A stretch of DNA of 58,086 nt, from contig QCNM01000002.1 in assembly GCA_003210115.1 (NCBI GenBank), positions 1-58,086 on the forward strand, read 5' to 3'. The DNA is from SAR116 cluster bacterium AG-426-A06 (lineage in GTDB: Bacteria; Pseudomonadota; Alphaproteobacteria; Puniceispirillales; Marisalimonadaceae). Position numbers and translations under genes: made by a program. A model generated the notes under the pieces. The model had not been told where the DNA came from. It was given only the letters and a program-made list of their open reading frames with translations, and ran no database searches. This document shows positions 1 through 58,086 of the stretch, piece after piece (within the stretch, counting starts at the first letter, position 1; each line of letters starts with the position of its first letter).

Positions 1-1
1 T

Positions 2-568
2 AGCTCATATTTAGCATTAGCTAAAGGTATGATTTTTTGGCATAAAAAAAATAAGTTTTGTGGAGTATGTGGATCAAATACAAAAACGCAAGAGGCTGGT
101 TTTGTTTTAAAATGTGTAAATAAAAATTGTAATGAAAGCCATTTTCCAAGAACAGATCCAGCTATTATAACACTTGTTTCAAATAAAGATAAAGTTTTGT
201 TGGCTCGTTCGTCTAGATTTCCGCAAAAAATGTATAGTACTCTTGCTGGATTTGTTGAGCCAGGAGAAAGTCTTGAATTAGCCTTAAAAAGAGAGGTATA
301 CGAAGAGGTTGGGATAAATGTAAATAAAATTGAATATTTTCAGTCTCAACCTTGGCCATTTCCAGCATCTTTAATGCTTGGATTTTTTGCTGAAACACAA
401 GATACTAATTTGAATATTGATAAAGATGAAATAGAAGATGCAAATTGGTTTGATATTAGTCAATTAAAAGATTTGATACATCCTGACATTGCGGATGGAT
501 TTAAACTTCCTAGATTTGACTCTATTGCAAGAAGACTTGTTAATGATTGGATACGAAGACATGAGTAA
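2..568 (+). CDS. nudC: NAD(+)/NADH pyrophosphatase NudC (5' end outside window)
   Basis: Nudix hydrolase that cleaves NADH or NAD-capped RNA to give NMN products. The sequence shows a zinc ribbon opening with FCGVCG and closing with a second Cys pair, a complete Nudix box (GFVEPGESLELALKREVYEE followed by VG), and the NudC signature SQPWPFPAS after the box. The first in-window ATG is at 29, but the frame stays open to base 2 and residues just before the ATG (AKG then MIFWHKKNKF) look like the usual helix leading into the zinc ribbon. NudC proteins are near 260 aa, so about 70-80 N-terminal residues probably lie upstream. Its stop overlaps the next start by 8 bp, suggesting translational coupling. 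Confidence 0.9.
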   Translation, partial: SSYLALAKGMIFWHKKNKFCGVCGSNTKTQEAGFVLKCVNKNCNESHFPRTDPAIITLVSNKDKVLLARSSRFPQKMYSTLAGFVEPGESLELALKREVYEEVGINVNKIEYFQSQPWPFPASLMLGFFAETQDTNLNIDKDEIEDANWFDISQLKDLIHPDIADGFKLPRFDSIARRLVNDWIRRHE

Positions 569-1646
569 AAATAAAATTTTTAAAAAAATTAAAATTAAAG
601 ATACTGAATTTTCCAACAGAATTGTTGTATCTCCAATGTGTCAATACTCTGCTGAAAATGGTTTGATGAATGATTGGCATTTCCAACATTTATCACAATT
701 TGGTTTTAGTGGTGCAGGCTTAGTGATGATTGAATCAACAGCTGTAGAGAATATTGGAAGAATTACCCATAATTGTACAGGAATTTATGATGATGATTGT
801 CTGTCATCAATTAAAACTATAATGGAAAAAGTTAAAGTACTATCATTAAATGAAGTTAAATTTGGAATTCAGCTAGGTCATGCTGGCAGAAAAGCATCTA
901 CTCAGAGACCTTGGGAAGGAAGATCTTATCTAAGACATAATCAAAATCCTTGGAAAACGATTGCTCCATCGGCAATTCCATTTGACAAGGATTGGCCAAT
1001 TCCTCAAGAGATAAATGATGATGATTTGCAAAGGGTAAAAAAAGCTTTTATTGATGCAACAAGAAGAAGTGTTAAAGCTGGATTTGACTTAATAGAAATT
1101 CATGCTGCGCATGGATATTTATTACATCAATTTATTTCGCCAATATCAAATCAAAGAAAAGATAAATATGGAGGGAGTCTTGATAATAGAATGAGATTTC
1201 CTTTAGAAGTTTTTGAGGAGGTAGTTAAAGTTTCAAATAATTTGCCTATTGGAATGAGAATTACCGGAACAGAATGGGAAGAAAATGGAATTGAAATAGA
1301 AGATGCATTAGTTTTTTCTAAACAACTTAAAAACTTAGGTTGTGATTATGTTTGCGTTTCAAGTGGTGGCAATACACCAAGTCCTAAAATACCAGTTAAA
1401 GAGCATTATCAAGTACATTTATCAAAACATATAAAACAAAATTCAGATATTCTAACTAGAACAGTTGGAATGATAACAGATCCAATTAAAGCGAATAAAA
1501 TACTTGAAAATGATGAAAGTGATATGATTGCAATGGCAAGAGCATTTCTATCTAATCCTAGATGGGTTTGGGATGCTGCTGATATTTTAGGTGCTGAAAT
1601 TGAAACTCCTAATCAGTATGCAAGACGTTTTAAAAAATCTATTTAA
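561..1646 (+). CDS. NADH:flavin oxidoreductase, old yellow enzyme family (YqjM/XenA-like)
   Basis: FMN-dependent ene-reductase that reduces activated C=C bonds of enals, enones or nitro compounds with NAD(P)H. Visible family motifs are SPMCQYSAENG near the N terminus, the HAGRKAS and WEGRS segments, HAAHGYLLHQFISP in the middle of the TIM barrel, and the C-terminal MARAFLSNPRWVW phosphate-binding part. The cysteine in SPMCQYSA is typical of the thermophilic-like YqjM/XenA subgroup. The frame opens at 489, but the ATG at 561 gives the normal N terminus (MSKNKIFKKIKIKD) and overlaps the nudC stop, so I chose it (361 aa). The natural substrate cannot be read from the sequence. Confidence 0.9.
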   Translation: MSKNKIFKKIKIKDTEFSNRIVVSPMCQYSAENGLMNDWHFQHLSQFGFSGAGLVMIESTAVENIGRITHNCTGIYDDDCLSSIKTIMEKVKVLSLNEVKFGIQLGHAGRKASTQRPWEGRSYLRHNQNPWKTIAPSAIPFDKDWPIPQEINDDDLQRVKKAFIDATRRSVKAGFDLIEIHAAHGYLLHQFISPISNQRKDKYGGSLDNRMRFPLEVFEEVVKVSNNLPIGMRITGTEWEENGIEIEDALVFSKQLKNLGCDYVCVSSGGNTPSPKIPVKEHYQVHLSKHIKQNSDILTRTVGMITDPIKANKILENDESDMIAMARAFLSNPRWVWDAADILGAEIETPNQYARRFKKSI

Positions 1647-2562
1647 TATTTTTTTTTCCTTCAGATAACAGTTTCATCAAGGATTTAGAATGTTCTTCTG
1701 ACAAATTTAATTCTTTACGTAAATTTTCAATTTTTAATGCCTCCTCTTCAGTTATAATACCGTCTCTAAGAGCCTCATTAATTTCTGCTTCAAAGATTGC
1801 TGATTTTCTAGATCTTAGATTTGCAAAAGAAGTAGCGACGATTCCTGTCAAAAGGGCTACAGTACATATTCCCATAATAGCTGTAAATGCTCCAATTATT
1901 TTTCCTAAAGGTGTAATAGGGGAGACGTCACCATAGCCAACAGTTGTTAACGTAATAAGTCCCCACCACATAGTTTCAGGTATTGAGCTAAAGTTGTCAG
2001 GTTGTACCTCATGTTCTGCAATGTACATTAAAGAACTAGATAAAAATAATGCAATTAGCATTAGATATAATGCTGCTGAAAATGATTGCCAATCTTCTTT
2101 TATAGCTAAGAAAAAATCTTCCAAAGCTGTAGAATAATTTGATAATTTAAGAAGTCTTAATAATCTCAGTACTCTTAGCCAACGTAAATCAACACCTCCA
2201 AAAAGTATAGGAAGTATTGAAGGCAAAATTGCACATAAGTCAATAATACCATTAAAACTAAAGATATATTTCAATCTTCTTTTAATTAAGTTCTTAGAAA
2301 TAGAATCTGAACTAGCACTTGCAGACCATACGCGAAGTAAATATTCAACTGAAAATATGACGACTGACATAGTTTCGAAAATAAAAAATTCATAACCAAA
2401 ACTATCTCTTATTGATTTTACGGATTCTAAACATACAGCAGTTACATTTAACAAAATGAGAACAAATAAGAAAATATCAACAAGTCTACTTTGCAAATCT
2501 GCCGACGAACCTCTTGAGAGTAATTCATTAGTCCTAATTTGAATTTTATGATATTTTTTCAT
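1639..2562 (-). CDS. Voltage-gated-type potassium channel / ion transporter
   Basis: Integral membrane cation channel of the 6-TM Kv superfamily. Residues 25-120 hold S1-S3, an arginine-rich S4 follows (LRWLRVLRLLRLLKLS, about residues 125-140), then S5, the pore helix and the K+ selectivity filter TVGYGD near residue 207, then S6. The C-terminal 70 residues are charged and helical (ending EEALKIENLRKELNLSEEH), resembling a short coiled-coil tetramerisation tail rather than an RCK domain. The arginine pattern implies voltage sensing; the filter implies K+ selectivity. It is convergent with the upstream oxidoreductase, overlapping it by 8 bp. The physiological role in this organism is not visible. 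Confidence 0.88.
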   Translation of the reverse strand: MKKYHKIQIRTNELLSRGSSADLQSRLVDIFLFVLILLNVTAVCLESVKSIRDSFGYEFFIFETMSVVIFSVEYLLRVWSASASSDSISKNLIKRRLKYIFSFNGIIDLCAILPSILPILFGGVDLRWLRVLRLLRLLKLSNYSTALEDFFLAIKEDWQSFSAALYLMLIALFLSSSLMYIAEHEVQPDNFSSIPETMWWGLITLTTVGYGDVSPITPLGKIIGAFTAIMGICTVALLTGIVATSFANLRSRKSAIFEAEINEALRDGIITEEEALKIENLRKELNLSEEHSKSLMKLLSEGKKNIK

Positions 2563-2571
2563 TATTCTTGT

Positions 2572-3366
2572 TTATGGTGTGGTTGCTGTTAAGCCTCCAT
2601 CGACCACAATCTCGGTCCCTGTAATATATTTTGCTTCATCTGATGCTAAAAACAAAACTGCGTTCGCCACATCAAATGAACTTCCCATTTTTTTCATAGG
2701 AACTTGATTATTTCTTGTTTTAACGAATTCATCATATTTCCCATCAGCATATTTATTTGCAAGTCTTTCAACAAGGGGAGTGTGCATTAATCCAGGAACA
2801 ACACAATTTAATCTTATTTTATTTTCTGCATGTATAATTGCTGTTGTTTTAGTCATTTGCATTAAGGCTGCTTTAGATGCACTATAACCAACCTGAGGTT
2901 TACCCACATATCTCATTCCAGCTACAGATGAAATGTTCACAATAGACCCACCACCAATTTTTTTCATTATTGGTATAATTTGTTTGATAGCAAAAAAAGC
3001 AGTATCTAAATTTGTACTAAATTGTTCTCTCCAAACATCATAATCCAAAACTTCTGGATCGCCTGGTTCAGATCTACCTACATTGTTAACTAAAATATTA
3101 ATTTTTTCATGCAACTTGGTTACATTTTTGAAAAAAGAGTCTACATCTTTTTTATTAGACATATTTACTTCATGAATTTCACATTTATTGTTTTCTTTAA
3201 GAATAAAATCCTGCGTATTTTTTGCTGCTTTATAATTTAAATCTGTACCTATAACTTTTGCTCCTTGCCTTGCTAACAAAGTTGCAATAGCTCTACCGTT
3301 TCCCCAGCCATCACCTTCAGATCCACATCCTGTTACAATGGCAGTTTTCCCATCTAAACTTAACAT
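2572..3366 (-). CDS. SDR family oxidoreductase with C-terminal FabG-like signature
   Basis: Classical short-chain dehydrogenase. It shows the nucleotide-binding segment AIVTGCGSEGDGWGNGRAIA (an enlarged glycine-rich loop with insertion), NNVGRSEPGD, the catalytic Ser-Tyr-Lys (NISSVAGMRY, then YSASKAA) and the C-terminal ITGTEIVVDGG that closes the fold. An upstream ATG at 3405 would add 13 Lys-rich residues (MLELKYTIRKKKI); I prefer the ATG at 3366 because MLSLDGKTAIVTG is the usual SDR start. The expanded TGCGSEGDGWGNG loop is found in a subgroup of SDRs of unknown substrate. It lies 9 bp downstream of the channel gene's start and is transcribed in the same direction. Confidence 0.85.
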   Translation of the reverse strand: MLSLDGKTAIVTGCGSEGDGWGNGRAIATLLARQGAKVIGTDLNYKAAKNTQDFILKENNKCEIHEVNMSNKKDVDSFFKNVTKLHEKINILVNNVGRSEPGDPEVLDYDVWREQFSTNLDTAFFAIKQIIPIMKKIGGGSIVNISSVAGMRYVGKPQVGYSASKAALMQMTKTTAIIHAENKIRLNCVVPGLMHTPLVERLANKYADGKYDEFVKTRNNQVPMKKMGSSFDVANAVLFLASDEAKYITGTEIVVDGGLTATTP

Positions 3367-3430
3367 AATTTTTTTCTTTCTAATCGTATATTTTAACTCT
3401 AACATAATTATAATAAAATCTTAAATTTTT

Positions 3431-4264
3431 ATGATTGATATCAAAGATCTCATTAAAAGTAGATATGCACAAGATAGTGATTTGAAAAAATCTTTTGATA
3501 TGCCTGATTCTATATCTAAAAGAATATTAAGAAAATCTTGTCGTAAATTTAAAAAATCAAAAGTTTCAAAAGAAATTTTGATATCTTTAATAGCTTCAGC
3601 TCAAGCTGCCCCTTCAAAGTCTAATCTTCAGCAATATTCTATTTTATTAATTAAAAATAAAGAAATTAAAAATAAATTAAGTAAACTTTTAGAGAAAACA
3701 GCATGGGCTTTAGAAGCACCTTTATTTTTTCTTTTTTTAGCAGATATAAGAAGAAATCAAATTATTACAGAATATAAAGGTTATGAATATAAAAATAATA
3801 GTATTGATTATTTTATGAATGCTGTAATTGATGCTTCACTTGCTATGCAAAATTTCATTAATAGTGCAGAAGAGTTTGGATTAGGAATTTGTCCAATTAG
3901 TATGGTTAGAAACCACTTAGAAGAAGTTAAGAAAATGTGTCATTTACCCAAAGGTGTATTTCCAATAGCAGGGCTTAGTGTTGGTTGGCCTGATGAAAAT
4001 AATGAAGTTTCAATTAGGTTGCCCATAAAAGTAGTTTTTCATGAAGATTTTTATAACGATAAAGATATGTTAAAGCAAATTGATCAATATGATAAAACCA
4101 TTGAACGTGTTCAACCAATACCAAAATCAAAACAAAGACATGTAAATGTTTATGGTTTTAACGAAAAAAACACTTGGTCTGAAAATATCTCAAGACAAAT
4201 GTCTTTATCAGAGAGAAAAGAGTTTAAAAAATGGTTAAAATCTCATGGATTTAATCTAGATTAA
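3431..4264 (+). CDS. Nitroreductase family protein (FMN-dependent)
   Basis: FMN flavoenzyme of the nitroreductase superfamily. Recognisable parts are the RILRKSCRKFKKSKVSKEIL segment that contacts the FMN phosphate, SAQAAPSKSNLQQYSILLI, and the later GLGICPISMVRNH and AGLSVGWPDE motifs seen in NfsA/NfnB-type proteins. The length (277 aa) exceeds the minimal NfnB type because of a C-terminal extension (about residues 205-277) rich in basic residues, as in NfsA-like members. The substrate (nitroaromatic, quinone or other electron acceptor) is not determinable. It is divergent from the SDR at 3366, and its stop shares the tetranucleotide TTAA with the stop of the hydrolase on the other strand. 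Confidence 0.8.
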   Translation: MIDIKDLIKSRYAQDSDLKKSFDMPDSISKRILRKSCRKFKKSKVSKEILISLIASAQAAPSKSNLQQYSILLIKNKEIKNKLSKLLEKTAWALEAPLFFLFLADIRRNQIITEYKGYEYKNNSIDYFMNAVIDASLAMQNFINSAEEFGLGICPISMVRNHLEEVKKMCHLPKGVFPIAGLSVGWPDENNEVSIRLPIKVVFHEDFYNDKDMLKQIDQYDKTIERVQPIPKSKQRHVNVYGFNEKNTWSENISRQMSLSERKEFKKWLKSHGFNLD

Positions 4265-5127
4265 TTAATTATTTCTTTTACAAGATTGTTAAATCTATCT
4301 GGTTTTTCATACATAATCCAATGTCCAGCATCAATCTCAACATGAATTCTTACATCCTTACATGCTTCTCTAAAAAGAGAAATTCTTTCTTCTAAATAAG
4401 GACCAACTGTTGCATCTTTTTCTCCAAAAATTAGATAAGGGATTATATTTTGTTTTTCTAATATTTTTATTAGAGTATTAGTAGCTGATATAGGTCTACT
4501 TTTAAGCCTGTGATTATTTGTGTTTTCTAATTGTATATATAAGGATAACAGATCAATATTTTTTGGGTTGTTAATCATTAAGATTTTTAGATTTTCAAAA
4601 TGCGCTTTTAAAATTTTTTCAAAAGACATATTAGGTGTTCGACGAACCATTTCTCTCATTGGTCCTCTTCTTGCACCTGTTCCACCAGGTCCAACCAAAA
4701 TTAAATTTTTCAATTCAATTCCTTTTTTTAAAAATTGATAAGAAAGATGTCCAGAAATTAAACCTCCAAAAGAAAACCCTACTAAATTTATATTATCTAA
4801 ATCAGTAATATTTAGTTTCCTAAAAGTTTGATAAAGATTTAAAGATATATTTTCTGGTGTGTGATCAGATTTTAAATCTGAAGAATCTCCAAATCCAGGC
4901 ATGTCAGGGACTAAAATTTGATAATCTTTTGATAAGTATGTAACTTGTTTAATCCAATGTCTCCAAGATCCATAACCACCATGTAAAAAAATAATAGGTT
5001 GTCCTTTACCCCAAATTCTCCAACAGACTGTTGTATCATCGGTACTTATAAATAATTTTTTTGAACCTTTCTCAAATTCTTCAATTTCTTTTTGCAATTT
5101 TTTTTCGTTAAATTTTTCTATTTGCAT
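4261..5127 (-). CDS. Alpha/beta hydrolase
   Basis: Alpha/beta-fold hydrolase with the standard order of motifs: oxyanion-hole HGGYGSWRHW, then VPDMPGFGDSSD, the nucleophile elbow GFSFGG (Ser), an acidic residue near GEKDATVGP, and the catalytic His in AGHWIMYEKP. The pattern resembles meta-cleavage or aryl-ester type hydrolases but does not fix a substrate. The longer frame starts at a TTG (5169); I use the first in-frame ATG at 5127 (MQIEKFNEKK), which still leaves about 35 residues before the fold begins. Four-base TTAA overlap with the convergent nitroreductase leaves no room for a terminator. The divergently placed CoA transferase follows 80 bp away. Confidence 0.82.
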   Translation of the reverse strand: MQIEKFNEKKLQKEIEEFEKGSKKLFISTDDTTVCWRIWGKGQPIIFLHGGYGSWRHWIKQVTYLSKDYQILVPDMPGFGDSSDLKSDHTPENISLNLYQTFRKLNITDLDNINLVGFSFGGLISGHLSYQFLKKGIELKNLILVGPGGTGARRGPMREMVRRTPNMSFEKILKAHFENLKILMINNPKNIDLLSLYIQLENTNNHRLKSRPISATNTLIKILEKQNIIPYLIFGEKDATVGPYLEERISLFREACKDVRIHVEIDAGHWIMYEKPDRFNNLVKEIIN

Positions 5128-5207
5128 AATTGCACCATGTGATAAGGTATTATTATTGATATAAATCAATTTTTACAATTAATTAATTATGATCTAAAGG
5201 ATTTCGT

Positions 5208-6401
5208 ATGCCTCATATTTCTGCATCAGAAGCATTATCACACATAACTGTACTTGATCTTACTCGTGTTAGATCAGGTCCAACAGCTGTAAGACAATTA
5301 GCTGACTGGGGAGCTAATGTGATCAAAATTGAACCTCCTGAGAGCATTGAACCAGATGGGTCTTTAGGTGCTTCTAGAGATACTGCTGATTTCCAAAATT
5401 TGCATAGAAATAAAAGAAGTCTAACCCTTAATTTAAAAGATAAAAAAGCAATTGAAATATTTTATAAACTTGTTCAAAAAAGCGATGTTGTGGTAGAAAA
5501 TTTTAGGCCTGATGTCAAAGATAGATTAGGGATTAATTATAGTAAATTAGAGAAAATAAATCCTAAGATCATTTTGGCCAGTATATCAGGTTTTGGTCAA
5601 GATGGACCTTATGGGAAAAGACCTGGATTTGATCAAATTGCACAAGGGATGGGTGGCTTAATGAGTATAACAGGAGCTCCTGGTGAAGGTCCTATGAGAG
5701 TAGGTGTCCCAATAGCTGATTTAACAGCTGGGTTATTTTGTGCAATGGGGATACAAACAGCATTAATTGAAAGAGAAAAATCTGGCAAAGGACAATGGGT
5801 GACAACTTCATTATTACAGGCACAAATATTTATGTTAGATTTTCAAGCTGCAAGATGGTTATGCGAAAAAACGATTCCGAAACAAGCAGGTAATAATCAT
5901 CCAACAAGTGTTCCTACAGGAGTTTTTAAAACATCTAATGGAGCTATTAATCTTGGCGTTGCTGGTGAAACGATTTGGAAGAGGTTTGCAGAAGCCGTAA
6001 ATAAAAAAGAATGGTTAGAAATGCCAGAATTTTCTAGTGCAAAGGCTAGATTAGAAAATAGAGATTATCTCAATGGTTTAATTGAAGAAGTAACTTCTAA
6101 AAAAACAAGTGAAGAATGGGTTAATGAATTAGAAAAAGTAGGTTGTCCATGTGGTCCAATATATTCAATTGATGAAGTATTTAATGACCCACAAGTCAAG
6201 CACTTAAATATGGCTAAAGAAATTAATACTGATCCATTTGGTAAAACATGTCTTGTAAATCAACCATTCAATTTGAATAGAACTCCAAATGAATTTAAAC
6301 AAAAGCCTCCTAAAAAAGGAGAGCATTCTAAAGAAATATTAAGTGAATTAGGTATTAAAGATGATGAATTAAGTTCTTTAGAACAAAATAATATTATTTA
6401 A
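5208..6401 (+). CDS. CaiB/BaiF (class III) CoA transferase
   Basis: Class III CoA transferase that moves CoA between carboxylic acids through an aspartyl-CoA thioester. Family features are LDLTRVRSGPTAVRQLADWGANVIKIE at the N terminus (read in pieces: LDLTRVRSGP, then GANVIKIEPP), NKRSLTLNLK, VENFRPDVKDRLG, SISGFGQDGPY, and the catalytic-Asp segment GVPIADLTAG; the C-terminal part has the usual CGPIYSIDEVFNDPQV. A ribosome-binding AAAGGA sits 7-12 bp before the ATG. The next gene, a crotonase-like protein, starts 13 bp downstream with its own AGAGG, so the two form an operon that would activate a carboxylate and then process the acyl-CoA. The acid used is unknown. Confidence 0.92.
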   Translation: MPHISASEALSHITVLDLTRVRSGPTAVRQLADWGANVIKIEPPESIEPDGSLGASRDTADFQNLHRNKRSLTLNLKDKKAIEIFYKLVQKSDVVVENFRPDVKDRLGINYSKLEKINPKIILASISGFGQDGPYGKRPGFDQIAQGMGGLMSITGAPGEGPMRVGVPIADLTAGLFCAMGIQTALIEREKSGKGQWVTTSLLQAQIFMLDFQAARWLCEKTIPKQAGNNHPTSVPTGVFKTSNGAINLGVAGETIWKRFAEAVNKKEWLEMPEFSSAKARLENRDYLNGLIEEVTSKKTSEEWVNELEKVGCPCGPIYSIDEVFNDPQVKHLNMAKEINTDPFGKTCLVNQPFNLNRTPNEFKQKPPKKGEHSKEILSELGIKDDELSSLEQNNII

Positions 6402-6414
6402 ATAGAGGTATAAG

Positions 6415-7203
6415 ATGACAACAGACAAAATGATTTTGAATATTAAGAGCAATGTTGCTTACATAACTTTTAATAATCCAGAAAAGCATAACGCTGTATC
6501 TTTGGATATGTGGGATAGTTTGGAAGAAATGTTAAATCAATGCGAAAAAGATCATAATGTTAGAGTTGTTGTTTTAAATGGGGCAGGTGGAAAATCTTTT
6601 GTATCAGGGGCAGATATTTCAAAATTTGAAAAAGAACGGTCTACAAAAGAAGCTGTTTTACATTACAATTCTAGAACTCAAAAAGTTTATGAAAGGTTAG
6701 AATCATTCCCAAAACCAACAATTGCAATGATTGATGGCTATTGTATAGGTGGCGGACTAAATGTTGCTGTTTGTTGCGATATAAGAATATGTTCCAAAAA
6801 GTCTCAATTTGCAATGCCTGCAGCTAAACTATCATTAGGTTATCCTTTTTCATCTATAAAAAGATTGTTCGACATAATGGGTCCAGGGATGTCAAAGCAT
6901 TTTATGTTTACCGCTGAAAGAATATTATCTGATGAAGCTTTGTCCTGTGGATTGGTTCAAAAACTTGTAGAAGATGGAACACTAGAAGAATTTGTAAATA
7001 ATTATGCTGAAAAAATTGCTGGAAACGCTCCGTTGACTATTAAAGCTATGAAAAATATTGGAATTGAAATTTTAAAAAATCCAAATGATAGAAATTTAAA
7101 TGAATGTAAAAAATTAGCAGAAGCTTGTTTTGACAGTAATGATTATGTTGAAGGAAGAAGAGCTTTTATGGAAAAAAGAAAGCCAAATTTTAAAGGAAAT
7201 TAA
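6415..7203 (+). CDS. Enoyl-CoA hydratase/isomerase (crotonase) family protein lacking both hydratase glutamates
   Basis: Crotonase-fold acyl-CoA enzyme. It has the CoA-binding and oxyanion segments (GGKSFVSGADISKF and GYCIGGGLNVAVCCDIRI) and the usual C-terminal RRAFMEKRKPNF. In true enoyl-CoA hydratases one catalytic Glu lies just after the GGG turn and a second in PE(I); here these positions read GGGLN and PAA, so neither Glu is present. The protein may act as an isomerase, decarboxylase or thioesterase, or as an inactive partner. It follows the CoA transferase by 13 bp, so it probably acts on the product of that enzyme. The convergent GMC oxidoreductase ends 1 bp further on. Confidence 0.88.
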   Translation: MTTDKMILNIKSNVAYITFNNPEKHNAVSLDMWDSLEEMLNQCEKDHNVRVVVLNGAGGKSFVSGADISKFEKERSTKEAVLHYNSRTQKVYERLESFPKPTIAMIDGYCIGGGLNVAVCCDIRICSKKSQFAMPAAKLSLGYPFSSIKRLFDIMGPGMSKHFMFTAERILSDEALSCGLVQKLVEDGTLEEFVNNYAEKIAGNAPLTIKAMKNIGIEILKNPNDRNLNECKKLAEACFDSNDYVEGRRAFMEKRKPNFKGN

Positions 7204-7204
7204 A

Positions 7205-8818
7205 TTATTTATCTTTTAAAATTATACTTGAAGCTTTCTCTCCTATCATCATTGCACCTGCATTTAAATTAGCAGATAGCATTGTCGGCATTATGGACGC
7301 GTCTACTACTCTAAGATTTTCTATGCCGTATACTTTAAGTTCATTATTAACAACTGCTGTTTTATCTGCACTTGGACCCATTCTACATGTGCCCATTTGG
7401 TGATAACAGGTCAAACCTCTCTCACGTGCTATGTCAAGTAATTCATCAAAACTATCTCCAACTCCTTTTCCAGGATAAAGCTCATGGTCTAAATATTTTG
7501 ATAGGGCGTTGCTGTGCATTAATTTTCTAGATAATCTTATACCTTCAACTGCAACTCTTTGATCTTCTGGTGCTGAAAGATAATTTGGTTGAATGATTGG
7601 TTTTTCAAAAGGATCTGAACTTTTTGCATTAACCCATCCAAGACTTTCTGGTCTTTGCTGCCACGCTGCTATAGAAAATCCTGGTTCTGTATCTAATCCT
7701 GCCTGGTTGCCCTCTGGGTAACTTGCTGGAGTAAATGTCATTTGTAAGTCATGATTTTTTATAGTTTCATCGGAATGCCAAAAACAATAAACAAGAGTTG
7801 GTCCTAAACTTAAAATTGAATTGCCATTCCAAAAGTACTTTATAATTTCTTTGATAAGTGGTAGTCCTCTTGATTGTTCATTAATGGTAGAAATATTTTT
7901 TACCCTACCAGTTAGCCTTACATTGTAATGATCCCTTAAATTTTTGCCGACTCCATTAAGATCAGATATGATTTTGATACCATTTTTTTTGAGAATATCC
8001 GCAGGGCCTACACCTGAAATTTGAAGTATCTGTGGAGAGTTTATCGCTCCAGCAGATAATATAACTTCTCTATTGGCTTTGATTTTAATCTTTTGTGTTT
8101 TGTTATTTGATAAAACGTATTCAACAGCATTTGCAATGTTATTTTCTATGATTAATTTTGTGACATGTGCGTTTGTCAAAATTTTTAAATTTTTTCTGTT
8201 TTTTATAGGATACAAAAATGATCTAGCTGAACTCTTTCTTAAACGTTTGTGAGTAGTTCTTTGGACGTAAGATACTCCTTCTTGTTTTTCACCATTATAA
8301 TCTTTATTAAGAGGGATGCCATATTCTATAGCTCCCTCTATAAATGCATCACATAAAGGATGTCGCCATTCTAAATTAGAAATAATTTGCTCTCCATCGT
8401 TACCTCTAAATTCTGAATCTGCGTCCCCAACTTTTTTCTCCATGTTTTTGAAATGAGGCAACAAATCATCATAAGACCAACCTTTATTTCCTTTTTGAGC
8501 CCAAACATCAAAGTCCATGCTTTGTCCTCTATTAAAAACAACTCCATTTATAGAACTTGAACCACCAAGTGTTTTACCTCTAGGAATTTCAATGGATCGA
8601 TTTTTTGTTCCCCAACTGGGTTCCGATTGATACATCCAGTTAAGGTTTTTATTTTTTAGGTTATACATAAAACCTGCGGGTATATGTATTAGTGGATTCC
8701 AATCTTTCGGGCCAGATTCAATCAAACATACTTTGTTTTTAGGGTTTTTAGTTAGCCTATTAGCTAGCACACAGCCAGCGGAACCAGCCCCAATTATAAT
8801 AAAATCAAATTCATTCAT
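7205..8818 (-). CDS. GMC family FAD oxidoreductase (choline dehydrogenase-like)
   Basis: FAD-dependent alcohol dehydrogenase of the glucose-methanol-choline family. The N terminus has the Rossmann GAGSAGCVLANRL and IESG; residues about 80-95 carry the GMC signature 1 (RGKTLGGSSSINGVVFNRG); signature 2 is GAINSPQILQISGVGP; the C-terminal active-site segment contains the catalytic His in CYHQMGTCRMG and the Asn in SANLNAGAMMIGEKA. Length (537 aa) matches BetA and alcohol dehydrogenases of this family. Choline is one possible substrate, but no bet genes are nearby and the family also oxidises many other alcohols, so I do not assign betA. A single transcription unit, divergent from the SRAP gene. 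Confidence 0.9.
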   Translation of the reverse strand: MNEFDFIIIGAGSAGCVLANRLTKNPKNKVCLIESGPKDWNPLIHIPAGFMYNLKNKNLNWMYQSEPSWGTKNRSIEIPRGKTLGGSSSINGVVFNRGQSMDFDVWAQKGNKGWSYDDLLPHFKNMEKKVGDADSEFRGNDGEQIISNLEWRHPLCDAFIEGAIEYGIPLNKDYNGEKQEGVSYVQRTTHKRLRKSSARSFLYPIKNRKNLKILTNAHVTKLIIENNIANAVEYVLSNNKTQKIKIKANREVILSAGAINSPQILQISGVGPADILKKNGIKIISDLNGVGKNLRDHYNVRLTGRVKNISTINEQSRGLPLIKEIIKYFWNGNSILSLGPTLVYCFWHSDETIKNHDLQMTFTPASYPEGNQAGLDTEPGFSIAAWQQRPESLGWVNAKSSDPFEKPIIQPNYLSAPEDQRVAVEGIRLSRKLMHSNALSKYLDHELYPGKGVGDSFDELLDIARERGLTCYHQMGTCRMGPSADKTAVVNNELKVYGIENLRVVDASIMPTMLSANLNAGAMMIGEKASSIILKDK

Positions 8819-8891
8819 TTTAATTACATTAAATGAAACAATGAATAAATAAAGTAATTTAAAATTAATTTATAACCATTATTCTATTTAT

Positions 8892-9461
8892 ATGTGTGGA
8901 AGGTTTACTTTATATGACTTGTCTAAGTTTAATATCAATATAAAAAATGAATTTAAACCAAACTTTAATATTTCGCCCGGTTCAAGTATTTTAATTCTAA
9001 ATGAAAATAAATTACCTTTAATTATTAATTGGGGGATAACGGCAAATTGGTCTGAGAAAGTAAAAATTTTTAATTCACGTTCTGAAACGTTAATGGTTAA
9101 GAAATCATTTAACAATACGAAAAGATGTATTTTTTTAGCTAATGGTTATTACGAGTGGAAAAGGAATGGTCAAAATAAAATTCCATTTTATCATTTTTTA
9201 TCAGATGAAATTATGTTTTTCGCTGGTATTTATAATGATGATGGGGCATGTATTGTTACGAGAGAAAGTTATCCAAAAATCAATCAAATTCATTCAAGAC
9301 AACCTGTTTTACTGAAGTATGATAATTTTAATACATGGTTTGATAAAACTCATGATTTTGAGTGTCAATTTTCAATAGAAATGAATATTTATGAAGTCTC
9401 AAAATCTGTCAATTCTGTTAAAAATAATTCGTTTAAAAATATTCAAAAAGTAAAAAATTGA
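8892..9461 (+). CDS. SOS response-associated peptidase (SRAP, YedK/HMCES-like)
   Basis: SRAP proteins crosslink covalently to abasic sites in single-stranded DNA through the N-terminal cysteine and shield them from breakage. The sequence starts MCGRFTLYDL, so removal of Met leaves catalytic Cys2; the other family residues are visible: the Asn in PNFNISPGSS, WGITANW, FNSRSET, the Glu in RCIFLANGYYEWKR, and a His in IHSRQPVLL. At 189 aa it is slightly shorter than the usual 200-230 aa, with a reduced C terminus. Seven bases separate it from the glycosyltransferase downstream. Together with the photoproduct-lyase-like gene at 11.1 kb this is the second DNA-damage gene in the same run of genes. 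Confidence 0.9.
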   Translation: MCGRFTLYDLSKFNINIKNEFKPNFNISPGSSILILNENKLPLIINWGITANWSEKVKIFNSRSETLMVKKSFNNTKRCIFLANGYYEWKRNGQNKIPFYHFLSDEIMFFAGIYNDDGACIVTRESYPKINQIHSRQPVLLKYDNFNTWFDKTHDFECQFSIEMNIYEVSKSVNSVKNNSFKNIQKVKN

Positions 9462-9467
9462 TTTTAT

Positions 9468-10304
9468 ATGAGCAGTGAAAACATAAACATATCTGTGATA
9501 ATTCCAACTTATAATAGGTCTAAATTATTAAACAGATCTATAAGATCTGTTTTAAATCAAACTTATCAACCTAATGAAATCATTGTTGTAGACAACGGGT
9601 CTACTGATGATACAAGTGAAATGGTATCTAAAAATTTTAGAAAAATTTGTTATATTTATCATGATAAAAAAGGTGTAAGCTCAGCAAGAAATGCAGGCAT
9701 CAGAATATCCAAAAGTAATTGGATATCCTTTTTAGACTCTGATGATGAATGGATGAAAGATAAATTATTTTTACAAAAGGAATATATTTTAAAAAACCCA
9801 GATGTTGATTTTCTTCATACAAATGAAATTTGGTTTAAAAATGGAAAACATTTAAATCAGAAAAAAATCCATAAAAAATATGGTGGTTATATTTTTAAGA
9901 ATTGTATAAAACTTTGTTGTATTTCACCAAGTAGTACTATCATTAAAAAAAAATTATTTGATAAAATTGGATATTTTGATGAAAGTTTTGAGGTGTGTGA
10001 GGATTATGAATTTTGGTTAAGAGTTTCCTCTAAAATAAAAGTTCATTTTTTGGAAGACAAACTTACTATAAAACATGGCGGTCATGATGGACAATTATCA
10101 AAAAAATATTGGGGGATGGATAGGTTCAGAATAATGGCAATAGAAAAAAATATATTAAATAATTGGTTTAATGAAGAACAAAAAAAATATGCTATTGATG
10201 ATCTGATTTCAAAAATTAAAATTATTTTGATTGGAGCAAAAAACCGAAATAACCAAAAATTATTTAGTGAGTATCATAATAAATTATTAAAATGGAAAAG
10301 TTAA
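9468..10304 (+). CDS. Glycosyltransferase family 2
   Basis: Nucleotide-sugar dependent inverting glycosyltransferase (GT-A fold). The N terminus is the classical ISVIIPTYNRSKLLNRSIRS, followed by IIVVDNGSTDDT, GVSSARNAGIRI and the metal-binding DSDDEW near residue 88; a later FDESFEVCEDYEFWLRVS supplies the ED of the acceptor/catalytic-base region. The C-terminal 80 residues are Lys/Asn/Ile rich. It probably works on a surface polysaccharide or lipid head group, but no other polysaccharide genes adjoin it except a GT4 at 23 kb. Its last four codons overlap the following unknown gene by 13 bp, suggesting coupled translation. Confidence 0.88.
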   Translation: MSSENINISVIIPTYNRSKLLNRSIRSVLNQTYQPNEIIVVDNGSTDDTSEMVSKNFRKICYIYHDKKGVSSARNAGIRISKSNWISFLDSDDEWMKDKLFLQKEYILKNPDVDFLHTNEIWFKNGKHLNQKKIHKKYGGYIFKNCIKLCCISPSSTIIKKKLFDKIGYFDESFEVCEDYEFWLRVSSKIKVHFLEDKLTIKHGGHDGQLSKKYWGMDRFRIMAIEKNILNNWFNEEQKKYAIDDLISKIKIILIGAKNRNNQKLFSEYHNKLLKWKS

Positions 10305-11104
10305 ATTCAACTGATAATAGTTATATTTGTGAATATTGTTTCATAGTAAACAACATATCTGAAGCTCAATTTTTTATTAATAGATTCAATCTTAAACTTA
10401 AAAAAAAATATAATTTATTTCCAATATTTTCAAATGAAAACAAAAATATATGGCTTGCAATTAATCAGGATACAATTTCTTCAACTGTAACACCTATTTA
10501 TTTAAATAATTGTGCAAATGCTAATGAACAAACAACATGGATATTTTTTTCATTTTCTTTTTTATCTAATTTAAATTCGCCACATTTTACTATTATCGAT
10601 GAAATAATAAACTCAAGTACACAAAATAAGCTTTACCCGTCAGTTTCTTGTTTAAAGAAATTTAAGAGAAAAAATGCTTTTTCTAATGAACAAAAGTTTC
10701 AAAATCAAGAACGCATAACTTTAAAAAATATATATGAGATATATAAAACATTAGAAAAATTGGTTAATAAGGCATTGATATTTGTTACAACTCTATCTAT
10801 CCCAGAAAAATATGAACTATCGGATATTGATAACAAAACAATCAAATCTGAACAAAACAAATATATTACAGAAATAATGAATTTATCTGATGAAATGAAG
10901 ATCACAATTTTTCCATTTTCTTATGCTTTAAATTTCTATAAAAAAATTGAAGAAGAATTTAAATTTTCAGTTTACGAACAGAATGTTTTGAAAAATCTTT
11001 TAAAGCATTTTAATCCAAATGATTTAAAACAAAATTTAATATTCATTAAAAAATTAAAAAATGGAAAACTAGTAATAAATTACTTAAAACAAAAATTATT
11101 GTAG
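10292..11104 (+). CDS. Protein of unknown function encoded directly before the photoproduct-lyase-like gene
   Basis: No family recognised. The 270-residue product is very rich in Asn, Lys, Ile and Phe, has no signal peptide and no long hydrophobic segment, and looks soluble and mixed alpha/beta at the N terminus (about 1-110) and mainly helical later (about 140-270). A Cys pair sits at residues 13-16 (CEYC) and another Cys at about 73; these do not form a recognisable metal motif. It overlaps the GT2 gene by 13 bp and is followed after 9 bp by the radical SAM gene, whose only available start is a TTG placed just after this gene's TAG, so the two are very likely co-translated and may work together. 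Confidence 0.72.
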   Translation: MEKLNSTDNSYICEYCFIVNNISEAQFFINRFNLKLKKKYNLFPIFSNENKNIWLAINQDTISSTVTPIYLNNCANANEQTTWIFFSFSFLSNLNSPHFTIIDEIINSSTQNKLYPSVSCLKKFKRKNAFSNEQKFQNQERITLKNIYEIYKTLEKLVNKALIFVTTLSIPEKYELSDIDNKTIKSEQNKYITEIMNLSDEMKITIFPFSYALNFYKKIEEEFKFSVYEQNVLKNLLKHFNPNDLKQNLIFIKKLKNGKLVINYLKQKLL

Positions 11105-11113
11105 GTAAAAACA

Positions 11114-12112
11114 TTGATTAATACTATCTATGTCGAAAATGAAATTAAAGACAATTCAAGAACTTTGTCTATTTTGTCAAAATTTAAAAGGTCGAGAATA
11201 ATATATATTAATAAATATTCTGAAATTTTTAATAAAAAAACTCAAAGTTTTAGATTACAAAAAAAAGATCCTTTATTAATTCTTGCAAAAAAACATAATA
11301 ATTTTGTTTTAAAAGCCCCAGAAGGATTTGGAATAGGCGCTAGTAAAAATTACTATTTTTCGCATATGTACAATTGTATCTACGATTGTAAATATTGTTT
11401 TTTACAAGGCTTATATTCTTCCGCAAATTATTTAGTTTTTGTTAATTATGAAGATTTTTTAACACAAATTAAAAATTTAATTACTATAAATAAAGGTAAG
11501 AGTATTACATTTTTTTCTGGTTATGACTGTGATTCATTAGCAATGGAAAAAGTAACAAGTTTTGCAGAATTTTTCTTAAAAAACTATTTGGAAAATAAAA
11601 AAATTACATATGAGTTTAGAACAAAAAGTTTACAAATTAATCCTTTTTTAAAAAACAGACCGTCAGAAAATATTGTAATTGCTTACAGTTTACTCCCAAA
11701 TGACTTAGCTCAAAAATTTGATGTTAAGGCCCCATCAATAAATCTGAGAATAAAATCATTAAAACAACTTACATTACTTGGGTGGCAAATTGGTCTAAGG
11801 TTTGACCCATTAATATACAATAACAATTGGAAAATTTCTTATAAAGAATTGATAAGAACGATTTTTGATCAAATTAATACAAATTATTTACATTCAGTTA
11901 GTTTTGGTTCTTTAAGATTCCCAAAACAAATCTTTAATACAATAAGTAATATGTATCCTGGAGACGAATTATTCGCGCATAATTTTGAAAAAAGAGCTAA
12001 TGTATATTCGTATAAGGATGAAGTTGAAAACGAGATGATTTCATATTGTAAAAATCTAATTTACAAAAAGGTTAAAAAAGATGTACAAATTTTCACTTGC
12101 ACTCCATATTAA
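11114..12112 (+). CDS. Spore-photoproduct-lyase-like radical SAM protein
   Basis: Radical SAM enzyme of the SPL family; the characterised Bacillus enzyme reverses the 5-thyminyl-dihydrothymine lesion with a 5'-deoxyadenosyl radical. The [4Fe-4S]-binding motif CIYDCKYC (CxxxCxxC) near residue 91 is followed by FLQGLY, the SPL-type continuation. A cysteine in FFSGYDCDSLAME falls where SPL carries the Cys that donates hydrogen to the product radical; this alignment is by context. The length (332 aa) is close to Bacillus SPL (about 340). No ATG is available upstream: the TTG at 11114, eight bases after a GTAGG, is the only sensible start. An SDR starts 5 bp after its stop. The organism shows no sporulation genes here, so the real lesion is uncertain. 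Confidence 0.82.
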   Translation: MINTIYVENEIKDNSRTLSILSKFKRSRIIYINKYSEIFNKKTQSFRLQKKDPLLILAKKHNNFVLKAPEGFGIGASKNYYFSHMYNCIYDCKYCFLQGLYSSANYLVFVNYEDFLTQIKNLITINKGKSITFFSGYDCDSLAMEKVTSFAEFFLKNYLENKKITYEFRTKSLQINPFLKNRPSENIVIAYSLLPNDLAQKFDVKAPSINLRIKSLKQLTLLGWQIGLRFDPLIYNNNWKISYKELIRTIFDQINTNYLHSVSFGSLRFPKQIFNTISNMYPGDELFAHNFEKRANVYSYKDEVENEMISYCKNLIYKKVKKDVQIFTCTPY

Positions 12113-12117
12113 CTTAC

Positions 12118-12822
12118 ATGCTATCCAATAAAAATATTATTGTTACCGGAAGCTCTAGTGGCATAGGTTTATCCATAACTAAAGCTTTGCTAAAAAACAA
12201 AGCAAATGTATTAGGTGTTTCAAGAAGAAATCCAAGTTTATCAAATAAAAATTATCATCACATTCAATTTGATTTATCAAATATTGAAACTGAATATGAA
12301 AAGTTAAGTAGCGTTATAAAAGAAAAACCTATTGATGGATTAATTAGCAATGCTGGCACAGGAAAACTTGATAGTTTAGAAAATTTTTCTCCAAAACAAA
12401 TATCTGAATTTATAAATTTAAACCTGAATTCTCATATAATTATTACAAGACTTTTATTGCCATATTTTAAAACAAATAAAAATGGATTTTTAATATATAT
12501 TGGATCTGAAGCTTCATATAAGGTTGGAAAATATGGAAGTATATATAGTGCTTGTAAGTTTGGGTTGCGTGGGTTTGTTAAATCAATAAGGATCGAAACT
12601 TCATTAAACAATATTAAAGTTACTCAAATTAACCCAGGCATAGTTAAGACACCTTTTTATAATAACTTAAAAATATCTCCGGGTACTAAGTATGATGAAT
12701 TTATTGAACCTAATGACATTGCTAATATTGTTATTGAAGTTCTCAAAATGAGAAGTGGAAGTGTGATTGACGAAATTAATTTAACATCTCAAAAGCAAGT
12801 TATAAATTTTAAGAGTAAATAA
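12118..12822 (+). CDS. SDR family oxidoreductase
   Basis: Classical short-chain dehydrogenase: IIVTGSSSGIGLSITKAL binds the dinucleotide, GVSRRNP ends the second strand with arginines that favour NADPH, then LISNAGTG, and the catalytic Ser and Tyr-Lys in IYIGSEASYK and YSACKFGLRG. The product is short (234 aa) with a reduced C terminus, as in SDRs lacking the final beta-strand signature. A TTG 21 bp upstream is in frame but the ATG at 12118 gives the expected N terminus (MLSNKNIIVTG). It follows the radical SAM gene by 5 bp and its stop overlaps the rhodanese start as TAATG, so the four genes 10292-13226 behave as one operon. Confidence 0.88.
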   Translation: MLSNKNIIVTGSSSGIGLSITKALLKNKANVLGVSRRNPSLSNKNYHHIQFDLSNIETEYEKLSSVIKEKPIDGLISNAGTGKLDSLENFSPKQISEFINLNLNSHIIITRLLLPYFKTNKNGFLIYIGSEASYKVGKYGSIYSACKFGLRGFVKSIRIETSLNNIKVTQINPGIVKTPFYNNLKISPGTKYDEFIEPNDIANIVIEVLKMRSGSVIDEINLTSQKQVINFKSK

Positions 12823-13226
12823 TGAGATTTCTATTTTTTTTAATACTATTTTTACCTAAAGTTTTATATGCAGATCTGACGAGTGTTGGAAATTACGAAT
12901 TAAATATTCTAATCAAAAGAGGTGTAAATATTGTAGACGTCAGGACACCTGAAGAATGGAAGAAAACTGGAATCATAAAAAATAGTTTGTTAATATCTCT
13001 CGTTAACAAAAAAAATAAATTTATATTTGACGAATGGTATTATAATTTCAGTCAAAAAGTAGATTTCAATAAACCACTTGCTTTTGTTTGTGCAACAGGA
13101 GTTAGATCACACTATATATCTAGATTGCTTAATAAAAAGTTACCAGAGCTTCAAATATATAATTTAACAAATGGAATAAATTACTGGATTAAGTCTGGTA
13201 ACTCAGTTTATGATTACGAAAATTAA
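12822..13226 (+). CDS. Secreted single-domain rhodanese-like protein
   Basis: Rhodanese-fold protein probably exported to the periplasm: residues 1-17 (MRFLFFLILFLPKVLYA) form a signal peptide, then comes NIVDVRTPEEWKKTGII and the active-site loop FVCATGVRSHYIS, which keeps the Cys and the CxxGxRS phosphate-binding-type loop. The family transfers sulfane sulfur, but periplasmic single-domain members may handle other oxyanions or act in redox. The length (134 aa) fits one domain. It begins inside the previous stop (TAATG), making it the last gene of the operon, and its stop shares TTAA with the convergent pal gene. No nearby gene shows what sulfur donor or acceptor it serves. Confidence 0.85.
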   Translation: MRFLFFLILFLPKVLYADLTSVGNYELNILIKRGVNIVDVRTPEEWKKTGIIKNSLLISLVNKKNKFIFDEWYYNFSQKVDFNKPLAFVCATGVRSHYISRLLNKKLPELQIYNLTNGINYWIKSGNSVYDYEN

Positions 13227-13735
13227 TCTATGGTAGTTACTGCTCTTCTATTTTTAGACCAAGCCATGTCATTTGAACCAACTACTGCTGGCTTTTCTTT
13301 ACCATATGAAATAACCCTAATTCTATCTGGGCTTATTCCTTCAATAACTAAGTAATCTCTTACTGCTGTAGCTCTCTTTTCACCTAATGCTAAGTTGTAC
13401 TCTCTTGTACCTCTTTCATCACAGTGACCTTCAATAGTAAAAGTTAAATCTGAGTTAACTCTTAAAAATCTTGATTGCTTATCTAAAGTTAACTTTGCTT
13501 CTGATGATAATTCTGATGAATCATAATCAAATAAAACTCTATCACCTACAGCGATTAACTTATCAGCCGGTGTTTGTTTAGCTGATCCAAATATTGATGC
13601 ACTAGATGCTTTTGCTACTTTCGCAGTAGCACTAGCTTTTCCAGCATCACTTTTTACCGTGTTTTGTGTAGCTGTTTCACATGATGCTAAGAAAAATAAT
13701 GATATAATTGAAATAATGAATTTTTGATTTAACAT
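13223..13735 (-). CDS. pal: Peptidoglycan-associated lipoprotein Pal
   Basis: Outer-membrane lipoprotein that ties the outer membrane to peptidoglycan in the Tol-Pal system. The signal peptide ends in lipobox LASC with Cys at about residue 19; a 40-residue Ala/Ser-rich linker follows; residues about 60-170 form an OmpA-like domain with FDYDSSELSSEA, GHCDERGTREYNLALGEKRA (Asp and Arg for meso-diaminopimelate binding) and VISYGKEKP. The length (170 aa) is normal. A start signal AGAGAG lies just upstream and the ATG follows the previous gene's TAA by 1 bp. Usual partners tolQRAB and ybgF are not in this window, so pal stands apart from them here, paired instead with a small unknown gene. Confidence 0.95.
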   Translation of the reverse strand: MLNQKFIISIISLFFLASCETATQNTVKSDAGKASATAKVAKASSASIFGSAKQTPADKLIAVGDRVLFDYDSSELSSEAKLTLDKQSRFLRVNSDLTFTIEGHCDERGTREYNLALGEKRATAVRDYLVIEGISPDRIRVISYGKEKPAVVGSNDMAWSKNRRAVTTID

Positions 13736-13736
13736 A

Positions 13737-14015
13737 TTAACTCTCTTTATTAACTGAATCGGTTATTTTTGAATATAGATTAGAGACTGAAGGTTTTGTT
13801 TCAATATTAAGATCAGTTTCTTTTAATATATTAAATCTTTCTTTAATAGCGTATTCGCTTAAATAAATTGATCCCGAACTTGCTCTACTTCTTGACTCAA
13901 TAAGATAATGTAAAATGCCATTCATTTCTTTTTTGTCAACAATTGTATAAGTCAAATCATTGTTTTCTTTATTATAAATAGATAAACCTATATCAATTTC
14001 TTGCTTTTGAGCCAT
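13737..14015 (-). CDS. Small hypothetical protein co-transcribed with pal
   Basis: No family recognised. The 92-residue product has no signal peptide or membrane segment and is predicted by eye as a small beta-rich domain (LSIYNKENNDLTYTIVDKK, then HYLIESRSRASSGSIYLSE) followed by a helical, charged tail. An AGGCAGGT ribosome-binding site lies just before the ATG. Its stop is separated from the pal ATG by a single base, which strongly suggests translational coupling with pal. The divergent gene on the plus strand is an HTH regulator with an operator-like palindrome between them. The function is unknown; a link to the cell envelope is only by position. Confidence 0.7.
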   Translation of the reverse strand: MAQKQEIDIGLSIYNKENNDLTYTIVDKKEMNGILHYLIESRSRASSGSIYLSEYAIKERFNILKETDLNIETKPSVSNLYSKITDSVNKES

Positions 14016-14065
14016 ACCTGCCTCTTAACTAATCAGTTATTTTATAGTAAAAAAGAATAATGTAT

Positions 14066-14095
14066 TTGAAAATATTTCACGTATCGTGATAATAT
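14066..14095 (+). promoter_or_regulatory. Promoter with palindromic operator upstream of the HTH regulator gene
   Basis: A -35-like TTGAAA (14066-14071) and a -10-like GATAAT (14088-14093, 16-bp spacing) precede the regulator start at 14116. Between and overlapping them lies the perfect inverted repeat TCACG-TAT-CGTGA (14077-14089). A repressor bound there would block RNA polymerase, so self-control by the downstream HTH protein is the simplest reading (inference). The element also lies upstream of the divergent pal partner gene. Confidence 0.5.
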
Positions 14096-14115
14096 AAAGT
14101 ATTAGAAATTTGTTT

Positions 14116-14622
14116 ATGTCATCTCAAAAACCTTATAAACCTGAAGAATATAAAAGCTTAATAGAAAATAATTTTTCTGAAATTTGGTTTCAATTTCTTT
14201 ATTTTGAAGTGATGCGAAGTAGAGATTGTGTAAGGTTTATGAAAAATAATCCTAATGGATACTTAATTTTACAGGTAATTTCTTGGCATCACGGTTTAGT
14301 TTTATTTTCAGAGCATAAAAATCAAGACAGAGAAAACTTTATAAAAAGTTGGGAGGCTAGTGCAAATTCTAAGACAAAGCCTAATAAGAGACTGACATAT
14401 TCTTTGGTTTCTGAACTTACTGGTCTTAGTATTGAGACTATAAGAAGACAAGTAAAGAAATTAATTGATAATGGATGGGTGTCCTACACTAAAAAAGAAG
14501 GAATTATTTACAGGCCTAATATTGATAAAGCTAAACAAATGACAGAGTACTTAAATCCAAAAGAAATTGATAGGTTAGTTAATCTTTTATCTAATATTGA
14601 TAAAATTAGGTTTAGGCAATGA
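14116..14622 (+). CDS. Winged-helix (HTH) transcriptional regulator
   Basis: DNA-binding regulator of unassigned subfamily. The N-terminal 75 residues are helical (EIWFQFLYFEVMRSRDCVRF) and may form the dimer or ligand part; residues about 95-140 form a helix-turn-helix with recognition helix in TGLSIETIRRQVKKLIDNGW, followed by a wing (VSYTKKEGIIYR). This order resembles MarR- or Crp-type wHTH proteins without being diagnostic. The frame begins with a TTG at 14110, but the ATG at 14116 (MSSQKPYKP) is the likely start. The palindrome TCACG-N3-CGTGA just upstream suggests autoregulation. The stop overlaps the next ATG (ATGA), making an operon with the SDR and glyoxalase-fold genes, which are the likely regulated functions. 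Confidence 0.78.
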   Translation: MSSQKPYKPEEYKSLIENNFSEIWFQFLYFEVMRSRDCVRFMKNNPNGYLILQVISWHHGLVLFSEHKNQDRENFIKSWEASANSKTKPNKRLTYSLVSELTGLSIETIRRQVKKLIDNGWVSYTKKEGIIYRPNIDKAKQMTEYLNPKEIDRLVNLLSNIDKIRFRQ

Positions 14623-15371
14623 GAAATTCAGTTGTAGTTATTACTGGTGGTTCTGGAGGTATAGGTCAAGCATTAATTAAAAAGTATCTTCAGGAAAGGT
14701 GTTTTGTAATATCCGCCGATTTAGAAAAAACTATTGATTTTGATGATAAAAATTTTAGTTTTTTAAAATGTAATGTTGAATGCGAAAATAGCATAAATAA
14801 TTTATTTGAATTTGTTTTAAAGAAATATAGTAGGATTGATTATTTTTTTTCAAATGCAGGTATATTATCACTTGGGGATGAACACTCTAGCAATTTTGAT
14901 TGGGAAAAAAATTGGAAACTACATTTAATGAGTCATGTTTTTGTTTCTAGAAAATTACTTCCTATATTTAAAAAACAAAAATTTGGTTATTTTTTAATTA
15001 CTGCGTCTGCGGCTGGCCTTTTAACCCATATTGATTCCATAACTTATTCTGTTACAAAACATAGTGCAATTGCATTTGCAGAATGGATAGCAATTAACAA
15101 TATAGATTATGGTTTTAATGTCTCAGTTATTTGTCCACAAGCGGTAAAAACAAATATGACAAAAGGAAGAGAAAAAGATGTTGCTGCTTTAGATGGAATG
15201 TTAGAACCTGATTTTTTAGTTGAAAAAATTCAAGAAGGAATAGATGAGAAACAATTTTTAATTTTGCCTCATTCAGAAGTTCAAAATTATATTCAAAAAA
15301 AATCATCTAACTATGACAGATGGATAAGTGGCATGGCAAGACTAAAACAAAAAATTGAGAATAATAAGTGA
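14619..15371 (+). CDS. SDR family oxidoreductase
   Basis: Classical short-chain dehydrogenase with VVITGGSGGIGQALIKKY at the dinucleotide site, ISADLE at the end of the second strand (Asp, favouring NAD(H)), FFSNAGIL, and the catalytic ITASAAGLL Ser and YSVTKHS Tyr/Lys; VICPQAVKTNM follows as usual. It has 250 residues, a normal length. The ATG overlaps the regulator's stop as ATGA and its own stop overlaps the GTG start of the next gene, so this is the middle gene of a tightly coupled three-gene operon. The substrate is unknown. Confidence 0.9.
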   Translation: MRNSVVVITGGSGGIGQALIKKYLQERCFVISADLEKTIDFDDKNFSFLKCNVECENSINNLFEFVLKKYSRIDYFFSNAGILSLGDEHSSNFDWEKNWKLHLMSHVFVSRKLLPIFKKQKFGYFLITASAAGLLTHIDSITYSVTKHSAIAFAEWIAINNIDYGFNVSVICPQAVKTNMTKGREKDVAALDGMLEPDFLVEKIQEGIDEKQFLILPHSEVQNYIQKKSSNYDRWISGMARLKQKIENNK

Positions 15372-15766
15372 AATTAGAAAATATTGATCATGTGGTAATA
15401 ACTGTCAAAGATTTAAATAAAACAATTGATTTCTATACGAATATATTAGGAATGAAGTTAGAAAAATTTTTATCATCATTAGATAATAATCAAATTAGAT
15501 ATGCAGCAAGTTTTGGCTCTCAAAAAATTAATTTTCACGAAGAAAAAAAGCCTTTTAAACCCAATGCATTAAATCCATCCTCAGGTTCAATGGATATTTG
15601 TTTTATTTCCAAAAATAAGATTAATGACTGGGTTTATCACCTAGTAAAAAAAGGAATTAATATTGAAATTGGACCTGAGAAAAAAACTGGTGCTTTAGGT
15701 CCCATTTTATCTATATATATCAGAGATCCAGATTTTAATTTAATTGAAATATCTAATCAATTATAA
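15368..15766 (+). CDS. VOC (glyoxalase/bleomycin resistance/dioxygenase) fold protein
   Basis: Small metal-dependent enzyme of the vicinal oxygen chelate superfamily: two beta-alpha-beta-beta-beta modules, with IDHVVITVKDLNKTIDFYTN at the start providing the first metal-ligand His, and the C-terminal IRDPDFNLIEIS supplying the Glu. A third possible ligand is the His in KINFHEEKKP. The length is 132 aa, one domain pair. The start is a GTG at 15368 inside the SDR stop (GTGA). Members include lactoylglutathione lyases, virulence protein-like and ring-cleavage dioxygenases; nothing here decides among them. It ends the operon begun by the HTH regulator. Confidence 0.85.
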   Translation: MKLENIDHVVITVKDLNKTIDFYTNILGMKLEKFLSSLDNNQIRYAASFGSQKINFHEEKKPFKPNALNPSSGSMDICFISKNKINDWVYHLVKKGINIEIGPEKKTGALGPILSIYIRDPDFNLIEISNQL

Positions 15767-15768
15767 TT

Positions 15769-16848
15769 TTAAATTGCTCTTGCAATGGCATCACCGCATT
15801 CATGGGTTTTAGCATCACCACCTAAGTCTTTAGTTCTGTTTTCTTGTTTAGATATTGTTAATTCAATTGTCTTGATGACATGATCATGTGCTTCTTTGTA
15901 ACCAAAATGATCTAACATCATTGCACCAGCCCAAATTTGTCCAATAGGATTCGCGATATTCTGTCCAGCAATGTCAGGTGCAGATCCATGAACTGGTTCA
16001 AATAAAGATGGAAAATCTTTTTCTGGATTAATATTTCCTGAAGGAGCAACACCTATGGTACCAGTACATGCTGGTCCTAAATCAGATAAAATATCTCCAA
16101 AAAGATTTGATCCCACAACTACATTAAATTTTTCTGGATTTAAGACGAAATGAGCACATAAAATATCAATATGATATTTATCAAATCTAACATCAGGAAA
16201 ATTCTTTGATATCTCTTCAACTCTCTCGTCCCAGTAAGGCATTGTAATAGAAATACCGTTAGATTTTGTAGCTGAAGTTAAATGTTTTCTTTTTGTATTC
16301 TTTGCCAGATTGAAAGCAAAATTTAAAACTCTATCTACTCCAATTTTAGTCATTATAGTTTCTTGAACAACAAACTCTCTATCAGTATTAGGAAACATTT
16401 TCCCCCCGATAGATGAGTATTCCCCTTCAGTATTTTCTCTAACAATAAAGAAATCTATATCTCCTGGAATTTTGTTAGCTAATGGAGAAGGAACTCCGGG
16501 CATTAATTTAACTGGTCTTAAATTAACATATTGATCAAATTCTCTTCTGAACTTTAAGAGTGATCCCCATAAAGAAACATGATCTGGGATTTTAGCTGGC
16601 CAACCTACAGCTCCAAAAAAAATAGCATCATGATTTGAAATTTTATCCTTCCAATTGTCAGGCATCATTTGTCCATGCTTTTGATAATAATCATAAGAGC
16701 TAAATTCAAACTCCTCAAAATTTAAATTAAAATCAAATTTTTCAGATACTTTTTTAAGAACTTTAATACCTTCAGGCATTACTTCTTTTCCAATTCCGTC
16801 ACCTGCTATAACGGCAATATTAAATCTATTTTTTTTCATAACGTCCAT
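15769..16848 (-). CDS. Tartrate dehydrogenase / D-malate dehydrogenase (decarboxylating)
   Basis: NAD-dependent beta-decarboxylating dehydrogenase of the isocitrate/isopropylmalate family. It begins IAVIAGDGIGKEVMPEG and shows FFGAVGWPAKIPDH and LLKFRREFDQYVNLRPVKL, the variant typical of tartrate/D-malate dehydrogenase rather than LeuB; the metal-binding Asp residues lie in NLFGDILSDLGP and the NAD site in EPVHGSAPDIAGQNIANP. The length is 359 aa. Two ATGs are possible (16848 and 16839); I use the first. It lies 5 bp downstream of the NIPSNAP gene. With glycerate 2-kinase (24.8 kb) and the lactate-type dehydrogenase next door it suggests hydroxy-diacid breakdown. A second, distinct member of the family is at 43.7 kb. 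Confidence 0.88.
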   Translation of the reverse strand: MDVMKKNRFNIAVIAGDGIGKEVMPEGIKVLKKVSEKFDFNLNFEEFEFSSYDYYQKHGQMMPDNWKDKISNHDAIFFGAVGWPAKIPDHVSLWGSLLKFRREFDQYVNLRPVKLMPGVPSPLANKIPGDIDFFIVRENTEGEYSSIGGKMFPNTDREFVVQETIMTKIGVDRVLNFAFNLAKNTKRKHLTSATKSNGISITMPYWDERVEEISKNFPDVRFDKYHIDILCAHFVLNPEKFNVVVGSNLFGDILSDLGPACTGTIGVAPSGNINPEKDFPSLFEPVHGSAPDIAGQNIANPIGQIWAGAMMLDHFGYKEAHDHVIKTIELTISKQENRTKDLGGDAKTHECGDAIARAI

Positions 16849-16853
16849 TTATA

Positions 16854-17168
16854 TTATATCTCAATCCACGGAGCTTGTGTCATTATTTTATTTTCTTGAT
16901 TTAAAACCAAAGGTCTAAATTTAGAAGCAAATTTAATAAAATCTTCATCTAAAAAAATTTGTTTCCATAATTTTCTTCTCTCATTATCATCCTCAAATTT
17001 CCAAATGTGGATAATTTGGTTTAAAGCACCAATGTCCCCAAGATAATAATTTACTAAATTTTTTTTAAATTTTTTAATCCAAGGAGTTCCAAATTCTTTA
17101 TATATTTCTGATGCTTCATGAAGTTTTCCAACAAAAAGAGTATATGTTCTTAGCTCATAGATTGCCAT
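16854..17168 (-). CDS. NIPSNAP family protein
   Basis: Small ferredoxin-like alpha/beta barrel protein of the NIPSNAP family, recognised by the N-terminal IYELRTYTLFVGKLHEA and the central INQIIHIW-type strand (NQIIHIWKFEDDNERRKLW). No biochemical function is firmly established for bacterial members. The length is 104 aa, one domain. A strong GAGGAT site lies 4-5 bp before the ATG. It is the first gene of a two-gene minus-strand unit with the tartrate/D-malate dehydrogenase, so it may assist that pathway. The start is divergent from the lactate-type dehydrogenase, with an inverted repeat in the 87-bp gap. Confidence 0.88.
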   Translation of the reverse strand: MAIYELRTYTLFVGKLHEASEIYKEFGTPWIKKFKKNLVNYYLGDIGALNQIIHIWKFEDDNERRKLWKQIFLDEDFIKFASKFRPLVLNQENKIMTQAPWIEI

Positions 17169-17190
17169 GTTATCCTCTATAATTTAGTTA

Positions 17191-17216
17191 ATTTGAACTT
17201 GTAATGAGTTTCAAAT
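17191..17216. promoter_or_regulatory. Inverted repeat in divergent intergenic region (possible shared operator)
   Basis: Seven-base arms ATTTGAA (17191-17197) and TTCAAAT (17210-17216) flank 12 bases in the 87-bp gap between the NIPSNAP gene (minus) and the FMN dehydrogenase gene (plus). The position would allow one regulator to act on both units. Arms are AT-rich, so chance is possible. Confidence 0.3.
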
Positions 17217-17255
17217 AAGATAATTTATAAATTACAATTTAGCAATGAGAAACAT

Positions 17256-18410
17256 ATGGATATTTTGGAAATTAAGGATCTTGAGAGATTAGCTAAAAAA
17301 AGAGTACCTAAGATGTTTTTTGATTATGTTAATTCAGGCTCATGGACAGAAGCTACATATAAAGAAAATGTTAGTGACTTTTCTAAAATAAAACTTAGGC
17401 AAAGAGTTGCCGTTGATATGACTAATAGAAAATTAAATACAAAATTAGTTGATCAAGAATTTTCAATGCCAGTTGCAATCGCTCCAACGGGCCTTACAGG
17501 TATGCAAAAAGCAAACGGAGAAATATTAGCTGCTCAAGCCTGTGAGGAATTTGGAATACCTTATACCTTATCAACTATGAGTGTATGTTCAATTGAAGAA
17601 GTCGCCAAGCATACAAAAAAACCTTTTTGGTTTCAGCTGTATGTAATGAGAGACAAAAAATTTATGGAAAGATTGATTGAAAGAGCTGATAAAGCTGGAT
17701 GTAGTGCACTAGTCCTAACTTTAGATTTACAAATTTTAGGACAAAGACATAAGGACATACGTAATGGGTTGTCCACACCTCCTAAACTTACTCCAAAGCA
17801 CATCTATCAAATGGTCGTTAGACCAAAATGGTGTTTTGAAATGCTGCAAACCAAAAATAGATCATTTGGAAATATAGTAGGTCACGTTGATGGTGTTTCA
17901 GACTTAAGATCATTAGGTTCTTGGACTTCTGAGCAGTTTGACCCAAAATTAGATTGGAATGAAATTGAATGGATAAGAAAAAAATGGAAGAAAAAGCTTA
18001 TACTTAAAGGCATTTTAGATAGTGAAGATGCTATAATTGCATCTAAGACAGGTGCTGATGCAATTATTGTTTCTAATCATGGTGGACGACAATTAGATGG
18101 TGCGCCCTCATCTATTAAAGTATTACCTGAAATAGTGGACGCTGTTGGGAGAAAAATAGAAATTCACATTGACGGTGGTATTAGGTCTGGACAAGATGTT
18201 GTTAAAGCATTGTGTTTAGGAGCAAAGGGCGTTTATATAGGTAGAGCATTTCTTTATGGTTTGGGAGCTATGGGTAAAAAAGGTGTTACTAAATCATTAG
18301 ACATCATTAAAAATGAACTTGATAAAACTATGGCATTTTGCGGAAGAAGAAACGTAGTAGATTTAGATAAATCAAATCTATATGTAGAAAAGCCTTATAG
18401 CAATTATTAA
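17256..18410 (+). CDS. FMN-dependent alpha-hydroxy-acid dehydrogenase (L-lactate dehydrogenase LldD-like)
   Basis: Flavoenzyme that oxidises an L-2-hydroxy acid (lactate, glycolate, mandelate type) and passes electrons to quinone or oxygen. The sequence shows FDYVNSGSW near the N terminus, the FMN-contacting APTGLTGM, FQLYVMRD, LTLDLQILGQRHKDIRNG, the Lys in LILKGILDSEDA, and the active-site SNHGGRQLDGAPSS with catalytic His, followed by HIDGGIRSGQDVVKAL. Length (384 aa) fits LldD. A GAGAAA precedes the ATG. Without the substrate-loop details I cannot separate lactate from glycolate or mandelate use. It is divergent from the NIPSNAP/tartrate dehydrogenase unit. Confidence 0.9.
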   Translation: MDILEIKDLERLAKKRVPKMFFDYVNSGSWTEATYKENVSDFSKIKLRQRVAVDMTNRKLNTKLVDQEFSMPVAIAPTGLTGMQKANGEILAAQACEEFGIPYTLSTMSVCSIEEVAKHTKKPFWFQLYVMRDKKFMERLIERADKAGCSALVLTLDLQILGQRHKDIRNGLSTPPKLTPKHIYQMVVRPKWCFEMLQTKNRSFGNIVGHVDGVSDLRSLGSWTSEQFDPKLDWNEIEWIRKKWKKKLILKGILDSEDAIIASKTGADAIIVSNHGGRQLDGAPSSIKVLPEIVDAVGRKIEIHIDGGIRSGQDVVKALCLGAKGVYIGRAFLYGLGAMGKKGVTKSLDIIKNELDKTMAFCGRRNVVDLDKSNLYVEKPYSNY

Positions 18411-19345
18411 TCAGTTTTTATTATTTGCTTAATTGCGTCACTAGCTTCATTTATACATAGAATTGAAGTTGGTAAACTTAATATGTTACTTACAAAAGCA
18501 TGTATTTGTCCTTCATAAACTTTGTAATATACCTCATTTTTAAATGATTTTAGTCTTTTCATTAAAGCATACCCTTCATCAACTAGTGGATCTAATCCTG
18601 CACCATAAATATAAGTAGTAGGCATTTCATGAAAATCTGAGTAAAGCAAAGGTGATATGTTCCAATTAGTAACATCATCATTATCATTTAAATAATGATC
18701 TGCAAAATAATCTAAAGTTGACTTCTTAACAATTAGTCCATCCAATATTATGCTCATGGATGGTCGTGACATTGTAAAATCAACCCAAGGATAAAAAAGT
18801 ATTTGTCCTTTAATCTTAGGAAGTTTTTTTTCTTTTGAAAGAATTGATATAATTAATGCTAAATTTCCTCCAGCACTATCACCGCAAACTACAACTTTAT
18901 TTTTATCAAATTTAATTTGTTTACTATTTTCAAAAACATATTTTACAGCGTTTATTGAATCTTCCAATGAACAAGGAAATTTATATTCTGGTGCTAAAGA
19001 ATAATCTACAGCAATTAATTTACATTCTGATTTTTTAGTAAGATGTCTGCATAGCAAATCATGACTGTCAAGATCTCCCATTACAAAACCACCACCGTGA
19101 AAAAAAATTATTAAAGGTTGATTATCATTATCATTATTTGAATATATTCTGAGCTTTAGTTTTCTATTTTTACTTTTTATTTTAATTTCATTTATGCGGT
19201 TTATGTGAACTTGATGATCAGGAGGTACTGCAGCCATAGAAGCTCTCATTTCTCTTAATTCTATTGGTGTAAGGTTTTCGACTTCAGGCGCATTATTTTC
19301 AAGTCTTAATTTTAAAAACTGTTTTGTATCATTGTCTATTTTCAT
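18407..19345 (-). CDS. Alpha/beta hydrolase, hormone-sensitive-lipase family esterase
   Basis: Carboxylesterase of family IV. The oxyanion motif HGGGFVMGDLDSHD is followed by the nucleophile elbow GDSAGGN, an acidic residue near GLDPLVDEGY and the catalytic His in GQIHAFV. N-terminal MRASMAAVPPDHQVH is the cap region typical of this family. Length 312 aa. The stop shares TTAA with the convergent lactate-type dehydrogenase. Likely acts on short-chain acyl esters in the cytoplasm; the natural ester is unknown. Confidence 0.88.
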   Translation of the reverse strand: MKIDNDTKQFLKLRLENNAPEVENLTPIELREMRASMAAVPPDHQVHINRINEIKIKSKNRKLKLRIYSNNDNDNQPLIIFFHGGGFVMGDLDSHDLLCRHLTKKSECKLIAVDYSLAPEYKFPCSLEDSINAVKYVFENSKQIKFDKNKVVVCGDSAGGNLALIISILSKEKKLPKIKGQILFYPWVDFTMSRPSMSIILDGLIVKKSTLDYFADHYLNDNDDVTNWNISPLLYSDFHEMPTTYIYGAGLDPLVDEGYALMKRLKSFKNEVYYKVYEGQIHAFVSNILSLPTSILCINEASDAIKQIIKTD

Positions 19346-19402
19346 TATGTTAATAATAGAGTAAATATTTAAAAATTAATATATAAAAAAAAGTTAGATA
19401 AG

Positions 19403-19453
19403 ACTAAAAATATTAGTTTATTGACTTTTAGTAAGCTTTAACCAATATATAAA
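19403..19453 (+). promoter_or_regulatory. Putative promoter and short palindrome before the 10-TM transporter gene
   Basis: ACTAA-N5-TTAGT (19403-19417) lies just before a -35-like TTGACT (19421-19426), and TATATA/TATAAA (19446-19453) directly abuts the ATG at 19456. If that is the -10 element the transcript would start at or within a few bases of the start codon, i.e. nearly leaderless; the spacing (19-21 bp) is longer than ideal. Weak evidence. Confidence 0.3.
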
Positions 19454-19455
19454 CT

Positions 19456-20649
19456 ATGCAAACTTCAAATCCAAGGTATAATGAGCTCTCTCAGCCACTT
19501 TTAATAAAGTATCAGTTAATTGCTACTTACGTGCTACTATTATTTTGTATACTTGTTTATTTAAATTTAGATAATGAAGTCCTAAACATTATTCAAAGCT
19601 CTGTAGCTGATGCCTACATAGCAGTTTCAAGTTTTGTGGCAGGCACTTTATTAATATTCTATTCATTAGAAAAGTTTCTTAATTTTGATATTGGAGTTTT
19701 TTTAAAAAAACACCCAAAATTAGAAATTATAGGCTGTTCATTTCTCGGTGCTTTGCCTGGTTGTGGTGGAGCTATAATAGTAATGACACAATATACAAGA
19801 GGAAAAATATCTTTTGGATCTGTTGTAGCCACTCTAACAGCAACAATGGGTGATGCTGCATTTCTTCTCATTGCAAAAAAACCACTAGTTGGATTATTTG
19901 TACTCACAACTGGGTTCTTTGTTGGTATTCTTTCAGGAATTTTGGTAAATCTATTACACGGTAAATTTTTTCTAAAATTAACAGGATGCCAAGTTATTAA
20001 AAGATATGCATCAACTTCAAAAAAATTTAACCAATCTAAGAATTTAGAAAATCTCTGGTTGTTTTTTATGATACCAGGCATTTTAATTGGTATTTTAAGC
20101 GCTTTTCAGATTGATCTTAATTCTGTTTTTACAAACCGTTTTGTAAAAGATCCAATTTCATTTTTTGGCTTTGTTGCGGGTTCTCTTTGTTTTTTTATGT
20201 GGCTATTACCTTTAATGCACGGATATAAAATCCATATCTCAGATAATAATGATACCTTAAAATATAGAACTATTAGTGATACCAACTTTGTAACTGGTTG
20301 GGTTATCTTGGCTTTTTTGGCATTTGAATTAAGTATTCATTTTTCAAATATTGATCTATCAATTATTTTTAATACTTATTTATATTTTGTACCTTTAATC
20401 TCAATTTTGATCGGACTTCTTCCTGGTTGTGGACCTCAAATTTTGGTTACAACAATGTATTTAAGTGGTGTTATTCCATTATCTGCTCAACTAGGTAATG
20501 CTATTTCTAATGACGGTGACGCTTTATTTCCAGCAATTGCTATACATCCAAAAGCTGCACTAATTGCTACACTTTATTCTTCTATACCAGCTTTTATAAT
20601 TAGTTACTTATATTTGTTTATATTTGAGGCTAATATTTTTTGGTTTTAA
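19456..20649 (+). CDS. Putative manganese/heavy-metal transporter (10-TM, ArsP_2 type)
   Basis: Polytopic membrane protein of the putative 10-TM heavy-metal exporter group often annotated as putative manganese transporter. It is an internal duplication: the first half has GALPGCGGAIIVMTQYTRG then TATMGDAAFLLIAKKP, and the second half has GLLPGCGPQILVTTMYLSG then AISNDGDALFPAIAIHP. Each half thus contains LPGCG followed by GDA, probably forming the transport path with paired cysteines and acidic residues near the membrane. Length 397 aa, with about 10 hydrophobic segments. Direction of transport and metal are not settled by sequence. It stands alone, with a promoter-like region close to the ATG. 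Confidence 0.82.
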   Translation: MQTSNPRYNELSQPLLIKYQLIATYVLLLFCILVYLNLDNEVLNIIQSSVADAYIAVSSFVAGTLLIFYSLEKFLNFDIGVFLKKHPKLEIIGCSFLGALPGCGGAIIVMTQYTRGKISFGSVVATLTATMGDAAFLLIAKKPLVGLFVLTTGFFVGILSGILVNLLHGKFFLKLTGCQVIKRYASTSKKFNQSKNLENLWLFFMIPGILIGILSAFQIDLNSVFTNRFVKDPISFFGFVAGSLCFFMWLLPLMHGYKIHISDNNDTLKYRTISDTNFVTGWVILAFLAFELSIHFSNIDLSIIFNTYLYFVPLISILIGLLPGCGPQILVTTMYLSGVIPLSAQLGNAISNDGDALFPAIAIHPKAALIATLYSSIPAFIISYLYLFIFEANIFWF

Positions 20650-20702
20650 AAATAATAAATAAATAATTTTTTGTTTATTTAAAATGTTGTTAATATTTCT
20701 GC

Positions 20703-21539
20703 ATGAGTAATGACAAATATATCTCAGATTATATACCAGCACCAATTGCCAGTAATGAAAATCAAAGATTGGAAGCTGTTAGAAGAACAGGCGCCATGTA
20801 TTTGGATCAGGATGAACTTTATGATGTATATTGTTATTTAGCAAAAGAGATTACAGGATGTCCAGTAAGTTGGACTGGCCTAATTGATAGTGAAAATCAA
20901 TATTGTTTAGCAAGTGATGGATTTCCCGAAGACACATCAAAAAAAATTCCAAGAAAACAAACTTTTTGCCAATATGCTCTTGATAAAACAGAGCCTTTAA
21001 TAATACAGAATATGAAAACTGATTTAATCTTTAAAAATCATCCATTAGTTAAAGAAGGGATTGTTAAATTTTATGCGGCCTTTCCCATAGTAACATCCGA
21101 TGGTTATACTCTAGGAACGTTATGTGTAAGTGGAGATAAAGAGGTTGAACTAACTAAAAACCAAATCAAATCACTTAAAAGTTTATCTAGAAAAATGGCT
21201 TATCAATTAGAAATACAAGAAAATTTTAGAAATAAAAGTGCTGAAAACTTAATTCAAATTATAGATAAAATTTCACAGCATGTAGAAAACTTAAATATCA
21301 CTCATTTAAAAACAATTTTAAAATTTTTTTCAGATCAAACTATTGATAATATTGAAAAAAACTATTTGTCAAAAATTAAAGTAATAAAAGTATCTGCTAA
21401 GGAATTTGTAATTACAGATTTTGGCAATAAATTAAGAAATGAACTATCTCTAGATAAGGGTATATTAAAGAGAGTAAAAAATTTATCAAACAATGAAAAT
21501 GATTTAGACAATTTATTTAACGAAATTAGGAATAATTAA
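20703..21539 (+). CDS. GAF domain-containing protein
   Basis: Cytoplasmic protein with one GAF domain at about residues 30-175, recognised by KEITGCPVSWTGLIDSEN, the TFCQYALDKTEPLIIQNMK segment and KFYAAFPIVTSDGYTLGTLC. GAF domains bind small molecules such as cyclic nucleotides or haem; the ligand here is unknown. The remaining 100 residues are helical and Lys/Asn rich with no recognisable kinase, cyclase or HTH output domain. The stop overlaps the next ATG (TAATG), so it heads an operon with a 103-aa unknown, a dehalogenase-like hydrolase and DUF952. Confidence 0.82.
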   Translation: MSNDKYISDYIPAPIASNENQRLEAVRRTGAMYLDQDELYDVYCYLAKEITGCPVSWTGLIDSENQYCLASDGFPEDTSKKIPRKQTFCQYALDKTEPLIIQNMKTDLIFKNHPLVKEGIVKFYAAFPIVTSDGYTLGTLCVSGDKEVELTKNQIKSLKSLSRKMAYQLEIQENFRNKSAENLIQIIDKISQHVENLNITHLKTILKFFSDQTIDNIEKNYLSKIKVIKVSAKEFVITDFGNKLRNELSLDKGILKRVKNLSNNENDLDNLFNEIRNN

Positions 21540-21850
21540 TGTTTGGGAAAATCTTAAATTTTAGATTTCCATCAGTTAGCGAGGCAAAGCTAGCAGCTTC
21601 ATTCTGTTCTGAAAAGTTTGGTTCAAAAATATCTGATTATAATATCATTGGTCTTAACATATTTATCAGTCAGTTAGGAGATCTTAATGTTTCAATTAAA
21701 TTTGAAAACTCAAATGCGCTTAATAAATTCGAAACTAACTATGAAAATATAATCTCAGATTTAAAAAAGAGTTTAGCTTTTAAAGAAAATAATTTTGTTG
21801 GCGTTTGTGCATATACGTATGAAAAAGAAGCAACTCTTACAGAGAATTAA
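21539..21850 (+). CDS. Hypothetical protein, 103 aa
   Basis: No family recognised. The small soluble product starts MFGKILNFRFPSVSEAKLAA and looks like a ferredoxin-like alpha/beta domain: a beta strand (GKILNFRF), a helix (SEAKLAASFCSEKFG), further strands (NIIGLNIFISQL and LNVSIKFE) and a helix (NKFETNYENIISDLKK). No signal peptide, no metal motif. It begins within the GAF gene's stop codon and is followed after 2 bp by the dehalogenase-like gene, so it is co-expressed with both. It may be a partner or ligand-binding accessory of the GAF protein (inference from position only). Confidence 0.7.
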   Translation: MFGKILNFRFPSVSEAKLAASFCSEKFGSKISDYNIIGLNIFISQLGDLNVSIKFENSNALNKFETNYENIISDLKKSLAFKENNFVGVCAYTYEKEATLTEN

Positions 21851-21852
21851 TA

Positions 21853-22764
21853 ATGATTGAAGCTAAAGAAAATTTTAATAATACATGGCCATTTAATCCT
21901 AATTTTTTTTCCGGCAATGGTTTTAAACAACATTACGTGGACGAAGGTAAAGAAAATAATAAAGTGATTTTATGCCTCCATGGTGAACCAACATGGGGAT
22001 ATATATATAGACATTTTATTAAAAAATTATCAAAAAATTTTAGAGTAGTAGTTCCAGATTTAATGGGCTTTGGAAAATCTGAAACGCCAATGAATAAAGA
22101 ATATTCTCTAAAGACACATGTTGAAAATTTGGAAAATTTAGTAAACTACTTAGAATTAAAAAACATATATTTTGTTGGGCAAGATTGGGGTGGTCCAATT
22201 TTAGGAGCATATACATTACGTAATTTAACAGAAACTAAAGGTATGTTTTTAATAAATACAATTTTTGGATATAGTAGAACTGAAAAACCTAAAGAATTAA
22301 CCCCATGGTTTAAATGGATAAAGAAAAATGAAGAAAATGGTACTTTAGATGGAATATTAGGAGAATTGAATACAACTATTTTATCAATAATGAAATTATT
22401 GAATTTTACAAATAGCTCTATAATTGATGATAATTGGATAAATGCATATGCTTCGCCATTTCCAAATAAGGACAGTTGTTTAGGAGCAATCAATTTTCCA
22501 CTAGATGTTTTGCATGGAAGAATGATTCCATTTATAATTAATTGCTTGAAAAATGGAGATATGAAATCTTTTTTAGAAATTCCTTCTGAATTAGTCTATG
22601 GAATGAAAGATAGAGCAATTGACCCAGATTACGCTATAAAAGATTTTAAAGCTTTATATCCTAATTCTAAAGTAACCAAATTAGAAAATGCTGGGCATTT
22701 TTCTCAAGAAGATGAACCATATAAAATTATTGAATTAATAAAGGAGTTTGTTAGTAATAATTAA
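21853..22764 (+). CDS. Haloalkane dehalogenase-like alpha/beta hydrolase (HLD-I/DhlA type)
   Basis: Alpha/beta hydrolase with the full set of residues of the DhlA-type haloalkane dehalogenases: HGEPTWGYIYR (oxyanion/halide region), the nucleophilic Asp in GQDWGGPI with the adjacent halide-binding Trp, the catalytic acid in YGMKDRAIDPD and the catalytic His in AGHFSQEDEP. Length 303 aa, as in DhlA. Enzymes of this kind release halide from haloalkanes, but relatives with the Asp nucleophile can have other roles such as epoxide hydrolysis. The cap domain (about residues 145-230) differs in sequence, so the substrate is not predictable. The gene is translationally coupled to neighbours on both sides. 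Confidence 0.85.
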   Translation: MIEAKENFNNTWPFNPNFFSGNGFKQHYVDEGKENNKVILCLHGEPTWGYIYRHFIKKLSKNFRVVVPDLMGFGKSETPMNKEYSLKTHVENLENLVNYLELKNIYFVGQDWGGPILGAYTLRNLTETKGMFLINTIFGYSRTEKPKELTPWFKWIKKNEENGTLDGILGELNTTILSIMKLLNFTNSSIIDDNWINAYASPFPNKDSCLGAINFPLDVLHGRMIPFIINCLKNGDMKSFLEIPSELVYGMKDRAIDPDYAIKDFKALYPNSKVTKLENAGHFSQEDEPYKIIELIKEFVSNN

Positions 22765-23129
22765 TGAACACAGACTTTGTTTTTAAAATTCTAGAGCACA
22801 AAGAATGGTTTAATAATGAAGAGGAATATAAAGGGTCTTTAATTGATTTAAAAGATGGTTTTATACATCTTTCTTCAGTGAACCAGATTTATGAAACATG
22901 CAAGAAATATTTCTCTGGAAGAGAAAATTTAATTGTAATTTATTTTAAAATTAAAGATTTAGGAAATAACTTAAAGTGGGAAAAATCAAGAAATAATGAT
23001 TTATTTCCACATTATTATGGAAATTTAAAAAAAGAATTAATGATAGGATTTTTTGAGCTAAAAAGAATTGCTAATGGCAGCCATGAATTTCCTAAAGACT
23101 TTATCACTGGCAAATTTTTTAATAAATGA
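22764..23129 (+). CDS. DUF952 domain-containing protein
   Basis: Single-domain protein of the DUF952 family (also described as glutathione S-transferase-like in some annotations), recognised by LKDGFIHLSSVNQIYETCKKYF with the conserved DGFIHLS and the later FPHYYGNLK. Function not established. Length 121 aa. The ATG overlaps the previous stop. The last 72 bp lie antisense over the coding end of the GT4 glycosyltransferase, an unusually long convergent coding overlap. Confidence 0.85.
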   Translation: MNTDFVFKILEHKEWFNNEEEYKGSLIDLKDGFIHLSSVNQIYETCKKYFSGRENLIVIYFKIKDLGNNLKWEKSRNNDLFPHYYGNLKKELMIGFFELKRIANGSHEFPKDFITGKFFNK

Positions 23130-24143
23130 TTGTCTTGCATTTTTACCTAATTGATTTCTTTTAGTTTGATTATTAATTGCTTCAAAAATTACATTTTCTA
23201 ATTCTTTTTCGTTAAGTGTGTTCACATTCCAACCTGTTTCATTGTTTATAACAGCATCTAAAACACCACCATCTACTCCAGATATTGAAGGCACTGAAAA
23301 TTTCGCAGCTTCGATATAAGATATTCCAAAACCTTCAATAGAATTTTCAACTTTATAAGATGGCATAATAAACAAATCCGAATTCATTAAAATTTTTTCT
23401 TTTGATTCTTCATTAACAAAATTTTTGATTTTTATATATTTATTCAATTTGTAATAGTTAATTTGTTCTTGTAATTTTTTTTTCAAATAACCATCGCCAT
23501 AAATTGACCATATAAAGTTTTTAATCAACTTTTTTTTTATTAAGTATTTAAAAGCCTTTATTACTGGTATGAAGCCTTTTCTCTCTTCTAATCTTGAAAT
23601 AGTTGTAAGTATAAGGCCTTTTTTATTAGAAGATTTATTTTGAATTTTAATTTTATCATTTTCTATTTCATATGTTGGAGGTATTACATGAATTTTAGTT
23701 TCGGGAAATTTGCAAATATTTAAAAAAATATTTTTTGTATAATTTGAAGAAGAAATAACAATACTTACCTTTTTTAATAATTTATTGATTTTCTTTTTTT
23801 TTGACTTGGACAAATATTCTTGACCATGAGCAAGCATTACAACTTTGTTATTTGTATTTGGTATAGCGTTTAGAGATTTCCAACTATCACAAATAATGAT
23901 ATCATCTTTTTTTAAGATTTTTTTTAATTTAATTTTTTTTATTAATGGTCTAAGAAATTTTGGAAATTTAGAAAAATTAAACTTAATTTTATAACTTCTT
24001 ATTGGATGAGATTCTGGTATATTATGATCTGGTAAAACAAAGGTTGGAATTTTTTTTGAAAAGTGCTTTGCTAATGCTGACATAACACTTTGCATTCCTC
24101 CAAAACGAGGAGGAAAAGTTTGCGTAACAATTATAACTCTCAT
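23058..24143 (-). CDS. Glycosyltransferase family 4 (GT-B)
   Basis: Retaining nucleotide-sugar glycosyltransferase. N-terminal VTQTFPPRFGGMQSVMSALA carries the acceptor-side glycine loop, and the C-terminal half contains TTISRLEERKGFIPVIKAF and the donor-binding EX7E motif within EGFGISYIEAAKFSVP, then SGVDGGVLDAV. The frame opens at a TTG (24161), but the ATG at 24143 gives the normal MRVIIVTQTFPPRFGG start (361 aa). Very Lys/Ile rich. Likely adds a sugar to lipopolysaccharide or another surface glycan. It lies opposite and overlaps the DUF952 gene by 72 bp; the divergent gene is a GST. Confidence 0.88.
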   Translation of the reverse strand: MRVIIVTQTFPPRFGGMQSVMSALAKHFSKKIPTFVLPDHNIPESHPIRSYKIKFNFSKFPKFLRPLIKKIKLKKILKKDDIIICDSWKSLNAIPNTNNKVVMLAHGQEYLSKSKKKKINKLLKKVSIVISSSNYTKNIFLNICKFPETKIHVIPPTYEIENDKIKIQNKSSNKKGLILTTISRLEERKGFIPVIKAFKYLIKKKLIKNFIWSIYGDGYLKKKLQEQINYYKLNKYIKIKNFVNEESKEKILMNSDLFIMPSYKVENSIEGFGISYIEAAKFSVPSISGVDGGVLDAVINNETGWNVNTLNEKELENVIFEAINNQTKRNQLGKNARQSFIKKFASDKVFRKFMAAISNSF

Positions 24144-24206
24144 TTTTTTGATTATATTCAAATATTTTGTGTAGTATATTATTATTAAATTTAAGAAGGT
24201 TAGAAT

Positions 24207-24815
24207 ATGTATAAATTAACTTATAGTCCAGCCTCTCCTTATGTAAGGAAAGTTAGATTAGCAGGCTATCTTTCTGGTCTAAATGATCAAATAGAATTAT
24301 TAAATCCAGATCATGAAACTCATATTAAAATGAAATTAAACAATCCATTGGGAAAGATACCAGTTTTAATGACCCCAAACAATCAGTATGTTTTTGATAG
24401 TCGTGTAATTGTTGAATTATTAAATGATACTTCAGGTAAGTTATATCCTAATGATGATAATAAAAAAATAATTTTAACTAATGCTGCTCTTACTGAAGGT
24501 CTTGTTGATGCATCTCTTCTTTACGTTTATTCAATTAGATATGCAGGAAATCAGAAACCATCAGAAGTTTGGCAAAAGCTTCAATTAACTAAGATTGAAA
24601 ACACTATAGATTATTTAGATAAAAATGTTTCGAATGATTTTAATCCGTCTAAAGTTTATATATCTCATATTGGTTTAATTGTTGCGCTCGATTACTTAAA
24701 TTTTAGAAAAATTTATGATTGGGAAATGAAAACAAAAAACTTAGATGTATGGCATAAACAAGTTAGTGCTTCTATGCCTGGTTATAAAGAAACCTATCCA
24801 AAAGATCCTTCTTAA
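24207..24815 (+). CDS. Glutathione S-transferase family protein
   Basis: Thioredoxin-fold N-terminal domain (YKLTYSPASPYVRKVRLAGY) with the cis-Pro segment GKIPVLMTPN and the glutathione-binding VFDSRVIVELL, followed by a helical C-terminal domain (about residues 85-202). A Ser in SPASPY takes the place of the active Ser/Cys. AAGAAGG precedes the ATG by 6 bp. Its substrate is unknown. The stop shares TTAA with the convergent glycerate kinase gene. Confidence 0.88.
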   Translation: MYKLTYSPASPYVRKVRLAGYLSGLNDQIELLNPDHETHIKMKLNNPLGKIPVLMTPNNQYVFDSRVIVELLNDTSGKLYPNDDNKKIILTNAALTEGLVDASLLYVYSIRYAGNQKPSEVWQKLQLTKIENTIDYLDKNVSNDFNPSKVYISHIGLIVALDYLNFRKIYDWEMKTKNLDVWHKQVSASMPGYKETYPKDPS

Positions 24816-26068
24816 TTTGGTAGAACAAGCACGGCCCTAAAATCATTAACATTGGTCAATGTTGGTCCGGTATAAATTAGATCTTTAGTTTTTTTAAAAA
24901 AACTAAATGCGTCATTATTATCTATATATTTTTTAATGTCTAAATTAAGTTTTTTAGATTTTAAAAATGTTTCATAAGAAAAAAAAGCACCTGCATTATC
25001 TTCACTTCCATCTATTCCATCCGTATCTATTGAAAGTCCAAGTATATTTTTATTTCCTTTTAAAGTATTAACCATAGACAGGGCAAACTCTGAATTTCTT
25101 CCACCTTTCCCTAGACCATTTACCTTTACCGTAGTTTCACCACCAGAAAGGAGTAATATAGGTTTTTCTAAGGAAATATTTTTATAGCTTTTTTCTTTTT
25201 TTATTTTAAGCGCAAGATTTGCCATTCGTTCACCTTCCTTTGAAGCATAACCATCTAGTTTATCAGAAAGGATAATAGGTAAAAAACCTATTTTTTTTGC
25301 TAAATTTGATGCTGCTTTAAGTGCTTTCATTGGAGATGCTATTAAATGAAAATTTTCATTTATACCCTTTGGCAGAAGATTAGTTTTTATGATAGATAAA
25401 ATTTCTTTTGAAATTTCTATTTGATAATTTTTTAAAATTTCAAATAACTTGTTAGGGTCATTATTAGAATATATTGTTGGCCCAGATCCAATAAAACTTG
25501 GATCGTCTCCAGGAATATCAGAAATTCCATAAGTAATACAATTAGATGGTTTTATTAATTCTAATAATCTTCCTCCTTTAACTGCAGAAATAGATTGTCT
25601 AACAATATTCATTTCATCAATAGATGCTCCAGATTTTAAAAGTTCATTATTAATTTTTTGTTTCTCATCAAAATTTATTCCATCAAGAGGAGAACATAAT
25701 AAAGCCGATGCTCCACCTGAGATAAGGAAAATGACTAAATCATCTTTAGATGTATTTTTTGCAATTTGTATTATTTTTTTTGTAGCATTATAGCCGTTTA
25801 AATCGGGGATTGGATGTGATGCCTCTACCACTTTGATTTTTTTAGTTTTAACAAAATGATCATATCTTGTTATTACCAATCCTTCTAAATCAAATGGGCA
25901 TTGATCTTCGAAAACTTTAGCCATACTTCCCGCTGCTTTCCCTGCGCCTAAGACATAAATATTACCTTTTGGCTTTTCTAATAATTTTGGAAAATTATTA
26001 TCAGGTTTAGATGAGTTGATTGCCTCATTCATAATAAGAAACAATTGATGTTTATTATTTTTAATCAT
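24812..26068 (-). CDS. Glycerate 2-kinase (GckA/MOFRL family)
   Basis: Type II glycerate kinase that phosphorylates D-glycerate to 2-phosphoglycerate. The N-terminal DUF4147 domain shows YVLGAGKAAGSMAKV, ASHPIPD and LISGGASALLCSPLDG, and the C-terminal MOFRL domain shows LLLSGGETTVKVNGLGKGGR and the closing STDTDGIDGSEDNAGAF-like segment (read SIDTDGIDGSEDNAGAFF) and TGPTLTNVNDFRAV. Length 418 aa, normal. Related genes are often mislabelled hydroxypyruvate reductase (ttuD) in tartrate operons; a tartrate/D-malate dehydrogenase is at 15.8 kb in this window. It ties sugar-acid, tartrate or serine-cycle breakdown to lower glycolysis. Confidence 0.92.
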   Translation of the reverse strand: MIKNNKHQLFLIMNEAINSSKPDNNFPKLLEKPKGNIYVLGAGKAAGSMAKVFEDQCPFDLEGLVITRYDHFVKTKKIKVVEASHPIPDLNGYNATKKIIQIAKNTSKDDLVIFLISGGASALLCSPLDGINFDEKQKINNELLKSGASIDEMNIVRQSISAVKGGRLLELIKPSNCITYGISDIPGDDPSFIGSGPTIYSNNDPNKLFEILKNYQIEISKEILSIIKTNLLPKGINENFHLIASPMKALKAASNLAKKIGFLPIILSDKLDGYASKEGERMANLALKIKKEKSYKNISLEKPILLLSGGETTVKVNGLGKGGRNSEFALSMVNTLKGNKNILGLSIDTDGIDGSEDNAGAFFSYETFLKSKKLNLDIKKYIDNNDAFSFFKKTKDLIYTGPTLTNVNDFRAVLVLPN

Positions 26069-26133
26069 AAAAAAATTGAATTAACCTTGAACTAATTTAT
26101 TATTTTAATTTAATCGTAGTAGGGGGAATTTAT

Positions 26134-26922
26134 ATGTCAATTATTGATGGTCAAAAGATTAATAATACGTTTTTTATAACTATAAATAATCCAAAATCAA
26201 AAAACTCAATGGTCAAAGGATTTCATCCACAGTTTCAGAGCAAAATTGATGAAGCTGAAAATTCAAAAGATATAAATTCTATAATAATTTTTGGTGAAGG
26301 TGGGTTCTTTTGTGCTGGGGGAGATCTTAATAGTCTAAAAACCAGAAGAGATATGACAGTACCTGAGAGATTAGAAACTCTTGAACAATTAAATGGAACA
26401 ATAAAAAAAATTAAAGAGTGTTCCAAACCTACAATTGCAGCAGTTGAAGGCGGGGCAGCAGGTGCAGGTGTTTCTCTTGCAATGGCATGTGACTTTTTGA
26501 TTATGTCAGATAAGAGTTTTTTATCTCTTGCTTATGTAAAAATTGGGCTCACTCCAGATGGTGGTGTTACAAAACTTTTAGCTGAAGTTTTGCCAAAACA
26601 AATTTTGTCAGAAATGGCACTCATTGGAGATCGAATTTTTGCAAAAAAATTATTTGATCTAGGTTTTTTAAATTTAATTTCAGATGCAGGTGAAGTTAAA
26701 TCAGATGCTTTAAAGTTTTCTGAAAAATTTAAAAACTTACCCCAAAATGCAATGTTAAGAATAAAAACATTAATTCATCATTCTTATGATAATAATTTTG
26801 ACGAACAAATGAAATTAGAAGCGAATTTAATGGCAGATTCTCAAGGAGATAAAGAAAGCATGGAGGGTATAGATGCTTTTCTAGAAAAAAGAGATCCTAA
26901 TTTTTCAAAATTCAGATCATAA
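26134..26922 (+). CDS. Enoyl-CoA hydratase/isomerase family protein (PaaG-like)
   Basis: Crotonase-fold enzyme. The oxyanion regions read GGFFCAGGDLNSLK and GGAAGAGVSLAMACDFLIM. Both hydratase Glu positions are replaced (Ser and Val), but GLTPDGGVTKLLAE places an Asp where PaaG-type isomerases have their catalytic acid, so an acyl-CoA double-bond or epoxide isomerase is more likely than a hydratase. An AGGGGGAA ribosome-binding site lies 6 bp before the ATG. Length 262 aa. It is followed 29 bp later by an unrelated lytic transglycosylase. Confidence 0.88.
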   Translation: MSIIDGQKINNTFFITINNPKSKNSMVKGFHPQFQSKIDEAENSKDINSIIIFGEGGFFCAGGDLNSLKTRRDMTVPERLETLEQLNGTIKKIKECSKPTIAAVEGGAAGAGVSLAMACDFLIMSDKSFLSLAYVKIGLTPDGGVTKLLAEVLPKQILSEMALIGDRIFAKKLFDLGFLNLISDAGEVKSDALKFSEKFKNLPQNAMLRIKTLIHHSYDNNFDEQMKLEANLMADSQGDKESMEGIDAFLEKRDPNFSKFRS

Positions 26923-26951
26923 ATTTGGCATTTTATTTGCTCTAGTAATGA

Positions 26952-27620
26952 ATGGTATTAATAAAAAATCTATTTTTCATTCTAATTGTACTATTTTCTA
27001 AATCTGCCTTTTCAAAACTAAATTATTCTGACACTTGTCAAAAAGAAATAAATATTATTGAAAAGCAAATTGATATTCCAAAAGGTTTATTGACCGCAAT
27101 TGGAAAAACCGAATCTGGAAGATTTAAAAAAGATAAGACTGTTGTGATTTGGCCTTGGACAATAAATACAGGTAAAAAAAGTTTATTTTTTGATAATAAA
27201 ATACAAATGAAAAACTTTGTTATAAATGAAATAAAAAAAGAAAACTATAATTTAGATGTTGGCTGTATGCAGATAAATTTAAAATGGCATGGATCAAAAT
27301 TTAAAAATATATTGGATGTATTGGACCCAATGGTAAATATTTCTTACGCAACTTCATTTTTATATGAATTGCATTCTAATTTTGGCAATTGGGATGAGGC
27401 TATAAAAAGATATCATTCATCTAAACCCAAAAAAAATTTAAAATATCATCAAAAAGTTTTAGCAAACTGGAATTTAAAAATAAAAAACCAATTAGAAATT
27501 AAAGTTGCTAAACTAGATAATTTAGAAACTCACATTAAAAATTTTCAACCTAGATTGTATGAAAATATAAAAAAAATTATGTACTTTAGAAATATTTTTA
27601 TGCAACAATCTGATAATTAA
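26952..27620 (+). CDS. Lytic transglycosylase (SLT domain) exported protein
   Basis: Periplasmic peptidoglycan-cleaving enzyme. Residues 1-21 form a signal peptide (MVLIKNLFFILIVLFSKSAFS). The goose-type/SLT lysozyme fold follows: GLLTAIGKTESGRF with catalytic Glu, the DVGCMQINLKWHG motif and later NISYATSFLYELHSNFGNWDEAIKRYHS. A pair of cysteines (DTCQ and GCMQ) could form a disulfide. About 50 residues of helical tail complete 222 aa. It starts 29 bp after the PaaG-like gene without other cell-wall genes nearby. Confidence 0.88.
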   Translation: MVLIKNLFFILIVLFSKSAFSKLNYSDTCQKEINIIEKQIDIPKGLLTAIGKTESGRFKKDKTVVIWPWTINTGKKSLFFDNKIQMKNFVINEIKKENYNLDVGCMQINLKWHGSKFKNILDVLDPMVNISYATSFLYELHSNFGNWDEAIKRYHSSKPKKNLKYHQKVLANWNLKIKNQLEIKVAKLDNLETHIKNFQPRLYENIKKIMYFRNIFMQQSDN

Positions 27621-27656
27621 ACTAATAATTAATTCAGAAACAATGATGGTGTAAAT

Positions 27657-28328
27657 ATGGATGTATATAATTCTTTAATTTCAAGAAGATCAGTAAGGCG
27701 TTTTCTTTCAAAAGAAGTGGATCAAAGTAAAATAAAAAAGATTTTAGAAGGTGCTGCCTTTGCACCCAGTGGCCATAATATTCAACCTTGGCATGTATAT
27801 GTTGTAACTGGTTATAAAAAGAAAAAGATAACGGAAGAAATTATAAAATCAATTGAAAATGGTGAAGCAAAAAATTTCAAGCAAGAATTTGATTATTATC
27901 CAACTGAGTGGTACGAACCATACATTTCAAGGAGAAGAGCTGTAGGTTTCGAACTCTATAAATTACTTGGCATAGCGAAAGATGATTACGATGCTAGAAA
28001 TAAACAAATGCAGGAGAATTTCCATTTTTTTGGCGCGCCTGTAGGGATGTTTATAACCATGGATAGAAGGCTTGCAGAGGGCACTTTTATTGATTTGGGA
28101 ATGTTTATACAAAGTATTTTGGTAGGTGCTAGAGGAGAAGGATTACATACTTGTGGTCAAGTAGCTTTTACAAAGTTTCATACTATACTAAGCAAAGAAT
28201 TAGAATTTGATGAAAATGAAATGCTGGTGTGTGGTGTATCAATGGGCTATGAAGATGAGGATGCACCAGAAAATAAATTGAGAGTTGAAAAGTTAAAACA
28301 TGATCAGTTCTCAACATTTATCGATTAG
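27657..28328 (+). CDS. Nitroreductase
   Basis: FMN-dependent nitroreductase family protein: SLISRRSVRRFLSKEVDQSK contains the FMN-phosphate-binding Arg triad, then GAAFAPSGHNIQPWHVYVV; the middle has WYEPYISRRRAVGFELYKLL and the C-terminal half FIDLGMFIQSILVGARGEGLHTCGQ, with MLVCGVSMGYEDEDAPEN at the end. Length 223 aa. An MFS transporter starts 5 bp downstream, so the two are one operon, perhaps uptake and reduction of the same compound. Substrate unknown. Confidence 0.9.
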   Translation: MDVYNSLISRRSVRRFLSKEVDQSKIKKILEGAAFAPSGHNIQPWHVYVVTGYKKKKITEEIIKSIENGEAKNFKQEFDYYPTEWYEPYISRRRAVGFELYKLLGIAKDDYDARNKQMQENFHFFGAPVGMFITMDRRLAEGTFIDLGMFIQSILVGARGEGLHTCGQVAFTKFHTILSKELEFDENEMLVCGVSMGYEDEDAPENKLRVEKLKHDQFSTFID

Positions 28329-28333
28329 TTTTT

Positions 28334-29542
28334 ATGAAATTATTTAATATTGAGGCATCAAGAAATTTAACGTTGCCAGATATGTACATTAATATTGGTC
28401 ATTTCCTTGATCATTTTATGATGTTGATATTTGCTAAAGCTGCATTTGATGCGGGTCGTCATTTTGGTCTTAATTATGATGAAATAATTATTTATGGAAC
28501 TCTAGGTTTATTTCTATTTGGAGCTGCTGCCCCATTAGCCGGGTGGTTGGCTGACAAATATTCAAGATCGTTGATAATAATCATTTATCCTTTTGGCGTA
28601 TCATTAGGTGCATTTTTATGTTTTTTATCTTCTTCTCCAATTATGCTAGGTTTTTCAATCGGTGTAATTGGTTTTTTTGCTGCTATTTTTCATCCAGTTG
28701 GTATTGCGATGTTGATAAGAGATTCAAATAAGGTTGGTGTTAGATTAGGAGTTAATGGTGTTTGGGGTAATATGGGAGTTGCTGCTGCTCCAGTTTTAAC
28801 TGGCTTTATAATTTTAAATTCAAATTGGCAATTAAGCTTTTTAGTTCCTTCACTAATTTGTTTAATATTTGGGATTGCTCAATTAAGAGGTTTTAAAGAA
28901 ATTCATGTTAAAGAAGAAAAAACTAAACAAAAAACATCAAATGGTCTTGTTGAAGGATGGAAAATTGTTCTACTTTCACTTACTATGACTACATTAGCTG
29001 GTGGGTTCATATTCGGTTCATTAACTTTTTTGATACCACGAATATTTGAAGTAAATTTGTCAGGAATTTCTGTTGATATTGCAATAACAGGTTTATTGGC
29101 AGGAATTGTTTATGCTATTGCTTCATTATCTCAAGTTGGTGTTGGGTATTTAATTGATAGATATTCGCCTAAAATAATTTTAGGTTTTGTTGGAATAGGG
29201 CAGTTTTTTTTAATTTATTTATCAAGTTTGTATATCGATTACGCTTTATTTTTTGTAATGTTAATGGCGATGTTCTTTGTTTTTGGTCAAGTTCCAATTA
29301 CTGACGCAATTCTTGTAAGATATGTTGATGATAAGTGGAGAGCAAGAATACTATCAATAAAATTTTTAATAAATCTTTGCGCTGGCGCTTCTGTTTTACC
29401 TTTAGTTTCATTATTTTTAGGTTATGGATATACTTTTAGTGATTTATTAACAATATTGTCTTGTTTGGCTATTTTTGTTGTAATTTCAGCTTATATGTTA
29501 CCAAAAATAAAAGATAATAAGCCTGAATTAAAAATAGCTTAG
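28334..29542 (+). CDS. Major facilitator superfamily transporter
   Basis: Inner-membrane secondary transporter with about 12 hydrophobic segments in two halves joined near residue 195-210 (charged linker KEEKTKQKTS). The loop after TM2 reads GWLADKYSRSLIIII, the MFS signature, repeated after TM8 as YLIDRYSPKIILG. Length 402 aa. No substrate-determining motif is recognisable. It is coupled to the nitroreductase upstream. Its end is 10 bp from the convergent MBL-fold gene. Confidence 0.88.
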   Translation: MKLFNIEASRNLTLPDMYINIGHFLDHFMMLIFAKAAFDAGRHFGLNYDEIIIYGTLGLFLFGAAAPLAGWLADKYSRSLIIIIYPFGVSLGAFLCFLSSSPIMLGFSIGVIGFFAAIFHPVGIAMLIRDSNKVGVRLGVNGVWGNMGVAAAPVLTGFIILNSNWQLSFLVPSLICLIFGIAQLRGFKEIHVKEEKTKQKTSNGLVEGWKIVLLSLTMTTLAGGFIFGSLTFLIPRIFEVNLSGISVDIAITGLLAGIVYAIASLSQVGVGYLIDRYSPKIILGFVGIGQFFLIYLSSLYIDYALFFVMLMAMFFVFGQVPITDAILVRYVDDKWRARILSIKFLINLCAGASVLPLVSLFLGYGYTFSDLLTILSCLAIFVVISAYMLPKIKDNKPELKIA

Positions 29543-29552
29543 TTAAAGAGAA

Positions 29553-30569
29553 TTAATTATTTAAACTAAACCATTCAACTTTATTAGAATTAGAAATTTT
29601 TTTTGCATATCCTGTTTTTACTAGATTTATGAGGTGTGATCTAGCTTCACCAATGGCGAAATGCATTTGTTCGTTTCCTATTTTTCTATCAAAAATTAAA
29701 CTTAAAGAGTCATAAACAGTAATATTTCTTTTTAATAATTCATTTTTTAAAATATCTAATCTTTGATTATGATGATTTATAAGTTCTACGGCTCTGCTGT
29801 CTCCGTCTTTAAAAGGCCAATCATGACAAGGGAATACTTCAACTTCAGAGTTAATGGTTTTAATGTCATTTAAATAGTTTAAATATCCCCCCAATCTATC
29901 ATCAAAAGGATCAAAAAAATTGTCTGAAACATTTGGTGATATTCTAGGAAGTAAGAAATCTCCAGCCAGATATAAACTTCTTTTTTTATCTGTTAACGAG
30001 ATATGTTCTGGAGAATGACCCACATCTGTCCTAACTTCCCATTTCCCCTCATTTGATTCAATTTTAAAACCTTCAGATATAATTTTAAAATCTGGTAAAT
30101 TAAAAACTTTGTTTTTATATAATCTTGTGGCTTCTAACATTTCTTGTTTTTGTTCCCTTGGAATTCCTGATCTTTGAAAGATATTATCAAACATAATTGA
30201 ATAGTCTTTATCAGGCATAACTAACAACCTTTTTGCTACTTCTAATTCTTTAGATGATGTAAATGCTGGAACATTTAATTTTTTTTGAAGCCAACCTGCC
30301 ATGCCAATATGATCTGGATGATAGTGAGTAATAAGTAATGAATGAATTTTTTCTGATTTTAATGGTCCATTGAGTATCTTTTCCCACATTTCAATTGAGT
30401 GATCAGATCTCAGGCCACTATCAATCAATATCCATCCATTTTTTGTGTTTAAAAAAAATAGATTTACATGATTTAAACGAAATGGAAGTTCGAATTGCGT
30501 CCAATATAGGTCTTTCCTAAGTTCATTAAATTCGCCATGCTTAGGTATTTCATAATTTAGTTTTGTCAA
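29553..30569 (-). CDS. MBL-fold metallo-hydrolase
   Basis: Metallo-beta-lactamase-fold hydrolase with a binuclear metal site: THYHPDHIGMAG (HxHxDH), the third His in DVGHSPEHISL, the bridging Asp in YLAGDFLLP and the final His in PCHDWPF. The last 70 residues form a small helical winged domain (LKNELLKRNITVYDSLSLIF), as in the lactonase/thioesterase-like subgroup with a C-terminal domain. Length 338 aa. The start is a TTG at 30569; an AGAGG seven bases before it supports that choice. It begins one base after the stop of the photolyase-like gene, so the two are co-translated; the reason for that pairing is unknown. Confidence 0.88.
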   Translation of the reverse strand: MTKLNYEIPKHGEFNELRKDLYWTQFELPFRLNHVNLFFLNTKNGWILIDSGLRSDHSIEMWEKILNGPLKSEKIHSLLITHYHPDHIGMAGWLQKKLNVPAFTSSKELEVAKRLLVMPDKDYSIMFDNIFQRSGIPREQKQEMLEATRLYKNKVFNLPDFKIISEGFKIESNEGKWEVRTDVGHSPEHISLTDKKRSLYLAGDFLLPRISPNVSDNFFDPFDDRLGGYLNYLNDIKTINSEVEVFPCHDWPFKDGDSRAVELINHHNQRLDILKNELLKRNITVYDSLSLIFDRKIGNEQMHFAIGEARSHLINLVKTGYAKKISNSNKVEWFSLNN

Positions 30570-30570
30570 T

Positions 30571-31731
30571 TTAAGCCTCTTTGTTCGTTAAACCTTGTCT
30601 TTTTAATAATTCTGGAATTTTATTTTTAAAAGGGAAAAAACCTTTTTTAGCAAATGGAAAAGCTAACCTATCCCATTCCCTTAAATAAAAAAATACATTA
30701 ACATTATTATTTGTAAATTTATTTAATAGATTTTTTCTATTCAACAAACATTTGCCTTCAGTCTCATAAGGTATTATCAAATTTTTAATCTTAAATTTAG
30801 TTATCCAATTAATCAATTCCTCATCACTTAATGCATATGAAATGTGAGTATTATTATTAATTATTTCTTCACATAAGTTATTTTCAAAGTTTTTAATTAG
30901 TTCGCTTTGATCAATTAATGAATTATCACTGTTAAAAAGGCATGTTTTAAAATTAATATCTTTTTTTAAAAAAGAATCTAAAGAAAAATCATTTTTGTTA
31001 ATGATTAATCCAATATCCTCTAAATTACTAAAGGAAATTTTTTCAAATTCTTTATTAATAATTTGTTGATTAAAGCTTGATTGACTTTCAAGGGGCGAAG
31101 CTGTTTCATTTAGTTCATTAACAGGGTTAAATTTATAGTTTGTAAACTTATAAATATTATCTGCACGCGCAATGTAATTTTTTCCAATAGTCTGTAATCC
31201 TGCCACCCATCTCCAACTCAATGTATTTACAGCAGGGCACCAATCGAGTAAATTTTTTTGAAAAAAAATCGCACCATCAATCCAATCTTTTTTTAGTGTA
31301 AAGATCCATATGCTTGCATACCACATACGTGCATGATTGTGTAAATAGCCAGTTTCAATTAATTCTTGTGTCCAATAATCAAAACATTTTATGCCTGTCT
31401 TTTTAGGAGGTTCTACATATTGTATTTTTTTTTCATATTCATTCCAGATTATTGGATGAAGTTCAAGCCATCCTCTCCAATAGGTTCTCCAAAAAATTTC
31501 TTGAACAAATTTTTCTATTTTATTTGGTTTAAACTTTTGAAACGCAATATCCAAAATATCTATTTCTGATATTAACCTTCTACCTATATATGGTGAAAGA
31601 GTAGATACATTTGTATGAGGTGAACCCAAATCAAAATTTCGTTTAGAACTATAATCAATTAAATTTTTATTAATAAATTTATCAAATTTTTCTTTTATTT
31701 CTGAAGTTTTTGTAGGAAATTGTGAGCTCAT
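30571..31731 (-). CDS. Photolyase/cryptochrome-like FAD-binding protein with domains in swapped order
   Basis: The first 215 residues are the FAD-binding helical half of DNA photolyases/cryptochromes: YSSKRNFDLG, STLSPYIGRRLISE, FVQEIFWRTYWRGW, ETGYLHNHARMWYASIW, LLDWCPAVNTLSWRWVAG and YIARADNIYKFT follow the canonical order. The normal N-terminal antenna (Rossmann-like) domain is missing in front. Instead the C-terminal part (about 250-386) looks alpha/beta, with LIIPYETEGKCLLNRK, NVNVFFYLREWDRLAFPFA and KKGFFPFKNKIPELL, the last resembling the end of a photolyase antenna domain. This is a circularly permuted arrangement (inference). Photochemical activity cannot be judged. Length 386 aa. 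Co-translated with the MBL-fold gene. Confidence 0.83.
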   Translation of the reverse strand: MSSQFPTKTSEIKEKFDKFINKNLIDYSSKRNFDLGSPHTNVSTLSPYIGRRLISEIDILDIAFQKFKPNKIEKFVQEIFWRTYWRGWLELHPIIWNEYEKKIQYVEPPKKTGIKCFDYWTQELIETGYLHNHARMWYASIWIFTLKKDWIDGAIFFQKNLLDWCPAVNTLSWRWVAGLQTIGKNYIARADNIYKFTNYKFNPVNELNETASPLESQSSFNQQIINKEFEKISFSNLEDIGLIINKNDFSLDSFLKKDINFKTCLFNSDNSLIDQSELIKNFENNLCEEIINNNTHISYALSDEELINWITKFKIKNLIIPYETEGKCLLNRKNLLNKFTNNNVNVFFYLREWDRLAFPFAKKGFFPFKNKIPELLKRQGLTNKEA

Positions 31732-31800
31732 GAATTATACACATACTTAATTATTATAAAAAAGTATAGAAAATTAAAATTTGATTAAAAGGGTATTTTT

Positions 31801-33018
31801 ATGAATAGTCCATTAAAAGGTTTGAGAGTATTAGATTTAACAAGAGTTTTAGCTGGCCCTTATTGTACACAAATGCTAGGAGATTTAGGAGCTGAAATTA
31901 TAAAAGTCGAAAGACCAGGCGCTGGTGATGATACTAGAGGTTTTGCACCACCTTATTTAAAAGATAATAATGGAAATGAGACTGACCTAAGTGCTTATTA
32001 TTGTGGTGCTAATAGAAATAAAAGATCTATTACAATAAATTTAAGTGAAAAAGAAGGCCAAGATATTATTCATAAACTTCTTAAAAATTCTGATATTCTA
32101 GTTGAAAATTTTAAAACAGGAACTTTAGCTAAATATGGTTTGTCTTATGATGATCTTAAAAATGAATTTCCAAGACTAATATTTTGTTCAATAACTGGTT
32201 TTGGTCAAACTGGACCATATGCTTCAAGACCTGGTTATGATGGTCTTATTCAGGCAATGGGCGGAGTTATGGCTTTAACAGGTGAACCTAATGGTGAACC
32301 TATGAAAGTTGGAGTTCCAATTGGTGATTTAATGGCTGGCATGTTTGCTTCTGTAGGTATTTTAGCTGCTGTTAGGCATCAGGCTGAAACTGGAAAAGGA
32401 CAATTTATTGATATTGGTATGTTAGATACACATGTAGCATGGTTAGCTAATCAAGGGATGAATTATCTTTCAACAGATGAAAATCCTGCAAGATTAGGAA
32501 ATCAACACCCTAACATTGTTCCTTATCAAGTCATGCCAACTTCTGATGGATACATTGTATTATCAATTGGAAATGATCCAACATTTGAACGTTTTTGCGA
32601 ATTAGCTGGCGAAACCAAATTACTTGAAGATGATCGTTTTAAAACAAATGCATCAAGGGTATCAAATAGAGAACATGTTACTAAAGTACTGAACGAAGTT
32701 ACAAAACGAAAAACTTCTAATGAATGGTTAAGTGAACTAGAAAAAGCAAAAATTGGTTGTGGTCCTATAAACAATCTTTCAGATGTGTTTAATGATCCAC
32801 AGGTGATATCTAGAAAAATGGTTTTGGAAATGGAGCACTCTAAAACCGGAGAAAAATCATTAAAATTAATTTCAAATCCTATAAAAATGAATGAAACACC
32901 TGTTTCGTATAGATATGCACCTCCGCTCCTTGGAGAACATACTAACGAAATTTTAAAAACCGAATTAAACCTTGACGAAGATCAAATTAAGTCACTTAAA
33001 GACAAAAACATTATTTAA
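31801..33018 (+). CDS. CaiB/BaiF (class III) CoA transferase
   Basis: Formyl-CoA/carnitine-type CoA transferase. Segments are LDLTRVLAGPYCTQMLGDLG, IKVERPGAGDDTR, NRNKRSITINL, VENFKTGTLAKYGL, SITGFGQTGPYASRPGYDG, and the catalytic-Asp part GVPIGDLMAGMFASVG. The C-terminal half has CGPINNLSDVFNDPQV. Length 405 aa. AAAAGGG precedes the ATG. It is one gene of a plus-strand unit: an MFS transporter starts 14 bp later and a Gate-domain protein overlaps that, suggesting uptake and CoA activation of one carboxylic acid (inference). Confidence 0.93.
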   Translation: MNSPLKGLRVLDLTRVLAGPYCTQMLGDLGAEIIKVERPGAGDDTRGFAPPYLKDNNGNETDLSAYYCGANRNKRSITINLSEKEGQDIIHKLLKNSDILVENFKTGTLAKYGLSYDDLKNEFPRLIFCSITGFGQTGPYASRPGYDGLIQAMGGVMALTGEPNGEPMKVGVPIGDLMAGMFASVGILAAVRHQAETGKGQFIDIGMLDTHVAWLANQGMNYLSTDENPARLGNQHPNIVPYQVMPTSDGYIVLSIGNDPTFERFCELAGETKLLEDDRFKTNASRVSNREHVTKVLNEVTKRKTSNEWLSELEKAKIGCGPINNLSDVFNDPQVISRKMVLEMEHSKTGEKSLKLISNPIKMNETPVSYRYAPPLLGEHTNEILKTELNLDEDQIKSLKDKNII

Positions 33019-33032
33019 TATAAATAAATTCA

Positions 33033-34268
33033 ATGATTAATTCAGTTAAACCCAATTTAATAGTTTCTGATTCTAGAGGTGCATGGTTTAGGGCAACAAT
33101 ATTATTTATTCTTGCTCTAATAGGTACAGTAGGAATGTGGTCAGTTGTAGTTTTTATTCCTGACATAGAAAAAGAATTTGGCCTAGATAGGGGAACTTCA
33201 AGTTTGTTATACGCCTTTACTATGATTGGTTTTGGTTTTGGTACTGTCGTAATTGGCAAAGTTTACGATAAGTTTGGTATTAAAAAGCCAATTTTGTTAG
33301 CCACATTTGTCCTAATTACATCTTATTATTTTTATTCTATTTTTCCATTTTATTGGCAGTTTCTAATTCTTCAATTTTTTATGGGTTTTGCGGCATCGGC
33401 TTTTTTTGGTCCTGCTATGGCAGATATATCAAATTTTTTTAATAAACAAAGAGGTTTTGCTCTATCCATCGTTGCTAGTGCTAATTATGTAGCAGGAGCA
33501 ACATGGCCGTTATTAATTGGTTATTTTTTAACATTCATTGACTGGAGAGCTGCACATTTTTGGATATCAATATGTTTATTAATTATGATACCACTTATAC
33601 TTTTATTAAAAAATGCTTCAGTAGATGAAAGTAAATCTCTTGAAATGAAGCAAAGGTATAAAGATATAAGGCTAGATCTTTCAAACAATCAAATACAAGT
33701 ATTGTTAATGCTTGCAGGTATATGTTGTTGTGTTGCTATGGCTATGCCACAAGTTCATATGGTCGCTTTGTGTGTGGATAATGGTTTTGGCCTTCAAGTT
33801 GGCACGGAAATTTTAGCTGTCATGCTCTATAGTGGTATGATAAGTAGAATTGTTTTTGGAATGATTTCTGACAGAATTGGACCTGTTTTAACATTATTAT
33901 TAGGCTCATTTTTACAAATGGTTTCGTTAACATTTTTCTTGCCGTTTTCGTCCGAAATTTCTTTATATGTTGTTTCTTTAATGTTTGGATTATCACAAGG
34001 TGGAATTGTTCCTGCTTATGCAATAATCATTAGAAAATATTTGCCAATCAAGGAAGCTGGATTAAGAGTTGGACTTGTTATAGGTGCTACAATTGTAGGA
34101 ATGTCATTAGGAGGATGGATGTCTGGAGAAATTTTTGACATTACAGCATCATATTATTTTGCATTTATGAATGGTATAATTTGGAATTTATTTAATTTGA
34201 TCATTGTTATATATATCATTTACAAGTCAGACTTCTGGCAGAATAGAAAGGCAATTTCAATTGGATAA
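33033..34268 (+). CDS. Major facilitator superfamily transporter (carboxylate type)
   Basis: Twelve-TM secondary transporter with the MFS loop GKVYDKFGIKKPILLA after TM2 and FGMISDRIGPVLTLLLGSF after TM8. The IPDIEKEFGLDRGTSSLLYAF region resembles oxalate/formate antiporter-like and monocarboxylate family members. Length 411 aa. It lies 14 bp after the CoA transferase, so it likely brings in that enzyme's acid. Its end overlaps the following gene by 8 bp with the start I chose. Confidence 0.9.
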   Translation: MINSVKPNLIVSDSRGAWFRATILFILALIGTVGMWSVVVFIPDIEKEFGLDRGTSSLLYAFTMIGFGFGTVVIGKVYDKFGIKKPILLATFVLITSYYFYSIFPFYWQFLILQFFMGFAASAFFGPAMADISNFFNKQRGFALSIVASANYVAGATWPLLIGYFLTFIDWRAAHFWISICLLIMIPLILLLKNASVDESKSLEMKQRYKDIRLDLSNNQIQVLLMLAGICCCVAMAMPQVHMVALCVDNGFGLQVGTEILAVMLYSGMISRIVFGMISDRIGPVLTLLLGSFLQMVSLTFFLPFSSEISLYVVSLMFGLSQGGIVPAYAIIIRKYLPIKEAGLRVGLVIGATIVGMSLGGWMSGEIFDITASYYFAFMNGIIWNLFNLIIVIYIIYKSDFWQNRKAISIG

Positions 34269-35250
34269 AAGTATAAAAAAAACAAAAGATATTGTTAAAA
34301 ATATTTTTGAAATTACTTACGAACTCTTTCGTATAATGATACCTACTTTAATAATTGTCAAAATCTTACAAGAACTTGGATTTGTTGATATTTTAAATAA
34401 TTTATTATCACCTTTAATGTTCTTAGTAGGGTTGCCTGAAGAAATTGGTATAGTTGTTACAACAACAATTCTTACAAGTCCTTATACTGGTTTAGCAGTT
34501 TTGGCAGGTTTGCCGCTAGAAAATGGTTTAACTAGTGCTCAGGCAAGTGTTTTAGGATTATTAATTTTATTTGCTCATTCATTACCTATAGAAGCATTAA
34601 TATGCAGAAGAGCAGGCGTCAGAATTAGAGCAACTATATTTGTGCGGTTAATTTTAGGATTTCTTTTTTGTGTTATGTTACATCAATTTTTAAATGCTAC
34701 AAATTTATTAAGTTCTCAAGCAACTATAATTATTCCATTTTCTGAGCCTTCACCTATTTTGTTAGATTGGGTGTTAAATCAAATTAAAACCCTTTTCATT
34801 ATATTTTTAATAATAGTCTTGATTGTCATCCTAATAGAAATTTTTAAATATATTGGCATCCAAAGGCTTATAGAATTATCACTAAAACCATTCCTTAATT
34901 TAATTGGAGTTGGAGAAAGAGCATCAACCATTGCTGTAGTTGGAGTTACTCTTGGTATTGGTTTTGGAGGAGGTCTTTTAATTCAAGAAGTTAAATCCGG
35001 CAAAATAAAATATAAAGATGTTTTCGGCGTTATTACGCTTATTGGAATGTTGCACAGTGTAATAGAAGATACTGGATTAGTAAGTTTAATGGGCGCAAAC
35101 ATATTTATCACATTATTATTAAGATGTATTTTAACTCTTTTATGTGTTTACTTGATTTTAAAAATATTTTCTAATTATTCTGAAGATTTTTGGAAGAAAT
35201 ATTTAGTAAATGAAAATATTCCAAAGCAAAGTTATGGTAATATTTCTTGA
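34261..35250 (+). CDS. Nucleoside-recognition (Gate) domain membrane protein
   Basis: Polytopic membrane protein with two Gate domains, the fold shared by nucleoside transporters and spore maturation proteins SpmA/B. Visible repeats are IMIPTLIIVKILQELGFVDI with LTSPYTGLAVLAG (first) and LIELSLKPFLNLIGVGERAS with GGGLLIQEVKSG (second). An upstream TTG at 34204 is open in frame, but the TTG at 34261 (LDKSIKKTK) overlaps the previous stop by only 8 bp and fits the local coupling style; 329 aa. An AAAGG lies about 11 bp before it. The substrate is unknown. Position implies a role with the CoA transferase and MFS. Confidence 0.8.
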   Translation: MDKSIKKTKDIVKNIFEITYELFRIMIPTLIIVKILQELGFVDILNNLLSPLMFLVGLPEEIGIVVTTTILTSPYTGLAVLAGLPLENGLTSAQASVLGLLILFAHSLPIEALICRRAGVRIRATIFVRLILGFLFCVMLHQFLNATNLLSSQATIIIPFSEPSPILLDWVLNQIKTLFIIFLIIVLIVILIEIFKYIGIQRLIELSLKPFLNLIGVGERASTIAVVGVTLGIGFGGGLLIQEVKSGKIKYKDVFGVITLIGMLHSVIEDTGLVSLMGANIFITLLLRCILTLLCVYLILKIFSNYSEDFWKKYLVNENIPKQSYGNIS

Positions 35251-35930
35251 TTATTCCAATCAAAAATTTTCCCGCTATCATTCTTAGTTTTTGTTTCAAT
35301 AACATTGTAAAGATAATCAGCTGAAGTTTTAGGACTGAAATAATTTTTATTTTTATTTTTAAAAGGATCTGAAAGTTTTGAGGTGACTGTTCCAGGATGT
35401 AAACCAAAAATTATACTATTTTTATTTGTTCTATTTATTTCAATTGAAAAATTCTTAATGATCATATTTAAAGCTGATTTAGATGCTCTATATGAATACC
35501 AACCACCTAGAAAGTTATCGCTGATACTTCCAACTCTTGCAGATAGAGATGCGAATTTAGAAATTCTATTTTTATTCAATTTTGGAAGGAAATATTTTCC
35601 AATTAATAAAGTTGGCAGGGTATTAGCAGAAATCATATTATTAAATTTTTCTACGTTTAGGTCTTTTATGGATTTCTCTGGATTTAAAAGTGCTCCAATT
35701 GAAATTAAAATAATATCAAATGAAAAATTTATTTCACTTGATATGGTAGATAAATTTTCTTCGTCTAGATAATCTAAAATAAAGCAGTGAGCCTTTTCGT
35801 GTTTGACTTCTGTTATTTGCCTAGAAAAACAATATACTTTTTCCACATTTTCTTGCTGTATATACTTTCTACAAAGGGCAGACCCAATTGCACCAGAACT
35901 TCCAAAAATTGCTATTTTTAATTGATCCAT
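35232..35930 (-). CDS. SDR family oxidoreductase
   Basis: Short-chain dehydrogenase, C-factor/atypical branch. The N terminus is IAIFGSSGAIGSALCRKYIQ (Gly-rich loop), FSRQITE follows at the end of the second strand, then DIILISIGALLNPEKS in place of NNAG, and ASLSARVGSI plus WYSYRASKSALN give the catalytic Ser, Tyr and Lys. HPGTVTSKLSDPF replaces the usual PG(x)T segment. Length 232 aa. The gene overlaps the Gate-domain gene by 19 bp at its 3' end. Substrate unknown. Confidence 0.87.
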   Translation of the reverse strand: MDQLKIAIFGSSGAIGSALCRKYIQQENVEKVYCFSRQITEVKHEKAHCFILDYLDEENLSTISSEINFSFDIILISIGALLNPEKSIKDLNVEKFNNMISANTLPTLLIGKYFLPKLNKNRISKFASLSARVGSISDNFLGGWYSYRASKSALNMIIKNFSIEINRTNKNSIIFGLHPGTVTSKLSDPFKNKNKNYFSPKTSADYLYNVIETKTKNDSGKIFDWNNQEILP

Positions 35931-35995
35931 ATTTAAATGATATAGTTAATCTACTAAATCATATAATTTTTTTTTAAACAACGTATAATATATTT

Positions 35996-36727
35996 ATGGA
36001 AAATAAATTACATTTTGTATTAATTCATGGAGCATGGCATGGAAGTTGGGCTTGGAAGAATGTTAGTTCAAAGTTGTCTGAGAAAAATTTTAAAGTTTCA
36101 TGTCCTAATTTGACTGGATTAGGCGAAAGAAAGCATTTGATTTCTAATCAAATTACAATTGATACATTTATTAAAGATGTTGAAAACCATATTATTTATC
36201 AAAATTTAGAAAATTTGGTTTTAGTAGGTCATAGTTTCGCAGGAAGTATACTTTCTGGTTTGGCTGATAGACTTAAAGATAAGATTAAACTTTTAATTTA
36301 TTTTGATAGTATTATTTTATTAAATGGAGAAGCTCATTTTGATACTTTGCCTAAAGAAATAGTTAAAAAAAGAATTCAACTTTCAGAAAAATTTGATAAT
36401 GGGATTTCTATACCAGAACCTAGTGCTGAAAGTTTTGGTATTTTTGATATTAAGCAATCTTTATTTCTCAAAGATAAATTGACGCCAATGCCATTAAGTT
36501 CTTTTCAATCAAAATTAAGTTTAAAAAATAAAATTGGAAATGGTTTACCACTTTGTTATATAAGATGCAAAAATCCATTATATGACCCATTAGAGTTGTC
36601 AAGAAAAAGGGTGGAAGATTTTGGATGGCCAGTCTATGATTTAAATGCTGGTCACGATGGTATGATAAGTCATCCGCACGGTACTATTAATTTATTTTAT
36701 AAGATTTTAGCAGAACAATTAAAATAG
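35996..36727 (+). CDS. Alpha/beta hydrolase of the methylesterase/hydroxynitrile-lyase-like group
   Basis: Alpha/beta-fold esterase: FVLIHGAWHGSWAWKNV provides the oxyanion loop, NLTGLGERKHL follows, the nucleophile elbow is LVGHSFAGSI, and the catalytic His lies in NAGHDGMISHP. This pattern (HGAWHG and GHSFAG) is typical of the plant methylesterase/salicylate-binding-protein-like group and its bacterial relatives. Length 243 aa. It lies 12 bp before the thiolase ATG, so the two are co-transcribed; it may release an acid or alcohol used by the beta-oxidation genes that follow. Confidence 0.85.
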   Translation: MENKLHFVLIHGAWHGSWAWKNVSSKLSEKNFKVSCPNLTGLGERKHLISNQITIDTFIKDVENHIIYQNLENLVLVGHSFAGSILSGLADRLKDKIKLLIYFDSIILLNGEAHFDTLPKEIVKKRIQLSEKFDNGISIPEPSAESFGIFDIKQSLFLKDKLTPMPLSSFQSKLSLKNKIGNGLPLCYIRCKNPLYDPLELSRKRVEDFGWPVYDLNAGHDGMISHPHGTINLFYKILAEQLK

Positions 36728-36738
36728 GGGGTTTTTAA

Positions 36739-37902
36739 ATGGGAAATATAATTGGATGGGGGCACAATAAATTTGGTAGAAATGACACGCAATCTACCGA
36801 AGATATGATTGCAGAAGTAGTTTCTGGGGCTATATCTCATGCACAAGTAGATCCAAAAGACATTGATAATATTGTTGTAGGTACTTTTAATAATGGTTTT
36901 CAAAAGCAGGATTTTCATGGTGCTCTACCGGCAATTAATTGCGAAGTTTTAAAGCATGTACCATCACTTAGGGTTGAAAATGCATGTGCAACAGGTTCAG
37001 CTGCAATTCATACTGCTTTAAATAGTATTGAAGCCAAAAGATCAAAGTTAAATTTAGTTGTTGGTGTAGAGAAAATGACTGATAGATCTACAAAAGAAGC
37101 AGGTGATATACTACTTGGAGCTAGTTACAGAAAAGAAGAAGATAAAATAGATGGTGGTTTTGCAGGTGTTTTTGCACAAATAACTGATACTTATTTTCAA
37201 AGATATGGAGATCAAACTAAATATCTGTCAAAGATTGCAGCAAAAAATCATAAAAATGGTGCTGTGAATCCATATGCACATATGCAAGTAGATTTAGGTT
37301 TTGATTTTTGTAATAAAGTGTCAGAAAAAAATCCTTTGGTTGCACCACCTTTAAAGAGAAGTGATTGTTCAATGATTTCAGATGGAGCAGCAGCGCTTAT
37401 AATAGCAGATGACGAGTTAGCTTTAGAAGCAGAAAAAGCAATTAGTTTTAAGGCCAGAGTTCAAATGAATGATTTAATGCCAATGAGTAAAAGAGATAAA
37501 ACTGAATTTCGTGGAGCTTCACTTTCCTGGAAGAAAGCTTTGTCGGATGCTCAAGTAAATCTAATGGACCTTTCTTTTGTTGAGACACACGATTGTTTTA
37601 CAATTGCAGAACTAATTGAATATGAAGCAATGGGATTAACTCAAAGGGGAATGGGCTATAAAGTTTTAGAAGAAGGTACTGTTTATAAAGATGGAAAATT
37701 ACCAATCAATCCATCTGGTGGGTTAAAAGCAAAAGGGCATCCTGTAGGTGCAACTGGTGTTTCACAGCATGTTATGGCTTGCATGCAACTAGTAGGTGAA
37801 GCAAAAGATATGCAAATAAAAGACGCATCATTAGGTGGTATTTTTAATATGGGTGGTTCTGCTGTTGCTAATTATGTTTCAATCTTAGAAAGAAAAAGCT
37901 AA
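36739..37902 (+). CDS. Thiolase, SCP2/SCP-x-type acetyl-CoA C-acyltransferase
   Basis: Thiolase-fold enzyme. ENACATGSAAIHTAL holds the nucleophilic Cys; HDCFTIAELIEYEAMG and NPSGGLKAKGHPVGATG carry the catalytic His residues. The usual C-terminal CxGxG loop is replaced by FNMGGSAVANYV, as in SCP-x type thiolases, which cleave branched-chain or sterol-side-chain 3-ketoacyl-CoAs. Length 387 aa. AGGGGG lies 8 bp before the ATG. With the crotonase and two acyl-CoA dehydrogenases on the opposite strand (38.4-41.4 kb) it completes a beta-oxidation set. Confidence 0.92.
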   Translation: MGNIIGWGHNKFGRNDTQSTEDMIAEVVSGAISHAQVDPKDIDNIVVGTFNNGFQKQDFHGALPAINCEVLKHVPSLRVENACATGSAAIHTALNSIEAKRSKLNLVVGVEKMTDRSTKEAGDILLGASYRKEEDKIDGGFAGVFAQITDTYFQRYGDQTKYLSKIAAKNHKNGAVNPYAHMQVDLGFDFCNKVSEKNPLVAPPLKRSDCSMISDGAAALIIADDELALEAEKAISFKARVQMNDLMPMSKRDKTEFRGASLSWKKALSDAQVNLMDLSFVETHDCFTIAELIEYEAMGLTQRGMGYKVLEEGTVYKDGKLPINPSGGLKAKGHPVGATGVSQHVMACMQLVGEAKDMQIKDASLGGIFNMGGSAVANYVSILERKS

Positions 37903-37906
37903 AGAT

Positions 37907-38419
37907 TTGCCTCAAATCATTATTATAAGACATGCTAAGTCTGATTGGAGTTCTTTTAACTCTGATTTTGAAAGGGGACTTAATGAAAGAGGTTATAGGT
38001 CTTGTGAAATAATTTCACGAGAATTGAAAATAAGAATAAATCTTCCTGATAAATTTCTTATTTCTCCAGCTAAAAGAGCTCAACTAACTTTCGAAGAAAT
38101 ATTTTTTTCATGGTTTCAAAATAAAAGTATTTTTCAATTAACTTATAATGAAGAAATTCTCTATGGTGGTTCTAAAACTGATATTTTAAATTTGATAAAA
38201 CAAAATTTTTCAGGCATTCAAACTGGTGTTGTAATTGGACATAATCCTGTTCTCAGTGAATTAATTAATGATATGGCTTTCAAAAACAAAAAATTACTTC
38301 CTTATAATTTAGTAACGGCAGGTTGTATAATTTTTGATTACGAAAGCTCTGATTATGTTAATTCAAACTTTAAAGATGGTGTGGTAAAAGAGTATATCTT
38401 TCCAAGACAATTCATGTGA
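37907..38419 (+). CDS. Histidine phosphatase family protein (SixA-like)
   Basis: Phosphohistidine-phosphatase-type protein: the N terminus IIIIRHAKSDWSSF carries the catalytic RHxK signature, PAKRAQLTFEEIF the second Arg, and VVIGHNPVLSEL the later His. Short (170 aa), as in SixA rather than phosphoglycerate mutase. The only usable start is a TTG at 37907, which lies 4 bases after the thiolase stop, so it is probably translated by coupling. SixA removes phosphate from histidine of phosphorelay proteins in E. coli; the partner here is unknown. Confidence 0.87.
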   Translation: MPQIIIIRHAKSDWSSFNSDFERGLNERGYRSCEIISRELKIRINLPDKFLISPAKRAQLTFEEIFFSWFQNKSIFQLTYNEEILYGGSKTDILNLIKQNFSGIQTGVVIGHNPVLSELINDMAFKNKKLLPYNLVTAGCIIFDYESSDYVNSNFKDGVVKEYIFPRQFM

Positions 38420-38424
38420 ATTGA

Positions 38425-39222
38425 TTATGAGTTTTTATAATTTGGATCTCTTTTTTCAATTAATGCTTGAATGGCTTCTTTATGGTCATTTGTCATTTGA
38501 AGAAGAGTTTGTTGACTGGCAGCCATTTCAAGAGCGGTACTTAAATTGATGTTTTGAGATAATCTTAATAGTCTTTTAGCTCTTCTAATTGATTGAGGTG
38601 GGTTTTTAATAATTTTATTTGCTATTTCATATGCTTTATTTAGTAATTCTTCTTGAGGGACAACATGTGAAACTAGTCCCCAATCTAGAGCTTTTTGTGC
38701 ATCAAGCACTTCACAAGTTAATATCATTTCTGTAGCTCTAGAAAGGCCAATTATTTTTGGTAAAAACCATGAGCCTCCATCACCAGGTATAATTCCAATT
38801 CTTAAAAAACTTTCAGAAAATTTGGCATTTTCTGATGCTATTCTGATGTCACACATTGTACAGAGATCATTACCTGCACCTATTGCATGCCCATTAACAG
38901 CTGCTATAACTGGCACATCAATTTTATTGAATGTCATAGGAATTCTTTGAATTCCATTTCTATACCAATTTTCAATATCTCTTAATGACATATTGTTATT
39001 TTCTGTCATTTCATTGATTTCATGTAAATTTCCACCAGAGGAAAAACTTTTTCCAGCTCCGGTCAATATTGCGCATGATATCTTTTTGTTATTATCAATT
39101 TCTTCTAAAATACTTACTAATTCGTTTATTATTTCTGGAGAAATAGCATTTCTAGTATCTTCTTCATTAAGAGTTATTAAACAAATATTATCTTTTTCTT
39201 CACATAAAACTGATTTGCTCAT
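38425..39222 (-). CDS. Enoyl-CoA hydratase/isomerase family protein
   Basis: Crotonase-fold protein: GKSFSSGGNLHEI for the first oxyanion NH, AVNGHAIGAGNDLCTMCDIRIASENAKF for the second (read in parts: NGHAIGAGND, CDIRIASENA), then SFLRIGIIPGDGGSWFLP. The GAGND and ESF segments differ from the PE/GGGCE of true hydratases, matching a subgroup annotated as crotonase-like with unknown step. C terminus ends ALIEKRDPNYKNS as usual. Length 265 aa. It is downstream of the two acyl-CoA dehydrogenase genes (22 bp gap), so it likely acts on their enoyl-CoA product. Confidence 0.9.
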   Translation of the reverse strand: MSKSVLCEEKDNICLITLNEEDTRNAISPEIINELVSILEEIDNNKKISCAILTGAGKSFSSGGNLHEINEMTENNNMSLRDIENWYRNGIQRIPMTFNKIDVPVIAAVNGHAIGAGNDLCTMCDIRIASENAKFSESFLRIGIIPGDGGSWFLPKIIGLSRATEMILTCEVLDAQKALDWGLVSHVVPQEELLNKAYEIANKIIKNPPQSIRRAKRLLRLSQNINLSTALEMAASQQTLLQMTNDHKEAIQALIEKRDPNYKNS

Positions 39223-39244
39223 CTATTTTCTCCAATACTTAATT

Positions 39245-40270
39245 TTAATGATTTAAAAATTCCCAAAGGTTTTTATTTTGATTTAGAAATAGTTTACCTA
39301 GAATATTTTGCCAATAAATTTCGTTCCCAAACTCATTTCGCCAACTATTTAAAGCTTTGGTGAAATAGCTAAGTTCATATTCTTTTGTAAATCCCATTGC
39401 TCCATGAACTTGATGAGACAAGGCTATAACTTTTCCTGATGCTATTCCAGTTCTTATTTTAGGGATAGCAGTACTTTTGAAATTATAAAAATTTTTTTTA
39501 TTATTTTTTAATGTAGATAGAGACGCACCACTTGCTGCCACCTCTAAAGCAATTTCGCTAATGTGATTTTGTATCATTTGAAATTTAGATAATGTACGTC
39601 CAAATTGTTTTCTTTGAGAGCAATATTCAATACAAAGTTTTAAAATTTTTTCCATAGCTCCAAATGATTGAATTGACCTTACATTTATTAAAAGATTTTG
39701 TACGTCTATTTGTTCAGGTTTTTCCATCATAGAAATGATTTCTAACTCTGCAGCATCAAGATCAAACTTTGGCTCTGATAAAAAATTTTTTTGCAGTTCT
39801 AATTTTCCACCTTTTTTAAACAAAATGATATATTTTTGATTTTTAATTTCAGTTTCTACTAAAATTTTTTCAGCTAAATTTAAGTAAGGTATTGATTTAA
39901 AGTTTCCAGATATTTTATCTTTCTTTATTATAATATTTTCAGTTTTATTAGTCAGTGTTATAAAATCGTTTTCAGGTTTTATATTTAATTCTGATAATAA
40001 AAAATTACTTATTATTGTTTCAATGAAAGGTATAGGTGTACCATATTGAGCTGACAACTGTACTATCGGAATAATATCATTCAGTGTCATGCCAGCACCA
40101 CCTAAGTTTTCTTTTACAAGTAACTTTGTTAACTCACTTGATAAGATTTCATCTTTTAAAGTTTTAAATTGAGTTGAATTTGGTTCTAGATTTAATCTGA
40201 GATGGTGATCTACATTTTTAAGTAATATTTTATCACAAATATCTAAGATTATTTTAACTTCATCTTTCAT
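39245..40270 (-). CDS. Acyl-CoA dehydrogenase family protein (short, likely partner subunit)
   Basis: Acyl-CoA dehydrogenase-type flavoprotein of 341 aa, shorter than the normal 380. The N-terminal helical region (LKDEILSSELTKLLVKENLGG), the beta-domain remnant and the C-terminal CSQRKQFGRTLSKFQMIQNH and HQVHGAMGFTKEY are recognisable; the C-terminal RGGTSEI type end is missing. In heterodimeric (alpha2beta2) acyl-CoA dehydrogenases known from actinobacterial sterol side-chain degradation one subunit is degenerate in this way. The ATG overlaps the stop of the next-door dehydrogenase by 4 bp, the strongest sign they form one complex (inference). Confidence 0.88.
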   Translation of the reverse strand: MKDEVKIILDICDKILLKNVDHHLRLNLEPNSTQFKTLKDEILSSELTKLLVKENLGGAGMTLNDIIPIVQLSAQYGTPIPFIETIISNFLLSELNIKPENDFITLTNKTENIIIKKDKISGNFKSIPYLNLAEKILVETEIKNQKYIILFKKGGKLELQKNFLSEPKFDLDAAELEIISMMEKPEQIDVQNLLINVRSIQSFGAMEKILKLCIEYCSQRKQFGRTLSKFQMIQNHISEIALEVAASGASLSTLKNNKKNFYNFKSTAIPKIRTGIASGKVIALSHQVHGAMGFTKEYELSYFTKALNSWRNEFGNEIYWQNILGKLFLNQNKNLWEFLNH

Positions 40271-41421
40271 CTTAAGCCAAGTTGTTTTGAGATTATACCT
40301 CGCATGATTTCAGATGTGCCTCCTCTTAATGAATTCGCTGGTATTCGAAGAGTAGCATCTTGAAATAAACTTTTTAGACTAGATGACCATTCTTCAAAAG
40401 GAATCAAGTTTGACATTTCTCTGATCGTTTCAATTAATTTTTTTTCAAAAACGTTGCCGGCTTCTTTAACAAAAGCTGCTTGAACATCTGGTGATTTTTT
40501 TTCTTGTATCATCCAAGCAATTGAAAAACTCATCATTCTTAATGTTTGTAATTCTGATATGATTTTACCTAATGATGTAATACCCATTTCAGACATTTTA
40601 TATCTGAATTCACTAATAAAGTTATCTAATAAAATATAATGAGATAAAAATCTCTCTGGCCCAGATCTTTCAAGAGCAAGTTCTCCAACAACTTGTTGCC
40701 AACCCATACCTTCTTCACCTAAAAGAGCATCTTTATTTAATTTAACATTATTAAAAACTGTTTCATTAAAGTGCTTTTGGTGTGTCATATCTTCAATTGG
40801 ATTAATTTCTACACCTGGTAATTTTAAATTTACTAAAAATTGAGATAGACCAGAATGTCTGTTTTTCTCATCAAGTTTTTCTGTTCGAGCTAAAACAATC
40901 ATGTAATGTGACAAATGGGCTCCTGTTGACCATATTTTTCTGCCTGTTAACTCCCATCCATCGGCAGTTTTTTTTGCAAAAGTTTTCACTGAAGCAAGGT
41001 CAGATCCTGAATCAGGTTCACTCATCCCAATGGCAAAAAAACATTCACCAGATGAAATTTTAGGAATGATTTCTTTCTTTTGTTCTTCTGTTCCGTATCT
41101 AATAATTTGTGACCCACTTTGTCTATCTGCAATCCAATGAGCAGCAACAGGTGCTCCAGCAACTAAAAGTTCTTCAGTAATAACGTATCTTTCCAACATT
41201 GTTTTTTCACGACCGCCATATTTTTTAGGGAATGACATTCCAAGCCATCCTTTTTCACCAAGTTTTTTACTAAACTCTGGGTTTGCAGAATACATCCAGG
41301 CATCAGCTTGAGGTTTAATATTATTAGAATTGAATGTTGTTTTTAAAAAACTTTTTACATCATTTCTAAGGTTTTTAAGATTATCATCTTCTTCAATATG
41401 TGGAAAATTAAAATAAGTCAT
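40267..41421 (-). CDS. Acyl-CoA dehydrogenase
   Basis: FAD-dependent acyl-CoA dehydrogenase: FPKKYGG near the N terminus, CFFAIGMSEPDSGSDLASVK and TGRKIWSTGAHLSHYMIVLA in the beta domain, LALERSGPERFLSH in the C-terminal helical domain and the closing PANSLRGGTSEIMRGIISKQLGLR segment (conserved RGGTSEI). Length 384 aa, normal. It is read first, followed by the short partner at 40270 with 4-bp overlap, then the crotonase. Together they would oxidise one acyl-CoA; the side-chain or branched-acid nature is suggested by the heterodimer-like pair and the SCP2-type thiolase nearby. Confidence 0.92.
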   Translation of the reverse strand: MTYFNFPHIEEDDNLKNLRNDVKSFLKTTFNSNNIKPQADAWMYSANPEFSKKLGEKGWLGMSFPKKYGGREKTMLERYVITEELLVAGAPVAAHWIADRQSGSQIIRYGTEEQKKEIIPKISSGECFFAIGMSEPDSGSDLASVKTFAKKTADGWELTGRKIWSTGAHLSHYMIVLARTEKLDEKNRHSGLSQFLVNLKLPGVEINPIEDMTHQKHFNETVFNNVKLNKDALLGEEGMGWQQVVGELALERSGPERFLSHYILLDNFISEFRYKMSEMGITSLGKIISELQTLRMMSFSIAWMIQEKKSPDVQAAFVKEAGNVFEKKLIETIREMSNLIPFEEWSSSLKSLFQDATLRIPANSLRGGTSEIMRGIISKQLGLR

Positions 41422-41509
41422 ATTAATAATATAAATAATTTATTGAATATGACTAGGGTAAATTTGTGGGTTAATTGATTTTAATGTTTAAATCACATAA
41501 ACTCAATTG

Positions 41510-42163
41510 ATGGTTAAATTTACAAAAGAACATAAATCAAGGTTAACAAAATTAGCAACTCCAACATTGGCAAATGTGTTGGATGATATTGGATTTGAAG
41601 GAATAATGTATAATTTACAACCTGCAGGTTTTGGAATGAGGGTTGTAGGTGAGGCACTTACAGTTCAAGAAACAACTGGACCTTTTGGTTCATTTAAAAC
41701 TGAAGATTTTAAAGTGGGTCACATGATCGAAAAAGCAAATCCTGGAGATGTTATTGTTGTAGCAAATAATGGTGCACCAGTTTCTACTTGGGGAGGCATG
41801 GCTTCTTATTCCGCAAAATTAAAGGGTATTGGTGGATTAGTTGTTGATGGAGGGATAAGAGATAGGGAAGAAATAATTGAGTTTAACTTTCCTGCCTTTT
41901 CAAAGCATATGGTACCAACCCCAGGAAAAACTAGGATAAAAGTTTTATCGATTGGGGAACCAATTATTTGTTCTGGAGTGAAGGTGAGAACAGGTGATAT
42001 AATTGTAGCTGATGGAACAGGTGTTCTTTGTATTCCTCTAGAAGAATTAGAAAATGTAATTTCAAATGCTGAAAAATTTAGCGCTGATGATAATCAAGCA
42101 ATGTTAGAAATGGAGAGAGGTTTAACATTTATAGAAGCGCTTTCAAAATTCAAAAAAATATAA
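41510..42163 (+). CDS. RraA-like / 4-hydroxy-4-methyl-2-oxoglutarate aldolase family protein
   Basis: Member of the RraA/HMG-aldolase-like fold, which includes 4-hydroxy-4-methyl-2-oxoglutarate aldolase, oxaloacetate decarboxylase and the RNase E inhibitor RraA. Seen are ATPTLANVLDD near the N terminus, GHMIEKANPGDVIVV and the metal site STWGGMASYSAKLKGIGGLV followed by VDGGIRDREEI with the conserved Arg-Asp. The aldolase residues (GG-S, and Asp after RDR) are in place, so an enzyme is more likely than an RNase E inhibitor. A TTG 3 bp before the ATG is also open; ATG at 41510 chosen. Divergent from the acyl-CoA dehydrogenases; next to sugar-acid kinase. Confidence 0.85.
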   Translation: MVKFTKEHKSRLTKLATPTLANVLDDIGFEGIMYNLQPAGFGMRVVGEALTVQETTGPFGSFKTEDFKVGHMIEKANPGDVIVVANNGAPVSTWGGMASYSAKLKGIGGLVVDGGIRDREEIIEFNFPAFSKHMVPTPGKTRIKVLSIGEPIICSGVKVRTGDIIVADGTGVLCIPLEELENVISNAEKFSADDNQAMLEMERGLTFIEALSKFKKI

Positions 42164-42165
42164 TT

Positions 42166-43410
42166 TTATAGTTTTTTTAAAGCTCTAGAAAAAAAATCTT
42201 TCTGCCCAAAGTTCCCTGATTTTAAAGTGATTTTAATATTCTTTTCTGGCTCCCACATAACAGGCACACCTGCTGAAATTTCTTCACCAATTTGAAGTTC
42301 TTTAATCATTAATGCTTTAACAATAGCGCCTGACGTTTCACCTCCAGCACATACAATTTTATTAAAATTATATTTATAAATATTTTTAATAATTTTTTGA
42401 AAAAGGGTTTCTATTTTAGATGAAATCTTTGAACCAAACTTTTTCTGATAAAGAGATACTTTTTTTGGAAGAGCTGTTGAATAAATAAGTGGTCTTTTTT
42501 TACTATGTCTCAATATCCATTCAATAATCTCATTGTGATAATTTTCGTTTTCAATTAATTCATCTGGTAAAATAAACAAAGAAGGATTACTTTTTCTATA
42601 TAATTCTACTTGTTCATTAGTTGCCAAAGAACAAGAGCCTGAAAGAATGATTGTGTTTCCTTTAACATTAGGTAACTTAGAGTTGCTTTTTTTTAGCATA
42701 CCTTTTTTCTTGAAAACTTTTGGAAGACCTAGTGCTATACCTGAGCCACCTGTTAGAAATTTTAAATTATCTGTGCCACTACAAATTAAATCAAAATCTT
42801 GATTATCTAGAGTATCAGTAATTGCGTATTTCACATTACTTTTTTTTAATTCAGTTATTCTTTTTTTTATTGATTTAGCACCTTCTTTGATTGTGACAGA
42901 ATTTATTAAATCTACTTTTCCTTTTGTTTGATAGTTTAACCATCTAACAAGGTTATGATCGGTCATGGGTGTAAGTGGATGACTTTCCATTCCTGATTCA
43001 TTGAGTGGTACACCATTAACAAACATGTGACCTTGATATAATGTTCTTCCTGCATCTGGAAACGATGGACAAGCAATAGTAAAGTCAACATTTAAGTTTT
43101 TCATAATTGCATCAATGACAGGCCCTATATTACCTTTTTTTGTGGAGTCAAAAGTAGAGCAGTATTTAAAAATTATTTTTTTACACTTTTTAGATTTCAA
43201 CCATTCCAAAGCTTTAACACTTTCTGAAATTGCTTTTTTTATTGGAATTGTTCTTGTCTTGAGGGCAATTACAACAGCATTATACTTATTTAATTTCATT
43301 TTATTGTCAGGCACTCCTGAATACATGCCAACTGACATTCCAGCTTTTTTTAAATTATTTGCTATATCTGAAGAGCCGGTAAAATCATCACCTATTACCC
43401 CAAGAAGCAT
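42166..43410 (-). CDS. 3-oxo-tetronate kinase-like (four-carbon acid sugar kinase, OtnK family)
   Basis: Kinase of the DUF1537 superfamily that phosphorylates 3-oxo-tetronate (from threonate/erythronate) in characterised OtnK proteins. Visible: LLGVIGDDFTGSSDIANNL at the N terminus, KYCSTFDSTKKGNIGPV, SFPDAGRTLYQGHMFVNGV with ESGMESHPLTPMTDHNLVR in the substrate domain, and GGSGIALGLP, SGSCSLATNEQ and CAGGETSGAIVKAL in the nucleotide domain. GAGG lies 5 bp before the ATG. Length 414 aa. Neighbours are a small monooxygenase-fold protein, a dehydrogenase and RraA-like protein, but no OtnC-type aldolase is seen in the window; the RraA-like or DapA-like enzyme could take that role (inference). 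Confidence 0.85.
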   Translation of the reverse strand: MLLGVIGDDFTGSSDIANNLKKAGMSVGMYSGVPDNKMKLNKYNAVVIALKTRTIPIKKAISESVKALEWLKSKKCKKIIFKYCSTFDSTKKGNIGPVIDAIMKNLNVDFTIACPSFPDAGRTLYQGHMFVNGVPLNESGMESHPLTPMTDHNLVRWLNYQTKGKVDLINSVTIKEGAKSIKKRITELKKSNVKYAITDTLDNQDFDLICSGTDNLKFLTGGSGIALGLPKVFKKKGMLKKSNSKLPNVKGNTIILSGSCSLATNEQVELYRKSNPSLFILPDELIENENYHNEIIEWILRHSKKRPLIYSTALPKKVSLYQKKFGSKISSKIETLFQKIIKNIYKYNFNKIVCAGGETSGAIVKALMIKELQIGEEISAGVPVMWEPEKNIKITLKSGNFGQKDFFSRALKKL

Positions 43411-43420
43411 CTTAACCTCA

Positions 43421-43708
43421 TTAGTTGTGTTTAATTAATTGATTAACTGTTTTCTTTGTCACCCAATTTTTTACATCTTTATCAAAGCTTAAATAGTGAT
43501 CACTTTTAAGATGATAATCAAAAGCATCTTTATCTTGATAAATTTCATAAAGAAAGACTTTGTTTGTATTTTTTTCATCAAAACATACATCGAATATCAA
43601 GCACTTTTCTTCATTGTTTAATGAATCTTTTGCTTGTTGCAAAACTCTATTTCTGAATTCATTTACAAATTTACTTTTAATTTCAAAGTCTACAGTTATA
43701 ACAAACAT
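43421..43708 (-). CDS. Antibiotic biosynthesis monooxygenase (ABM) fold protein
   Basis: Small ferredoxin-like domain of the ABM/quinol monooxygenase type: starts MFVITVDFEIKSKFVNEFRN, has CLIFDVCFDEKNTNKVFLYE and the typical end EIYQDKDAFDYHLKSDHYL with the conserved HxxSxH-like region. Length 95 aa. Members include YgiN and LsrG-like isomerases. It lies 10 bp upstream of the acid-sugar kinase and 17 bp downstream of the dehydrogenase, all in one minus-strand operon, so a role in processing a reactive sugar-acid intermediate is plausible. Confidence 0.85.
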   Translation of the reverse strand: MFVITVDFEIKSKFVNEFRNRVLQQAKDSLNNEEKCLIFDVCFDEKNTNKVFLYEIYQDKDAFDYHLKSDHYLSFDKDVKNWVTKKTVNQLIKHN

Positions 43709-43725
43709 TTTAATAAAACCTTTCT

Positions 43726-44820
43726 TTATTTAATTAAATTTAAAATTTGAGATGTTATTTCAGTAGTGGACATATCTCCTCCAAATTCGAATGGTCTTAA
43801 CAAATTTTTATTAAACCCTTCTTCAATAGCATTTTCTATAATTAATGCAGCTTCATTAGCTTCGGGGCAATGTTTTTTATCAGCAAGATATTCTAACATC
43901 ATTGATCCACTTAAAATTGTTGCAAGTGGATTTGCTTTATTTTTACCCATAATATCTGGTGCACTTCCGTGAGCTGGTTGAAATAGACCGTGATAATCCC
44001 CAATTTCTCCGCAAGATGCCATGCCCATACCACCAACTAAGCCTCCACCCAAGTCTGAAAGTATATCGCCAAATATATTTTCCATTACCATAACATCATA
44101 TTCCCATGGTTGTCGGATCAGATTAAGAGCCATTGCATCTACATAACAAGTGTCAGCCTCTATGTTTGGAAAATCATCTTTAATTTCATTAAATATTTTT
44201 CTAAATAATGCTTGAGATTTAAAGACGTTAGCCTTATCAACGCATGTTACTTTCCCTAGTTTTCCTTTTTGTTTTCTTTTTTCAGCTAGCTTAAATGCAA
44301 AATTATGGAGTCTCGTTGTTGTATTTCTTGTTATTCTCATAATGTCTTCGACTTCATCATTATTTGCAATTTTATTTCTATTATGAACAGCAGCAGTATA
44401 AAATAAACCTTCAGTACATTCTCTTAATACTACAAAGTCAATTTTTTCAGCATTTTTGTCGCTTAATCGTTGAGGTGTATTCCTATATGCTTTTACAGGT
44501 CTAACTCCTGCATAGAGATTAAATTTTTCTCTAAATCTTAAATGTGGTGCTATTTCTGTTCCATCTTTTTTTCTTACAGTTGGTAATCCAATTGCACCTA
44601 AAAAAATTGCATCTGCTTCAGATGCTTTTTTTTCTCCATCAGGCTCTACATCCATTCTAGTCTTTTGATAATAGCTAGCTCCAGCTTCGATATAATTCCA
44701 TTCATAATTTAAGCCACTAACTGCATTAGATGCCTTTTCAATTATTTTTATTGCAGAATTAATAACATCAGGTCCTATACCATCGCCTTGAAATGTTGCA
44801 ATATTAAAAGTTATGCTCAT
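43726..44820 (-). CDS. Isocitrate/isopropylmalate-family dehydrogenase (D-malate/3-hydroxyacid type)
   Basis: NAD-dependent decarboxylating dehydrogenase: NIATFQGDGIGPDVINSAI, the IFLGAIGLPTVRKKDGTEIA variant, HLRFREKFNLYAGVRPVKAY, the metal-binding NIFGDILSDLGGGLVGGMG and the NAD loop FQPAHGSAPDIMGKNKANP. Length 364 aa. It differs from the tartrate/D-malate dehydrogenase at 15.8 kb around the substrate loop (no GWPAKIPDH), so substrates probably differ; LeuB itself seems less likely because the leu genes are not adjacent. First gene of the acid-sugar operon that runs to the kinase. Confidence 0.87.
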   Translation of the reverse strand: MSITFNIATFQGDGIGPDVINSAIKIIEKASNAVSGLNYEWNYIEAGASYYQKTRMDVEPDGEKKASEADAIFLGAIGLPTVRKKDGTEIAPHLRFREKFNLYAGVRPVKAYRNTPQRLSDKNAEKIDFVVLRECTEGLFYTAAVHNRNKIANNDEVEDIMRITRNTTTRLHNFAFKLAEKRKQKGKLGKVTCVDKANVFKSQALFRKIFNEIKDDFPNIEADTCYVDAMALNLIRQPWEYDVMVMENIFGDILSDLGGGLVGGMGMASCGEIGDYHGLFQPAHGSAPDIMGKNKANPLATILSGSMMLEYLADKKHCPEANEAALIIENAIEEGFNKNLLRPFEFGGDMSTTEITSQILNLIK

Positions 44821-44895
44821 TATTTTAACCTATTTTATAAATAAATTTTACATTATATAATATAATAATGATATCGAGTTATTTGATTTCTTATT

Positions 44896-45873
44896 ATGTT
44901 CAAATTCAAATTTAATAAAACACATTTTTCCAAATTGTCTGACAAACATGTGCTTGCTTTAGCGATTTATGCTGAAGAAGAGGATTCTAAGATTTATTTT
45001 TATTTTGCTAATACTTTTAAAAAAGAATTTCCTGAAACAGCTAAGTTATTTGATGAAATGGGAAAGGAAGAAAACGAGCATCGAAAACTATTAATTGATT
45101 TATATAAAAAAAAATTTGGAAGTAGTATTCCAATAGTAAAAAGAGAGCACGTATCTGGATTTTATAAAAGAAAACCAATTTGGTTAATAGAAAATTTAAA
45201 ACTAGATACTGCTAGAGATGAAATTAGAAAAATGGAAAATGATGCTTCAAAATTTTATTTTGACGCTGCTCAAAGAACGTCAGATCCAAGTATAAGGAAA
45301 TTGCTTGGTGATTTAGCAGTTATTGAATTTAAGCATGAAGGTAAAGCTATAGAGAGAGCAAGAAAGTTAGACTCAAACAAATCTGCCATCAATGAAATAG
45401 AAAAAGATAAAAAACAATTTATATTAACATGGGTTCAGCCTGGTCTTGCCGGTTTAATGGATGGTTCAGTTTCAACTTTAGCTCCGATATTTGCAACTGC
45501 TTTTGCAACCATGAATTCTCATACAACACTGCTTGTTGGTCTTGCAGCTTCAGTAGGAGCTGGCATATCTATGGGCTTCACTGAAGCTGTTCATGATGAT
45601 GGAGTTATATCAGGTAGGGGTTCACCTTTAAAAAGGGGGCTTGCTTCAGGAATAATGACAACTTTAGGTGGGTTAGGTCATGCTTTACCATATTTGATAA
45701 ATGATTTTTACACTGCGACAGTTATAGCAATTTTTATTGTATTTTTTGAACTGTGGTTAATAGCATGGATACAAAACAAATATATGAAAATAAGCTTTTC
45801 TAAAGCAATTTTTCAAGTTGTTTTTGGAGGAGGATTAGTGCTTTCTACAGGAATTTTGATAGGCGCTTTTTAA
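44896..45873 (+). CDS. mbfA: Membrane-bound ferritin-like iron exporter MbfA
   Basis: MbfA combines an N-terminal rubrerythrin/ferritin-like di-iron domain with a C-terminal VIT1/CCC1-type membrane domain and exports iron under excess in Rhizobiales. Here residues about 15-160 are helical with di-iron ligands in IYAEEEDSKIYFYFAN, GKEENEHRKLL, ENDASKFYFDAA and VIEFKHEGKA; residues 175-325 have about five TM helices with GLAGLMDGSVSTLAP and SMGFTEAVHDDG, the CCC1 signatures. Length 325 aa, as in MbfA. In alphaproteobacteria its gene is usually under Irr; no clear iron-control element is visible in the 75-bp upstream gap. fbpA follows with a Fur-controlled promoter. Confidence 0.92.
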   Translation: MFKFKFNKTHFSKLSDKHVLALAIYAEEEDSKIYFYFANTFKKEFPETAKLFDEMGKEENEHRKLLIDLYKKKFGSSIPIVKREHVSGFYKRKPIWLIENLKLDTARDEIRKMENDASKFYFDAAQRTSDPSIRKLLGDLAVIEFKHEGKAIERARKLDSNKSAINEIEKDKKQFILTWVQPGLAGLMDGSVSTLAPIFATAFATMNSHTTLLVGLAASVGAGISMGFTEAVHDDGVISGRGSPLKRGLASGIMTTLGGLGHALPYLINDFYTATVIAIFIVFFELWLIAWIQNKYMKISFSKAIFQVVFGGGLVLSTGILIGAF

Positions 45874-45877
45874 TTTA

Positions 45878-45905
45878 TTGACAAAATGATATTAATAATG
45901 ATAAT
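45878..45905 (+). promoter_or_regulatory. Promoter of fbpA
   Basis: A perfect -35 box TTGACA (45878-45883), 16-bp spacer and -10-like GATAAT (45900-45905) lie directly after the mbfA stop. The -10 element is inside Fur box 1, so Fur binding would block polymerase (inference). Confidence 0.7.
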
Positions 45906-45913
45906 GATTCTCA
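45899..45913 (+). promoter_or_regulatory. Fur box 1 upstream of fbpA
   Basis: TGATAATGATTCTCA matches the 7-1-7 Fur consensus TGATAATNATTATCA except for two positions in the right arm (CTC vs ATC region, one clear mismatch plus shift tolerance). It overlaps the -10 element of the promoter. Confidence 0.75.
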
Positions 45914-45916
45914 TAA

Positions 45917-45931
45917 CGATAACTATTATCA
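45917..45931 (+). promoter_or_regulatory. Fur box 2 upstream of fbpA
   Basis: CGATAACTATTATCA has a perfect right arm (ATTATCA) and two mismatches in the left arm of the 7-1-7 Fur consensus. It starts 18 bp after box 1 starts and ends just before the AAGGA ribosome-binding site (45931-45935) of fbpA. Confidence 0.7.
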
Positions 45932-45942
45932 AGGATAATTTT

Positions 45943-46956
45943 ATGTTTAAATTATTTATAATAATCAATTCTCTTTTTATGTTGTTAGGTTCATCTTTTG
46001 CCATTGCAAATGAACTTAATATTTATTCATATAGAAAACCATTTTTATTAAAACCATTTCTCGATGAATATTCCAAAAAAACTAATATCAAATTTAATGT
46101 TCTACATTTAAAAAAAGGGATGGCTCAAAGATTACTTTCTGAGGGAAAAAATACAAAAGCAGATATAATATTAACAGTAGATATATCAAGAATAACAGAA
46201 TTAAAAGATTATGATCTGTTAAAATCTATCAATTCAAAAGTGATAAATAATAATGTTCCAGACCATTTGGTTGATAGTGATAATAAATGGGTAGCTTTAT
46301 CAACTAGAGCTAGGATAATAGGTGTATCAAAAAGTAGAGTTAATAAAGATGAAATTAAAAGAATTGAAGATTTAGCTAATCCTCAATTTAAAAATAAAAT
46401 ATGCACAAGAAAAGGGAGTCATCCATATAATAGAGCTTTGCTATCCTCTATCATAAGTCACAATGGATATGAAAAAGCTTTAACATGGGCTAAGGGTTTA
46501 GTAAATAATTTTGCTAGAAAGCCACAAGGTAATGATAGAGCTCAGGCAAAAGCAATTTTTTCTGGAGAATGTGATATTGTTTTAATGAATACATACTATT
46601 TTGGATTGATGAAATTTAATACAAAAAACCCTGAACAACAAAAATGGGCAGATGCAACTGATATCATATTTTTTAATCAGAATGATAGGGGGCAGCATAT
46701 TAATGTTTCAGCAGGTGCAATATCAAAGCATTCTAAAAATTCAAAAGAAAGTTTAAAGTTTTTAGAATGGTTAACAAGTGAAAAGGCACAAAAAATATAT
46801 TCTGAAATAAACTATGAATATCCTGTAAATAAAAATATTAAACCATCAGGAAAAATTACAATGTGGGGCTCTTTCAAATCAGATGAAATTAATATTACTA
46901 CTATTTCTAAAAATGCACCAAAAGCACAAGAAATTATAGATAAAGTAGGTTGGTAA
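45943..46956 (+). CDS. fbpA: Ferric iron ABC transporter, periplasmic binding protein FbpA/FutA type
   Basis: Periplasmic Fe(3+)-binding protein of the transferrin-like FbpA family. Residues 1-25 are a signal peptide (KLFIIINSLFMLLGSSFAIA); the mature protein starts ELNIYSYRKPF; the adjacent tyrosines of NTYYFGLMK supply iron ligands, and VDISRITELKDYDLLK and SKRVNKDEI-like parts match the family fold. The frame runs back to 45886, but the ATG at 45943, 7 bp after AAGGA, gives the proper signal peptide (337 aa). The preceding promoter has two Fur boxes, so iron repression is expected. The permease fbpB is at 48.3 kb on the other strand; the ATPase is not in the window. Confidence 0.92.
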   Translation: MFKLFIIINSLFMLLGSSFAIANELNIYSYRKPFLLKPFLDEYSKKTNIKFNVLHLKKGMAQRLLSEGKNTKADIILTVDISRITELKDYDLLKSINSKVINNNVPDHLVDSDNKWVALSTRARIIGVSKSRVNKDEIKRIEDLANPQFKNKICTRKGSHPYNRALLSSIISHNGYEKALTWAKGLVNNFARKPQGNDRAQAKAIFSGECDIVLMNTYYFGLMKFNTKNPEQQKWADATDIIFFNQNDRGQHINVSAGAISKHSKNSKESLKFLEWLTSEKAQKIYSEINYEYPVNKNIKPSGKITMWGSFKSDEINITTISKNAPKAQEIIDKVGW

Positions 46957-46968
46957 TTTTAAAAAAAA

Positions 46969-46994
46969 TGGTTATCATATCATTATGATAACCA
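46969..46994. promoter_or_regulatory. Perfect hairpin with Fur-like core between fbpA and the SDR gene
   Basis: Ten-base arms TGGTTATCAT and ATGATAACCA flank ATCATT. An inner palindrome TATCAT-T-ATGATA (6-1-6) resembles Fur hexamer repeats. On the minus strand the stem is followed by a run of eight T, which is terminator-like but no minus-strand gene ends there. It may be an operator for the SDR at 47011 or a transcript-processing hairpin for fbpA. Confidence 0.4.
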
Positions 46995-47010
46995 ATTATA
47001 GTAAATTTAT

Positions 47011-47742
47011 ATGAACGAAAATATAATCATTCTGACAGGTGGTAGCAGAGGTATAGGTCATGCTACCTCAAAAAAGTTTTGGGAAGAAGGATGGAGAGTT
47101 ATCACCTGCTCAAGAACTGAAGTTGCCCCTCAATGTCCATGGGAAAAAAATAAAACAGATCATTTTCAAATAGATTTAGAAGATTTAGATGATTTACGAA
47201 AAAAAGTTAAGGATTTACAAGCCTTACTAAAAGGCAAACCTGTTAAAGCATTAATAAATAATGCGGCTATTTCGCCTAAAAATGAAAAAAACAATAGACT
47301 TAATTTTGACGAAACTGATTTAAATTTGTGGCAAAAAGTATTTAATGTAAATTTCTTTTCACCTATAATTTTATCTAAGAGTTTAATTCCTAATCTTCAA
47401 TCAGCAAATGGAGTAATTATAAATATTACGTCGATTGCAAGTGATATGGTGCATGAATTTGCAGGTCCAGCCTATGCCACCTCAAAAGCAGCACTTAAAT
47501 CATTGACTAGAGAAATGGCATCTGATTTAAGCCAATATAATATTAGAGTAAATGCTATTGCTCCTGGGGAAATTGAAACTAGTATGATTACAAAAAATTC
47601 TCAACATTTGATCAAACAAATTCCAATGGGTAGATTTGGAAAGCCCGAAGAAGTAGCTTCTGTAATATTCTCAATGTGTTCAGAATCTTTTTCATACGTT
47701 AACGGAACAGAAATCCAAATAAACGGTGGACAGACTGTTTAA
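47011..47742 (+). CDS. SDR family oxidoreductase (FabG-like)
   Basis: Classical short-chain dehydrogenase: IILTGGSRGIGHATSKKF, ALINNAAISPKN, the catalytic ITSIASDMV Ser and YATSKAALKSL Tyr/Lys, and VNAIAPGEIETSM; the end YVNGTEIQINGGQTV is the standard C-terminal signature. Length 243 aa. It lies between fbpA and the small membrane protein, 16 bp after a palindromic hairpin with Fur-like hexamers, so it may be iron-regulated. Substrate unknown. Confidence 0.9.
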   Translation: MNENIIILTGGSRGIGHATSKKFWEEGWRVITCSRTEVAPQCPWEKNKTDHFQIDLEDLDDLRKKVKDLQALLKGKPVKALINNAAISPKNEKNNRLNFDETDLNLWQKVFNVNFFSPIILSKSLIPNLQSANGVIINITSIASDMVHEFAGPAYATSKAALKSLTREMASDLSQYNIRVNAIAPGEIETSMITKNSQHLIKQIPMGRFGKPEEVASVIFSMCSESFSYVNGTEIQINGGQTV

Positions 47743-47854
47743 TATTAAAGGAAATCTTAAATACATAGGTATAGGAGCATTTTTATTTTTTTTAATTAAA
47801 GGAATAATCTGGCTAATAATTGGTGGATCTCTTTTAACCTATTTTTTAAATTGA
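47726..47854 (+). CDS. Small membrane protein, 42 aa
   Basis: Short frame starting with GTG at 47726, overlapping the SDR end by 17 bp. The product begins MDRLFNIKGNLKYIGIG and contains a hydrophobic helix FLFFLIKGIIWLIIGGSLL, ending in a stop at 47852-47854. A positively charged head before a single TM fits an inner-membrane small protein of unknown function with cytoplasmic N terminus. The reading frame is clean although the stretch would otherwise look intergenic. No ribosome-binding site is clear; coupling to the SDR is possible. It is 11 bp from the convergent fur stop. Confidence 0.5.
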   Translation: MDRLFNIKGNLKYIGIGAFLFFLIKGIIWLIIGGSLLTYFLN

Positions 47855-47865
47855 TAAAAACTGTT

Positions 47866-48270
47866 TTATTTTTTTATTTTTTTTCCAAACAATTCAAGTC
47901 TATGATCAACTAATTCATAACCCATATTTAATGCAACTTGACGCTTCATTTCTTCTAATTCTTCATTTTGAAATTCTATAATCTCACCAGTTTCAACATC
48001 AATGAGATGTTCATGATGTTCACCAGCTTCCTCATATCGCGCTCTTCCATCGCCTATATCAAGTTTTTCAATTATACCAGCTTCTTCAAACAATTTAATT
48101 GTTCTGTAAACAGTGGCAATTGAGATGGATCTGTCTTTTTCAACAGCTCTTCTGTAAAGTTCTTCTACATCTGGATGATCTTCTGAAGCTTCAATGACTT
48201 CAAGAATAACTTTTCTAGGTAAAGTCATTCTTAGTCCAACTTTTAAGCATTTATCATACAATTCAGCCAT
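47866..48270 (-). CDS. fur: Ferric uptake regulator Fur
   Basis: Fe(II)-dependent repressor with winged-helix DNA-binding domain (GLRMTLPRKVILEVIEAS; recognition helix in SIATVYRTIKLFEEAGII) and dimer/metal domain (EHHEHLIDVETGEIIEFQN, VDHRLELFGKK). Regulatory metal ligands in HHEH and the acidic pair are conserved, but the two CxxC pairs that bind structural zinc in E. coli Fur are absent; the only Cys is at residue 8. Such Cys-poor Fur proteins are usual in alphaproteobacteria, where some act as Mur on manganese. Two Fur boxes upstream of fbpA argue for iron here. Length 134 aa. Confidence 0.92.
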   Translation of the reverse strand: MAELYDKCLKVGLRMTLPRKVILEVIEASEDHPDVEELYRRAVEKDRSISIATVYRTIKLFEEAGIIEKLDIGDGRARYEEAGEHHEHLIDVETGEIIEFQNEELEEMKRQVALNMGYELVDHRLELFGKKIKK

Positions 48271-48321
48271 GTTTTTTTATACAATAGAATTAATTAAAAT
48301 TAAATAAATTATAATGACAAT

Positions 48322-49962
48322 TTATTTTTTAATAAAAGTTTTATAAATTATAAAAACTGGTAATAAACTAGCAATTATAATTATTAGGGATGGTAAAGCT
48401 GCTTTTTCAAGCATTTCATCACTAGCATATTGATAAATATGAGTTGTAAGGGTTTCGAAGTTAAAAGGCCTTAGCAATAAGGTAATTGGTAATTCTTTGA
48501 TAATGTCAATAAATGTAAGTATAAAGCCGATTAAAATAGATGATTTAAGTAAAGGTAATAAAATTTTCTTTGTTCCATGAATAAATGATTGGCCAAGCGT
48601 AAGATTAGCTTCAATTAAATTATTAGGAATTCTAGACAAACCGGCATTTATAGAACCAAGACCAATAGAATTAAATCTTACAGTAAGAGCTAAAATTAAA
48701 CCAAAAAAACCACTAATAAATGAAAAATTTAAATTAAATTCAAAAAAATCAAGAAAACTATTAATTTGAAACTGTAAATTTCCTAAAAAGAAAAGAGTTC
48801 CAAGAGCTATAACAACCCCTGGAAAAGCATATCCAGAACCTAGAATGGGTAGTAGAAAATTAGATACTCTGGAGTTGTCATACAATTTGTATAAACAAAA
48901 ATATAATGAAGATATGACAATACTTGCTCCACCTAAAAAACCAATTAGAAAAGAGTTTTTTGTTATTATAAGAGAGTATAATAATTCATCAAAATCAAAA
49001 TTGGAGAGAGTTAAATTTAACAAAATTAAAACAGGTATAATGAAACCAATAATAATGGGAATTAAACAAAGAAATAAAATTAAAAGTTTTTGAGAACGAG
49101 ATATTTTTTTAGAAAATTCATATTCATTACTAATAACATTACTATCAAATCTTTTATTTCTTCTATTTATTAACTCAATAGAAAGAATAATTATTACAAA
49201 TGAAAAAATTATTAATGAAATTTGTGAGGCGGCTTCTAAATTGTTCATACCTAACCAGAGATTAAACATTGCTAATGTCAGTGTTTCTACAGCAAAGTAA
49301 TCGACAGTACCAAAGTCTGATATGGTTTCCATTATGACTAATGCTGATCCAGCAATAATTGCAGGCCTTGATAAAGGTAAAATGACATTATAAAAAGGAT
49401 TTTTATGACTTAATAAAGAAGTTTCTATTAGATTTTTTGGAGTAGTATTAAATGCAAATTTTACCAGGAGATAAACATAAGGATACAAAGAAAAAGATAA
49501 TATAAAAATTGCTCCTCCTAGAGATCTAATAGATGGAAAATAATATTCACTTGGATTAGAAAATCCAAATAATGATCTTATAAAAATTTGAAAAGCACCA
49601 CTGTATTCAAGAAAATCTGTATAAGCATAGGCCACAATATATCCTGGGATAGCTAATGGTAAAATTAAAAGCCACTCAATATATTTTTTGAAATAAAAAT
49701 TATATTGTGTAGTCAACCAAGCTGATGATACTCCCAAAAATGTTGACAAAATGCCAACTCCAAACACTAATATTATAGTGTTATAAATGTATAAAAATAA
49801 CTTAGTATTTTTAAGGTGAATCCAAACATCTAAAGTATTTGCAAATGAATTAGTTATTAGAAATATTATTGGACATAAAATAAATATAGAAAATAATATA
49901 TTAATAAATAACCATTTATTTATTAATAAATTGTTCGAATTTAGATAGTATTTATTTTGCAA
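48322..49962 (-). CDS. fbpB: Ferric iron ABC transporter permease FbpB
   Basis: Fused double permease with about 12 TM helices in two halves, each with an EAA loop: the first is near SLLSHKNPFYNVILPLSRPAI and the second near LIEANLTLGQSFIHGTKKILLP. Length 546 aa, typical for FbpB/SfuB. The only plausible start is the TTG at 49962. It is encoded opposite to fbpA and downstream of fur (52 bp gap to the fur start), and lacks an adjacent fbpC ATPase. The pair fbpA/fbpB would carry ferric iron across the inner membrane. Confidence 0.88.
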   Translation of the reverse strand: MQNKYYLNSNNLLINKWLFINILFSIFILCPIIFLITNSFANTLDVWIHLKNTKLFLYIYNTIILVFGVGILSTFLGVSSAWLTTQYNFYFKKYIEWLLILPLAIPGYIVAYAYTDFLEYSGAFQIFIRSLFGFSNPSEYYFPSIRSLGGAIFILSFSLYPYVYLLVKFAFNTTPKNLIETSLLSHKNPFYNVILPLSRPAIIAGSALVIMETISDFGTVDYFAVETLTLAMFNLWLGMNNLEAASQISLIIFSFVIIILSIELINRRNKRFDSNVISNEYEFSKKISRSQKLLILFLCLIPIIIGFIIPVLILLNLTLSNFDFDELLYSLIITKNSFLIGFLGGASIVISSLYFCLYKLYDNSRVSNFLLPILGSGYAFPGVVIALGTLFFLGNLQFQINSFLDFFEFNLNFSFISGFFGLILALTVRFNSIGLGSINAGLSRIPNNLIEANLTLGQSFIHGTKKILLPLLKSSILIGFILTFIDIIKELPITLLLRPFNFETLTTHIYQYASDEMLEKAALPSLIIIIASLLPVFIIYKTFIKK

Positions 49963-50055
49963 TATTCATCTCATATATCTTAGAATTTGTTATATGTATA
50001 TATTGAAAAGTTATTAATTGGTAGTAATTTTAATCAAGATAATTATGATCAAATA

Positions 50056-51276
50056 ATGGATTTAAATCAAACATTTGTTAGTCATTTATCTTGCTCTTTA
50101 ACTGGAGAAAAATATGATGCAAGTAAGATACATAACCTTTCTAAAATAGGTAAGCCACTTTTAGTAAATTATCATTTAGACCAAATTAAAGAGAGAATTA
50201 CCAAACCAGAAATTAGTCAAACAAATTTAAATGGATTATGGAAATATAGTTTTTTACTACCTGTTGAAAAAGAAAATAGAGTATCGCTAAATGAAGTTTT
50301 AACTCCTTTGGTAACCCTGAATAACGTAAAAAAGAAGATTGATTTCAGCGGTGATCTTATTGTCAAAGATGAGAGTTATCTGCCAACAGCCTCCTTTAAG
50401 GCTAGAGGACTTTGTTTAGCAGTTTCTATGGCTAAACAGCTTGGCATTAAACATATGGCCATACCAACAAATGGAAATGCTGGCGCAGCATTAGCTGCAT
50501 ATTGCGCAAGAGCAAATATTAAATGTACTGTATTTTGTCCTGAGGATACTCCTGAAATAAATGTTAGAGAAATTAATGCGCTTGGAGCTGATACTTATCT
50601 AGTTAATGGTTTCATTAATGAGTGTGGAAAAATAGTTTTTGAAGGAAAGGAAGAAACTGGGTGGTTTGATGTATCAACTTTAAAAGAGCCCTACAGAATA
50701 GAAGGAAAAAAAACTATGGGACTTGAGCTTGCAGAACAATTTAACTGGAAGTTACCTGATGTAATTTTTTATCCAACTGGTGGAGGAACTGGTTTAATAG
50801 GTATGTGGAAAGCATTTAATGAATTAGAGGAACTTGGATGGATTTCAAAAAAACCAAGAATGGTTGCTGTTCAATCAGATGGATGTGCACCAATTTTTAA
50901 GGCATGGAAAGAAAATAAAGAATTTGCAAATCTCTGGGAAAATCCAAAAACAGTAGCTTCCGGAATTAGAGTTCCAATAGCAGTTGGAGATTTTCTAATT
51001 ATTAGAGCTTTAAATGAAAGTAATGGATTTTCTATCACAGTGTCTGATGAAGAAATATTAAATGACCGAGATTTTATATCTAAGCAAGATGGACTTTTAA
51101 TGTGTCCCGAAGGTGCTGCTACTTTTTCAGCTCTTAAAAAATCTTTAAAACAAGGACTAGTTTCTAATAATGAAAAAGTTGTTTTGTTTAACTGTGCGTC
51201 TGGTCTTAAGTATCCACTATCTGATGTAAACTCATATATTGACAAAAATAAAAAGGTTGATTATTCAAAATTTTAA
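50056..51276 (+). CDS. Threonine synthase-like PLP-dependent enzyme
   Basis: Fold type II pyridoxal-phosphate enzyme resembling long threonine synthases: FVSHLSCSLTGEKYDASK at the start, LSKIGKPLLVNY, TPLVTL, KDESYLPTASFKARG with the PLP Lys, IPTNGNAGAALAAYCARA and the glycine loop FYPTGGGTGLIGMWKA. Length 406 aa. The upstream frame to 49987 has an unlikely start; the ATG at 50056 chosen. The family uses O-phosphohomoserine, but relatives act as diaminopropionate ammonia-lyases or other lyases. No thrA/thrB is seen nearby. Confidence 0.86.
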   Translation: MDLNQTFVSHLSCSLTGEKYDASKIHNLSKIGKPLLVNYHLDQIKERITKPEISQTNLNGLWKYSFLLPVEKENRVSLNEVLTPLVTLNNVKKKIDFSGDLIVKDESYLPTASFKARGLCLAVSMAKQLGIKHMAIPTNGNAGAALAAYCARANIKCTVFCPEDTPEINVREINALGADTYLVNGFINECGKIVFEGKEETGWFDVSTLKEPYRIEGKKTMGLELAEQFNWKLPDVIFYPTGGGTGLIGMWKAFNELEELGWISKKPRMVAVQSDGCAPIFKAWKENKEFANLWENPKTVASGIRVPIAVGDFLIIRALNESNGFSITVSDEEILNDRDFISKQDGLLMCPEGAATFSALKKSLKQGLVSNNEKVVLFNCASGLKYPLSDVNSYIDKNKKVDYSKF

Positions 51277-51280
51277 AATT

Positions 51281-51682
51281 TTATTTTTTCTGTAATGAAG
51301 CTTCTCCTTGCTTTTGATTTTCAAGTGTGAACTCTTGTCCATTTGTAAAATCAGAAACATTTTTAATCCAAGACATATCAAATCCGTCTAAACAACCAAC
51401 ATTAACTCCGAAAGCATTAGGATTTGTTTTTCTTTTATTATGAGTATTTATGCCACAAATTTTACAAAAAAAATGTTTAGCAATTTTTGTGTTCCATTGA
51501 TAAATACTCAAATAATCTTTTCCACTTTCTAAATTAAATTCGTCTTTATTGACAGTTGTCATTACATAACCTTTTCTTCAGCAATGAGAACAATTACATC
51601 TTCTAAGTTCTTTTAATTCACAATTAATAGAAAACTTTACTTTTCCACAATGACATTGACTTTTAATTTGATTTTTAGTCAT
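51281..51682 (-). pseudogene. GFA-family (glutathione-dependent formaldehyde-activating-like) gene interrupted by an in-frame UGA
   Basis: The frame from the ATG at 51682, behind a clear GAGGAAA site, encodes the N-terminal zinc motifs of the GFA/CENP-V fold: CHCG (residues 10-13) and CNCSHC (29-34). Codon 35 is UGA (51578-51580); the frame then continues without a break as RKGYVMTT and the rest of the domain, including FFCKICGINTHNKR, to a normal stop at 51281. In intact relatives the position after this cysteine triplet is usually Arg, Ser or Trp, so one base change (from TGG or CGA) explains it. An ATG at 51562 could start a truncated 93-aa fragment without the first zinc site. Family role: possible thiol-adduct handling. 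Confidence 0.8.
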
Positions 51683-51696
51683 AAAGATTTCCTCAA

Positions 51697-52596
51697 CTAA
51701 TATGAATAACCAAACTCATTATTTAGGGTATTAGCAAGTTCTGATATTTTATCATTATTGATAGATTTTAATGGTGGTCTAACATTTAACCACTCACTAA
51801 TTTTTGTTTTTTTAGCTAAGAGACCTTTTTGTGCAGGTATAGGAGCATAATCTTGAAACAACAACCTTACTTTTGTGACTTTTTTATGTAAATCTTCAGC
51901 TTTTTCCCATTCATTATTATGACAAAAATTTATAACTTTTGATATATCACCTCCGTTTAAATTTGCAGTAGCTGATATACATCCTGGAGCTCCAAGCTTT
52001 ATTGCTTCAATTACTGGTAACTCTGCACCTGGATAAACAACAAGGTCATCTATCCCTAATAGAGATTTTGTATTTTCCCAATTACCTGAACTATCTTTGA
52101 TTCCAACAACAATATCAGGATAAGATTTTTTAAGTTTTGATACTAAATCAATTGAAAGTCCAACTCCGGAAACTTGAGGTATATGGTATAAATAAATCTT
52201 AAGTTTATTGTGATTAATTTCTTCAATTAATTTTTCAAAATAATCAAATAGACCTTCATCACTCATACCTTTGAAATAAAAAGGTGGTAATGTCATAACA
52301 CCATGGCAACCTAGATCTAGTGCATGTTTACTAATCATTACAGTATCTGGAAAATTACATAAACCTGTACCAGGAATTAGTTGATCAGCTTTAATACCAC
52401 TATTTAATAACCCTTCTAGTGCATTTATCCTTTCTTTATTACTCAGAGATAAAGCCTCACCAGTTGTACCAAAAGGAGCTAATCCAGAGCATCCATTTTC
52501 AAGTAAATCATGAGCAAGGTCATTATACATGTTTTGATTAAATTTCAAGTCATTATCAAATGGGGATAGAATGGGTGCAATTAATCCTTTTATCAA
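51697..52596 (-). CDS. Dihydrodipicolinate synthase family aldolase/lyase (DapA-like)
   Basis: Class I aldolase of the DapA/NanA superfamily. The fold begins LIAPILSPFDNDLKF, has the GTTGE phosphate-like loop (FGTTGEALSLS), the catalytic Tyr in YLYHIPQVSG and the Schiff-base Lys in VVGIKDSSGNW. Length 299 aa. The start is TTG at 52596 supported by GGAGGT four bases before it. DapA itself is less likely because the second motif and gene context differ; keto-sugar-acid or hydroxy-ketoacid cleavage is more probable. It lies 9 bp after the AbrB-type permease gene, so transport and cleavage of one substrate are suggested. Confidence 0.87.
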   Translation of the reverse strand: MIKGLIAPILSPFDNDLKFNQNMYNDLAHDLLENGCSGLAPFGTTGEALSLSNKERINALEGLLNSGIKADQLIPGTGLCNFPDTVMISKHALDLGCHGVMTLPPFYFKGMSDEGLFDYFEKLIEEINHNKLKIYLYHIPQVSGVGLSIDLVSKLKKSYPDIVVGIKDSSGNWENTKSLLGIDDLVVYPGAELPVIEAIKLGAPGCISATANLNGGDISKVINFCHNNEWEKAEDLHKKVTKVRLLFQDYAPIPAQKGLLAKKTKISEWLNVRPPLKSINNDKISELANTLNNEFGYSY

Positions 52597-52605
52597 AGAT
52601 ACCTC

Positions 52606-53670
52606 CTAGATGTTATTCCTTTGTTTTACCATTAATTTAAATTTTGGATACAAAAATTTTTGTGCCAATCCTAAAATTATTACTACAACTGACAATCTAA
52701 ATAAATGGTGTGTAATTACAAATGCTGGTTCAATATTTAATAAAAAAGCTAGTAATCCCATTTCATTTACACCACCAGGAGCAAATGCTAGAAAAATTGC
52801 AGCTGGAGTTATTTCTGAAATTAATTTTACAATCAAGATGAAAGGTAATAATGATATAATTAAAGTTATTACTACTGAAACTGAATGACCAATATACTTT
52901 CCAGCAATTTTCCAACTTAATCCGTTGAAATTGCTACCAAAGAAACTTCCAGATACCAACTGTGCAAAAATTACCACTGTTATAGACATTTCAATTTTGT
53001 AAATTTCAAAAATGCTTACAATTGCACTTAACATTAGTGGTCCAAATAATCTAGGGCCAGGTAATTTTATAATTCTACCAATAAAAATACCTAAATATAC
53101 TATCACGAATAAAATAATTAAATTAATCAGATCTAAATCCATTATTGGCCAAATAGCTTCTCTTTTAAAAGACCCTGGAAACGATATCAAAATTAATGAT
53201 GGAATTGTAAATACTGTTAAGAAAATTCTAATCATATGAATTATCCCGACTTGTTTAGAATCTGCGCCACATTCTTCAGCACCCAAAACCATTTCGAGAA
53301 GTCCGCCAGGTGAAGCAATAAAAAATGCTTCTGGTTTTTCAATTTTTCTAATTTTATGAAGTACTAAAAATGTTATAAAAAATGCAAAAGGTATATATAG
53401 AGCTAATAATAATAGGGTGAAAAACCACGTTTCTACATTATCAAGAATTGAGGAATCAAAAGATCCTCCCAACCAAACTCCAAGGACACCAATAAATGGA
53501 TTTCTGAATTTTGGTGGTATTAAAACATTGACTTTAAATAAAGCAAAGATTGCTACTAAAAACGCAGGCCCTAAAACCCATGGTAGAGGAAGTAATAAAT
53601 AGTTAAAAATACTTCCGCCAATAAAGCCAATAAGTAGTGTGTATAATATATATTTTATTGATGTTAATAT
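52606..53670 (-). CDS. AbrB/AmoA-like family membrane transporter with no canonical start codon
   Basis: Integral membrane protein of the AbrB family with repeated motifs ASPGGLLEMVLGAEECGAD and FAPGGVNEMGLLAFLLNIEP. The first canonical start codon in frame is a TTG at 53472 (288 aa), but the frame continues upstream with family-like sequence (LLIGFIGGSIFNYLLLPLPW, then VLGPAFLVAIFALFK and GVLGVWLGG), which restores the usual ~350 aa. The stop-to-stop frame starts after a TAG (53680-53682); the earliest candidate codons are non-canonical (ATA at 53670, 53658). An ATG at 53712 is in frame but cut off by that TAG after ten codons. Operon with the DapA-like lyase. Confidence 0.78.
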   Translation of the reverse strand: MLTSIKYILYTLLIGFIGGSIFNYLLLPLPWVLGPAFLVAIFALFKVNVLIPPKFRNPFIGVLGVWLGGSFDSSILDNVETWFFTLLLLALYIPFAFFITFLVLHKIRKIEKPEAFFIASPGGLLEMVLGAEECGADSKQVGIIHMIRIFLTVFTIPSLILISFPGSFKREAIWPIMDLDLINLIILFVIVYLGIFIGRIIKLPGPRLFGPLMLSAIVSIFEIYKIEMSITVVIFAQLVSGSFFGSNFNGLSWKIAGKYIGHSVSVVITLIISLLPFILIVKLISEITPAAIFLAFAPGGVNEMGLLAFLLNIEPAFVITHHLFRLSVVVIILGLAQKFLYPKFKLMVKQRNNI

Positions 53671-53681
53671 TTTATTTCTCT

Positions 53682-53706
53682 AAGTTATTAACGGAAAGTT
53701 ATTAAC
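53682..53706. repeat. Direct repeat AAGTTATTAAC in the divergent promoter region
   Basis: AAGTTATTAAC occurs at 53682-53692 and again at 53696-53706 with a 14-bp period, between the AbrB-type gene and the malate/lactate dehydrogenase gene. It could be a tandem binding site for a regulator acting on both. Confidence 0.4.
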
Positions 53707-53747
53707 TAACATAATTAAAAAAAAATTAAATGGAAAGAATTCGTTAA

Positions 53748-54857
53748 ATGGATAATCAATTTAGAGTAAATGTCAGGGATGCCGAAATATTAATATCTGA
53801 GATTTTTGAAAAAAAAGGTTGTATTAAAGAAGAAGCAAATCTTATTTCTAAAAGATTATGCCTTTCAAACCTAAAAGGCCACGATAGTCATGGGATTGTA
53901 AGAGTTCCTCGATATTGTGATTGGGTTGATGAAGGGAAAGTTTTTCCTAATAAACAACATTCTTTAATTTTAGATTCTGGTGCTCTTGCTTTGATAGACG
54001 CTAATCAGGGTTTTGGTCAAATCATGGGTGAAAAATCTGTTCAGGAGGGTACTAATAGAGCAAAAAATCATGGAATCGCTCTCATTGGATTGAAAAATTC
54101 AGGTCACCTTGGCAGAATTGGCGATTGGTCAGAATTAGCTGCTGACAAAAATTGTGTTTCTTTACACTTTGTTAATGTAAGAGGTAGTTTGTTAGTAGCC
54201 CCTTATGGTGGTTCAGATAGACGAGGAAGTACATCTCCACTATCAATTGGAATTCCTGTAAAAGGAAAAGAACATGTAATTTTAGATATGGCAACATCTA
54301 CTGTTGCTGAGGGCAAAGCTTTAGTTGCTCAAAAAGGTGGTAAAAAATTACCTATGAGTGCTTTAATCGACAACTTAGGAAATCTTACAAATAATACAGA
54401 AGCTTTATATGGTAAAATTGGACCAGATGACGTTCCAAATCCAGATAAAGGAGATGGTGCAATAACAGCATTTGGTATGCATAAAGGTTCAGGTATTAAT
54501 TATATGATGGAGATTTTAGGTGGGGCACTCACAAGTAATGATACGTGTGCAATTGATCATAAAAATATTAGACCATTTGCAAACGGTATGCTTTCTATTT
54601 ACATAGATGTCGAAAAGTTTGTTGATGTAGATTATTTCTCAAAAGAAGTTCAGGCTTATTCTAACTTTGTAAGATCATCACCTCCAGCTGAAGGTGTTGA
54701 AAAAGTTATGATACCTGGTGATAACGAAAAAAAAATCTATAAAGATAGAATGCAAAAAGGAATTCCTATTGCTCAAGAAGCATGGAATTTAATTACGTTA
54801 AGAGCAAAAAGTTTAGGTGTTGAAGATTTAAATAGATTTCAAAATGCTATTTTATAA
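53748..54857 (+). CDS. Malate/L-lactate dehydrogenase family protein (type-2, Ldh2-like)
   Basis: NAD(P)-dependent dehydrogenase of the type-2 malate/L-lactate family, which also includes ureidoglycolate and sulfolactate dehydrogenases. Conserved segments are GHDSHGIVRVPRYC near residue 45, LIDANQGFGQIMGEKSV, GLKNSGHLGRIGDWSELA, MATSTVAEGKALVAQKGG and the C-terminal VEKVMIPGDNEKK. Length 369 aa. Divergent from the AbrB-type transporter with a direct repeat between; the transporter, DapA-like lyase and this dehydrogenase could form one catabolic set. Substrate unknown. Confidence 0.9.
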   Translation: MDNQFRVNVRDAEILISEIFEKKGCIKEEANLISKRLCLSNLKGHDSHGIVRVPRYCDWVDEGKVFPNKQHSLILDSGALALIDANQGFGQIMGEKSVQEGTNRAKNHGIALIGLKNSGHLGRIGDWSELAADKNCVSLHFVNVRGSLLVAPYGGSDRRGSTSPLSIGIPVKGKEHVILDMATSTVAEGKALVAQKGGKKLPMSALIDNLGNLTNNTEALYGKIGPDDVPNPDKGDGAITAFGMHKGSGINYMMEILGGALTSNDTCAIDHKNIRPFANGMLSIYIDVEKFVDVDYFSKEVQAYSNFVRSSPPAEGVEKVMIPGDNEKKIYKDRMQKGIPIAQEAWNLITLRAKSLGVEDLNRFQNAIL

Positions 54858-54880
54858 ATTGTTAACTTTAGCAATTATTA

Positions 54881-54899
54881 TTGATTAAAATTTAATCAA
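54881..54899. promoter_or_regulatory. 19-bp palindromic operator (copy 1)
   Basis: TTGATTAAAATTTAATCAA is a perfect 9-1-9 palindrome, 93 bp before the ABC permease gene. A near copy with the same length occurs at 57902-57920. Half-sites of this type are typical for GntR- or LacI-like dimers; the regulator is not encoded in the window. Confidence 0.6.
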
Positions 54900-54991
54900 A
54901 AACGATTTAATAATTAAAATAATTAAAATGTTGAATAAAAAGCAATCACATTAACATCATTATACATTAGGGTAACTTATTTGGTGTGTAT

Positions 54992-55669
54992 ATGTTTGAG
55001 TTAAGATTTTTTGAAATTTATCGATCTCAAGAGTACTTATCTCTATTACTTGATGGCATCTTGGTAAGCACAGCTCTAACAATATTTGGTGGTATATTCG
55101 GATTTATTATTGCTTTTATATTAGCAGCTTTAATTTATTGGAGAGTTTTCGGCATAAGTTTTATAAGTACTTGTTATGTAGATTTCATAAGAAATACTCC
55201 ATTAATTGTACAAATATTTTTTATAACTTTTGGCCTACCAGCTCTTTTTGGTTATGTATGGCCTTTTTGGTGTCACGCTTTATTAGCCTTAACAATTAAT
55301 TTCTCAGGATATTTTGCAGAAATATTAAGAAGTGGTTACGAGTCAACACCTAATGGACAAATTGAAGCTGCTTCTGCTTTAAATCTAAACAAAAATATAG
55401 TTTTTAGAAAAATAATATTGCCACAAACTATTATTAAAATGTTTCCATCATTATCTAGCCAATTCATATTTATTTTTCTAACAACAGGTATAATATCCGA
55501 GATAGGAGTTACAGATTTAACACATGCTGGACTTTTTATAGACAGTAGGATTTTTCGATCATTTGAAATATTTATTGTACTTACTTTTCTATATATAATT
55601 ATGTCTCTAGTTTACAAATCATGTTTAGAAATAATTTTTAAAATTTCACTTGGTAAAAGAGCTTTGTAA
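54992..55669 (+). CDS. Amino-acid ABC transporter permease
   Basis: Inner-membrane permease of the HisM/GlnP family with about five TM segments: starts MFELRFFEIYRSQEYLSLLL with LLDGILVSTALTIFGG, shows FIRNTPLIVQIFFITFGLP and the EAA loop ESTPNGQIEAASALNLNKN. Length 226 aa. The frame starts at a GTG 6 bp upstream, but the ATG at 54992 is the better start. Its stop overlaps the next permease ATG (TAATGG). A palindromic operator lies about 93 bp upstream. Confidence 0.9.
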   Translation: MFELRFFEIYRSQEYLSLLLDGILVSTALTIFGGIFGFIIAFILAALIYWRVFGISFISTCYVDFIRNTPLIVQIFFITFGLPALFGYVWPFWCHALLALTINFSGYFAEILRSGYESTPNGQIEAASALNLNKNIVFRKIILPQTIIKMFPSLSSQFIFIFLTTGIISEIGVTDLTHAGLFIDSRIFRSFEIFIVLTFLYIIMSLVYKSCLEIIFKISLGKRAL

Positions 55670-56352
55670 TGGAAGGTTTATTAATAAACATTTTAGGCAA
55701 GCCTGAAGGTATCATTATATCCCAATTAATTGCAGCTTGTAGATTTACGATATACTTATCTCTAATTGCTTTTGTAGGTGGCGGAATTTTAGGAATTTTG
55801 ATTACTTTTTTAAGAATAATTCCAAATAAGCTCTTAAATAAATTAAGTTTTTCTTATGTTTGGTTGTTTCAATCTGTTCCGCTTTTGATGCTTTTATTTT
55901 TGTCAGGTTTAGGCGTTCCTAGATTGCTTGGGTATGATATAGATCCTTGGATAGCTGCTACATTATCCTTAGTCATTTTCACATCAGCCTATCTATCTGA
56001 AGTTTGGAGAGGTTCAATTATCGCTGTATCTAAAGGTCAATGGGAAGCAGCAAGAAGTATAAATTTAAATTTTACACTAAGCTTAGTTTTGATAATTATA
56101 CCTCAAGCTTTTAAATATAGTGTAGCACCAACTATAAGTTTTTTAATACAGATAATTAAAGGAACTTCTTTAGCTTATATCATAGGATTTCAAGATCTTA
56201 TGTTATTAGGAAAGAGATGGGCAAATGCTCCTGTTCCAGGATCAGAACCTTTTATAATCTTTCCAATTATGGCAGTAATGTATTTCTGTCTTTGTTATCC
56301 TCTAGCTGTTTATGCAAAGCATTTAGAGAAAAAAATATTAATAAATAATTAA
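55669..56352 (+). CDS. Amino-acid ABC transporter permease
   Basis: Second permease of the same transporter: RFTIYLSLIAFVGGGILG at the N-terminal TM, FSYVWLFQSVPLLMLLFLSG and the EAA loop SKGQWEAARSINLNFTL. Length 227 aa. The ATG overlaps the previous stop. The binding protein follows after 19 bp. No ATP-binding subunit follows or precedes it in the window, so the ATPase must be encoded elsewhere or shared with another transporter. Confidence 0.9.
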   Translation: MEGLLINILGKPEGIIISQLIAACRFTIYLSLIAFVGGGILGILITFLRIIPNKLLNKLSFSYVWLFQSVPLLMLLFLSGLGVPRLLGYDIDPWIAATLSLVIFTSAYLSEVWRGSIIAVSKGQWEAARSINLNFTLSLVLIIIPQAFKYSVAPTISFLIQIIKGTSLAYIIGFQDLMLLGKRWANAPVPGSEPFIIFPIMAVMYFCLCYPLAVYAKHLEKKILINN

Positions 56353-56371
56353 ATTAGTGAAAGGAGAAATT

Positions 56372-57148
56372 ATGTTAAAATTAATTAAATTATTTTTTGT
56401 ATTCCTCACATTTACTTTAAGTTCTGCATTTGCAGATTTAAGTGATATATTGAAAAAAGGTGAGGTAAAAATTGCAGTACCTGAAGCTTTTCCTCCATTT
56501 GGTGCTGTTGGAAAATCTGGCGAGCATGAAGGTTATGATGTCGACGTTGCCAAGTTAATCGCAAAAGATTTGGGTGTGAAGTTAAAGATAGTTCCAGTTG
56601 TATCTAAACAAAGAATCCCTTTTTTAGAAACTGATAAAGTTGATTTAGTCATATCCACAATGGGTGCCAATCCAAAGAGAGCGAAATCAATAAATTTTTC
56701 AAGTGCTTATGCTCCTTTTTACTCTGGTGTATTTGCACCGTCCTCCATTAAGATCAATTCATATGCAGATTTAGACGGTTTAACTGTAGGAGTTACAGGT
56801 GGAACCTTAGAAGACTTAGAATTGACTAAACGAGCTCCTAAAGGAACAAAAATCACTAGATTTGGAGATAATGCTGCAACTTTAAGTGCTATAAAGTCAA
56901 AGCAAGTTCAGGTATTAGTCTCTGGTAATACAGCGGCAGCATCTATAACAGAAAGTGATCCCAACTTTGATTTGCAAAGAAAGTTTATTATTAAAGATAG
57001 CCCTTGTTTTATCGGAGTAAAAAAAGGAAACGAAGATCTTTTAAGATGGGTAAATGTTTTTATACTTCATAAAAAATTAGGTGGAGATCTTAACAAAATA
57101 TCTAATAAATGGTTAGGTCAAGATTTACCACCGTTGCCATCATTATAA
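56372..57148 (+). CDS. Amino-acid ABC transporter substrate-binding protein (family 3)
   Basis: Periplasmic solute-binding protein of the polar-amino-acid type (SBP family 3). The signal peptide LKLIKLFFVFLTFTLSSAFA is cleaved before DLSDIL; the fold continues IAVPEAFPPFGAVGKSGEHEGYDVDVAKLIAKDLG and TGGTLEDLELTKRAPKGTK; the Arg/Asp pair that binds the alpha-amino and carboxyl groups lies in the ISTMGANPKRAKSINFS region. The frame begins at a GTG (56357), but the ATG at 56372 is preceded by AAGGAG. Length 258 aa. Ligand unknown. A hairpin follows the stop. Confidence 0.9.
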   Translation: MLKLIKLFFVFLTFTLSSAFADLSDILKKGEVKIAVPEAFPPFGAVGKSGEHEGYDVDVAKLIAKDLGVKLKIVPVVSKQRIPFLETDKVDLVISTMGANPKRAKSINFSSAYAPFYSGVFAPSSIKINSYADLDGLTVGVTGGTLEDLELTKRAPKGTKITRFGDNAATLSAIKSKQVQVLVSGNTAAASITESDPNFDLQRKFIIKDSPCFIGVKKGNEDLLRWVNVFILHKKLGGDLNKISNKWLGQDLPPLPSL

Positions 57149-57162
57149 ATTTGAAAAATATA

Positions 57163-57188
57163 GCCTAATCTATTAATTTAGATTAGGC
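57163..57188 (+). terminator. Stem-loop after the ABC transporter operon
   Basis: Perfect 10-bp stem GCCTAATCTA / TAGATTAGGC around TTAATT, starting 14 bp after the binding-protein stop. There is no T-tract directly after it on the plus strand, so it may be a weak terminator, a processing hairpin stabilising the upstream mRNA, or a regulatory element for DUF1989. Confidence 0.4.
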
Positions 57189-57194
57189 ATACTT

Positions 57195-57857
57195 ATGATA
57201 GAAAATACAACAATACCAGCTGGTCATGGCAAAGCATTCATTTTAAATAAATCACAAACTATATCTGTTATTAATACATATGGAACACAAGTTGTTGATT
57301 GTTGGGCTTTTAATAAAGCGAACACAAATGAATACATGTCAATGGAAGCTAGCAGAGTTTGGTCTCAAAGATTAAATCCTATACTAGGTGACACGTTTGT
57401 AACCAATAAAAGAAATAAAATTCTTACAATTGTTGAAGATACATCTCCTGGCATTCACGATACTTTCATGGCAGCATGCGATGAAAAAAGATATAATTTA
57501 TTAGGTGTAAAAAAATATCATAGAAATTGCTGCGATAATCTTATTGAAGCCCTTAAAGAATATGAAATTAATTATAATAAACCTATACTTGCATCATTTA
57601 ATATATTTATGAATATTGAGGTACAAGAGGATAAAAAAACATTAAAAACTCTGCCTACAGTAACCAGTCCAGGTGATAAAATTACTTTAAGAGCAGAGAT
57701 GGATTGTTATGTTGTATTTTCATCTTGTCCACAAGATATTGTGAAAATTCAGGGTGAATTTGATAATGAACCAAAAAGTGTTGAAATTGAAATTAATCAA
57801 GATGTTCAAACATTTAGTGAAATAAAGACTACAAATACATGGGTACCGAAGACATAG
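57195..57857 (+). CDS. DUF1989 family protein (urea carboxylase-associated type)
   Basis: Protein of the DUF1989 family, often next to urea carboxylase/allophanate hydrolase genes and ABC transporters for nitrogen compounds. Seen: the start MIENTTIPAGHGKAFILN, TYGTQVVDCWAFN, MSMEASR, and the Cys-rich segment KKYHRNCCDNLIEAL with PGDKITLRAEMDCYVVFSSC. Length 220 aa. Function is unproven; it may be a metal-dependent aminohydrolase-like enzyme acting on a urea-type compound taken up by the neighbouring transporter (inference from context). Confidence 0.85.
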   Translation: MIENTTIPAGHGKAFILNKSQTISVINTYGTQVVDCWAFNKANTNEYMSMEASRVWSQRLNPILGDTFVTNKRNKILTIVEDTSPGIHDTFMAACDEKRYNLLGVKKYHRNCCDNLIEALKEYEINYNKPILASFNIFMNIEVQEDKKTLKTLPTVTSPGDKITLRAEMDCYVVFSSCPQDIVKIQGEFDNEPKSVEIEINQDVQTFSEIKTTNTWVPKT

Positions 57858-57901
57858 TTAATTTTGTTATTCAAATCAAAATAAATTTCGTAATTATTAA
57901 T

Positions 57902-57920
57902 TTGATCAATTTTTAATCAT
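57902..57920. promoter_or_regulatory. 19-bp operator (copy 2)
   Basis: TTGATCAATTTTTAATCAT agrees with the perfect palindrome at 54881-54899 in 15 of 19 positions, with the same half-site spacing, and lies 75 bp before the next transporter gene. One regulator for both units is the simplest reading. Confidence 0.5.
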
Positions 57921-57995
57921 TTGTTTTATCAATTTAGATTTATGGTGCTATAGTAATTTCTTGATTATAGAGTTATCCTATGAAAGGAGAATGTT

Positions 57996-58086
57996 ATGAA
58001 AGCATTTAATATATTTATTTCAACTTTAATCTTTTTTATCTCAAGTTTAGCTCATGCAAATGAAAAGATTAAATTTTCACTTGATT
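57996..58086 (+). CDS. Start of a periplasmic solute-binding protein (3' end outside window)
   Basis: The first 30 codons are seen: a signal peptide FNIFISTLIFFISSLAHA cleaved before NEKIKFSLD. AAAGGAG lies 7 bp before the ATG. The mature start KIKFSLD resembles NMT1/ThiY/SsuA-type binding proteins (thiamine precursors, sulfonates, nitrate), but too little is visible to decide. A 138-bp gap before it holds operator copy 2 and no gene. Confidence 0.55.
   Translation, partial: MKAFNIFISTLIFFISSLAHANEKIKFSLD

Follow-up and report, generated by a model that had tools for sequence, protein, structure and literature searches.

A 386-residue protein encoded on the reverse strand of the window (the whole 58,086-nucleotide stretch of SAR116 cluster bacterium AG-426-A06 that was analysed) carries the FAD-binding half of a photolyase at its N-terminus and an alpha/beta half after it. 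This reversed domain order is real and conserved. Very probably the gene product is a flavin photolyase and belongs to the NewPHL / short photolyase-like class. That class is already known, having been described in 2020, and the gene would be a further member of it. Thus, a protein of sunlit-ocean bacteria that would be filed as an ‘FAD-binding domain-containing protein’ is likely a light-driven repair enzyme, and its odd second domain can be tied to the photolyase antenna fold. The features of the locus, all on the reverse strand, are as follows.

30571–31731, reverse strand: coding sequence of 386 aa, probable inverted-topology photolyase (NewPHL / short photolyase-like); ATG at 31731, TAA at 30573–30571
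31075–31731, reverse strand: helical N-terminal FAD-binding catalytic domain, residues 1–219 (Pfam PF03441, PDB profile and structural match)
31021–31074, reverse strand: linker, residues 220–237, variable in the alignment and with partly lower pLDDT
30592–31020, reverse strand: C-terminal alpha/beta domain, residues 238–380, predicted to be five-stranded, Rossmann-like and of photolyase antenna fold (AlphaFold2 model and structural matches)
31324–31347, reverse strand: YLHNHARM, residues 129–136, from alignment with canonical photolyases; N132, R135 and M136 are invariant in 31 homologues
31207–31245, reverse strand: DWCPAVNTLSWRW, flavin-contacting loop, residues 163–175; D163, N169, W173 and W175 are kept, C165 is found in SAR116 only
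30613–30681, reverse strand: REWDRLAFPFAKKGFFPFKNKIP motif, residues 351–373, from alignment of homologues; D354 and F365 are invariant
29553–30569, reverse strand: MBL-fold hydrolase, the next gene; TTG start, Pfam Lactamase_B E 1e-22

The FAD domain and its active site

The initial annotation placed the FAD half of a photolyase at the N-terminus, and this was borne out by profile and structure alike. Photolyases and cryptochromes of the PDB match the protein sequence from residue ~7–13 to ~190–194 (profile E 1e-24), so the catalytic half starts at the N-terminus, and Pfam FAD_binding_7 covers residues 111–196 (E 7e-14). An AlphaFold2 model of the whole protein, built with a 31-row alignment as input, had a pLDDT of 88.8 and a pTM of 0.88, and its residues 1–219 superpose on photolyase/cryptochrome FAD domains with Z scores of ~14–16 over ~195–217 residues. 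Indeed, the FAD domain matched only photolyases and cryptochromes in Pfam, PDB sequence and structure searches. Neither profile nor structure revealed an alpha/beta domain ahead of it, the first residues lying already within the FAD domain, while the usual final ~60 residues of an FAD domain are missing. The protein is not a DASH cryptochrome as modelled by NCBIfam crypto_DASH (38 bits, cut-off 317), and its alpha/beta domain does not come first.

Active-site residues were placed by alignment with canonical photolyases of Alphaproteobacteria. The dimer- and flavin-contacting residues of Escherichia coli PhrB, E274, W277, N341, R344, M345, D372, N378, W382 and W384, correspond in that order to E78, W81, N132, R135, M136, D163, N169, W173 and W175, none of which varies among 31 homologues. 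By this alignment, the key residues with which class I enzymes bind a CPD (cyclobutane pyrimidine dimer) and flavin are kept. The inner two tryptophans of the photolyase triad have counterparts in W173 and W150, which would form a dyad; W150, equivalent to W359 of E. coli PhrB, is likewise invariant in the 31 homologues. No residue aligned with the outer triad tryptophan, W306 in E. coli. A tryptophan dyad has been reported for the Dinoroseobacter shibae NewPHL (PMC8948257). Of the flavin contacts listed for Synechococcus elongatus photolyase (PMC9426592), 8 of 13 are identical here, the five changes being T to V42, W to F75, T to Y129, D to C165 and A to V168.

The change at position 165 is a new, modest detail that appears specific to SAR116. 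In the 31-row alignment this residue is Cys in 13 of 13 SAR116-clade members and Asp in all 18 remaining rows; Asp also stands at this place, beside the flavin, in the canonical photolyases that were compared. The site (window 31237–31242, reverse strand, residues 164–165; SAR116 homologues L010–L026) shows a second feature, the residue before the SAR116 Cys being always W, F or Y in place of Gly.

By analogy with the class, the N-terminal helical domain would bind FAD and a flipped-out CPD, the most likely substrate being a CPD in single-stranded DNA. On absorbing blue or near-UV light, the reduced FAD would pass an electron to the CPD, and the dimer would split as the electron returned. Photoactivation would proceed through two tryptophans, W173 and W150, not three. 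We infer FAD binding, CPD repair and strand preference from the class. Since the stretch of ~60 residues with which an FAD domain usually ends is absent, the C-terminal antenna-fold domain, which follows the catalytic domain, probably serves to close the flavin pocket. In the abstract that introduced NewPHL, the C-terminal domain is said to seal the FAD site from solvent.

Photolyases and cryptochromes belong to the same fold family, and cryptochromes typically have a regulatory C-terminal part. The protein might thus be a photoreceptor of cryptochrome type, no longer able to repair DNA and using its C-terminal domain for signalling, and the SAR116 change from Asp to Cys beside the flavin could alter the photochemistry. 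We consider this reading improbable: none of the CPD-contact residues varies between phyla, the gene has no conserved signalling partner beside it, and characterised members of the inverted arrangement repair CPDs (PMC13274461).

The C-terminal domain

No Pfam or NCBIfam model matched the protein beyond residue ~206, and Pfam PF00875 (DNA_photolyase) matched none of the 31 members. With the PDB sequence profile no chain was convincingly matched past the FAD domain, that is, no solved structure of the class was found. The initial annotation had proposed a test for an antenna fold in this half. Modelled alone (residues 232–386), the domain gave a compact beta-alpha fold with five strands and a pLDDT of 84.9. 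When the two halves of the protein were superposed separately, the modelled first half matched photolyase FAD domains and the modelled second half photolyase/cryptochrome antenna domains, the latter over 140–149 residues. The top four VIA-align matches to the C-terminal model were photolyases or a cryptochrome: 6kii (Z 9.4, 140 residues), 1dnp (9.2, 144), 6dd6 (8.8, 140) and 1np7 (8.7, 145). These matches start at chain residue 1–6 and three of the four end near residue 172; in 6kii, a photolyase, residues 6–172 superpose on the model at 3.3 Å over the 140 residues.

By the note that accompanies the tool, Z scores of 8–9 are modest, and the antenna assignment therefore leans on coverage and context. 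The domain could instead be a HUP/Rossmann-like nucleotide-binding domain, akin to universal stress proteins (USPs) or PPATs, that was recruited independently and resembles the antenna by chance. In Foldseek alone, USPs, PPATs and cryptochromes were intermixed with weak E-values and the best E-value belonged to a USP domain (7ji4), while in VIA-align USPs and N-type ATP pyrophosphatases reached Z scores of 8.0–8.6. Direct comparison of the C-terminal domain with canonical antenna domains by hhalign also gave no signal (probability 2.8%). The USP and pyrophosphatase matches, however, span 98–115 residues, typically about 105, and stop at model residue ~120, whereas photolyase and cryptochrome antennas mostly cover 136–149 residues and are the only folds to cover the whole domain with its terminal helices. 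Moreover, FAD-domain relatives in the same bacterial order are followed by a separate gene that clearly encodes an antenna domain (profile E 7e-10 against canonical antenna domains). The C-terminal domain can be aligned over its full length with this split antenna gene, scoring 17.8 where 60 column-shuffled controls reached at most 11.7, at an hhalign probability of about 30%. We therefore regard independent recruitment as unlikely and an antenna-type origin of the C-terminal domain as likely, though short of sequence proof.

The initial annotation had also pointed to a REWD...P.A.KGFF.FK..IP motif in the second half. It was found, as REWD...P.A.KGFFPFK..IP, at residues 351–373 and is conserved among homologues, D354 and F365 being invariant in 31 of them. 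This REWDRLAFPFAKKGFFPFKNKIP motif likely corresponds to (Y/F)KVFTPFxxAW, with which canonical antenna domains end. Both the hhalign comparison with the split antenna genes and the structural alignment, which extends to model residue 150, support this register.

Class membership, distribution and neighbourhood

The initial annotation knew of no assigned function for such proteins, but the domain order, the second domain, the tryptophan dyad and the lack of an Fe-S motif fit NewPHL, a class whose function has been assigned. This group includes A8LJA9 of D. shibae and M7YZC8 of M. mesophilicum (Emmerich et al. 2020, NAR 48:12845), together with Phr7 of Prochlorococcus. It is characterised by inverted topology and single-strand CPD repair (PMC13274461, PMC9426592), and Phr7 lacks the four-cysteine Fe-S motif (PMC9426592). 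NewPHL and the protein share an N-terminal FAD domain, an atypical C-terminal domain, the absence of Fe-S cysteines, a tryptophan dyad and a class I-like active site, and the C-terminal position of the second domain is kept in full-length homologues. SAR116 members differ from NewPHL as described in having Cys for the second flavin-loop Asp and in a loop that is shorter ahead of residue 111. The probable assignment to NewPHL is based on architecture, residues and relatives from related bacteria.

Several other photolyase groups are similar in part. The short photolyase-like proteins (SPL) of Xu et al. (2021, MBE 38:4505; cited in PMC9178010 and PMC9649867) share with the protein an FAD domain that no alpha/beta domain precedes and a similarity to class I/III CPD photolyases; some SPL carry Fe-S cysteines, which the protein lacks. 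Phr4/Phr5 (two genes) and Phr6 (fused) of Synechococcus and Cyanobium also have the FAD domain first and a DNA-photolyase domain second; Phr4 and Phr6, however, possess four Fe-S cysteines, and their antenna domain is recognised by standard models, neither of which applies here (PMC9426592). The four conserved 4Fe-4S cysteines of Fe-S SPL and Phr4–Phr6 were not found in the gene, which has no clustered cysteines and nothing like WCESCTADC, its only Cys residues being 116, 165, 264, 287 and 328. Split forms comparable to Phr4/Phr5 sit on another branch of the tree. The class I CPD photolyases (E. coli PhrB, S. elongatus) and the class III Agrobacterium tumefaciens PhrA (4u63) have the same FAD-domain fold and active-site residues, but compared with class I the protein has reversed domains and lacks both the final ~60 FAD-domain residues and the outer triad tryptophan.

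A homologue scan with one genome per species identified 47 loci encoding relatives, most of them full length, at 30–97% identity. These occur in SAR116, other Alphaproteobacteria, Gammaproteobacteria, Verrucomicrobiota (Opitutae and others) and Planctomycetota, and the nearest are from SAR116 single-cell genomes (95–97% protein identity). The number of loci, their mostly full length and their spread over several phyla exclude chance and gene fragmentation as the source of the arrangement. The possibility that the gene is a fragment or pseudogene, raised at the outset, is excluded as well by full-length homologues in several phyla that share its domain order. In a class-wide sample, 16 of the 190 genomes had a full-length match (rows covering nearly the whole profile); no relatives were found on viral contigs with this query. 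In the FAD-domain tree all 38 proteins of inverted arrangement form one group (98/98), which is distinct both from class I and from two-gene photolyases and which includes Ruegeria and Roseovarius, members of the Roseobacter group, the wider group of D. shibae. A long DASH-like row was unreliably placed in this tree and no conclusion was drawn from it. The genome to which the window belongs also encodes a class I-type photolyase, cut by the contig end, and a DASH-like photolyase in the usual order.

The MBL-fold hydrolase that the initial annotation described as cotranslated with the gene does lie on the same strand at a 1-base gap. Only the nearest relatives in SAR116 (L004–L010, L012, L013) share this adjacency and the neighbours differ further out, which rules out the hydrolase as a general functional partner; it is a clade-limited, incidental neighbour outside the repair system. 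In two unrelated lineages, one Planctomycetales and one Pseudomonadales genome (L032 and L033), the gene adjoining the inverted photolyase encodes a PF04244 (DPRP, PhrB-type) photolyase, which agrees with a role in photorepair. AarF/ABC1/UbiB kinase-family genes adjoin or lie near the inverted photolyase on plasmids of Ruegeria, Peteryoungia and Asticcacaulis (L051, L052, L054), and a DUF3429 gene adjoins it in L053 and L054.

Two-gene forms and the origin of the reversed order

The bacterial order of the SAR116 genome includes sister families in which FAD-only relatives of ~265 aa are followed on the same strand by a separate gene of ~146 aa. The FAD gene lies directly upstream of the ~146-aa gene in 19 of the 20 loci examined, mostly overlapping it by a few bases; in the remaining locus (L118), which is near a contig end, no FAD gene was found upstream. 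It is this ~146-aa gene whose profile matches canonical antenna domains, and two of its products also hit Pfam DNA_photolyase at E 2e-4, below the curated cut-off. The occurrence of two-gene and fused inverted forms within one bacterial order is a new, if modest, finding, and it opens the question of how photolyase domain order arose to direct test.

The initial annotation saw in the arrangement a circular permutation. The reversed order itself stands, but as a mechanism permutation is not needed to account for it, since fusion of neighbouring genes (or fission) explains the order as well. That a canonical class I gene was permuted by duplication and trimming is possible, if somewhat doubtful: both domains match canonical folds and their order is exactly reversed, yet a path through fusion or fission is offered by the two-gene versions, which occur in sister families within the order, in Deinococcus and in Synechococcus (phr4/phr5, PMC9426592). 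Because two-gene and fused inverted forms coexist within one bacterial order, circular permutation need not be the source, and we consider gene fusion at least as likely. A literature search on photolyases and circular permutation returned nothing relevant.

Short photolyase-like proteins have been stated, as quoted in PMC9649867, to lack an alpha/beta domain. This may be true only of the single open reading frame, and the Synechococcus phr4/phr5/phr6 case had already pointed to an antenna domain encoded after a short photolyase. A broader scheme can be put forward tentatively, in which ‘short’ photolyases keep their antenna domain, encoded after the FAD domain in an overlapping gene or fused to it, the inverted order arose through fusion of neighbours, the two-gene state is perhaps ancestral to all photolyases, and the SAR116 flavin is tuned by Cys in place of the flavin-contacting Asp.

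The two-gene inverted loci from other families of the order are L063–L067, L103–L117 and L119–L122. A two-gene form is also present on a plasmid of Deinococcus sp. QL22 (L055) and in another alphaproteobacterium (L123). These last two versions have clustered cysteines resembling an Fe-S motif, which L063–L067 lack.
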